35,939 nt of DNA, taken from Thermoproteota archaeon. Its GTDB lineage: Archaea; Thermoproteota; Nitrososphaeria_A; Caldarchaeales; Calditenuaceae. The stretch is from NCBI GenBank assembly GCA_030550155.1, contig JAUQPZ010000015.1, positions 1 through 35,939 on the forward strand, given 5' to 3'. Below the pieces are notes generated by a model that saw only the letters and a list, made by a program, of their open reading frames with translations, searched no databases and was not told the DNA's origin. Made by a program: the position numbers and the translations under genes. Of the stretch, positions 1 to 35,939 are shown in pieces. Every line of letters begins with the position of its first letter. The stretch's first letter is position 1.

Positions 1-101
1 AACTCAATCGTGATATTGATTGTGATGTAATATATTTAAAACAAGCTGATATATATGCAATTTATGCTTATATAATCTACATCCTTTTATAAATTGTCAT
101 C

Positions 102-110
102 CTTATAATA
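102..110 (+). promoter_or_regulatory. TATA-box candidate for the DAO oxidoreductase
   Basis: The sequence CTTATAATA lies about 30 nt before the ATG at 136, which would put transcription start within about five nucleotides of the start codon. No Shine-Dalgarno sequence precedes the ATG, so a leaderless mRNA is likely. A second A+T-rich stretch (68-76) could be an alternative box. This is a motif-and-spacing call only. Confidence 0.4.
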
Positions 111-135
111 TCGTCCACTTTACTATAAAATTGGA

Positions 136-1269
136 ATGAAGAAAGCGGATGTCGTCGTCATCGGGGGCGGCATCATAGGGTCATTCGTATCCTACTACTT
201 GGGCCTTCGCGGTTTGGATGTCACGCTGATTGAGGCTGGGCAGCTTGGTAATGGCGCTAGTGGAAAATGCGCGGGGATACACACCACACAGCTTGTCCAG
301 CCGATAGACATAGTTCTTGCAAGCAGGAGCAAGGCTGCCTATGAGGAGTTGGCGGGCGACTCTATATCGAGAACAGGGTTCATCTCCGTTGAGCCCTCAT
401 GGATGTCGGCTTTCTCTTCGGAGCTTCTGGCTGGTGCCGGCGTTAAGCACGAAATCATAGATAACTCCGAGTTGCGGGCGTGGCTGAGCTGGATGAGGGT
501 TAAGGATTACGAGGTCGCGGTCTACACTCCTGACGATATCGTGATCGATGTCTCAAGCCTTTTCAAAACTCTACGCGGGAGGCTTGAGGAGGCGGGTGTC
601 GAGTTAAAGGAGTGGATCCGCGTGGAGAGGATCGACCCGAATAGAAGGGTTTTGGACATCTCCGGACCAGAGCAGCAAGTCTCTTTTGAGAAAGCGGTTT
701 TCTCTGCCGGTGCGTGGAACCGCGAGGTTTTGATTAACTGTGGAATATGGCGCGTACCAGTAGTCGTTTATGCATGTCAGATTGTTTCGTTTAAGTTTGA
801 TGAGGAGATTCAGGAGACGCCTGTGTTCCTAGAGGAGAATCACGTCTATTTGCGGAGATTTAGCAGACACACGATGCTAGTTGGAAATGGCAGAGCGATT
901 AAGCTCTCCGACCCGTCAGAATGCCCCTCCTCTCCGGAGTATGACTTCATCGAAGAGCTGAGTGTAAAGCTCTATGAAAGATTGCAGAGGCCTGACTCTT
1001 ACCGTCTCGTTGGTGGCTGGACTGGTGTTTGTAGCTCGTCTCCCGATGGAAATCCCCTTCTGGGCCAGATACCGGGCCGCAGAGACCTCTACATCATAGA
1101 TGCGCTCGATGGGTACGGGTTGATGCGTGGACCAGCCCTAAGCCAAGACCTTGCAGAATATATCTGTGGGGAGGGCGTAGCTGAGTCCATCAGGCTGTTC
1201 AACCCTTCGAGGTTCAACGGCTACTCAGGGGAGCCGGAGGAAGTTATCGAGCTCCACTCAAGGATGTGA
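136..1269 (+). CDS. FAD-dependent oxidoreductase, DAO family (glycine/sarcosine oxidase-like)
   Basis: This 377-residue protein has the DAO-family layout. An N-terminal Rossmann dinucleotide motif GGGIIG (residues 10-15) is followed by an acidic residue ending strand 2 (LIEAG), for FAD ribose binding. A GNGASGKCAG segment near residue 40 matches the family's flavin-contact region. The C-terminal block around residues 293-330 (GGWTGVCSSSPDGNPLLG, then LDGYGLMRGP) matches the usual DAO FAD-binding tail. The family oxidises the C-N bond of amino or imino acids or related substrates; nothing here fixes the substrate. It stands alone on the plus strand with a probable leaderless promoter, and its 3' end overlaps the convergent zinc-ribbon gene by 26 nt. 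A proline, sarcosine or 2-hydroxyacid dehydrogenase role is equally possible. Confidence 0.85.
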   Translation: MKKADVVVIGGGIIGSFVSYYLGLRGLDVTLIEAGQLGNGASGKCAGIHTTQLVQPIDIVLASRSKAAYEELAGDSISRTGFISVEPSWMSAFSSELLAGAGVKHEIIDNSELRAWLSWMRVKDYEVAVYTPDDIVIDVSSLFKTLRGRLEEAGVELKEWIRVERIDPNRRVLDISGPEQQVSFEKAVFSAGAWNREVLINCGIWRVPVVVYACQIVSFKFDEEIQETPVFLEENHVYLRRFSRHTMLVGNGRAIKLSDPSECPSSPEYDFIEELSVKLYERLQRPDSYRLVGGWTGVCSSSPDGNPLLGQIPGRRDLYIIDALDGYGLMRGPALSQDLAEYICGEGVAESIRLFNPSRFNGYSGEPEEVIELHSRM

Positions 1270-1471
1270 CCGGACCTCCACTCCTCCTCCGCATTAACTT
1301 GAGATTTGCCAGCTTTCTCATAGCCTCCACGGCCGAGTCAGACGAGAAGACGGCGAGCTCCGCCCTCAATGTGGATATCTCGCCACACGAAAAGCATTTA
1401 AACGTTTTCTGCCTCTTCACAATCCTGTACTCGCCGCATTTAGGACAGGACACTATGGTGTAGATACGCAT
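1244..1471 (-). CDS. Small zinc-ribbon protein (DUF1922-like)
   Basis: This 75-residue protein begins with a compact zinc ribbon: CPKCG at residues 9-13 and CFSCG at about residues 26-30, four cysteines that can hold one zinc. The second half is a basic helix (SAVEAMRKLANLKLMRRRSGG). The layout resembles the archaeal DUF1922 family, whose function is unknown; nucleic-acid binding is the usual guess for a ribbon plus a basic tail. The ATG is just before the divergent HdrD-like gene, with 71 nt between the two starts. The last 26 nt overlap the convergent oxidoreductase gene. The coding call rests on the paired CxxC knuckles, which the overlapping plus-strand reading lacks. Confidence 0.72.
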   Translation of the reverse strand: MRIYTIVSCPKCGEYRIVKRQKTFKCFSCGEISTLRAELAVFSSDSAVEAMRKLANLKLMRRRSGGPVTSLSGAR

Positions 1472-1542
1472 CTAAAATCATCCATGTATTCAGGATATTA
1501 ATTATTATAGATGCCTGCAATTCCTCGACAGGGGGTCGAGCT

Positions 1543-3549
1543 ATGAGCGAGACGCCTATGAGGGAGAACTTCGTCTTCATGCCTGAAGGCACAGACATCA
1601 TAATGTACTTCATTCTCGCGCCTTTTGCCGCTGTTTTCCTTTTCGGGCTTTACATGAGGCTTAGGGGCTACGGTCTGAGGAGTATCCTTATGGAGTTCCT
1701 GAAGAGCCCTTCGGGATTTTTGAAGGCGATCTTAGAGTATGCGTGGGCCCAGCGAAGGATAATTCGGGACGCCCGCGCAGGATTAATGCACATCTCCATA
1801 TCATACGGCATCTTAGTCCTCTTCATAGGCACAACGCTAGTCTTCATCGACCACGACATACTGCGACCGCTCAGGATGCGCCTACTAGTCGGAGACTTTT
1901 ACCTTCTGTTTGAGGTCTTCCTAGACGCTTTTGGAGTTCTTTTATTGGTGGGAGTAACTTATTCTTTGATTAGGAGAAGCATCACGAGGCCGGGCCGTCT
2001 AAGCTATAGGGCCGAGTACACGGCTCTCCTGCTGGTTCTCCTCTTCATAGGCGTGACGGGCTTCGTGATTGAAGGGTTGAGAATTCATCTTAGAGGCCCT
2101 CCCTGGGGGATATACTCTCCTGTCGGAGCCATGTTTGCTGCCGCGTTAAGCTATGTAAGCATGGACTTAGAGTCCGCTTTACTGGCTTATAGAGCGTTGT
2201 GGTGGCTCCACGCGATAGTCTCATTCGGGGGAGTTGCAGCGCTACCGTATACAAATCTTATCCACCTGTTAGCTGCGCCTCTCAACGTGGCTGTTAGACG
2301 AGAAAGCGCCATAAAGCCAGGAGCGATCGAGACTCCCTTCATTTTAAGCAGGCTTGATTTAGAGTCGCAGATGCCTACCGTCGGCATCAACACCATCTCA
2401 GACCTCACTCCCTCTCAAAAACTGCAGCTCGACGCATGCACGGATTGCGGAAGATGTGACGAAGTCTGCCCTGCCCTGATCTCTGGTACTGCCCTTTCGC
2501 CGCGAGCTATCGTCCAGAAGCTGAGGAGGAGCTGGTGGAGGGGTGAAGAGAGAGACCTTTTCGACTACGGTGTTTACACCCTCGAGGAGGTATATGCGTG
2601 TACAACCTGTGGAGCCTGCGAATACGCTTGTCCTGTCCTCATAAGCCCCATGGGCCTCATCCTTGAGCTGAGAAGAGCGCTCGCATTAAGGGGTAACTTG
2701 ACCAGAAAAGGTGTTGAGACTCTATCCAACTTGGCGAGAGCACGGAACCCCTTCGGTCTTGGGCCATCAGAGAGGGTGAAACTGATGGAGGAGCTTATAC
2801 AAGCAGGTGTTAAAAGCATCAAGGAGGAGGAAAAAATTGAGACTGTCTGCTGGGTTGGATGTATGGGGGCATATGACGCTAGAGCGAGGCAAATTGTTAA
2901 GAAGATGGCCTCGCTATTAGTTGCCGCCGGCGTTAAGTTTGCCGTCATTTGCAGCGAGGAGGTGTGTAACGGTGATGTGGCGAGAAGACTTGGCGAAGAG
3001 GGGAGATATCAGGAGCTAGCAGAGGAAACGATGAAGCTTCTAGAGTTCAAAGGTGTTAAGGAGATAATAACCCACTGCCCGCACTGCTTCGACATCTTCA
3101 AGCGACAGTACAGAGACTTAGGCGCGAGCTTCAGAGTCGTCAGCCACATGGAGCTCCTGAGAAGACTTGTCATGGAGGGGAAACTCAAGGTGGGCGTCAA
3201 CGGTAAGTTCACAATTCATGACTCATGCATCTTCTCCCGGATGCACGGCATGGTAGAAGAGCCGCGCGACATACTTAAGGGCTCGTGGGTCGCGGAGGCC
3301 AAGCATAGAGGGAGAGATACTATGTGCTGTGGAGCAGGAGGAGGTAATTACTGGCTTGATATAAGGAGGGTTAAGCGTGAGAACCTCATCAGACTGGGAC
3401 AGCTGTTGGAAACAGGCGCAGACACAATCGTAACGGAGTGCCCATTCTGTCTAGCCATGCTTGAGGATGCTGTCAGGGTTCAGGGAGTCGAGGGCAAAGT
3501 CAAGGTGAGAGATCTCTCCGAGCTTCTCGAACCATCAGGGGAGAAATGA
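1543..3549 (+). CDS. Membrane-anchored HdrD-like Fe-S oxidoreductase (cytochrome b-like + 2x[4Fe-4S] + two CCG domains)
   Basis: This 668-residue fusion has an N-terminal membrane part of about 250 residues with five or six hydrophobic segments and histidines in them (LMHISISYG, WWLHAIVSFGG), as in NarI/HdrE-type b-haem subunits. Two ferredoxin clusters follow, CTDCGRCDEVCP near residue 298 and CTTCGACEYACP near 351. Then come two CCG (cysteine-rich) domains. The first starts CWVGC (about 435) and reads EVCNGD near 473, where the family usually has CC. The second is canonical: HDSC (about 558), CCGAGGG (about 594) and ECPFC (about 632). The family passes electrons between membrane quinone or haem and thiol/disulfide or flavin partners (HdrDE, DsrMK, GlpC-like). 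Start ATG follows a GGGGGTCGAG ribosome site. Its stop overlaps the next ATG, so the two genes are co-translated. The physiological substrate is unknown. Confidence 0.87.
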   Translation: MSETPMRENFVFMPEGTDIIMYFILAPFAAVFLFGLYMRLRGYGLRSILMEFLKSPSGFLKAILEYAWAQRRIIRDARAGLMHISISYGILVLFIGTTLVFIDHDILRPLRMRLLVGDFYLLFEVFLDAFGVLLLVGVTYSLIRRSITRPGRLSYRAEYTALLLVLLFIGVTGFVIEGLRIHLRGPPWGIYSPVGAMFAAALSYVSMDLESALLAYRALWWLHAIVSFGGVAALPYTNLIHLLAAPLNVAVRRESAIKPGAIETPFILSRLDLESQMPTVGINTISDLTPSQKLQLDACTDCGRCDEVCPALISGTALSPRAIVQKLRRSWWRGEERDLFDYGVYTLEEVYACTTCGACEYACPVLISPMGLILELRRALALRGNLTRKGVETLSNLARARNPFGLGPSERVKLMEELIQAGVKSIKEEEKIETVCWVGCMGAYDARARQIVKKMASLLVAAGVKFAVICSEEVCNGDVARRLGEEGRYQELAEETMKLLEFKGVKEIITHCPHCFDIFKRQYRDLGASFRVVSHMELLRRLVMEGKLKVGVNGKFTIHDSCIFSRMHGMVEEPRDILKGSWVAEAKHRGRDTMCCGAGGGNYWLDIRRVKRENLIRLGQLLETGADTIVTECPFCLAMLEDAVRVQGVEGKVKVRDLSELLEPSGEK

Positions 3550-4262
3550 GCGCTAGAAACGCGAAGCAGGCCATCCGAGAGCGCATGTGGGCCTCGCTTG
3601 AGGAAGAAGGGGTTGCACTCCCTCCATTCCCAATCAGAAAACGCATCCCGAATTTCGTGGGCGCGGAAAAAGCTGCTCAGAGTCTCTGGAGGTTAGACAG
3701 GTTCAGGCAGGCTAAGATTGTTAAAGTGAACCCTGACTCACCGCAGAGACCGGTTAGGGAGCTCTGCCTAAAGAGTGGAAAAATCCTAATAATGCCGACT
3801 CCACGGATAAGGGAAGGCTTTCTTCTGATCGAGCCCCACAAGCTGAGCGCATCTATGCATCACGCCGCATCCACTATTAGGGGAGCCTTTCTCAACGGAG
3901 AGAAAGTCGACCCTGAGAGCCTCCCTCGAGTCGACCTAGTGGTTGCAGGGTCGGTCGCAGTCTCGAGGAGAGGGGCAAGGGTGGGCAAGGGGGAGGGCTA
4001 CTCGGAGATTGAATATGCTGTCTTAAGGATGCTTGGAAAGGTTTCAGATGACACTCCCATCATTACGACTGTTCATCCACTTCAGATTGTGGAAGAAATT
4101 CCTGTCGAGGATTTCGACGTGCCCATAGACGTGATTGTGTCCGTTAATGAAATCTTCCAGACCCACACATCTATTCCGAGACCCACAGGCATAATCTGGA
4201 GTGTTCTGCCCGAGAGAAAGCTTCGCGAGATACCAATTCTCCGCAGGCTAATGAGGACTTAA
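3546..4262 (+). CDS. 5-formyltetrahydrofolate cyclo-ligase family protein (MTHFS/MTHFSD-like)
   Basis: This 238-residue protein matches COG0212. The N-terminal part has basic residues in the position of the nucleotide-binding region (IRERMWASLEEEG). The family core follows: LLIMPTPR-like strand, DLVVAGSVAVSRRG, the signature GKGEGYSEIEYAVLRML near residues 147-163, then TTVHPLQIV and the closing VPIDVIV strand. True 5-FCL makes 5,10-methenyl-THF from 5-formyl-THF using ATP; relatives in this group, such as MTHFSD, have no proven reaction. It overlaps the HdrD-like gene by the 4-nt ATGA, so the two are probably co-expressed, which hints at a redox or C1-carrier link. LUD/LutC proteins share the fold and often neighbour CCG proteins, but the GKGxGYxExE signature favours 5-FCL. 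Confidence 0.78.
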   Translation: MSARNAKQAIRERMWASLEEEGVALPPFPIRKRIPNFVGAEKAAQSLWRLDRFRQAKIVKVNPDSPQRPVRELCLKSGKILIMPTPRIREGFLLIEPHKLSASMHHAASTIRGAFLNGEKVDPESLPRVDLVVAGSVAVSRRGARVGKGEGYSEIEYAVLRMLGKVSDDTPIITTVHPLQIVEEIPVEDFDVPIDVIVSVNEIFQTHTSIPRPTGIIWSVLPERKLREIPILRRLMRT

Positions 4263-4317
4263 AAATGAAAAACTCGGTTAAACATATATAGATTGAGGAG
4301 GTAACAAGTATTAGACA

Positions 4318-4665
4318 TTGGACGCGCTCGTCACAAACGTAATTCATCCATTAGTTATATTCGCGTTCATAGTTCTCTGCCTCTTAATCGCCATCACTCT
4401 TCTCAAGGAAAAAAAGCCAGATAGGAAGCGGGTTCCACGGAACTACATCGAAGAATTACAGAATTATATTAATGGAAGTGCGGGGAGGAAACCAGTTGAC
4501 GCTGTGCGGATCTACCTCACTGTCTTGAACGGTCTGAACGCCTATCCACGCGGAGCTTGGCTTTTGAAGAGTATTCTGACAAGCCGTCTCTCCTCCATAA
4601 TTCCGGACAGAATTTATAGGTTTTCCTTAAAGCGGCTCATAGGTTCTGCCGTGGTGATGACCTGA
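4318..4665 (+). CDS. Small membrane protein heading the MoxR/DUF58 operon
   Basis: I do not recognise a family in this 115-residue protein. It has one clear transmembrane helix (about residues 10-29, PLVIFAFIVLCLLIAITLL). A lysine/arginine-rich stretch (KEKKPDRKRVPR) follows, so the N-terminus is probably outside and the remaining 80 residues cytoplasmic. The C-terminal part (YLTVLNGLNAYPRGAWLLKSIL) is amphipathic. The start is TTG, because an in-frame stop lies two codons upstream. A GGAGGT at 4297-4302 is rather far (15 nt), and a TATA-like ATATATA precedes it. The stop overlaps the MoxR ATG by one base, so it is the first gene of the operon. Its cytoplasmic part may dock the MoxR ATPase; that is inference from position. 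Confidence 0.65.
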   Translation: MDALVTNVIHPLVIFAFIVLCLLIAITLLKEKKPDRKRVPRNYIEELQNYINGSAGRKPVDAVRIYLTVLNGLNAYPRGAWLLKSILTSRLSSIIPDRIYRFSLKRLIGSAVVMT

Positions 4666-5618
4666 TGCCGGACCTCAAGTGGATAAAGGAGATTGCCGAG
4701 AATGTGAGAAGAGAGATTCACAGGTCAATAGTGGGTATGGACACCGCGATTGATGCTTTGCTCATATCTCTTCTGGTTCAGGGTCATGTCTTGATAGAGG
4801 GTGTCCCCGGCCTCGCAAAGACATATTTGGCCAAGTCGTTCGCCAATACACTGACACTATCGTTTAAGAGGATACAGTTCACTAATGACTTGCTGCCGAG
4901 CGATATTATCGGTGGAATGATATTTGACAGGAGGAGCGGAGAATTCCAATTCAGGTCCGGCCCCATATTCGCCAATATCGTGCTTGCCGACGAGATTAAC
5001 AGGGGCGCCCCCAGGACTCAGTCAGCTCTCTTGGAGGCGATGCAGGAGTTCCAAGTGACTGTAGAGGGGAAGACATATCAACTGCCTAAACCCTTCATGG
5101 TCATCGCGACGCAGAACCCGATTGAGCTTGAGGGAACTTACCCCCTGCCAGAGGCTGAACTTGATAGGTTCCTTGTGAGAGTATTAGTAAATTATCCGTC
5201 GCGCGGCGAAGAAATCGAGATACTCAGGCTCAAGAATAAGCATGGAGAGGAGCTAAACATCTCGCCCATGACTAGCGCTGAGCAAGTTTTAAAGGCGATA
5301 GAGGCCGTGAAGGAGGTTTATGTCGATGATGATATTCTCGGATATATTGTAGACATAGTGAGAGAGTCGAGGAACCTGCCTGAGGTGGTGATGGGGGCAA
5401 GCACAAGGGCTGAGGCTGCCCTACTATACAGCTCGAAAGCTTACGCAGCCATTATGGGTAGAGATTACGTAATCCCTGACGATGTGAAATACGTGGCCCC
5501 TCTCACCCTGAACCACAGAATCATTCTTAGGAGGCAGGTGGCCTCTGTGGCTAAGGAGGAGCCGGCAACACTCCACGTGGCAAGGAAGTTGCTGGAAAAA
5601 GTGGTGGCCCCTAAGTAA
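4665..5618 (+). CDS. MoxR-family AAA+ ATPase
   Basis: This 317-residue ATPase has Walker A GVPGLAKT (residues 46-53), Walker B VLADEINR (about 104-111) followed by the MoxR hallmark GAPRTQSALLEAMQE, then the sensor and arginine-finger region ATQNPIELEGTYPLPEAELDRF (about 146-167). A C-terminal helical lid ends near residue 300. MoxR proteins act as chaperone-like remodelling ATPases, usually with a DUF58 or VWA partner encoded next door, helping assemble or activate membrane or periplasmic complexes. Here the ATG overlaps the stop of the small membrane protein, and the TAA overlaps the ATG of the DUF58 gene, so stoichiometric co-translation is expected. GGTGAT at 4652-4657 serves as ribosome site. 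Family assignment is firm; the client is unknown. Confidence 0.95.
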   Translation: MPDLKWIKEIAENVRREIHRSIVGMDTAIDALLISLLVQGHVLIEGVPGLAKTYLAKSFANTLTLSFKRIQFTNDLLPSDIIGGMIFDRRSGEFQFRSGPIFANIVLADEINRGAPRTQSALLEAMQEFQVTVEGKTYQLPKPFMVIATQNPIELEGTYPLPEAELDRFLVRVLVNYPSRGEEIEILRLKNKHGEELNISPMTSAEQVLKAIEAVKEVYVDDDILGYIVDIVRESRNLPEVVMGASTRAEAALLYSSKAYAAIMGRDYVIPDDVKYVAPLTLNHRIILRRQVASVAKEEPATLHVARKLLEKVVAPK

Positions 5619-6922
5619 TGCTCTCGAAGGAGGGTGTTCTGCTCCTCATTTCACTGACCACGTGGACAATACTCTTATCCTCGCTGCTCTATCAACCATT
5701 TCTCTTCCTCGTCTCCATATTCCTCCAAATCTACTACTCAGTCTACATACTGCTTGCCTCGAAGAGGTTGAAGACGCTTTACACAACGGACATTAAGATT
5801 GAGAGAACGTTAGAGCCCTTCAGCAAGGATGGAAAAAATTTTGTCAGGACAAAGCTACAGTTGTGGGTGGATAAAGGAGGCCCACTCCATGTTAAAGTAA
5901 TTGACAATTTACCCTATGGGACGGAACTCGCAGAAGGCCTCAACAAAGCTGAGGGAGTTATCAGCCCAAAACAGGGCCTAACCCTCTCATACGTACTGAG
6001 CGTTGACAACTCCATCGGATACATCAAGTTTGCAAAAGTAGATGTGCAGGTTCACGACGCACTCAAGCTCTGCTTTCTGACCAAGAGAATAGAAGACCGG
6101 TCGGAGGTGGCGATTCCTATCGGAGAACAGCTGATAGCCTCCTCGCATTCGAGGTTTAGGACTTTTTGGCCACGGCCTCCTTTCGGCCTGGGCTATAGGG
6201 GGCTTGTTGGTCACGACGATGAGTTCGTGGGTGTGAAGCCGTATGAGGAGGGTGACAGGCTGAGGGATGTTCACTGGCTTAGGTATGCGAGACAGGTTGA
6301 TGAGGGCGAGATAATCGCGAAAAAATACTCTAAAAAAGGAGAGGTCGCTATCCACATAGTTGTCGACTGCTCCTCCGCCATTAATGTGGGCCCCGCCGGG
6401 GAGCTACTAGTCGATATAGCCCAATTCATTAGGCGTCTCTGTCTGGCCGCTGAGGAAGAAGGAAACATGATATATTTCTGGCTCTTAAACCCAGCACTTC
6501 TTCTTGAAGAGAAGATCTCTCCGCGGGGTGTACATTCCCGAACAATCATTGAGCAATACATTGCAAGGATCTTCCCGACTCATGGAGGCGATAGTGGCGA
6601 GATAGCTGAGATATTTGAACAGCGCGTAAGGCAGGCTAGCATGGCGGTCTTTATCTTTAATCCTCCCTCAGAAAACATGTGGATTATTGAGAGGATGATT
6701 GATGCCTGTAAGAAAGTAGGTGCGGGATACGTCTTATGTCTGCCGGATATGTATAGCTACGTGTCGGGAAGGGGAGGTGAGGTGGAAATGCTGCTCAGAT
6801 TGGATAAGATGTTAAAGGAGAAGTGGTTGTCAGGACACTCAGACGGCGGATGGATTATCGAGCTACGTAAAGGGTACACCTCAGACATAGCTAGAGAGAC
6901 TGTGAGGAGGGGAATTGTTTGA
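5618..6922 (+). CDS. DUF58 domain protein, membrane-anchored MoxR partner
   Basis: This 434-residue protein starts with two hydrophobic helices (about residues 7-42). A beta-rich section is followed by the DUF58 signature: VKPYEEGDRLRDVHWLRYAR around residues 206-225, with the conserved GDRLRxxHW core. Next comes a von Willebrand A-like strand IHIVVDCSSA (about 245-254), which keeps the aspartate and one serine of a metal-binding DxSxS motif. The C-terminal half looks like the rest of a VWA fold. DUF58 proteins are usual partners of MoxR ATPases and are thought to act as adaptors in complex assembly. The start overlaps the MoxR stop, and the TGA overlaps the TTG of the next gene. The family call is firm. 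Confidence 0.92.
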   Translation: MLSKEGVLLLISLTTWTILLSSLLYQPFLFLVSIFLQIYYSVYILLASKRLKTLYTTDIKIERTLEPFSKDGKNFVRTKLQLWVDKGGPLHVKVIDNLPYGTELAEGLNKAEGVISPKQGLTLSYVLSVDNSIGYIKFAKVDVQVHDALKLCFLTKRIEDRSEVAIPIGEQLIASSHSRFRTFWPRPPFGLGYRGLVGHDDEFVGVKPYEEGDRLRDVHWLRYARQVDEGEIIAKKYSKKGEVAIHIVVDCSSAINVGPAGELLVDIAQFIRRLCLAAEEEGNMIYFWLLNPALLLEEKISPRGVHSRTIIEQYIARIFPTHGGDSGEIAEIFEQRVRQASMAVFIFNPPSENMWIIERMIDACKKVGAGYVLCLPDMYSYVSGRGGEVEMLLRLDKMLKEKWLSGHSDGGWIIELRKGYTSDIARETVRRGIV

Positions 6923-7641
6923 AAGTGCGACTGATAAACATGGCACTCTTAGGAGCGACCATGCTGACACCACTCATTATCAGCGCGGATTACATGGCAC
7001 GCATTGTCTTAACACCCTTCCTGATGCTGGGCCTCCTCTCCCTTCTCTCAACCTATCTCCCTCCCAGATATCAGTTCGCAGTGATACCGCTCATCTATGC
7101 GCCAGCTATCACGAGCCTCGCGATACTGGTTCTTGACAAGCAACCGGAATACCTGATAGACCTAGCCAGTGGGTATCTGGTAAGCCTACCGCTCATCGCC
7201 GCAGTCGGGATATTGAGGTCTCAGAATCTTAGAGCCCTTCTCTCCACTTATATAGCAAGCCTCACAAGCTCTTACTTTCTCTGGGCAATCGCGGTGCAAG
7301 CTGGGGCGAGCAAGGAGCGGCTATTCCTCGTTATGATTAATCTGTTCTTGAATAGGCAGGGCTGGGGGGAGATCTCTCCTCCACAATACTTTGCAGGCTT
7401 GGCAGCATTTTCATCAATAGCTATGGTGACATACGCTTGGAGGGAGTATGGCTCTGCCCTAAGGCATGACCTAGGCGAGGCCTTTATCGTGACGGCTACT
7501 CTAGCAAGTCTTGCCGTGGCCCTGGTAGTAGCTTACTCACTTTTCTTCTCTGACTCTGTGGCCCTTGGCCTCCTAATAACGGGGGCTATATCTTTCTATA
7601 CTCTGCTGAGGGCTGGTGTTTTGGAGAAATGGAGAGGCTAG
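6919..7641 (+). CDS. Polytopic membrane protein of the MoxR/DUF58 operon
   Basis: This 240-residue protein is almost entirely hydrophobic. It has about six or seven transmembrane helices (for example near residues 10-50, 55-75, 85-100, 110-130, 150-170, 190-212 and 215-232) with short loops. I see no catalytic motif and do not recognise a family. The TTG start is decided by the strong GAGGAGGGG ribosome site at 6903-6911, eight nucleotides upstream; the TTG overlaps the TGA of the DUF58 gene. Its 3' end overlaps the next gene by 13 nt. By position it may be the membrane part of a complex handled by the MoxR/DUF58 pair. A transporter-like or scaffold role is possible but unsupported. Confidence 0.7.
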   Translation: MKVRLINMALLGATMLTPLIISADYMARIVLTPFLMLGLLSLLSTYLPPRYQFAVIPLIYAPAITSLAILVLDKQPEYLIDLASGYLVSLPLIAAVGILRSQNLRALLSTYIASLTSSYFLWAIAVQAGASKERLFLVMINLFLNRQGWGEISPPQYFAGLAAFSSIAMVTYAWREYGSALRHDLGEAFIVTATLASLAVALVVAYSLFFSDSVALGLLITGAISFYTLLRAGVLEKWRG

Positions 7642-9197
7642 CCCCTATCCTCGCCTTGCTGCTTGCATTTTCTCTACTACAGATTGGTACAGTCTCCTCT
7701 CAGGAAGGAGATTTTTTGCTGATAGGATATGGCGGCGAGAAGTTTCTTCCATTTCTCGATGGAGCAAAGTATAGGTTCGTGGTAGGTGAAAGGCTTGTTA
7801 TTACAGCCCTTGGGTCCGATGTACCCATTCTATTGACGACTAGCTCGGGTGAAACACACGCATTCTATGTGAAGGCAGGTGCGGACTTAGAGGTCTGGAA
7901 GTTCAGACCACAGGACGAAGGCGTTATGACCCTCTCTGTCGTAGGGGGAGGGAGCGCATCAATTGAGGTGGTAGGTGTTGAAGAGTCAGCATTAGGGTGG
8001 ATAGAGCTGCATCCAAAACATGAAACCGACCCGAACAATGCTGAGAAACTTCTTGAGGCGCGGATATTAGGCTCGACACTCTCGGGCTTCGCAGCGACAG
8101 GGACCGATACACGCGCTCAGAGACTTCTCGCGAGGCCTAACTCAACTCTAAACTTAACGGTCCCATCCGACGTCATAACCGTCTCAGCGACGCTCAAAGA
8201 CTATACACCTATTGAGCTGACGGGCTTCAGCGATAAACTCTACATTGTGTACAGGGCCGAGCCAGTTATTGCCCAGTACAAGTTTGAGGCTTCAAATCTA
8301 AGTCGGAGCGCGGGAGTCATAAGCATTAAGATTCCGCCACTCGGAGAGGTGGGGACGCAGGGCCTTATGCCTACGCGGTATGGGACCTTCATACTTGAGC
8401 TTTACTACGTTTCACGGTCGGGACAGAGGCATCAACAGGCATACGATGTCATGATAGCCCCTATTTTTGAGGCACCTCCATCTATGAGCTCTGTTGCAAC
8501 GGTCAGCCTTGAGCAGCTGATTCAAGAGGGGTTAGAGGTTTTAACCGCGAACATGAGTGTAGGTCGGTTTGAGAACATAAAGATTAAGGTTCCAGTCTTT
8601 AGTGTCAAGGTCTATGACAGACATCTCCAAGAATGGGTCGAAGATTACTCGATATCCTTTACGGGGTATAACACCATCAGAAACGGTTCCGAGAGCTTAA
8701 TCATTCCTCTCACTGTCCCGATAACAAGGGCGCCGCATCAGGAGACCATATCTCTGGAACCGATGCTCACCGTCTACTCGGTGAGAATGGGTGATTCTGT
8801 TGGTCCTGTGACACTTGAGGTTGGCAAGCCCGTGATAATCTTTGTGGACGGGAGGGAGGTTGAGGTTGAAGTGAGGTTTGCGGCAGGTTACCTAGTTGAT
8901 AAAGCAGATGTTTATGTCAATGGTTCTCTTCGAGGCGTGAGTGGAAGGTTAAGCCTCAGGCTCCCCAAGGCCGTCTACAACTTCACAGCTGAGACTCCCT
9001 ACGGCAAGGGCTCAACGGTCGCCGACGTAGGTCAAGATGAGATTGTTGTCATCAAGATCAGGGCATACACCGTCGAGACGATCGCACTGATCACTGTTTT
9101 CCTAGTACAGCTGTCAGTACTCGGCACGTATCTGTGGAGGTGGTATAGGACGGTTAGACGTGGGGATTGGCGAGGAAGATACAGACCCGCCGGTTAG
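7629..9197 (+). CDS. Secreted, C-terminally anchored beta-rich protein of the MoxR/DUF58 operon
   Basis: This 522-residue protein has an N-terminal signal peptide (hydrophobic residues 5-18, ending near SSQ at about 24). A long extracellular part of short hydrophobic strands suggests tandem Ig-like or carboxypeptidase-regulatory-like domains; the last one (VFADVYVNGSLRG-type strand order around residues 420-465) resembles a PEGA-like module. Several N-glycosylation sequons are present (NSTLNLT, NMS, NGS). A single transmembrane helix near residues 484-503 precedes a short basic cytoplasmic tail (RWYRTVRRGDWRGR). No enzyme motif is visible. It overlaps the genes on both sides, so it is a fixed part of the operon. 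It is likely a cell-surface subunit working with the DppC-like permease downstream. Confidence 0.7.
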   Translation: MERLAPILALLLAFSLLQIGTVSSQEGDFLLIGYGGEKFLPFLDGAKYRFVVGERLVITALGSDVPILLTTSSGETHAFYVKAGADLEVWKFRPQDEGVMTLSVVGGGSASIEVVGVEESALGWIELHPKHETDPNNAEKLLEARILGSTLSGFAATGTDTRAQRLLARPNSTLNLTVPSDVITVSATLKDYTPIELTGFSDKLYIVYRAEPVIAQYKFEASNLSRSAGVISIKIPPLGEVGTQGLMPTRYGTFILELYYVSRSGQRHQQAYDVMIAPIFEAPPSMSSVATVSLEQLIQEGLEVLTANMSVGRFENIKIKVPVFSVKVYDRHLQEWVEDYSISFTGYNTIRNGSESLIIPLTVPITRAPHQETISLEPMLTVYSVRMGDSVGPVTLEVGKPVIIFVDGREVEVEVRFAAGYLVDKADVYVNGSLRGVSGRLSLRLPKAVYNFTAETPYGKGSTVADVGQDEIVVIKIRAYTVETIALITVFLVQLSVLGTYLWRWYRTVRRGDWRGRYRPAG

Positions 9198-10633
9198 AGA
9201 AGAATAGGTGGCTAGGCCAGTTGTCAAGCATCTATACAGCAGTGATATGGTCTTGGCAAGGACGGGTCTCGCTCGCACTCCTGCTTACGATGCTTGCAAT
9301 TTCTCTCTACGTAGTCGCGAATTATCCGATGGATTATGGCTCAAGGATCTGGAATAACCCATCTTACTGGGCGGAGTATCCCAAGGCAGCTCCGCCATCA
9401 TGGACTCCCACGCAAAATGTATTCCCCCACACCGTTATCTTGTTCAAGAACCCTATCCTCAGAGAGGACACATATATCGTCTATGAAGAGACATTGCGGT
9501 TTGATTTTGAAGAACCTCCAAGCGGCATTACGTTAAAAGTTGGTCGGGTCGTATTTTACAGAGAGCCACCCACGATAGAGGCTTACCTTGCGAGGCCGGA
9601 CGGCATCGAACTCCCTTTAATGATTTTAACTCCACCTGGCGCTAGACCAGGCGAGCAGCCACCATACTTCAGGTATTCAGACCAGCCGCTGAAATATTTC
9701 CCCGCAACTTCGAGAAGCGCACAAGCACTCTTAGCCGAGCGCCTATCAGCGTCGTACGGGAATAGAATATCGGAGGGCGAGATCTCCCAGAGGTTTGAAA
9801 AATACATCTTTTCGCGGCCGCGAATAGACGGCGCCTTAGAGCCACTTAAAGGAGACTATGTGTTTAGACTGGTTGTGACTAGGAGCGAGGAAACTGATGG
9901 CGTCGAGGATGTATCTGTGGTTCTCGCGGGGACTGTTTTTGGTATGATGGGCACAGATACACTTGGCCGGGACATAGCTCAGGGACTCCTTTTTGGGTTT
10001 CCAGTCTCGCTTTCAATCGGGTTGCTTGCTGCGGGAGTCACAACCCTGTTAGGCACCTCGCTGGGGATGATAAGCGGCTACGTCGGCGGGAGGACAGACC
10101 ACATCATACAGAGAGCAGCCGATGTAACAGCAAACATTCCGCTCCTACCCATTCTCATCCTCCTCGCCTACACTTACAGGCCAGGATTAATCCTCATAAT
10201 CCTCCTCCTCACACTCTTCAGCTGGCCCGGCCTCACCATACTGGTAAGGTCGATGGTGCTTCAACTTAGAAACACTCAGCTAATAGATGCGGCCAAGTCA
10301 ATAGGAGCTACAAACTTGAGAATTATAACAAGATACATCGCCCCACAGGTAGCGCCCTACGTGCTAGGTCAGATGATACTGAGCATCCCCGCCGCAATCC
10401 TCGCGGAAGCAGGTCTAAGCTTTCTGGGGCTCGGCGATCCCCAAATACCTTCTTGGGGAAACATCCTAGAAAAGGCCTTTAGAACCGGCGCCATTTTTGT
10501 GGGATATTGGTGGTGGGTTATACCGCCCGGACTACTCATAGGGCTGACATCCATATCCTTTATACTTCTCGCACTAAGCTTAGAGCCGGCCATAAACCCG
10601 AGACTAGCGACGCAGCGGAGACAGACAGGTTAA
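9167..10633 (+). CDS. DppC-like ABC transporter permease with a large extracytoplasmic insertion
   Basis: This 488-residue protein is much longer than an ordinary DppC (about 290-300). One transmembrane helix (about residues 32-52) is followed by an extra region of roughly 190 residues (about 55-245) that is soluble, proline/tyrosine-rich and beta-like. The permease domain begins at GTDTLGRDIAQGLLFG (about 262). The EAA loop DAAKSIGATNLRIITRYIAP starts near residue 374, and the DppC hallmark GLSFLGLGDPQIPSWGN lies near 415-431. DppC proteins normally pair with DppB and two DppD/F ATPases to import peptides. None of these, and no binding protein, is in the window. The start is TTG at 9167, overlapping the upstream gene by 31 nt; TTG at 9221 is an alternative. 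It sits in a MoxR/DUF58 operon, not a peptide-uptake operon. Confidence 0.85.
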   Translation: MARKIQTRRLEKNRWLGQLSSIYTAVIWSWQGRVSLALLLTMLAISLYVVANYPMDYGSRIWNNPSYWAEYPKAAPPSWTPTQNVFPHTVILFKNPILREDTYIVYEETLRFDFEEPPSGITLKVGRVVFYREPPTIEAYLARPDGIELPLMILTPPGARPGEQPPYFRYSDQPLKYFPATSRSAQALLAERLSASYGNRISEGEISQRFEKYIFSRPRIDGALEPLKGDYVFRLVVTRSEETDGVEDVSVVLAGTVFGMMGTDTLGRDIAQGLLFGFPVSLSIGLLAAGVTTLLGTSLGMISGYVGGRTDHIIQRAADVTANIPLLPILILLAYTYRPGLILIILLLTLFSWPGLTILVRSMVLQLRNTQLIDAAKSIGATNLRIITRYIAPQVAPYVLGQMILSIPAAILAEAGLSFLGLGDPQIPSWGNILEKAFRTGAIFVGYWWWVIPPGLLIGLTSISFILLALSLEPAINPRLATQRRQTG

Positions 10634-10644
10634 AGAAGAGAGCG

Positions 10645-10653
10645 AATATATAT
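10645..10653 (+). promoter_or_regulatory. TATA-box candidate for the PPC-domain protein
   Basis: AATATATAT lies 12 nt after the DppC-like stop. Its centre is about 26 nt before the ATG at 10675, so transcription would start at or within a few bases of the ATG (leaderless). There is no Shine-Dalgarno sequence. This separates the downstream gene from the preceding operon. Confidence 0.45.
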
Positions 10654-10674
10654 GGCTGAAGATAAGTTAAGTCC

Positions 10675-11370
10675 ATGCAGAGGCTACTCGCACAGACCCT
10701 AATCCTCCTACTTGCTTTATCGTCGACACAGACAGTGTTCGCACAGGTAGTGCGGGCTCCAGGCACAAGCTACTCGACCGCGCTTGAACTTTCACCGGGC
10801 GAGCACAGCTTTTACCTTGAAAGAGGAGACACCCACTATTTCTCGGTGAGACTCGATAAGGACGATACGCTGTTCCTCCTCCTCAGGTCTGCTCCAAACC
10901 AAGACTTCGACCTCGCCCTCATATCGCCGGACAGAGACGTAATCGAGCTCTCCGTTAGAGCTGCTGGCTTTACAGAGAGGATAACATACACAGCCTCAAG
11001 CAGTGGCCTATACTACATCGTGGTCTTTCCGTTCGGCCCGTCAACCGGCTCTTATAGCCTGATGTTAGATGTTTCGAAGCCCAAGGTCAACACAGTGACG
11101 ACGACGGTTACCTCCCTATCGTTTGTAACCATAACTCAAAGAGAGCTTAGGGATGTTGTTATAGTCTTGACGCGGGAGAACACTAGAACTGTTACAATAA
11201 TGACTCAGCAGCCGGTGGACAGAAGTTATGAGCTGCTGGGCTGGTCCGCCATATCAGTAGCCATTTTAGCCGTGGCTATTATTTTAAGAGACGGCCTCGT
11301 CAAAGCTAGGCCAAGGGAAGAAAAATCAAGAGAGCAACAGCCAGCCGAGACTTCGGAGAAGAAGGATTAA
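10675..11370 (+). CDS. Secreted PPC-domain protein with C-terminal membrane anchor
   Basis: This 231-residue protein has a signal peptide (residues 1-23, ending VFAQ). A single bacterial pre-peptidase C-terminal (PPC) domain spans about residues 31-142: [49 protein letters not shown] and the closing [21 protein letters not shown] threonine-rich linker ([15 protein letters not shown]) follows, typical of surface-exposed archaeal proteins. One transmembrane helix (about 185-202) precedes a charged tail ([20 protein letters not shown]). PPC domains usually bind or present substrates beside peptidases; no peptidase domain is present. It follows the envelope operon on the same strand but has its own promoter. 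Its TAA shares a 4-nt TTAA with the stop of the convergent oxidoreductase beta gene. Confidence 0.8.
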
Positions 11371-12353
11371 GGCCTGATCTTCAGCTCATCGAATATATTG
11401 GAGACATCTGCGACTGGTTTAAGAGACTTGGTTCTGATGGGCTGCCAAGCCGGCGCACTCTTTAAATATGGAGGCGCGATAGAGGCAACTCGCATATCGT
11501 AGGTTGGTGCAAACGGGTTCCTGAAGAACACGCCGATTGGTATTTTGTCCCCCCACTCATAAGACTTCTTTATGGCCTGGACCGATTTCTCAATAACCTC
11601 CTCCTCGCTGTCTATCTTAACCTCGCCATCGTACCCCGACTCCTCAAGCTTATATAGCCTCGGGAGAGGCTTATTGGTCTGAGGGTCCAGCCTATCTTCA
11701 CCAGCATACCACTCTTTTGTATGAAGGTCGTTGTATGTTGGGCAGGGCTGCAGGACCTGGATGAATGATGTCCCGTTATGCTGTATTCCAAGCTTTATTA
11801 GCTCTTTGAGGTGCCTCGTGTCGTAGGCGTATCCTCTCGCCACAAACGTATAGCCACTCACAATGGCGAGCGCAATCGGGTTAACCGCGTCGTTCAGATT
11901 GGGTCTGGGAAGCGCCTTTGTCTTAAGGCCTCGCTTAAGGGTGGGGGAGGCCTGGCCCTTTGTGAGCCCGTAGACTCCGTTATCATATAGGATGTAAGTG
12001 ATGTTGATGTTTCTTCTCCCCGCGTTCACGAAATGACCTACACCTATCCCCAGCCCATCCCCGTCACCTCCAACCGCCAAAACCGTCAGGTCCGGGTTGG
12101 CAAGCTTAGCCGCCAAAGCGAAAGGAAGCGGCCGGCCGTGGACGGTGTGGATTCCATAGGTGTTTATGTAGTGTGGTGTCTTGCTAGAGCAGCCTATCCC
12201 GGAGAAGACAGCGACTTTGTAGGGCTCGATCTGGAGTTCAGCCAACGCCATCTGTATTGAGGAGAGTATCCCGAAGTCGCCGCAACCTGGGCACCAGTCA
12301 TTGAAGAGTGGTGTCCTGAAATGAGCCATGGATAGTTTCTGTGTTACCGTCAT
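11367..12353 (-). CDS. 2-oxoacid:ferredoxin oxidoreductase, beta subunit
   Basis: This 328-residue subunit binds thiamine pyrophosphate and one [4Fe-4S] cluster. The visible motifs are WCPGCGDFG (C21, C24), GIGCSS (C55) and a fourth cysteine in QPCPTYND near residue 203, matching the family's four cluster ligands. The TPP motif [20 protein letters not shown] starts at residue 96. The segment [11 protein letters not shown] is typical of the two-subunit archaeal enzymes. Together with alpha it converts 2-oxoacids such as pyruvate or 2-oxoglutarate plus CoA to acyl-CoA, CO2 and reduced ferredoxin in the cytoplasm. The start ATG lies only 2 nt after the alpha stop. Broad 2-oxoacid specificity is known for Sulfolobus homologues; the substrate here cannot be read from sequence alone. 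Confidence 0.95.
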
Positions 12354-12355
12354 CC

Positions 12356-14350
12356 CTACCCACCTCTGTTCGTAACTATCCTTTTAGTGTTTCTTGATAA
12401 CACCTCTTTCACCGCGTCCAGCACCTCAGTGGAGGTGAAGGGCCGGCCGTTGTATTTCAATATGTGGTTTGTGGGAGAGATTCCAGCTTCCATAACCATG
12501 AGCCTCCCCATCTGCCCGCTGTAGTTCTGCTCCAGATCGATTATCCTCTTTGCGCCGCCTAGTATTTCAGTGCAAAGCTTCGATGGGAACGGATAAAGAA
12601 TCTTGAGCTGTAGGAAACCTATAGAGTTTATCCCTTCCTCTTCAAGCAGTTCTAACGCGTCAAGAATCGGGCCCTTAGTAGAACCCCAGCTTACAATCCA
12701 GTCCTTAGCGTTGGTGTCACCGTAAACAGCTACCTTCTCGTCTGACGGTATTGTCTCATCTATGAGCTGCAGCCTACTCATTCTCTTATCCATCATCCTC
12801 GTCCTGATGACTGGGTCCTCGCTTATGTGTCCAAGCTCATCGTGCTCGTCTCCGGTGTTCCAGAATATTCCGCCCCTTGTTCCAATCGGCGCCCTTGGCG
12901 ATATCCCGTTGTCTGTGAACTGGAACCTTTTGTAAGTCTTGCCGTCCAGGTGTTCATTTATAAGAAGTCCTCTGTCAAGGAGGACCTCGTCTACTGGAGG
13001 AATGGGTATGGTCTGGGTTGAGTTGGCTAGCGACTTATCAAGCAGATGAATAACAGGGACTTGGAACTTTTCAGCATAGTTGAATGCTTTAATAGTGTCG
13101 TAGAAAGCCTCGGTCATGTCTCCTGAGGCCATAACTATTCGGGGGAACTCGCCATGCCCCGCAAACACCGTGAAAAGCAGGTCACCCTGCTCGTGCCTTG
13201 TAGGTAGCCCTGTGCTTGGTCCTCCTCTCTGATAAATCGTGATGACTACGGGCACTTCATTCATCCCTGCCCATCCCAGGCCCTCAGCCATAAGCGAGAA
13301 CCCGGGGCCGGATGTTGAGGTTGAAGACCTGACACCCGCTAGACTCGCCCCAATGGCCATGTCGATTGCCGCCAGCTCATCTTCCGACTGAAATACGAGA
13401 ATGTGGCCTTTCTCCGAGAGTTGCTTGTTCTCAGCTAGGTGGGGGTACTCATACTCATCCCCATCCTTCACAGCGTTAAGGTTAAAGACTTGCTTATCCT
13501 CCAGATACACGCTCTCATCGGCGGCCGGCGTGATGGGGTAATAGGTCTGGAATCTGCAGCCCGCCACGATCTTGGCTATCCCGACTATTGAGGTGCCGTT
13601 GACCATGATCATCTCATCTTCGAGATGCCTATTCGGTGCTTTAAGTGGGAAGTCATCGGAAAAGTTCTGCCTCATATAGTCATACACGACTTTACAGGCT
13701 GTGAAGTTCATCTCGACGACCGCCTTCTTGGCTCTAAATGCATATGAGAGGCCGCGATGCAGCTTGTTAATATCGGCCCCCAGGATTGAGAATGAGGCCG
13801 CTACAGCCATAGTGTTTACCATTCGCATAAGCACAGTAATCTGTTGCTCGCCAAGCAGCTCCCCCGTCTTCTTGATAAGGTCCATGTATGGTATTGGATA
13901 GAGCCTAACACCTCTCCGCTTAGCCACCGTTAGGACATCACGGAGAGTCTCGCCGACGTTCTCAGCCTTCAACGCTTGCGCTAAATCCTCCTTGAGGCGC
14001 TCCTCAATCGTTGGAATATTTCGGAGACGCTCGTTTTCTAAGGCGGAGTCATAAATGATGCCGCCGTTAGGCTCAACCTCCCACGCATGCCTAAACACAG
14101 TCTCAGCGTCAAAGGAGGCCAAAATGTGAACAGTATCAATCACGCTTCTAACCGGTCTGTCAGATGCGACTACATTGAAGTAGGAGTGCTCGCCTTTTAT
14201 GTTTGAATAATACTCTCTTTTACCGAAGATATTATAGCCGGCCGCGGCTATTGAGTATGCGAAAAGGTTCGCAGACGAGTCTACACCTGAGCCTTGCGCG
14301 CCCCCTATCATCCAGCTAAGAATAAACTTCTTATTCTTACCTACGGACAT
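12356..14350 (-). CDS. 2-oxoacid:ferredoxin oxidoreductase, fused gamma-alpha subunit
   Basis: This 664-residue subunit has an N-terminal gamma-type domain (residues 1-190, starting [17 protein letters not shown], with the GxGxxG-type loop) joined to the alpha pyrimidine-binding domain. The alpha hallmark [10 protein letters not shown] lies near residue 270, matching the YPITP motif shown in Sulfolobus enzymes to be needed for activity. The [22 protein letters not shown] segment near 350-370 and a C-terminal transketolase-type domain (about 540-650) complete the fold. It precedes the beta gene in the same operon. A TATA-like TTTAAATA about 32 nt upstream puts transcription start a few bases from the ATG. 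A shared promoter region of 135 nt separates it from the divergent methyltransferase gene. Partner assignment is firm. Confidence 0.95.
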
Positions 14351-14378
14351 CTGAAACTAGAATACTAATTAGCTATTA

Positions 14379-14386
14379 TTTAAATA
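14379..14386 (-). promoter_or_regulatory. TATA-box candidate for the oxidoreductase operon
   Basis: Reading the minus strand, TATTTAAATAATAG lies about 32 nt before the alpha-subunit ATG (ending at 14350). It predicts a leader of only about seven nucleotides. Motif and spacing only. Confidence 0.42.
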
Positions 14387-14452
14387 TCCAATACCGTAAC
14401 GTGCATGCAGTTAGTTCAATAAGGGTGGGCCTTAGCAGAAGGGAAGTTCAGC

Positions 14453-14460
14453 CTTTATAG
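14453..14460 (+). promoter_or_regulatory. TATA-box candidate for the methyltransferase
   Basis: CTTTATAG is centred about 29 nt before the GTG at 14486, predicting a leader of about four nucleotides. It supports GTG as the start, although an imperfect GCAGGG also precedes it. Confidence 0.38.
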
Positions 14461-14485
14461 GGGCGTCCACAGTCAGGTTAGCAGG

Positions 14486-15625
14486 GTGTCCAGCAGAGCC
14501 TATCCTCTCGAAGAGCGATATGATCTTTGGAAGCTAGCCACTTTCATCCCCAACAAACACATCCCCATCCACAGGTGGTTCTACTTTAAAGAGGGGTTCT
14601 CTCGCGACTTAGTAGTTCTGCTTTCTCAAGAGCTCGGCGTCTCGCAGGGCGAGGTGGTGTTGGATCCCTTTGTCGGGTCGGGCACAACGCCTCTGACATG
14701 TATGGAGCGGGGGTATATTGGCATCGGTGTCGACGCATCTCCATTGGCCGTACTTGTATCTCTTGCAAAGACGAGGATCTATGATGTCTCGGAGTTGTCT
14801 GCTGCACTTGAGAGATGCTACCGGGAAAAACGCCTTAAAACCGGCGTAGAAGAGGTCAGTGCATATGTGAGAAGGGCTTTTCCGAGTCGAAACTTAGAGG
14901 ACCTATTCTCGCTCAGAGAGTCGATAGAGTCTTTGGAGTCTGATTATGCCAGGCTTTTTCTGAAGCTCGCTTTGATCAATGCCGCAGCCAAATGCTCCTA
15001 CATCTACAGAGACGGGGCTGTTTTGCGGTTCGTAAAACGCCCTGTCCCCCCGCTTAGGCCATTCTTCCGCAGAGCCGCTCGCTTGATGATAGACGACGTA
15101 AGAAAGACCTGTCTCAGGAGTGGGCCTGCCGTGATTCTTCTCGGAGACGCCCGCAGGCTTGAAGCCATCGATGATGAAAGTGTGGATAAGATCATAACCT
15201 CACCACCATACTTAAACAAAATCGAGTATACGCGTGTTTATGAAGTGGAGTTGGAGCTTTTCTTCGGGAAGAAAAGGCAAGACCTCATCAGGTCGTATAT
15301 CGGCCTCGTGGGTCGAGATCCACGGCGGAGTGTTTGGCAGCTCGGAGACTTGCCTGACTCTGCTGTGCTCTACTTTTCAGACATGTTTGACTCTCTAGCA
15401 GAGATGTGGCGCGTCTTAAAGTCTGGGGGAAAGGCCGCCATCGTGGTTGCTGGTGGAGTTTATCCAGACAGGGTGGTGGAGTCTGATGTAATCTTGGCTG
15501 ACTTGGCCACGGAGACAGGGTTTACAGTTGAGAAGATACGGGCCATCGGTAAAAGAGTCGCGACCTCGGGCAGAACACATAGGATAGGAGCTGCGAGAGA
15601 GAGCATAGTCTACCTCAAAAAGTAG
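14486..15625 (+). CDS. SAM-dependent amino-DNA methyltransferase (TSPPY type, probable N4-cytosine)
   Basis: This 379-residue protein has SAM-binding motif I VVLDPFVGSGTT (D60-T68) and, well after it, catalytic motif IV TSPPY (238-242) followed by LNKIEYTRVYEVELE. TSPPY is typical of N4-cytosine enzymes, while NPPY/DPPY is commoner in N6-adenine ones. The order is motif I first, then IV, with about 170 residues between that could be target recognition. The N-terminus has HRWFYFKEGFSRDLV, seen in archaeal DNA-modification methylases. No restriction endonuclease gene is next to it, so it is an orphan. The GTG start agrees with a nearby TATA box. It ends 3 nt before the convergent glycosyltransferase stop. 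A tRNA/RNA methyltransferase role is possible but less likely. Confidence 0.82.
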   Translation: MSSRAYPLEERYDLWKLATFIPNKHIPIHRWFYFKEGFSRDLVVLLSQELGVSQGEVVLDPFVGSGTTPLTCMERGYIGIGVDASPLAVLVSLAKTRIYDVSELSAALERCYREKRLKTGVEEVSAYVRRAFPSRNLEDLFSLRESIESLESDYARLFLKLALINAAAKCSYIYRDGAVLRFVKRPVPPLRPFFRRAARLMIDDVRKTCLRSGPAVILLGDARRLEAIDDESVDKIITSPPYLNKIEYTRVYEVELELFFGKKRQDLIRSYIGLVGRDPRRSVWQLGDLPDSAVLYFSDMFDSLAEMWRVLKSGGKAAIVVAGGVYPDRVVESDVILADLATETGFTVEKIRAIGKRVATSGRTHRIGAARESIVYLKK

Positions 15626-15628
15626 ATT

Positions 15629-16801
15629 CTAAGTCTCTATCTTCCGGCCACGCCAAGAAAATACTACGCGTCCACGCCTTATCGATAGCTGAGCAGTTAT
15701 TAGAGAAGCCGTTAAAATCCAGTTCGCTGCAAGTGTGAGCGGTACGTAGATTAGCCCATTTCTGACGCCTAATCTTCCGACTTCCAAATAGTTCGATAGC
15801 ATGTTGAGAATTATGGAGGCCCCGGCCACTAAAAGCAAGAGCGAGTCGCGGAGGACCAGCGCAACAAGAAACGCTACATGCGGAAAGAGCAGTTGTATAA
15901 CCGCGCCGACAATATAATATTTGAGTAACTTTATGTTTCCGGTATATGCGTAGTCTGCCATCAAGCGTTTCACCGCACCGAGATAACCACTCAAGCTCCC
16001 TGCGAACTCGGCTCCAAATCTCTTTGACCCATCGAGAAGTAAAGCCCTGTAGCGTCTCTGCTTCAAGAACTGAGCGAGCGCTCTGTCATCTAATATGCGT
16101 TCCTTAATCGCCTCGTGTCCTCCGATATCTTCGTAAACCCTCTTGCGAATCAGGATAAAGGCTCCGAAGAGAAAAGGTGTGGCGGTCTCGGGACTGTTTG
16201 TGCGTATGGGCCTGAAGAATGACCAGAGGATGTTCTGGAGGAGGGGTAGCATGATTTTGGAGGAGAGGGCGCGAGTGTCTAACAGAGGATTGAGTGAGAG
16301 GGCGTCTAAATTATTTCTCTCGGCATAGCTGAGGGCGTCAGCAATCACACACTCGTCGAAGAGAACTGTATCAGCGTCTATGAAGAGTAGCCAGTCACCC
16401 GAAGAGTATTGGTATCCTCTCCAACAGGCCCAGTTTTTTCCAAGCCACCTATCCGGCCTCCACCCAAGTCTCAAGTATCGCACTCCACGGGGGACATACT
16501 TCTCCAAAACCATTCTGGAGGTTCCATCGGCAGAGTCATCATCCACGAAGATTACCTCCTTCCACACGTTTCTTTGAGCGAGTAGAGTCGGCAGGCAGGA
16601 GTCAACCCACCCCTCAACATTCCTCCCCGGGACAACAACACTGACTAGTGTGTCCATAGATTCACAGGTGCCGCCGAGCTTCTCGAAGCCCCGCAAAGCC
16701 ATTTTACGCCTAAAAATCATCCACAGCCAAGTGAGAACGGTGGCAAAGGATATGATCGCAGCAACTGCCTGCAGGGCTGAGGAGAGCAGGGCCTCGAACA
16801 T
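15629..16801 (-). CDS. Membrane family 2 glycosyltransferase (CrtQ/HpnB-like)
   Basis: This 390-residue protein begins with one transmembrane helix (about residues 10-28). A GT-A fold follows: SVVVPGRNVEGWVDSCLPTL (nucleotide-binding start), EVIFVDDDSADGT near residues 86-98, and the metal-binding DxD in LLFIDADTVLFDE near 138-150. The acceptor-side loop FGAFILIRKRVYEDIGGHEAIKERILDDRAL corresponds to the ED/DD motif of GT2 enzymes. Three or four C-terminal transmembrane helices follow (about 290-375). The family transfers sugars from nucleotide sugars to membrane lipids; close look-alikes glycosylate carotenoid acids or hopanoid precursors, but lipid identity here is unknown. It diverges from the MIP18-like gene with only 41 nt between start codons. 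Confidence 0.85.
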   Translation of the reverse strand: MFEALLSSALQAVAAIISFATVLTWLWMIFRRKMALRGFEKLGGTCESMDTLVSVVVPGRNVEGWVDSCLPTLLAQRNVWKEVIFVDDDSADGTSRMVLEKYVPRGVRYLRLGWRPDRWLGKNWACWRGYQYSSGDWLLFIDADTVLFDECVIADALSYAERNNLDALSLNPLLDTRALSSKIMLPLLQNILWSFFRPIRTNSPETATPFLFGAFILIRKRVYEDIGGHEAIKERILDDRALAQFLKQRRYRALLLDGSKRFGAEFAGSLSGYLGAVKRLMADYAYTGNIKLLKYYIVGAVIQLLFPHVAFLVALVLRDSLLLLVAGASIILNMLSNYLEVGRLGVRNGLIYVPLTLAANWILTASLITAQLSIRRGRVVFSWRGRKIET

Positions 16802-16842
16802 ATAGCTTGTTTCATAGATTTGTTAATGAGGTAAATTTAAAA

Positions 16843-17190
16843 ATGGCCGCGCCTTTTAAAACTCAACGGGTGCCGTCTTTGGAGAGGCCGAGTGAAGAGA
16901 AAATTCTACAGGCCTTGAAGATGTGCTATGACCCTGAGATACCTGTAAACATAGTTGACCTTGGGCTCATATATGATCTCCAGATACGGGACGACAACTC
17001 CGTCTACATCAAGATGACTCTTACTGCTCCAGGATGCCCTGTCGGGTTTTTCTTGGTAGAGCAGGTGAAGGAGGCTGTGAAGACCATGTGTCCGGCTGTA
17101 AGCCGTGTTGACGTCGACCTGGTTTTTGACCCGCCTTGGACTCCGGACAGGATGACTGATGAAGCGAAGGAGATACTGGGAGTGCTCTAG
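16843..17190 (+). CDS. MIP18/DUF59-family Fe-S cluster assembly protein (SufT/PaaD-like)
   Basis: This 115-residue protein has the DUF59 core: EEKILQALKMCYDPEIPVNIVDLGLIYDLQI (residues about 21-50), with the family's DPE-x-P-xNIxDLGLIY signature. The conserved cysteine follows in TLTAPGCPVGFFL, and DVDLVFDPPWTPDRM lies near the C-terminus. The family helps mature Fe-S proteins in the cytoplasm (SufT, MIP18/Ciao2), which fits a genome rich in ferredoxin enzymes. I chose ATG 16843 over the upstream in-frame TTG at 16807, because GAGGT at 16828-16832 is well spaced for it and homology starts after it. The TAG shares the palindrome CTAG with the stop of the convergent DUF763 gene. Confidence 0.9.
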   Translation: MAAPFKTQRVPSLERPSEEKILQALKMCYDPEIPVNIVDLGLIYDLQIRDDNSVYIKMTLTAPGCPVGFFLVEQVKEAVKTMCPAVSRVDVDLVFDPPWTPDRMTDEAKEILGVL

Positions 17191-18287
17191 CTGGTGGTGA
17201 ATCTCTCTACCATAGACGCCAGCTTAGAGGCGATTGCTCTGCTCTTCTCGCCCTGGAGCCTCGAATACCTTACAGCCTCGATAAAGTCCCACGCAATCTG
17301 GTAGGTTTTTCCATCTTTCGGAGGCCCTTCGGCGACCTCGCTGAAAAGCGTTGCGACGTCGTCGAGACAGGGAGTTATGTTCAGCAATCTATTACAACAT
17401 ATAGCCAAGAACCGAAGCGTCTCAGCTCCAAGACCCCGTATGGCAAGCAGCTCCTCGAAATCAGACGGCGCTGTCTCTGTAATCTTCGCGATGGCGGTCC
17501 AATTCACCCTCACGGGTGCAGTTAGGGGGTTAGTGTCCGCTGAGACCGCTCCTGAGGTGAAGTCGCTTAGCCTCGTCTGATTTGCGTTGAATGCGAATTT
17601 AAGAGATTTGAGGCGATTAAGCGGGTAGCTAAGAACCTCTATGCATCCTCTCTGGAGCTCAAGATTTTTCTGCAGGGTGAAGTCCAGAGAATACAGGCTC
17701 TTCATAGCTGAGGATACGCCCGTGTGTGGCTCCAGCGTAAACCGCGAATACGATAACTTGCCAGAATACCACTGGTATAGCCTGTTAAAGCCGGCTTTTG
17801 ACGCGATCTGTATGACAGCCCACTCAGCCTTGGTGTTGAAAATAATGACGTGCAGCCAAAGCCTGAATCCGTCTTGGACGGCGACGTCGTCAACTTTCGC
17901 CGTCATCCTACTCGAATACTTTAGCCACTCGACCTGCTTCTCCGAGATACCCATGACTGTAGCAACCTTCTCAACTGTCTCAGGCACGGTAAACCTTTTA
18001 GCATACAATCCACCAGCAGCATTAATCTCCCAATCCTTCTCAATATTGTCGGACAAAACAGATACGACGAGTGCAACATTGCCTGCTGTCTCATTATTCA
18101 GACCTACAGACCGACAAAGCAGGCTGAAGCACCACGGATTGGCTAAAAAGTTCAAGAACTCTGAAGAGCCGAAATATCCTATGAAGGAGTCGATTATGGG
18201 GATGAGTGTTGACGAGACCTCTGCATAAATTCTCCTATTGAGAGATTCTCCACCCTCGCCAAGGTTTAAGAACGACCTTTTAAACAA
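17187..18287 (-). CDS. Divergent DUF763-family protein with helix-hairpin-helix
   Basis: This 366-residue protein aligns with DUF763 along its length. The centre carries the family signature VAVQDGFRLWLHVIIFNTKAEWAV (in two parts around residues 133-157), then LYQWYSG and LEPHTGVSS. A helix-hairpin-helix, ELLAIRGLGAETLRFLA, lies near 278-297 and suggests DNA contact. The N-terminal motif normally seen as LHGGxxPxWL is altered here to LGEGGESLN. DUF763 proteins occur in archaea and some bacteria; their function is not established, though the HhH and conserved polar residues suggest nucleic-acid processing. A TATA-like stretch lies about 33 nt upstream. Its stop overlaps that of the MIP18-like gene. 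Family membership is confident, activity unknown. Confidence 0.8.
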   Translation of the reverse strand: MFKRSFLNLGEGGESLNRRIYAEVSSTLIPIIDSFIGYFGSSEFLNFLANPWCFSLLCRSVGLNNETAGNVALVVSVLSDNIEKDWEINAAGGLYAKRFTVPETVEKVATVMGISEKQVEWLKYSSRMTAKVDDVAVQDGFRLWLHVIIFNTKAEWAVIQIASKAGFNRLYQWYSGKLSYSRFTLEPHTGVSSAMKSLYSLDFTLQKNLELQRGCIEVLSYPLNRLKSLKFAFNANQTRLSDFTSGAVSADTNPLTAPVRVNWTAIAKITETAPSDFEELLAIRGLGAETLRFLAICCNRLLNITPCLDDVATLFSEVAEGPPKDGKTYQIAWDFIEAVRYSRLQGEKSRAIASKLASMVERFTTS

Positions 18288-18315
18288 CCTTTACGTGACT
18301 GGCCATACCACCCAC

Positions 18316-18327
18316 ATATAAAAATAT
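18316..18327 (-). promoter_or_regulatory. TATA-box candidate for the DUF763 gene
   Basis: Minus-strand ATATTTTTATAT is centred about 33 nt before the ATG ending at 18287, giving a predicted leader of about eight nucleotides. It falls in the 93-nt gap before the rpoK stop. Motif and spacing only. Confidence 0.38.
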
Positions 18328-18380
18328 CGTCAAAAAAGTTTAGCAGCCATTTAGGAAAATATTTGTCAGACAGGCCCGGC

Positions 18381-18626
18381 TTATACCGCGACTTTTTCCT
18401 CCCGAAGAAGCTCTCTCAGAGGCATGTCCACGTAGGTCCCATCGGGGAGGTGGCGTCTAACTATGATGGGTAGAACTCCAAGTGAGAGCTCCCTTACGGC
18501 TATAGTGAAGGCTGTATCTGTAGGTTTTGGCTCAACGAGTGGGAAGGCTCCGAGAGATAGCTGTAAAGCCCTACCACCAATTATCTTTGTAATCTCGTAC
18601 TTAGTTAAGCGTTTCTGAGAAATCAT
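18381..18626 (-). CDS. rpoK: DNA-directed RNA polymerase subunit K (Rpb6/omega homologue)
   Basis: This 81-residue protein has the RpoK/Rpb6 core: LTKYEITKIIGGRALQLSLGAFPLV (residues 7-31), then AFTIAVRELSLGVLPIIVRRHLPDGTYVDMPL. This matches the archaeal pattern TKYExxRIIGARALQIxxGAPxLV...A..EL..G.LPI.VRR.LP. The subunit stabilises the RNA polymerase largest subunit during assembly. It begins 12 nt after the thermosome stop on the same strand, so it is probably co-transcribed with that gene. In many archaea rpoK sits in a ribosomal-protein operon, so this neighbour is unusual. Length and conservation are normal. Confidence 0.93.
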   Translation of the reverse strand: MISQKRLTKYEITKIIGGRALQLSLGAFPLVEPKPTDTAFTIAVRELSLGVLPIIVRRHLPDGTYVDMPLRELLREEKVAV

Positions 18627-18638
18627 GAAAAATCCTGG

Positions 18639-20300
18639 CTAGTCGAATGAGCCTGCCCCAGATTCCTCTTCCTCCTCTTTCTTCTCTTTCTTCGACTCCT
18701 TTTCAGACAGCTTTGAGGCGGCGATAATGTCGTCTATCTTCAGTATCATGCATGCAGCCTCTACTGCTGACTTGATGACCTGCTTCTTCACGACTACGGG
18801 CTCAAGCACATTCGCGGCCCACATGTCGCCAAGCCTATTCTCCAGAACATTGACGCCCTCCCACTTCTTACCCTCCTTGTGGCTAGACCTGAGGGAGACT
18901 ATGCTCTCTATCGGGTCGAGCCCGGCGTTTTCAGCCAACTGCATTGGAACCCTCTCTAAGGCGTCTGCGAACTTCTCAACAGCTAGCTGCTCCTTCCCAG
19001 GCAAGGTCTTGGCATAATCTCTGAGCCTCGACGCAACCTCTATCTCTGGAGCTCCTCCGCCAGCTATTATCTTGGGCTCTAAGAGGATGTCCTTAACAAC
19101 GTTAATAGCGTCCTTGAAGGACCTTTCGGTCTCGTCAACTATTCTCTGAGTCCCGCCATGTATCAATACCGTGACTGACTTCGGGTTCTTGCAGCCCTCG
19201 ATGAAGACCATCTTGTCCTCACCAACCCTTCTCTCTTCAAGCAGCTCAGCCGTGCCCAGATCTGCCTCCGTGAGGTCGTCGATCCTCGTAACTATCCTTC
19301 CACCGGTGGCCTTAGCAAGCTTGTCCATGTCGCTCTTCTTGATTCTCCTGACAGCAACTATCCCTTTTCTGGCGAGGAAGTGTTGGGCGAGATCATCTAT
19401 CCCTTTTTGGCAGAGCACGACATTCGCCCCAGTCGCGGCTATCTTGTCAACCATCTCTCTCAGCATCTTCTCCTCCTCTTCCATGAAGGCCCTCATCTGC
19501 TCAGGCGTCTCGATATTGAGTTTAGCGTCAAACTCTGTCTTCTCTATCTCTAAGCTCGCATCCAGCAACGCAATCCTGGGGTTCCTGACAAGCTTCGGCA
19601 TATCTGGGTGAACTATCTCCTTGTCGAGGACAACACCCTCTATCAGCTTTGTATCACTTATTGAGCCGTACTCTTTTTTCTCAAGCTTAACATCGTCGAG
19701 ATCCACCTTCCACTGGCCGTTTACCTTCTCAGCGACCTTCAAGACAGCGTTAACAGCGAGCTCCGCTACGAAGTCTGCGTACTCCGATACAAGTTTGCTT
19801 ATAAGCGCGCTTTTGGCAATTTTGACTAGCTCTTCCTTGTTGCTGGGATTGACGCTGACAGCGATTTTGTCGAGAACGTTTATTGCCTCCTTGGCAGCAT
19901 TCCTGAAACCCTCGATGATTATTGAGGGGTGAACTTCTTTCTCTATAAGCTCCTCCGCCTTGGCTAAGAGTTCTCCCGACAGGACGACGGCTGTGGTGGT
20001 CCCATCACCGACCTCCTCATCCTGCGCCTTGGCAACCTCTACAAGCATCTTAGCCACGGGGTGCTCTACATCCATCTCCTTTAGGATGGTGGCACCGTCG
20101 TTTGTGATCACAATGTCTCCGAAGCTGTCGACCAGCATCTTATCCATACCGCGGGGGCCGAGGGAAGTCCTCATAGTCTCTGCGATGACTTTTGCAACCA
20201 TTATCGCTGCAGATTGAGCCTCTCGCCCTCTCGTCCTCTGCGTCCCCTCTTTCAGAATGATAACAGGGACAGTCCCTACACTACTTGGAGCTGTTGCCAT
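18639..20300 (-). CDS. Thermosome subunit (group II chaperonin)
   Basis: This 553-residue protein is a full-length CCT/thermosome subunit. The N-terminus has [19 protein letters not shown]. The ATP-binding region has [14 protein letters not shown] and [15 protein letters not shown]; the catalytic [15 protein letters not shown] lies near residue 97. The apical domain (about 210-370) and the C-terminal ATP-site block [15 protein letters not shown] are present. The acidic tail ends [12 protein letters not shown] rather than in the GGM repeats many thermosomes have. It folds cytosolic proteins as a double ring. The ATG has a GGTGA ribosome site 11 nt upstream and a TATA box at 20337-20344. Only one subunit gene is in the window; a partner subunit may be elsewhere. 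Confidence 0.98.
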
Positions 20301-20336
20301 AATTAATTCACCGTTATGGAGTTGTATGCGCCCTAC

Positions 20337-20344
20337 TTATATAC
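20337..20344 (-). promoter_or_regulatory. TATA box of the thermosome-rpoK transcript
   Basis: Minus-strand GTATATAA (in GGGTATATAAGTAGG) is a strong archaeal TATA box, about 40 nt before the thermosome ATG. It leaves room for a short leader carrying the GGTGA ribosome site at 20308-20312. This is the best-formed promoter in the window. Confidence 0.55.
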
Positions 20345-20442
20345 CCTTAGGCGCCATGAAATAGTGGGGGAGCATGCATAGGGTAATCCCACAACATTTT
20401 TTGAGTATTATATCTAAAGGGTTTTAGAGGCTGAGTTTATCT

Positions 20443-20613
20443 ATGGGTGGCCAATTATGCATCACCGAAATGAGGCTGATAAGTGTTAAACTCCCAGAGG
20501 CTTTAATTGAGGGGATGGATGAGCTTGTTAAAAAGCGGGTATATCCGAGCCGTTCAGCAATCCTGAGGGCGGCCGTCAGGGACCTTCTAAAAAAGGAGCT
20601 ATGGAGTGAGTAG
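20443..20613 (+). CDS. Ribbon-helix-helix (CopG/MetJ-type) small DNA-binding protein
   Basis: This 56-residue protein reads MRLISVKLPEALIEGMDELV from residue 10, then KKRVYPSRSAILRAAVRDLL and KKELWSE. That is a textbook ribbon-helix-helix: a short beta strand (LISVKLP), helix A (ALIEGMDELVKKRVY), the turn PSRSAI and helix B (LRAAVRDLLKKEL). Such proteins bind DNA as dimers and often repress nearby genes. Start is either ATG 20443, with GAGG about 14 nt upstream, or the internal ATG 20470, which gives a 47-residue protein beginning at the strand. It lies between the divergent thermosome promoter and the his operon, 100 nt before hisG. Regulation of either is possible but unproven; general archaeal RHH proteins of this size are common. 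Confidence 0.78.
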   Translation: MGGQLCITEMRLISVKLPEALIEGMDELVKKRVYPSRSAILRAAVRDLLKKELWSE

Positions 20614-20679
20614 CTTAAATCGGTTGAGAGACGAAGAGGCCGCCCTAGACCATAAAAAGGGTTAGCATTAACGGCATAA

Positions 20680-20687
20680 TTTTATTA
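20680..20687 (+). promoter_or_regulatory. TATA-box candidate for the his operon
   Basis: TTTTATTA lies about 29 nt before the TTG start of hisG (20713), predicting a nearly leaderless operon mRNA. The stretch ATAATTTTATTAG is the only A+T-rich box between the ribbon-helix-helix gene and hisG. Confidence 0.4.
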
Positions 20688-20712
20688 GTTTAGAAGTGGC
20701 TGGGAGCCTAGG

Positions 20713-21705
20713 TTGGAAAGACGTTTAAGGATGGTGATTCCTAAGGGCTCTCTTGAGAGTGGGGCCATAGAGCTACTTCAGAAGGCATTCTATAGGGTGG
20801 AGGGGTACGAGAGAAGCTATACCCCCCGGATAAGCGATAAAGAGATAGACCTGAGGATACTTAGGCCGCAGGAGATTCCGGTTTACGTTGCGGAGGGTCT
20901 CTTCGATGTCGGCATCACAGGCCTCGACTGGGTCAAGGAGACCGGTGCCAACGTCAAGATGCTCAAGGACTTAGAGTTCGGAAGAGTGAAACTCGTCTTT
21001 GCTGCCCCCGCTAATGCGGGATTCAAAAACATGAACCAGTTCCTAGAGATGTATCTCGCCGATGGGAGACCTGTGAGAATAGCTACAGAGTATCTGAATC
21101 TAACCATGGAGCACGTGATGTCGACGGAGGCCTATAAAGAAAGGTTCGGGGCTAAAAGGCCTATGATCATTACTCCGTGGTATAGGCGGGGTGAGAACGC
21201 TAAGGTCGCTATTCTTCTCTCCTTCGGTGCGACCGAGGCAAAGCCTCCATTGGCGGCAGACGCGGTTGTGGATAACACAGAGACGGGGAAGACCTTGGAG
21301 CAGAATAACCTCGCAATAGTTGAGGAGCTGATGGAGAGCTCGGCGTATCTAATCGCTAACCAGGAGGCGATGGAGGACGACTGGAAGCGTGAGAAGATAT
21401 ACGATGTCTTAACGATGTTCACGGGAGTTTTAGAGTCGGAGAAGAAACTCCACATCTTCCTAAACGTGAGAGAGGAGAACCTACCCGAGCTCCTCTCTAC
21501 GCTACCAGCCCTAAAATCTCCCACCATAAATAAGCTCTCCACAGAAGGGTGGTATGCGGTTAACACAGTAATAAACAAGTCCGAGCTTCACAAGCTCTTA
21601 CCAAAACTAAGGAGGCTTGCTCAGGGACTCGTAGCCCACAAGCCAGAACTCATACTCCCCCTAGAGGAGATTAGCCGTGAAAGTGATGCTGGTGTCGAGG
21701 AATAA
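20713..21705 (+). CDS. hisG: ATP phosphoribosyltransferase, long form
   Basis: This 330-residue enzyme makes the first committed step of histidine synthesis, joining ATP and PRPP. RMVIPKGSLESGAIELLQKA opens the protein (residues 6-25). FDVGITGLDWVKE and the PRPP-binding region (SFGATEAKPPLAADAVVDNT then ETGKTLEQNNLAIVEELM, residues about 170-206) follow. The remaining C-terminal part of about 110 residues is the ACT-like regulatory domain of the long form, so HisZ is not needed and histidine feedback is expected. The usual long form is about 290 residues; this one is somewhat longer because of insertions and a tail. Start TTG at 20713 fits the TATA box; ATG at 20731 would shorten it by six residues. 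The gene overlaps hisD by 29 nt. Confidence 0.93.
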   Translation: MERRLRMVIPKGSLESGAIELLQKAFYRVEGYERSYTPRISDKEIDLRILRPQEIPVYVAEGLFDVGITGLDWVKETGANVKMLKDLEFGRVKLVFAAPANAGFKNMNQFLEMYLADGRPVRIATEYLNLTMEHVMSTEAYKERFGAKRPMIITPWYRRGENAKVAILLSFGATEAKPPLAADAVVDNTETGKTLEQNNLAIVEELMESSAYLIANQEAMEDDWKREKIYDVLTMFTGVLESEKKLHIFLNVREENLPELLSTLPALKSPTINKLSTEGWYAVNTVINKSELHKLLPKLRRLAQGLVAHKPELILPLEEISRESDAGVEE

Positions 21706-22975
21706 CGCAGCTGAGACAGCATTACAGCTCCGGACCCGGGCGGCGGGGGACAGCGAGATTAAGGAGATAGTCCGAGAGATCGTCGAGGATGTCAGGAAGG
21801 AGGGGGACGAGGCGCTCATCAGACTCGCTTCACAGATAGACAGGGTTGACCTCAGCCTAGAAGAGCTCTTAACAGAGAGAGAGGAGATGAAGGAATCTCT
21901 TCAGCATCTACCTCCCGACCTTATACTGGCGCTGAAGACCCTGCGTCGGAATATACAGGCTTTTGAAAGACGTATCTTTAAGAGACTCTCCATCTCTTTA
22001 AACATCAACGGGTACGCGGTCAACTTTAGACCTATACCCCTCGAATCCGTTGGATGCTATGCACCCGGCGGCCTCGCGTCATATCCATCAACCATCATGA
22101 TGCTGGGCGTTCCCGGATCGCTGGCCGGCGTAGAGAGGCTTGTTCTTGCAACACCTCCGCGGAGAAATGAGGCTGATAAAAGGCTCGTCATGGCTGCGGC
22201 TTATCTGGCAGGGTTTCACCAGATCCTTTGGGCGGGCGGGGCTCAGGCCATAGCTGCTCTAGCATATGGGACGCAGAGGCTGCGTCGCGTCATGAAGATT
22301 CTGGGGCCTGGAAATAGGTTCGTTCTCGAGGCAAAGCTCCTTGTCTCAAAAGAGGTCACTGTTGATTTTACTGCGGGACCTACAGAGCTGCTGGTAGTAA
22401 CTGACTGCCACTCCCCTCATGGTCAAGCAGCTCTCGAGCTTCTGGCTCAGGCCGAGCACAGCCCAGACACGCTGGTGGGGGCGATAACTCTTGACGCCGA
22501 GTCCGGGGAGCAGCTGCTCTCGAAGCTCAATGAACTCCTCGAGAAGCTACCTGAAGGGTCTGCAGCCAAGAAATCTATAGCCGATAACGGCTTTATATGC
22601 GCGGCCGACAGTTGGGAAGCGGCGGCACGCTTCATAAACACACTGGCCCCCGAGCACATCCTCGTCTATGCAAGGGTAGGTTGGAGAAACTTGAGGATGA
22701 TTCGTAACGCGGGTGTAGTGAGCTATGGGCCAGCATCTTCCAGCGTCTTTCTCGACTACTATGCCGGTCCCAGCCACGTCCTGCCCACGGAGGGAATGGC
22801 ATCCATAAGAGGAGGCTTAACCGTGCTAGACTACGTGAAGCTCCTTCCAGTAGTTAAACCGACGAAGCCCAGCCTAGCCAAAGCCCTAAAAAATATGAGG
22901 CCACTCATCCTCGCAGAGGGGCTGCCGCTACACCTTCGGGCCTTGGAGGGCGCACTGGGTCATGACGCTAAATAA
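21677..22975 (+). CDS. hisD: Histidinol dehydrogenase
   Basis: This 432-residue enzyme oxidises histidinol to histidine with two NAD+. Family motifs are present: VGCYAPGGLASYPSTIMMLG (residues about 116-136), GPGNRFVLEAKLLV, VDFTAGPTELLV, the zinc-site segment LLAQAEHSPDTL near 255-266 and GPSHVLPTEGMA near 365-376. Length is normal. GTG 21677 is favoured over ATG 21686, because GAGGAG at 21664-21669 is correctly spaced for the GTG. It overlaps hisG by 29 nt and the HAD gene by 14 nt, so translation of the three is probably coupled. Confidence 0.95.
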   Translation: MKVMLVSRNNAAETALQLRTRAAGDSEIKEIVREIVEDVRKEGDEALIRLASQIDRVDLSLEELLTEREEMKESLQHLPPDLILALKTLRRNIQAFERRIFKRLSISLNINGYAVNFRPIPLESVGCYAPGGLASYPSTIMMLGVPGSLAGVERLVLATPPRRNEADKRLVMAAAYLAGFHQILWAGGAQAIAALAYGTQRLRRVMKILGPGNRFVLEAKLLVSKEVTVDFTAGPTELLVVTDCHSPHGQAALELLAQAEHSPDTLVGAITLDAESGEQLLSKLNELLEKLPEGSAAKKSIADNGFICAADSWEAAARFINTLAPEHILVYARVGWRNLRMIRNAGVVSYGPASSSVFLDYYAGPSHVLPTEGMASIRGGLTVLDYVKLLPVVKPTKPSLAKALKNMRPLILAEGLPLHLRALEGALGHDAK

Positions 22976-24134
22976 ATACATTAAAATCTCGTTCGGTAGA
23001 GAGGCATACATCTTAAAGGATTCAAGAGCTATACTCAAAGACATAGACTCGGTGTTATTCGACTGCGACGGAGTCTTAATAGACACGAGAGAAAGTTATG
23101 ACAATGCAATAGTTGAGTCTGTCAGCATCTTATTCAAAAAAATTCTAAACATAGAGCTCATCGGCTCATACATAACTCCCAGCCACATCTACGTTCTAAG
23201 GGCTACTGGAGGATTCAACAATGATACAGACACGGTCTACATCCTCTCACTATGGCTGTTTACTGGTCTACAAAAGTCTAGAGCAGAGGTTTTGACCTCC
23301 CTCGACTCCATTGTAAATGACGTTAGAAATCCTCGCGACCTGCTCAGCAAGGTCTCGCAGATTGTAGCCTCAGAGACAGGGTATTTGCCGCATGAGGTTG
23401 CCCCGACCCCTCAACCTCTTGAAAAAGCCATTTCCGAGAGCATGAGGCGGGTTGGAAGCCAGGTTCTCAGCATAAAAGATCTGGAGGAGACTCTTCGCGA
23501 GGTAGCTAGGCAAAATGGCTTCGTTGAGCTTTTCGATATCTTCAGCAGCATACTGGGAAAGCCCGGTAAATATGGTCAAAGCCTCGTTGAAACCCTCTTC
23601 TGCGACCTATACTACGGCCCCGAAAATGTTAGAAGAATATTTGAGGACGGCCCCTTCTTCGACCTAGGGCCAGGCATGTACCTCAAGGAGAGAGTAAACA
23701 TCGATGAATCGACGCTGAGGTGGCTCTCTGAAAAAGTAGGGACTAAAAGAGTAGGCATCGTAAGTGGCAGGGACAGGATCTCGACTGAGCTTGTCTTGGG
23801 TGGGTTGATGAGGTATTTCAACCGGGATGCCTGTGTCTTCCTCGCAGATGAGTATAGGGTTCTGGGGGAGATTGTTAAGAAGCCCAGTCCTTACGGAGTG
23901 TTGAAGGCGGTATCGAGGATGGAGGGCGCGTCGTCTCCGCTCTATGTAGGGAATTCTGCCGAAGACTATTTTATGACTAAGAGCTCTGAGAAGTACGGTG
24001 TGAAGGCCTCTTTCGCATCGATTATAGGCCTAGCACCAAATCCCAGCGATACTATCGAGTTCTTTGCCTCGCTCGGAGCAGACACCATTCTCTGGTCCCC
24101 TGACGACATAGTAAAAATTTTGGGGATGTTTTGA
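22962..24134 (+). CDS. HAD-superfamily phosphatase in the his operon, candidate histidinol-phosphate phosphatase
   Basis: This 390-residue protein has HAD motif I VLFDCDGVLIDT (nucleophile D34, acid/base D36), motif II in GIVSGRDR (serine near residue 268), motif III lysine in VKKPSPYG (about 306) and motif IV VGNSAEDYF (329-337), where asparagine replaces the usual first aspartate. More than 200 residues lie between motifs I and II, giving a large helical cap as in subfamily IA but longer. The family cleaves phosphomonoesters. Its place between hisD and hisB, overlapping both, suggests it supplies the histidinol-phosphate phosphatase that no other gene here provides. That role is inference. 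GGAGGG at 22946-22951 is its ribosome site. Confidence 0.8.
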   Translation: MTLNKYIKISFGREAYILKDSRAILKDIDSVLFDCDGVLIDTRESYDNAIVESVSILFKKILNIELIGSYITPSHIYVLRATGGFNNDTDTVYILSLWLFTGLQKSRAEVLTSLDSIVNDVRNPRDLLSKVSQIVASETGYLPHEVAPTPQPLEKAISESMRRVGSQVLSIKDLEETLREVARQNGFVELFDIFSSILGKPGKYGQSLVETLFCDLYYGPENVRRIFEDGPFFDLGPGMYLKERVNIDESTLRWLSEKVGTKRVGIVSGRDRISTELVLGGLMRYFNRDACVFLADEYRVLGEIVKKPSPYGVLKAVSRMEGASSPLYVGNSAEDYFMTKSSEKYGVKASFASIIGLAPNPSDTIEFFASLGADTILWSPDDIVKILGMF

Positions 24135-24715
24135 TGGAGAGGCGCAGCAGCTCCGTAACCCGTGAGACCGGAGAGACAAAGGTGACTGTAAAGTTAACCA
24201 TCGATGGTGAGGGGGTCTTCGAGGGCTCAACAGATATCAAATTCTTAGACCACATCCTCTCACTACTAGCCCACCACGCCATAATAGACCTCAACGTTGA
24301 GGCGAAGTGGGACCTGAAGCATCACGGAGTGGAGGATGTTGGAATCGTCCTCGGCAAGGCGGTTGGCGAGGCGCTGGGTGACAGAGAGGGCATAGCGCGG
24401 TTTGGATATGCAATAGTCCCCATGGACGAGGCCCTCGCAGAAGCCTCGGTCGACCTGATCAGGAGGGCGCATGCCACTGTAAATTTAGGGCTCGCGGGCC
24501 AAAACGTCGAAGACATGGCCGTGGAAGACATAGTACATCTTCTCCAATCCTTCACAGTGTCCATACCGGCCGTAGCGCACATCAACTTGAGATATGGATA
24601 CAACGATCACCACAGGGTGGAGGCTGCAGTAAAAGCGTTAGCCCTCGCTCTGAGAGAGGCCTGGCGGCGGGAGCCTCGGAGAAGGGGGCCGCCAAGTAGT
24701 AAGGGAGTGGTTTAG
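24134..24715 (+). CDS. hisB: Imidazoleglycerol-phosphate dehydratase
   Basis: This 193-residue enzyme removes water from imidazole-glycerol phosphate. The manganese-binding histidine clusters are clear: FLDHILSLLAHHAIID (residues about 37-52), HHGVEDVGIVLGKAVGEALG (about 63-82) and YGYNDHHRVEAAVKALALAL near 156-175. MDEALAEASVDL is the central motif. It is the single-function archaeal form with no fused phosphatase, so a separate phosphatase is needed. The ATG at 24134 overlaps the TGA of the HAD gene (TGATG); an in-frame TTG one codon upstream is also possible. The stop directly abuts the hisH ATG. The C-terminus is slightly longer and basic (RREPRRRGPPSSKG). Confidence 0.95.
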   Translation: MERRSSSVTRETGETKVTVKLTIDGEGVFEGSTDIKFLDHILSLLAHHAIIDLNVEAKWDLKHHGVEDVGIVLGKAVGEALGDREGIARFGYAIVPMDEALAEASVDLIRRAHATVNLGLAGQNVEDMAVEDIVHLLQSFTVSIPAVAHINLRYGYNDHHRVEAAVKALALALREAWRREPRRRGPPSSKGVV

Positions 24716-25312
24716 ATGCGCGTAGGCGTGCTCAGCATAGGGGTCAGCAACCTCTTCAGCATAACATCATCTCTTAAGAGGCTCGGAGCCGAGGTGATGA
24801 TACTCGAAAAGCCTACAGACGCTGTCGATGCTTTCGTCTTCCCCGGAGTAGGCAATTTCACTCAGGGAGCCAGCAGAATAAAGAGGGTGAAGGAGGACTT
24901 GTTGAGCTACATAAATTCTGGCAGGCCGTTTCTTGGAATCTGCCTCGGAATGCAGATGCTTTTCGAGGCCAGCGAGGAGGGGCCGGGAGACGGCTTGGGC
25001 TTCTTTAAAGGGCGCGTTGAGAGGTTGAGAGCCGCTCCCAAGATTCCGCACATGGGGTGGAACAGGCTGCATTCTGTGCGCTACTCCCCTCTAACCGAGA
25101 ATGTCGAGCCAGGAGAGTATGTCTACTTCATGCACTCATATGCCCCCAACCCAACCGACGAGAGGATAGTGCTGGCGATTACCAGCTATGGATTAGACTT
25201 TCCTTCAATAGTTGGAGAGAAATCGGTATTTGGGACTCAGTTCCACCCTGAAAAGTCTGGACAGACAGGCCAAAAAATACTGAGAAACTTTCTCGGAATC
25301 TCACGGCGTTGA
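24716..25312 (+). CDS. hisH: Imidazole glycerol phosphate synthase, glutaminase subunit
   Basis: This 198-residue class I glutamine amidotransferase feeds ammonia to HisF. The nucleophilic elbow GICLGMQMLFE has its cysteine near residue 76; the oxyanion-side FPGVGNF and the HxE pair in GTQFHPEKSG (near residues 175-180) complete the triad. PHMGWNRLH and YFMHSYAP are typical HisH segments. It is last in this his run; hisF, hisA, hisI/E and hisC are not in the window, so the pathway must be finished elsewhere. The ATG directly follows the hisB stop, with GGGAGTGG upstream. Confidence 0.95.
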   Translation: MRVGVLSIGVSNLFSITSSLKRLGAEVMILEKPTDAVDAFVFPGVGNFTQGASRIKRVKEDLLSYINSGRPFLGICLGMQMLFEASEEGPGDGLGFFKGRVERLRAAPKIPHMGWNRLHSVRYSPLTENVEPGEYVYFMHSYAPNPTDERIVLAITSYGLDFPSIVGEKSVFGTQFHPEKSGQTGQKILRNFLGISRR

Positions 25313-25369
25313 TGGTTGAAAGAAACTTTAAGAGCCGCAGATGGACTCTAGAGCCAGAGTAAGAGTATT

Positions 25370-26449
25370 ATGGAAATTCCTGGGAAGATGGCCGAGCTGT
25401 GGACTGTTGAGGGAGGCAGAGTGAAGTGTACAGCCTGCGCCAGGTATTGCCGTCTTTCCGAAGGGCAGGTGGGACTATGCGGCATCCGGGGCGCCCATGG
25501 AGGCGAACTCTACCTCTACGTATATGGGCGCGTGATAGCTAGCCATGTCGACCCTATAGAGAAGAAGCCGGTCACACACTATATGCCCGGAACCAAGATA
25601 TTCAGTATTGCGACAACAGGTTGTAACTGGCTCTGCCAATACTGCCAAAACTTCGACATCAGCCAGAGGAGGAAAGTTGAGGGGATAGAGGTTACTCCCG
25701 GACAGGTGGTAGATCATGCAGTAAGATATGGGTCTCACGGAATAGCCTACACCTACAATGAGCCGACGATCTTCATGGAGTTCGCCCGGGACGTGGGGCT
25801 TGAGGCTAAAAGACGAGGCCTGTTCAACGTCTTCGTCACAAATGGTTACTGGACGCCAGAGTCTGTGGCCATGGCGGGCACATTCCTTGACGCCGCTACC
25901 GTGGACTTCAAGGGGAATGGGGAGAAAAACTTTGTGAGGCGATACATAGGTATTCCGGACGCTGAACCCATCTTCCAGACCCTCCTAGAGCTGAGGGACA
26001 AGACACGTATACACATCGAGATAACGGACCTTGTAATACCCGAGATTGGGGACGACTTAGGCGCGGCAAGACGGCTTGTGAGGTGGGTGCATGACAACCT
26101 CGGCCCAGACACGCCCATACACTTCCTAAGATTCCACCCAGACTACAAGCTCATGCATCTGCCATGGACCCCCGTCGAGACCCTCGAAGCCCACTGGAAA
26201 ATAGCAAAGGAGGAGGGAATGAACTATGCCTACATAGGAAACGTTCCAGGCCACCCATACGAGCACACCTACTGCCCGGGCTGCGGAGACCGAGTAGTGG
26301 AGAGGCTCGGATTCGACATAATCGAGTGGCGCCTAACCCCGAAGAACACATGCCCAAATTGCGACTACAAGATAGCAATAGTAGGGAAGCCGCCAGCGAA
26401 AGAATCTAAGAAGAGCAGGTTCATACCCGTCCACTGGAACCTAAGCTAA
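25370..26449 (+). CDS. amrS: AmmeMemoRadiSam-type radical SAM enzyme (AmrS)
   Basis: This 359-residue protein has the family's N-terminal Cys cluster CTACARYCRLSEGQVGLCGIR (in parts, residues about 21-41). The radical-SAM motif CNWLCQYC follows (C85, C89, C92; CxxxCxxC), within IATTGCNWLCQYCQNFDIS. YTYNEPTIFMEFA and FVTNGYW are typical of pyruvate-formate-lyase-activase-like members, and HFLRFHPDYKL is an AmrS-like segment. A C-terminal zinc-ribbon-like block has CPGCGDRVV and CPNCDYKIA. Partners AMMECR1 and Memo, which give the family its name, are not in the window. The reaction is unknown. It lies 57 nt after hisH and may be separately transcribed (CTTTAAGA at about 25334). Confidence 0.85.
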   Translation: MEIPGKMAELWTVEGGRVKCTACARYCRLSEGQVGLCGIRGAHGGELYLYVYGRVIASHVDPIEKKPVTHYMPGTKIFSIATTGCNWLCQYCQNFDISQRRKVEGIEVTPGQVVDHAVRYGSHGIAYTYNEPTIFMEFARDVGLEAKRRGLFNVFVTNGYWTPESVAMAGTFLDAATVDFKGNGEKNFVRRYIGIPDAEPIFQTLLELRDKTRIHIEITDLVIPEIGDDLGAARRLVRWVHDNLGPDTPIHFLRFHPDYKLMHLPWTPVETLEAHWKIAKEEGMNYAYIGNVPGHPYEHTYCPGCGDRVVERLGFDIIEWRLTPKNTCPNCDYKIAIVGKPPAKESKKSRFIPVHWNLS

Positions 26450-26465
26450 TATCTTTAAGCCCTCC

Positions 26466-26866
26466 CTACTTCATTATCTTAATCCGCCTTCTATCCATCG
26501 TCAGTATTGCCATCACAATCGCGAATGCTCCGAAGATTATCATCCTAATGTTTAAATCTATTGCGAGCATGCTTAGACCGGAGTCAAGCCACCTGGTAAT
26601 CAACACCCCAGCAAAGTCCTATGCACACCACCTACACATCCCGTTAGCGCTGTCCCACTGACGACCACGCCTGCAAAGAGGGGTATCGTGTCCAATACAC
26701 CAACCTACATATGCGCTGCTTGGATGTGAGAGGCATATTAGATATTCGCGAGACCCGCGAACAGTGAACAAATCATGAAGACCAGAATCCTTACTATAAG
26801 GGTGTTCGTCACAGCAATATCCTCTCCATACTGTCCCCATCTATCGCATATACAGTTCTTTAAACG
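26466..26866 (-). pseudogene. Decayed 3' end of a ribose-type ABC permease (RbsC/BPD_transp_2 family)
   Basis: The 530-nt gap between amrS and the epimerase gene holds a broken gene on the minus strand. Reading three frames in turn gives TVYAIDGDSMER, then DIAVTNTLIVRILVFMICSL with FAGLANI and a stop, YASHIQAA, LDTIPLFAGVVVSGTALTG, VGGVHRTLLG, and last LITRWLDSGLSMLAIDLN with IRMIIFGAFAIVMAILTMDR ending RRIKIMK. This follows the C-terminal third of RbsC in order (VYAxGGNExAxR, AGIxxxxR, LDAIAAVVLGGTSLxGG, IVGTLxGxLIxGxLNNGLNLL, AVVILLAVLxDRR). At least three frameshifts and one in-frame stop show decay. The 5' two-thirds are absent. Probably the relic of an older sugar transporter; alignment is by eye. 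Confidence 0.72.
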
Positions 26867-26905
26867 GTTGTTACCGCACATCTTCCAAATTAAGATCAGA
26901 ACACA

Positions 26906-26921
26906 TCAATACAGGTATTGA
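26906..26921. repeat. 16-nt inverted repeat, possible operator before the epimerase gene
   Basis: TCAATACAGGTATTGA has seven-base arms (TCAATAC/GTATTGA) around AG. It is 30 nt upstream of the TATA box of the sugar-island gene at 26983. Size and position fit a dimeric regulator site. I did not find a clear copy before the other island genes, so the role is speculative. Confidence 0.35.
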
Positions 26922-26950
26922 CAACATTATTGGTTTTACTTGCCGCAAAA

Positions 26951-26966
26951 ATATTAAATAATATAA
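26951..26966 (+). promoter_or_regulatory. TATA-box candidate for the epimerase-like gene
   Basis: ATATTAAATAATATAA is centred about 26 nt before the ATG at 26983, predicting a leaderless transcript. That favours ATG 26983 over the adjacent in-frame TTG 26980. Motif and spacing only. Confidence 0.42.
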
Positions 26967-26982
26967 TGAGCGACATGTTTTG

Positions 26983-28026
26983 ATGTGTTGCAGAATATCT
27001 CTTGAATGGAAATATCGCGATATGAGGACACTGATCATGGAGAACTCTCGAATTAGGGTGGTCTTCATTCTAGACAAAGGCGGAGATATGATGGAGCTAA
27101 GGTATAAGCCTTTAGATTTGGACTTTATGTGGTGTTCACCTCGCGGGTGGAGGAGTCCGGCGAGGGAGACTTTCCCCAATCCTAACAATTTGGGTAGATT
27201 TCTTGACTATTATGGGGGTGGATGGCAAGATATTGTCCCCTCCGCAGGAGGTGTAAGCGTATCACATAGAGGAGCAGCACTAGGTGTCCACGCGGAGTCC
27301 CCCATGCTCCCATGGAACTGCGAAATATTAGAGGAAAGTGTTGATGAAGTATCAGCCCATCTTTGGGCTGAGGGGGTAAGATATCCTTTCAGGCTTGATA
27401 AGTGGGTGAAAGTGGTGCGGGATGAGGAGAAAATCTATTTCAAGGAAAGACTCCACAACCCGAGCAACCAATCTCTAGAATACTCCTGGCTACAGCACCC
27501 ATCATTCGGCGATCCATTCCTAGAACCCAACTGCAGTATTCGAATACCGACGCCGGCAGAAGTGATAGTCTTGGAGGGAGAGCCTTACGGCAGAATATTA
27601 CCAGGGACCTATGAATGGCCTATCGTCCTTGGAAAAGACAGAAAGCCCATAGACCTGAGCATAGTCCCTGCTAGAGACACCCTCGCAGAGGAGACTTCAT
27701 TCATAGCAAATATGAGGGAGGGTTGGTATGTGCTTTCAAACCCTCGGCTTAATCTGGGGTTTGGACTTGCGTGGGATATAAACGTCTACAAGTACCTATG
27801 GTTCTGGCAGAACTACAACACCCCCGACTACCCATGGTATGGAACAGCTTGGAACATCGCACTCGAGCCCTGCACAAGCTATCCCGGAGGCCTTCCAGCC
27901 CAGATAGAGAGAAAAACACACATAACCATTCATCCTAAAGGATCAATCGAGACCTCGTTAACAGCCTTAATTTTGAGACACCCGGATAAGATAAGCAGAC
28001 TAAAAATAAATGGCGAAATCGAGTAG
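26983..28026 (+). CDS. Aldose 1-epimerase-like (galactose mutarotase superfamily) protein
   Basis: This 347-residue beta-rich protein resembles the DUF4432/aldose-epimerase group. ENSRIRVVFILDKGGDMMEL (near residues 20-39) and PLDLDFMWCSPRG are the family start. LQHPSFGDPFLEPN carries the probable catalytic histidine (H172), and NIALEPCTSYPGG the probable catalytic glutamate (E295). Family members interconvert alpha and beta anomers or epimers of sugars, or bind them. Three start codons are possible (TTG 26980, ATG 26983, ATG 27022); the TATA box supports 26983. It is the first intact gene of the carbohydrate island and is followed by a 120-nt gap with a new promoter. Which sugar it handles cannot be told from sequence. 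Confidence 0.8.
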   Translation: MCCRISLEWKYRDMRTLIMENSRIRVVFILDKGGDMMELRYKPLDLDFMWCSPRGWRSPARETFPNPNNLGRFLDYYGGGWQDIVPSAGGVSVSHRGAALGVHAESPMLPWNCEILEESVDEVSAHLWAEGVRYPFRLDKWVKVVRDEEKIYFKERLHNPSNQSLEYSWLQHPSFGDPFLEPNCSIRIPTPAEVIVLEGEPYGRILPGTYEWPIVLGKDRKPIDLSIVPARDTLAEETSFIANMREGWYVLSNPRLNLGFGLAWDINVYKYLWFWQNYNTPDYPWYGTAWNIALEPCTSYPGGLPAQIERKTHITIHPKGSIETSLTALILRHPDKISRLKINGEIE

Positions 28027-28112
28027 AATTCAAACAATATTGAAAATGTTCTCATGCTAGGTGACACAAATGGCTACCACTCCAACAGACAGTTAATCGT
28101 ATAATATTAGTG

Positions 28113-28124
28113 AAAAATTATATA
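28113..28124 (+). promoter_or_regulatory. TATA-box candidate for the first Gfo/Idh/MocA gene
   Basis: AAAAATTATATA is followed about 25 nt later by the GTG at 28147, so transcription probably starts at the start codon itself. No Shine-Dalgarno sequence is seen before that GTG. Confidence 0.45.
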
Positions 28125-28146
28125 TTAGTTCTGATGATGTCACCTC

Positions 28147-29178
28147 GTGGCAGATAAGATTCACGTTGCTGTGTTAGGATATGGTTTCATGGGGTCTACA
28201 CATATCGATGCATGGCAGATGATCAATGGATGTATTGTTAAAGGCGTTTGGGGCCGGGATTTTTCAAAAACAAAACAGTTTGCAGCCGAGAAAGGCATTA
28301 GAGCATTCCCTTCGCTGAACGAGATCTTAGACGACAGAGAAATCGACGTCGTCGATATATGTACACCAACTTATACCCATGCTGAATACGCGGTTCAAGC
28401 ATTAAAGGCTGGCAAGCACGTGATCGTTGAGAAGCCAATGGCGCTTAGCCTTAGAGATGCGGACAGGACGATTCATGCGGCGGATAAGAGCGGAATGAAG
28501 TTGATGGTAGCCCACGTTCTCAGGTTCTTCCCAGACTATATGCAGGTTAAAAAGATGGTAGAAGAAGAAAAGATAGGAGAGATTTGTCAAGCTAGAGCGT
28601 TTAGGGGAGGTCCTTTTCCCGCATGGAGTCCATGGTTTGGAGATGTAGTAAAGAGTGGTGGAGTAGCTGTCGACACAGCAATCCACGACGTAGACTTCAT
28701 CACTTGGATTAGTTCCAGCACCGCTCACCGCGTTTATGCTAAGATAACACGTAACGTAAATAGTGATTCTTCGAAATATGATATAGCAGTCATCAATATT
28801 AGGTATGGGGACGGCTTAATAGCATTCATAGAGGCAAGCTGGGCACACCCGCCATCATTTCCATTCACCATGAAGTTGGAGCTGGATGGCACTAAGGGTG
28901 TGATAGCATTGGATAATCAGTCTCCCGTCCCAATCTCGTTATACACTAAAGATGCAAATCACAGATATGCACCTGAATCGCTGCCTTGGAAACCCATGAT
29001 ACATCCATTCCCACTCGACCCGTTTTACCGCGAGTTATCACACTTTGTAGATTGCATCAGGAGAGACGAGAATCCCATGACTGATGGAAGGGTTTCGAGG
29101 AGAAGTCTGGAGATCTGCCTCGCTGCAGTCAAGTCATCCGAGATTGGAAAGCCCGTTAACCTACCTCTAGAGGTGTAG
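28147..29178 (+). CDS. Gfo/Idh/MocA-family NAD(P)-dependent oxidoreductase (first of three)
   Basis: This 343-residue protein has the N-terminal Rossmann fold (VAVLGYGFMGSTHIDAW, glycines near residues 10-15). The EKP motif HVIVEKPMALS has its catalytic lysine at K96. The C-terminal alpha/beta substrate domain has DTAIHDVDFITW near residues 178-189, with the His-Asp pair typical of inositol and sugar dehydrogenases. Members oxidise or reduce a ring hydroxyl of sugars, inositols or sugar acids. Its GTG start is probably leaderless. The next dehydrogenase gene follows after 4 nt, so they are co-transcribed. The substrate is unknown; the neighbouring sugar transporter and epimerase suggest an imported carbohydrate. 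Confidence 0.9.
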   Translation: MADKIHVAVLGYGFMGSTHIDAWQMINGCIVKGVWGRDFSKTKQFAAEKGIRAFPSLNEILDDREIDVVDICTPTYTHAEYAVQALKAGKHVIVEKPMALSLRDADRTIHAADKSGMKLMVAHVLRFFPDYMQVKKMVEEEKIGEICQARAFRGGPFPAWSPWFGDVVKSGGVAVDTAIHDVDFITWISSSTAHRVYAKITRNVNSDSSKYDIAVINIRYGDGLIAFIEASWAHPPSFPFTMKLELDGTKGVIALDNQSPVPISLYTKDANHRYAPESLPWKPMIHPFPLDPFYRELSHFVDCIRRDENPMTDGRVSRRSLEICLAAVKSSEIGKPVNLPLEV

Positions 29179-29182
29179 CATC

Positions 29183-30199
29183 ATGAATGCCACTTTTAGA
29201 GTTGGTTTTCTGGGTGTGGCCCACTTCCATGCTGAAAGCTACGCTAAAGCTCTGAAAAAAATTCCGGGCTGCGAGATAGTAGGGGTGTATGAAGAAGACA
29301 CGGCCTTAGGTAAGAGGTTTGGAGAAGAATTTAAGATAGAATGCTACAGAAGTATATCGGAGCTTTTAGATAAAAATTTAGACGCCGTTATCATAACTTC
29401 TGAAAACTCTAAGCACCACGAACATATCGTCCAAGCTCTGGATAATGATTTACATATTCTGTGTGAGAAACCTATGACTATCAATATTCGCGATGCAGAG
29501 GACGTAGTAAGCCGAGTTAGTAAAAAAGGTGTTAAGTTCCAGATGTGTTATGTCATGAGGTATCACACAGTATCCATACTTGTAAAAGAGCTTATAGATT
29601 CGGGAATTCTCGGTAAACCAATTTTGATGGTAGGTACGAACAAGCTCAACAGAGCTCTTCCTTTACTCAGGAACTGGTTTACAAATCTCAGCCTCTCAGG
29701 TGGGGGTGCAGTGATGGACCATACCGTACACTTAGCAGACCTAATGAGGTGGTATACAGAAGACGAGGTAGTGGAGGTTTACACAGAGATAGGGAAAAAT
29801 GTGAATAAAGCAATCAGCGTAGAGGATAATTTCTTTACAACTGTTCGCTTCGGATCAGGCCTGATAGGGCACATAGATGGTAGTTGGACCTACGCCTCTG
29901 GCTTTTATACGTGGGGTGACGTAACGATGGAGATCATAGGGACAGATGGGGCGATACTCATGGACGCATTTCGTCAAAATGTATACTTGATAGGGGATAA
30001 ACATCCAGGCGACAGATTGTCTTGGAGCTATTACGGCTGCGACCCAGACCTAGAGATGGTGAGAGATTTTAAGAGATGTATCCAAGAAGATAAACCACCG
30101 CGAGCAACTGCAAAAGACGGACTTGAAGGCGTCAGGATATCATTAGCAAGCTATGAATCCAGCAAGCGTGGAGAACCAGTACAACTACACCAATTGTAG
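29183..30199 (+). CDS. Gfo/Idh/MocA-family oxidoreductase with atypical nucleotide motif (second of three)
   Basis: This 338-residue relative of the preceding gene has the EKP lysine in HILCEKPMTIN (K96) and the C-terminal GGAVMDHTVHLADLMRWY, with the Asp/His positions of the family. The first strand reads VGFLGVAHFHAESYAKAL, so the normal GxGxxG is replaced by GVAHFHA; this variant occurs in some family subgroups and may change cofactor binding. GAGGTG at 29170-29175 is the ribosome site, and only 4 nt separate it from the previous stop. The pair may act in sequence or as a mixed oligomer, for example an oxidation at one carbon and a reduction at another. The convergent creatininase-family gene ends 45 nt downstream. 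Confidence 0.88.
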   Translation: MNATFRVGFLGVAHFHAESYAKALKKIPGCEIVGVYEEDTALGKRFGEEFKIECYRSISELLDKNLDAVIITSENSKHHEHIVQALDNDLHILCEKPMTINIRDAEDVVSRVSKKGVKFQMCYVMRYHTVSILVKELIDSGILGKPILMVGTNKLNRALPLLRNWFTNLSLSGGGAVMDHTVHLADLMRWYTEDEVVEVYTEIGKNVNKAISVEDNFFTTVRFGSGLIGHIDGSWTYASGFYTWGDVTMEIIGTDGAILMDAFRQNVYLIGDKHPGDRLSWSYYGCDPDLEMVRDFKRCIQEDKPPRATAKDGLEGVRISLASYESSKRGEPVQLHQL

Positions 30200-30244
30200 C
30201 AATCCATAGCAAATATACCATGGATTATACATAGAGAAATCCCC

Positions 30245-31024
30245 TTATAGCAGCTCTGTGCTTGCTGTTACTCTCTTTATTTCCTCCGCAAGCGCATTTA
30301 CGAACAGTTTAAACAACTTCTCACCCTTCTCTTTGGTAGCTAGTGTTGCATCACCACACACACCCGTCTTAAAATCTCTACCAAGGAATCTAGAGGTTGT
30401 CAGTATTCTAATGGCCTCGTTGAAGTTAGCCGTAGTCATGCCACGTGGAATGAAATCCGGCAACTCCCTAACGGCTTTGCTCATATCAACTAGGTCAGGT
30501 CGAAGGAAGAGCATCAAGCTCGTTTCTAATTCTTCTGCGTGTATGAATATTTCCTCACTTAGGATCGTAGAAAGAGTCTCCATACTGACTATTAAGTAGG
30601 GAGATATGTTATGGACAGTCATACCGCGGAGATTTAGTGATGTATTAAGCCACTGAGTGAGGGCAAACAGGTGATAAATATGTCCTGCGTGTCCCGAAAC
30701 AATCACTAGATGTTTGAAGCCATATATCGAGACTCCGACAGCTATATCCCTGATTATCTTCATTAAAGTGGAAGGTTTTAGAGAGACTGTGCCCATCATT
30801 GGTAGGTGATCATCCGAGTATCCATACGGTAATAGCGGTAAAACAACGGCGTCTATCTTATTTGCAACCTCCTTGCACAGCTCCCACGCTATTATATGGT
30901 CAGTACCGAGCGGCAAGTGCGGTCCATGTTGCTCGGTACTGCCTACAGGAAGCAGCACTATACGAGTTTTGCGGGCTAGCTCGGATAACTTTACTGTAGA
31001 TTTTTCGGCCCAAAGAGCGGTCAT
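30245..31024 (-). CDS. Creatininase-family amidohydrolase
   Basis: This 259-residue protein has the creatininase signature PVGSTEQHGPHLPLGTD, in which E31, H33 and D42 are the usual metal ligands. PYGYSDDHLPMMGTVSL follows. The loop normally NGHGGN is SGHAGH here (near residues 110-115). HAEELETSLML near 164-174 is the second conserved block. The family hydrolyses cyclic or linear amides and includes FAPy-deformylase, formamidopyrimidine and mycofactocin-maturation enzymes, so the name does not imply creatinine. It sits between two dehydrogenase genes but on the opposite strand, with its own TATA box (31050-31060). An amide-bearing substrate such as an N-acyl or lactam sugar derivative is possible; this is inference from context. 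Confidence 0.87.
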   Translation of the reverse strand: MTALWAEKSTVKLSELARKTRIVLLPVGSTEQHGPHLPLGTDHIIAWELCKEVANKIDAVVLPLLPYGYSDDHLPMMGTVSLKPSTLMKIIRDIAVGVSIYGFKHLVIVSGHAGHIYHLFALTQWLNTSLNLRGMTVHNISPYLIVSMETLSTILSEEIFIHAEELETSLMLFLRPDLVDMSKAVRELPDFIPRGMTTANFNEAIRILTTSRFLGRDFKTGVCGDATLATKEKGEKLFKLFVNALAEEIKRVTASTELL

Positions 31025-31049
31025 GTCCCTTTAAAAGTTCTTGGGCTTG

Positions 31050-31060
31050 TTAAATATTTT
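31050..31060 (-). promoter_or_regulatory. TATA-box candidate for the creatininase-family gene
   Basis: Minus-strand AAAATATTTAA is centred about 31 nt before the ATG (ending 31024), predicting a leader of about five nucleotides. The rest of the 149-nt divergent gap to 31174 has another TATA-like CTTAAATA (31137-31144) serving the plus-strand gene. Confidence 0.4.
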
Positions 31061-31173
31061 TTCATTTCTGGAGGGTACTAGACTTTGCACGACCACACTT
31101 TAAGATGATCTTTGTTTTTTAACGGTCCTCCCAATCCTTAAATACAACTACATGAAATAAAATCCGAAGTCTC

Positions 31174-32268
31174 TTGACACGTAAGTTGGGTGTACTGGTT
31201 CATGGTGCAGGTTGGGTCTCCACACAGCATATAGCAGCGTACAAAAACAACCCACACACACGGGTGGTTGCAATTTCAAGTAGAAGACTAGAGAGTGCTA
31301 AGAAAAGGGCAGAGGAGGCAGGCCTCCATGAAGTCAAATTATATGATGATTACTATAAGGCTCTTGAAAACCCAAATGTAGACATAGTTTCTATTTGCAC
31401 ACCTCAGCATCTTCACGCCCAGAACACCATTGACGCCGCGAAAGCCGGCAAGCACATTTTGATAGAGAAGCCGATAGCCAATTCATTAGAAGAGATGAAA
31501 GCAATGAGGGATGCCGTCCGTAAAGCTAAGGTAAAAACGGTTGTTAGCTTTGTCTTGAGGTGGAATCCGTTATTTGAGTCGATAAAGATCTTGATATCTA
31601 ATGGTTTCTTAGGAAAAATATACTACGTCGAAACTGATTACCAAAGCGCTGTGGCTGCGTGGTGGTCAGGATACGAGGATGCAAGAAAGAAGGAAACGGG
31701 CGTAAGTGCGTTTCTTGTAGGCGGATGTCACGCACTAGACGCTGCGAGGTGGTTTGCCAGTGAGGAAAGATATAGTGCGGCAACCCCTGTCGAGGTCTTC
31801 GCATACTCTGGAGGACTTAGGAAGGGAAAAACTATACAATGGAACTACTATGCGCAAAGATGGGAAGATATGCCGCCGCTTGAGTATGATGACTTAGAAG
31901 TAGCTTTGATAAAGTTCGATAATGGTGTCGTTGGTAAGGTTTCAGTAAACTTTGGAGGGGTACAGCCCTATACATTCCCAATTGAAATATTTGGGGACCA
32001 TGGAACGATAAAAGACAATAGGTTATGGTCGGCTAAATTTGAAGGCAACCAGAAAAATTGGATAACTATTCCAACGATACTTCCAGACAGCGCAGAAGTG
32101 ACCCACCACCCCTTCCAGCAAGAGATAGATCATTTTGTCGACTGCATTCTGAAGGATAGAGAATCTCACTGTAACTTAGAGGACGCCATTAAGACCCATG
32201 AAATAGCCTTCGCGGCCCTCAGATGTTACGAAAATGGGAAACCCGTAAAGTTGCCACTGCTTGAATGA
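31174..32268 (+). CDS. Gfo/Idh/MocA-family oxidoreductase (third of three)
   Basis: This 364-residue protein has a Rossmann start VLVHGAGWVSTQHIAAY with GxGxxx spacing, SICTPQHLHAQNTIDAAKAG, and the EKP motif in HILIEKPIANS (K99). FLVGGCHALDAARWF near residues 183-197 holds the family's Gly-rich substrate loop. It is slightly longer than the other two and clearly a distinct paralogue. The start is TTG: no upstream in-frame ATG fits, and a CTTAAATA box about 33 nt upstream places transcription start near it. It lies directly before the two transporter ATPases but is separated from them by 39 nt with a strong TATA box. Substrate unknown. Confidence 0.88.
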   Translation: MTRKLGVLVHGAGWVSTQHIAAYKNNPHTRVVAISSRRLESAKKRAEEAGLHEVKLYDDYYKALENPNVDIVSICTPQHLHAQNTIDAAKAGKHILIEKPIANSLEEMKAMRDAVRKAKVKTVVSFVLRWNPLFESIKILISNGFLGKIYYVETDYQSAVAAWWSGYEDARKKETGVSAFLVGGCHALDAARWFASEERYSAATPVEVFAYSGGLRKGKTIQWNYYAQRWEDMPPLEYDDLEVALIKFDNGVVGKVSVNFGGVQPYTFPIEIFGDHGTIKDNRLWSAKFEGNQKNWITIPTILPDSAEVTHHPFQQEIDHFVDCILKDRESHCNLEDAIKTHEIAFAALRCYENGKPVKLPLLE

Positions 32269-32270
32269 AT

Positions 32271-32280
32271 GTTTATATAA
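32271..32280 (+). promoter_or_regulatory. TATA box of the transporter ATPase pair
   Basis: GTTTATATAA is centred 32 nt before the ATG at 32308. A second A+T stretch (32287-32296) is closer but too near for a TATA role. The predicted leader is about seven nucleotides, with no Shine-Dalgarno sequence. Confidence 0.48.
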
Positions 32281-32307
32281 TGTGATGAAATATAAAAGTG
32301 CACCATC

Positions 32308-33399
32308 ATGGCTAGGCTAAAGCTAGTTGGACTTTCTAAAAGATTCGGTAAACAAGAGGCCGTTAAGAACTTAACACTTGTTGTAGAGGATGGTAGAATG
32401 GCCTGTCTACTGGGCCCATCTGGCTGTGGAAAAACCACCACTCTAAGGATGGTGGCGGGTTTAGAGAAGCCAGACTCGGGAGATATCTATATAGGGGATA
32501 GAAGAGTTAATGACCTACCTCCCTACGAGCGTAATATATCCATGGTATTTCAATTCTATGCCATTTATCCTGGAATGACAGTACATGATAACCTGGCATT
32601 TCCTCTGAGACAGATGAAGGTTCCTAAGAATGAAATAGATAGAAGAGTTAAGGAGATAGCAGATATTTTACGAATTAGTCACATACTTAAGGAGGATGCG
32701 ATAAAATTGCCTGCAGGAGAAAAGCAAAGGATAGCTCTCGGGAGAGCATTAATAAAAGAGCCCGAGATACTCCTACTCGATGAGCCGTTGACAAACCTAG
32801 ACGCTAGGTTAAGAGCGGTGATGCGAAAAGAGTTAAAGAGGCTGCACCTAAAGTTAAAAACAACGACATTGTATGTCACCCACGATCAAGTCGAAGCGAT
32901 GACTTTGGCAGATATGATAGGAGTGATGAATCTTGGAGTACTGCAACAATATGGACCCCCACATGAACTTTACAATAAGCCAGCCAACATATTCGTCGCC
33001 GGTTTTTTGGGGACACCCCCCATGAACTTTCTAGACTTTACTTATATAAAAAATGGAGAAAAATATTTCGATTTCGGAGACTTCAAGATTACCAAATCCG
33101 AGCTGGTAAACATGCTGCCATCCACAATAGAATCTGACGAGCTAGTACTAGGCATAAGGCCAACCGATGTATCCCTTGTTAATTATCCACAAGAGTCTGA
33201 TACGTATGGTTGGGAGATAAAGGTTGTAGAGCCAGTAGGGGATAAATGTATATTGTTTATGAGCTTAGGGGATAAATCCATTCGAGCGGTAGTTCCGGCG
33301 ACTATGACGGGAATAAAGGCTGGCAATGTAGTGGGCATAAGATTCAGACGTGATTCGGTCCATATATTCGATAAAAAGACAGGAAACGCAATATTGTAG
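32308..33399 (+). CDS. MalK/UgpC-type sugar ABC transporter ATPase 1, degenerate signature motif
   Basis: This 363-residue CUT1-type ATPase has an aromatic A-loop residue (F13), Walker A GPSGCGKT (36-43), Q-loop VFQFYAIYP, Walker B LLLDEP (D158, catalytic E159), D-loop LTNLDARLR and switch histidine H192 (VTHDQ). The signature motif is LPAGE (134-138) instead of LSGGQ/E, losing the serine and first glycine that contact the gamma phosphate of the ATP held by the partner. A C-terminal TOBE/regulatory domain (about 240-363, GIRPTDVSL) is present. It energises sugar import at the inner face of the membrane. A second ATPase gene follows after 15 nt; their motif defects are complementary. The permease genes lie downstream on the other strand. 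Confidence 0.93.
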   Translation: MARLKLVGLSKRFGKQEAVKNLTLVVEDGRMACLLGPSGCGKTTTLRMVAGLEKPDSGDIYIGDRRVNDLPPYERNISMVFQFYAIYPGMTVHDNLAFPLRQMKVPKNEIDRRVKEIADILRISHILKEDAIKLPAGEKQRIALGRALIKEPEILLLDEPLTNLDARLRAVMRKELKRLHLKLKTTTLYVTHDQVEAMTLADMIGVMNLGVLQQYGPPHELYNKPANIFVAGFLGTPPMNFLDFTYIKNGEKYFDFGDFKITKSELVNMLPSTIESDELVLGIRPTDVSLVNYPQESDTYGWEIKVVEPVGDKCILFMSLGDKSIRAVVPATMTGIKAGNVVGIRFRRDSVHIFDKKTGNAIL

Positions 33400-33414
33400 A
33401 GAAGGTGATGTAGA

Positions 33415-34503
33415 GTGGCGAATGTTAAGTTGGAGGGAGTTACTAAGCGAGTGGGTAATAGATTATTGGTTGACAACTTTACAGTTAATATAAGGTCTGG
33501 CGAGCTTGTTGCTCTCTTTGGGCCGCCGGGCTCAGGCAAGACGATGGTGCTTAGACTGATAGCCGGCTTAGATACTGTCACTAGTGGCAGGATCTATATT
33601 GATGACCAATTGGTTAACAACCTTAGCCCCGCCCGCAGGGGTGTCGGCATGGTATTTCAGAGTTTTGCGTTATACCCGACATATACGGTCTTTGATAATT
33701 TAGCCTTTCCCCTCCGAAAAAAGCGATTAGCGCAATCCGAAATAAAGACGAGGGTTGAAAAGATAGCTGATATACTCGGGATCAGTCACCTGCTTGAGAA
33801 GAAGCCGGCCTATCTTAGTGGTGGTGAAAAACAGAGAGTTGCGATAGGCCGGGCAATAATAAAAGAGCCAAAGGTGTTGCTGATGGATGAGCCGCTAACC
33901 AATCTTGATGCAAAACTGAGGATACTAGTTAGAACTGAGCTTAGAAGGATTCAACAGGAGCTTGGAATAACTACGATAGTCAGCACACCGGATGATCAAG
34001 AGGCACTGTCTATAGCAGATAAAATAGCTGTAATGCGGCAGGGTAAACTTATACAGTATGACGATGCATCTTCGATATATCAGAAGCCCTCACACATATT
34101 CGTGGCCCAGAATATTGGTACTCCGCAGATAAACATAGTCAGGGCAAAGATACTCGTTGAAGGGAAAAACCCCATACTAGACCTAAATTTTGCAAAGATT
34201 AAATTATCTGTTGACATAGCAAAGATTGGGCAATACGCTGGTAAGGAGATTCTCGTGGGTTTAAGACCCAGCGAAATTATGGTAGGCAAAGTATCAGTAG
34301 GGGACCAGCCAATAAGGGCTAAAGTCGAATTCGTAGAACTTCTAGGCGCCGAGACAATCGTAACGCTCTCGGTCGCGGGTGAAAACCTCACAGCCGTGGT
34401 ACCCCCAGAAACGCCCTTAGAGGTGGGAGATGAGGCGTACCTAACGCTCGATGAGGCCACGATACATGTTTTTGATCCAGATTCCGGTGAATCTATAATT
34501 TAG
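33415..34503 (+). CDS. MalK/UgpC-type sugar ABC transporter ATPase 2, missing switch histidine
   Basis: This 362-residue partner ATPase has Walker A GPPGSGKT (36-43), Q-loop VFQSFALYP, a standard signature LSGGE (134-138) and Walker B LLMDEP (D158, E159). The switch histidine is replaced by proline at residue 192 (STPDDQ in place of VTHDQ). The A-loop aromatic is a valine (V13, KRVGN). Key positions line up residue for residue with ATPase 1, so the two are ancient tandem paralogues. Its own ATP site is therefore weak, while its signature motif can complete the site of ATPase 1. The GTG start has AGGTGAT upstream. A C-terminal TOBE domain is present (GLRPSEIMV). It ends 25 nt before the convergent MalG-type gene. 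Confidence 0.93.
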   Translation: MANVKLEGVTKRVGNRLLVDNFTVNIRSGELVALFGPPGSGKTMVLRLIAGLDTVTSGRIYIDDQLVNNLSPARRGVGMVFQSFALYPTYTVFDNLAFPLRKKRLAQSEIKTRVEKIADILGISHLLEKKPAYLSGGEKQRVAIGRAIIKEPKVLLMDEPLTNLDAKLRILVRTELRRIQQELGITTIVSTPDDQEALSIADKIAVMRQGKLIQYDDASSIYQKPSHIFVAQNIGTPQINIVRAKILVEGKNPILDLNFAKIKLSVDIAKIGQYAGKEILVGLRPSEIMVGKVSVGDQPIRAKVEFVELLGAETIVTLSVAGENLTAVVPPETPLEVGDEAYLTLDEATIHVFDPDSGESII

Positions 34504-34528
34504 AGAAAACCGAAAAATCATGAAATTA

Positions 34529-35419
34529 CTACCTAACTGCTCCAGCCACTAGCCCGCTTATGAGATATCTACGGAATATGGCTATTATAACTAATGCAGG
34601 TAACATTGCCACAACTCCGCCCGCCATCAATATACCCACAGGTTTGTAGGGCTGCGCGGCCATAAATCCTACAATCACAGGCATCGTTCTAGAGAGCTGT
34701 GTTTGTGTAACCATAAATGCGAAGAAAAATTCACCCCACGAGATCATAAATGCAATAATCCCGACAGCCACTATCCCGGGTTTAATGACTGGTAACACAA
34801 CCTTGAAAAGGGTCTCGAATCTTCCATACCCATCCACTCTCGCAGCATCCTCAATATCGGTTGGAATAGTAGTCAAATAAGTGTTAAGAATCCATATATT
34901 CAACGGAAGCGTAAAAGCGGCGTGTACTAATAAGACAGCTGCTAGTGTGTCGTAAAGCTTTAATCCAAAAAAGTTCTGAATTATGATGTAGTAAGGGACC
35001 ACTATTGCGACTGGAGGTATCAGTCGCCCCGCGATGGACACGTAAAATAGCAAAGAGCTTCCCGGAAACCTTACTCTCGTGTAAGCGTATGAGGCTAGCA
35101 TCGCTGCAAAGACGTTTATTAAAACCGTGATTAGCCCAATTATCACGCTATTCATAAGTGCGTTTGGGAACCATCTGGCAACGGCGGGTAAGAAGCTAAG
35201 CCTTCCGCTCTCTTGCAGCCTAGCCTCTATCGCGCTGCTGGCATCAAATATAAACCAGTAATTGAAGTAAACAGGGTTATTCGGTATTATTGTGGGAGGT
35301 ACGGAATGTATCTCAGGCTCTGACTGTAGACTCAGACTCAACATCCAAAGAATCGGCAATAAAACCCAACAGGCGACAACTATTGAGGCAAGCGCTATCC
35401 CAATCTTCTTCTTGTCCAT
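34529..35419 (-). CDS. Carbohydrate ABC transporter permease, MalG type
   Basis: This 296-residue CUT1 permease has six transmembrane helices, beginning near residues 7-29. NALMNSVIIGLITVLINVFAAMLASYAY is the family's conserved second helix region (about 86-113). The EAA loop DIEDAARVDGYGRFETLFKVVLPVIKPG near residues 187-214 docks the ATPase. GGVVAMLPALVIIAIFRRYLISGLVAGAVR is the classic MalG C-terminus. It pairs with the MalF-type subunit encoded 16 nt upstream on the same strand. Both converge on the ATPase pair, an unusual gene order but all parts of one transporter are plausible together. Specificity depends on a binding protein not seen in the window. Confidence 0.95.
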   Translation of the reverse strand: MDKKKIGIALASIVVACWVLLPILWMLSLSLQSEPEIHSVPPTIIPNNPVYFNYWFIFDASSAIEARLQESGRLSFLPAVARWFPNALMNSVIIGLITVLINVFAAMLASYAYTRVRFPGSSLLFYVSIAGRLIPPVAIVVPYYIIIQNFFGLKLYDTLAAVLLVHAAFTLPLNIWILNTYLTTIPTDIEDAARVDGYGRFETLFKVVLPVIKPGIVAVGIIAFMISWGEFFFAFMVTQTQLSRTMPVIVGFMAAQPYKPVGILMAGGVVAMLPALVIIAIFRRYLISGLVAGAVR

Positions 35420-35435
35420 GAGTTACTCCTCCGGA

Positions 35436-35939
35436 CTATGCTCTCAGTCTCAACCTCCCGATCCTTAATGCGCGGAAATACGCTATGATCAGCCCTATAC
35501 TTACTAACACGACCATGAAAGACAATGCAGACGCTCGCCCGAAGTTAAGAAAAGTGAACATTTCGCTAAACGTATAATACGATATTACTGCTGTAAAGTT
35601 TCCCGGTCCACCTGCAGTAATGACGTATACGATATCGAATGTCCATAGTGCCATTAATGTCATGTAGACAGCCACGATAAGCATGAAGGGTTTGAGCCAT
35701 GTGAATGTGATTGATTTGAATCTTGCCCATGACCTAGCTCCATCTATTAACGCCGCTTCGTAAAGCTCCTGTGGTATCGATTGTATGCCGGCTAAGAACA
35801 AAAGCGTAGACAAGGGCAATTGTACCCACAAGAAAGCTAATACGAGGATTAGCATGGCAGGCCACCTAAGGTTAAGCCACGGTACATATGAATCAATCAA
35901 TCCAATAGCCTTTAAAATAGCATTAAATATGCCATAGTT
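35436..35939 (-). CDS. Carbohydrate ABC transporter permease, MalF type (5' end cut by window edge)
   Basis: The frame stays open to the window edge, reading NYGIFNAILKAIGLIDSYVP before the in-frame TTG at 35900, so the true start lies beyond 35939. That opening is the MalF/UgpA segment before its third or fourth helix, so about half of the protein is visible (167 codons). The EAA loop SIPQELYEAALIDGARSWARFKSITFTWLKP and the VYVITAGGPGNFT stretch after it are diagnostic, and the end YFRALRIGRLRLRA is basic. It is the partner of the MalG-type subunit; a sugar-binding protein gene is expected upstream of it, outside the window. Confidence 0.93.
   Translation of the reverse strand, partial: NYGIFNAILKAIGLIDSYVPWLNLRWPAMLILVLAFLWVQLPLSTLLFLAGIQSIPQELYEAALIDGARSWARFKSITFTWLKPFMLIVAVYMTLMALWTFDIVYVITAGGPGNFTAVISYYTFSEMFTFLNFGRASALSFMVVLVSIGLIIAYFRALRIGRLRLRA

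What the first reader, a model, noticed from the sequence alone, without database searches (positions are those of the whole stretch)
22962..24134. Candidate non-orthologous histidinol-phosphate phosphatase in the his operon
A 390-residue HAD protein overlaps both hisD and hisB. The neighbouring hisB is the single-domain dehydratase, so a separate phosphatase is required. The protein has a cap of over 200 residues between motifs I and II and an unusual GNSAED motif IV (Asn for the first Asp), so it is not a standard HisN/HisB phosphatase.
Basis: partly seen in the sequence, partly recalled or inferred. Interest (0 to 1): 0.58.

Follow-up and report, generated by a model that had tools for sequence, protein, structure and literature searches.

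The report
Archaeal candidate histidinol-phosphate phosphatase gene
This archaeal gene, kept next to the histidine-making genes in many related archaea, very probably makes the enzyme for the one histidine step usually missing from archaeal gene lists: a phosphatase with an unusually large lid.

Summary
ORF 22962-24134 (+) encodes a 390-aa HAD phosphatase that overlaps hisD by 14 nt and hisB by 1 or 4 nt, in a hisG-hisD-HAD-hisB-hisH operon. All catalytic HAD residues are present, and a large C1 cap lies between motifs I and II (AlphaFold pLDDT 89). The Asn in motif IV is real but not telling: relatives carry Asn or Asp there. In 151 Thermoproteota genomes the family occurs in 59; 57 of these also have hisB, and in 47 the HAD gene sits directly upstream of hisB, across ten families. 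G000 has no curated PHP, IMPase-type or HisB-N HolPase above cut-off. The nearest curated family is TIGR01548 (sub-threshold); the nearest solved structure is Tt82 of Thermococcus thioreducens, whose genus has a reported monofunctional HAD HolPase. Best reading: a long-cap HAD histidinol-phosphate phosphatase, not yet assayed. Against: one derived clade has left the operon, and eight of its genomes keep the gene without hisD. It is a new variant of a known kind, useful because HolPase was the commonest low-confidence step in one survey of amino-acid pathways.

The parts
22962..24134 (+). candidate HAD-type histidinol-phosphate phosphatase gene (390 aa)
23061..23084 (+). HAD motif I, DCDGVLID (nucleophile D34, acid/base D36)
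   Evidence: D34 and D36 in 57 of 57 aligned rows
23088..23741 (+). C1 cap region, about residues 43-260, mainly helical
   Evidence: AlphaFold2 secondary structure; whole-length match to 1QYI
23208..23225 (+). cap signature GGFNND (residues 83-88)
   Evidence: G83 and N86 in 57 of 57 rows; counterparts in Tt82 (GSFGDD) and 1QYI (GLNSNW)
23763..23771 (+). HAD motif II, S268-G-R
   Evidence: Ser or Thr at 268 in 57 of 57 rows
23880..23882 (+). HAD motif III, K307
   Evidence: 57 of 57 rows
23949..23966 (+). HAD motif IV, GNSAED (N331, E334, D335)
   Evidence: D335 in 56 of 57 rows, 331 is N or D
21677..22975 (+). hisD, histidinol dehydrogenase; overlaps the HAD gene by 14 nt
   Evidence: TIGR00069 365.9 bits, over cut-off
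24131..24715 (+). hisB, single-domain imidazoleglycerol-phosphate dehydratase
   Evidence: PF00475 159.6 bits; NF002111 201.9 bits, under its 231 cut-off
20713..21705 (+). hisG, ATP phosphoribosyltransferase (long form)
   Evidence: TIGR00070 159.2 and TIGR03455 78.2 bits
24716..25312 (+). hisH, imidazole glycerol phosphate synthase subunit
   Evidence: TIGR01855 215 bits

Best explanation
The gene encodes a monofunctional histidinol-phosphate phosphatase (EC 3.1.3.15) of the HAD superfamily with a C1 cap (subfamily IA-like). D34 attacks the phosphate of L-histidinol phosphate to form an aspartyl-phosphate, D36 acts as acid/base, S268 and K307 hold the phosphate, and D335 with N331/E334 helps to bind Mg2+. 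The large helical cap closes over the imidazole-bearing substrate, with the conserved GGFNND loop the likely specificity element. The gene overlaps hisD, which encodes the next enzyme, and hisB. Shown here: gene, operon, catalytic residues, conservation, predicted fold. Inferred: the reaction, the substrate, the roles of single residues (from what is known of HAD enzymes) and of the cap loop.
For: (1) Overlapping genes in hisG-hisD-HAD-hisB-hisH. (2) In 151 Thermoproteota genomes 59 have the family, 57 of these also have hisB, and 47 of 59 have it directly upstream of hisB on the same strand, in ten families. (3) Named Nitrosopumilus, Thaumarchaeota, Cenarchaeum and Bathyarchaeota loci have it between hisC and hisB; L150, L153, L154, L156 and L157 hold hisG, D, C, B, H, A, F and I around it. 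Rows matched at only 22-25% identity keep the place and a G-x-(F/Y)-N-(N/D)-D-W signature. (4) G000 also has hisC, hisA, hisF and hisI but no HisJ hit, no HisN over cut-off (37.3 of 275 bits needed) and no HisB-N over cut-off (30.5 of 84). (5) Catalytic residues are conserved; the model fits HAD phosphatases. (6) All 20 members of A1 match TIGR01548, the family most of them share, below cut-off. Haloferax volcanii is among the control genomes with a TIGR01548 hit, as are E. coli and B. subtilis, so that hit is not specific; in Haloferax a transposon in the HAD gene HVO_0431 gave histidine auxotrophy (PMC4300041, passages; PMC8305020). (7) The nearest solved relative is Thermococcus Tt82 (E 2.8e-26), and a monofunctional HAD HolPase is reported from Thermococcus onnurineus (PMC5516325, passages).
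Against: No activity data. Position in an operon and a missing step do not prove the substrate. A clade of 27 rows has left the operon (95/89 support). Within it G034, G036, G040 and G041 have the HAD but neither hisB nor hisD, and G024, G026, G030 and G033 have no hisD and only a weak IGPD hit, so members can persist without the pathway. G012 and G015 carry both the operon HAD and a PHP HisJ-type hit over cut-off. Lack of a curated HolPase is common: of 65 hisB-positive genomes without the HAD only 8 have a HisJ hit over cut-off. TIGR01548 matches are all below cut-off. G000 is only 90% complete. That HVO_0431 is a TIGR01548 protein, and that Tt82 is the orthologue of the T. onnurineus enzyme, were not tested.
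Confidence: 0.85

Rival explanations
1. The HAD protein is a broad-range or house-cleaning phosphatase that happens to sit in the operon, while histidinol phosphate is dephosphorylated by another enzyme, for example the IMPase-like protein at G000:C26 or an HD-superfamily hydrolase.
For: An IMPase-like gene is present (37.3 bits to HisN). An HD-superfamily substitute was suggested for other archaea (PMC3189178, passage). Some relatives keep the HAD without hisD.
Against: The IMPase-like hit is far below the HisN cut-off, and such hits occur in 49 of 61 genomes whether or not the HAD is present. A house-cleaning enzyme would not be expected to stay next to hisB in 47 of 59 genomes of ten families.
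Confidence: 0.1
2. The protein removes phosphate from another compound tied to the pathway, such as a side product or a damaged phosphoribosyl intermediate, as a repair enzyme.
For: HAD phosphatases of this fold serve many substrates; operon membership alone does not name the step.
Against: The pathway has one phosphatase step, and no curated enzyme for it was found over cut-off in G000 or its five congeners.
Confidence: 0.03
3. The protein is no longer a phosphatase, for instance a structural or regulatory partner of HisD or HisB, as hinted by Asn in motif IV.
For: N331 in place of the usual Asp in this protein and in 7 of 30 operonic rows, itself included.
Against: D34, D36, S/T268 and K307 are present in 57 of 57 rows and D335 in 56; Asp and Asn alternate at 331 within the family.
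Confidence: 0.02

Closest known systems
TIGR01548 family HAD-type hydrolase (NCBIfam, hypothetical equivalog)
   Same: Matched by all 20 aligned members, including motif I and the start of the cap.
   Different: All scores are below the cut-off of 140.2 bits (43.3 for this protein, best 79.5).
Monofunctional HAD HolPase of Thermococcus onnurineus (Lee et al. 2008, J Bacteriol 190:2629; paper not held, known here from citations in PMC5516325)
   Same: Archaeal, monofunctional, HAD/DDDD-type HolPase, so it probably works the same way.
   Different: Its sequence could not be obtained here; orthology untested.
Tt82 of Thermococcus thioreducens (PDB 6IAH)
   Same: Nearest solved relative by sequence: profile E 2.8e-26; Z 21.2 over 239 of 240 residues at 23% identity; both pieces of it that I scanned match TIGR01548 best.
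   Different: 240 aa with a much smaller cap; described only as HAD-superfamily hydrolase (PMC4498700 table).
S. aureus Q8NW41 (PDB 1QYI)
   Same: Large cap shared along the whole length: Z 25.6 over 324 residues, profile E 6.1e-10.
   Different: Function unknown, 14-17% identity.
HVO_0431 of Haloferax volcanii
   Same: HAD protein whose disruption gave histidine auxotrophy and which was proposed to fill the HolPase gap.
   Different: Sequence not available here; relation by TIGR01548 is an inference.
E. coli HisB-N (HAD-type HolPase of the bifunctional enzyme)
   Same: Same superfamily and predicted reaction.
   Different: Fused to HisB and without a C1 cap (recalled); this protein is separate with a large cap, and TIGR01656 does not hit it in G000, though 2 of 20 A1 members match TIGR01656 weakly, best 4.2e-5.
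PHP-type HisJ and IMPase-type HisN
   Same: Same reaction if the prediction is right.
   Different: Unrelated folds (recalled); the protein has HAD motifs instead.

Membership tests
HAD superfamily phosphatase | Four catalytic motifs (DxD, S/T, K, acidic motif IV) on a HAD core | tested here: met
   PF00702 over cut-off; residues conserved; fold
HAD superfamily phosphatase | C1 cap between motifs I and II | tested here: met
   Helical insertion between D34 and S268 in the model
TIGR01548 | Score over the curated cut-off of 140.2 bits | tested here: not met
   43.3 bits; best of the 20 members 79.5
HisB-N / TIGR01656 type HolPase | Match to TIGR01656 over cut-off | tested here: not met
   No TIGR01656 match at this gene in G000
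PHP-type HolPase (HisJ) | Match to TIGR01856 | tested here: not met
   No hit in G000
IMPase-type HolPase (HisN) | Match to TIGR02067 over cut-off | tested here: not met
   Only another G000 gene at 37.3 bits, cut-off 275.15
Archaeal monofunctional HAD HolPase (T. onnurineus type) | Orthology to the characterised protein | not testable with these tools
   Paper not held, sequence not at hand; indirect link through Tt82 only
Histidinol-phosphate phosphatase (EC 3.1.3.15) | Hydrolysis of L-histidinol phosphate | not testable with these tools
   Needs an assay
Histidinol-phosphate phosphatase (EC 3.1.3.15) | Conserved genomic link to the histidine pathway | tested here: met
   47 of 59 directly upstream of hisB; not so in one derived clade

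The most novel reading that the evidence does not exclude
C1-capped HAD proteins with the G-x-(F/Y)-N cap signature (this gene, its kin in ammonia-oxidising archaea and Bathyarchaeota, Thermococcus Tt82, haloarchaeal TIGR01548 proteins, perhaps even S. aureus 1QYI) form one ancient histidinol-phosphate phosphatase family, not recognised as such, that fills the commonest gap in annotated histidine biosynthesis; a side branch beside reverse gyrase has taken another job.
Probability: 0.4. Interest if true: 0.6.

Novelty: new variant of a known kind. Interest (0 to 1): 0.42.

Why it matters
HolPase was the most frequent low-confidence step in GapMind's wider test set: 42 of 148 organisms able to grow without amino acids (PMC7311316, passage). 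It was unannotated in all ANME and methanogen genomes of one study (PMC9012536, passage) and missing in Thermoproteus tenax (PMC3189178, passage). A testable family present across ammonia-oxidising archaea, Bathyarchaeota and the kin of this organism would close that gap for a good part of the Thermoproteota, and one assay or complementation would settle it.

Tried and rejected
A chance ORF, frame error or pseudogene was rejected: the gene is 65% identical in a congener with the same operon. Inactivity through Asn in motif IV was rejected, since N and D alternate. HisN, HisJ and HisB-N membership was rejected by curated models. A tblastn of a Nitrosopumilus relative against plasmids, meant to reach haloarchaeal TIGR01548 proteins, found nothing. 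In the held library no paper that I found names this gene family as HolPase in Thaumarchaeota or Aigarchaeota (searches; listings, not every paper read); many subscription papers are not held. In the VIA list only 50 entries are shown; no HisB-N entry is among them, which excludes nothing. The 1277-aa ORF in L156 proved a read-through: HisG and HisD lie in another frame, HisC in its own.

Rows left out: A2 used 10 of the 13 loci (L156, L158 and L159 left out). The tree used 57 rows: L151 (same contig as L056) and L167 (same gene as L052) were dropped, L156, L158 and L159 were not in it, nor were nine of the 45 HAD-bearing genomes (G001-G004, G009, G020, G022, G023, G028). In the tree G039 was labelled non-operonic; later showed hisD directly beside its HAD gene. 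The operonic label was set by hand; G006 was counted operonic by its hisG-hisD-HAD order although no hisB was found there. The Fisher value ignores relatedness and is not used as proof.

Full report
OBSERVATION. The ORF at 22962-24134 (+) is real and encodes 390 aa. Its ATG lies 14 nt inside hisD and its TGA overlaps the start of hisB by 1 nt (ATG) or 4 nt (TTG). NCBIfam names the neighbours hisG, hisD, HisB (single domain) and hisH; the next gene, 25370-26449, is an AmmeMemoRadiSam radical SAM protein, and a thermosome gene lies upstream on the other strand (18639-20300; named by sight, from memory). The host is an archaeon (G000, 1.44 Mb, 90% complete). G039, in the same order as G000, has a contig of the same length, 41,575 bases, as the named record Candidatus Benthortus lauensis, which NCBI places in Nitrososphaerota, Wolframiiraptoraceae. 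That this order is Caldarchaeales (Aigarchaeota) is from memory.

THE PROTEIN. PF00702 matches over cut-off. TIGR01548 is the best NCBIfam match at 43.3 bits, cut-off 140.2; all 20 members of alignment A1 match it, none over cut-off. In 57 aligned rows D34, D36, K307, G83 and N86 are in all, S or T at 268 in all, and D335 in 56. Position 331 is N in 7 and D in 23 of 30 operonic rows, and N in 15 and D in 12 of 27 other rows. The AlphaFold2 model (11-row alignment A2; mean pLDDT 89.2, pTM 0.85) has a HAD core and a helical C1 cap. Foldseek and VIA both rank 1QYI first (S. aureus Q8NW41, unknown function; Z 25.6, rmsd 3.4, 324 residues) and 6IAH second (Tt82 of Thermococcus thioreducens; Z 21.2, rmsd 2.6, 239 residues). 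The family profile finds 6IAH at 2.8e-26 and 1QYI at 6.1e-10; the next solved HAD is at 1.7e-6. Both pieces of Tt82 that I scanned also match TIGR01548 best.

CONTEXT ACROSS GENOMES. In 61 genomes (own plus 60 relatives) 45 have a homologue at E <= 0.001. In 151 Thermoproteota genomes 59 match the profile at E <= 1e-10 and 122 have IGPD; 57 of the 59 have both, and of the 92 without the HAD 65 have IGPD. In 47 of the 59 the HAD gene is directly upstream of hisB on the same strand, with 98-141 nt between the profile matches, in families f1, f2, f3, f7, f14, f19, f21, f25, f34 and f37; many of the 47 are close kin in f7, so they are not independent. Of the 13 loci, nine (L148, L149, L150, L152, L153, L154, L155, L156, L157) have the HAD gene between a hisC and a hisB; L147 has hisG-hisD-HAD-hisB; L159 is cut off inside the HAD gene after hisC; L151 has reverse gyrase-hisD-HAD; L158 is a bacterial HAD matched over 42 residues only. 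The hisC, hisA, hisF and hisI labels rest on NCBIfam matches of reference members and BLAST to these. 'Reverse gyrase' is my reading of the sequence, from memory.

THE PATHWAY IN G000. Besides hisG, D, B and H in the window, G000 has hisC over cut-off (C11) and a hisA-hisF-hisI cluster on C12. hisE was not sought. No HisJ-type PHP hit, one IMPase-like gene at 37.3 bits against the HisN cut-off of 275.15, and one HAD-IA gene at 30.5 bits against the TIGR01656 cut-off of 84.15 were found. The five congeners G001-G005 likewise have nothing over these cut-offs. This is weaker than it sounds: of the 65 IGPD-positive genomes without the HAD only 8 have HisJ over cut-off, so many archaea have no HolPase that these models recognise.

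HISTORY OF THE FAMILY. A maximum-likelihood tree of 57 rows puts all 27 rows labelled non-operonic in one clade (95/89), with one change of label. That clade holds f4 genomes and the f3 genera g10, g12, g13 and g14; in the f3 genera the gene usually lies beside reverse gyrase, and in Benthortus hisD still stands between reverse gyrase and the HAD gene. This suggests that a hisD-HAD pair moved and that hisD was later lost or displaced (inference). Within the clade four genomes with the HAD (G034, G036, G040, G041) have neither IGPD nor hisD, and four more (G024, G026, G030, G033) lack hisD and have only a weak IGPD hit. The derived branch may thus do something else. The window gene is on the operonic side.

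LITERATURE. All readings were passages found by terms, not whole papers. HolPase was low-confidence in 42 of 148 organisms in GapMind (PMC7311316), unannotated in all ANME and methanogen genomes of one study (PMC9012536) and missing in T. tenax, where an HD-superfamily substitute was mentioned (PMC3189178). HVO_0431 of Haloferax volcanii, a HAD protein, gave histidine auxotrophy on transposon insertion (PMC4300041: two mutants with the same insertion site) and was proposed as HolPase (PMC8305020). PMC5516325 reports a monofunctional HAD-type HolPase in Thermococcus onnurineus with homologues in further archaea; the original paper was not held. PMC4498700 lists Tt82 as a HAD-superfamily hydrolase.

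CONCLUSION. The gene is very probably the histidinol-phosphate phosphatase of this archaeon: a long-cap, C1-type HAD enzyme, part of a broad archaeal family kept in his operons. The reaction is inferred from context and fold. It is a new variant of a known kind (HAD-type HolPases), not a new kind.

Noticed in passing
L048, L049, L050, L054, L055, L057, L059, L061, L062, L064, L065, L066, L068; L151 (2098-8041): A derived branch of the same HAD family lies next to reverse gyrase; in Candidatus Benthortus lauensis the order is reverse gyrase-hisD-HAD, an apparent intermediate of the move out of the operon.
   Followed up: partly
L051, L058, L060, L063, L067: Second HAD copies in genus g12 with altered motifs (GGFNN followed by V or I; GDGGED or GDAGED). 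In L058 the upstream neighbour reads like phenylalanyl-tRNA synthetase beta (by sight).
   Followed up: no
G034, G036, G040, G041 (HAD, no hisB or hisD); G024, G026, G030, G033 (HAD, no hisD): Genomes that keep a HAD of the relocated branch without a recognisable end of the histidine pathway, hinting at a changed function.
   Followed up: partly
G013, G018, G020: Three 95-98% complete genomes have HAD and hisB in one operon but no hisD hit anywhere, while congeners G016, G022 and G028 have hisD on another contig.
   Followed up: no
PDB 1QYI (S. aureus Q8NW41): A solved protein of unknown function is a whole-length homologue that includes the large cap and a GLNSNWD stretch at the place of the cap signature.
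   Followed up: partly
L148 (contig CALHAI010000004.1, labelled Blastocatellia): A contig binned as a bacterium carries an archaeal-type his operon with this HAD gene, probably mis-binned or transferred.
   Followed up: no
G012 and G015: Both the operon HAD and a HisJ-type PHP protein over cut-off are present.
   Followed up: no
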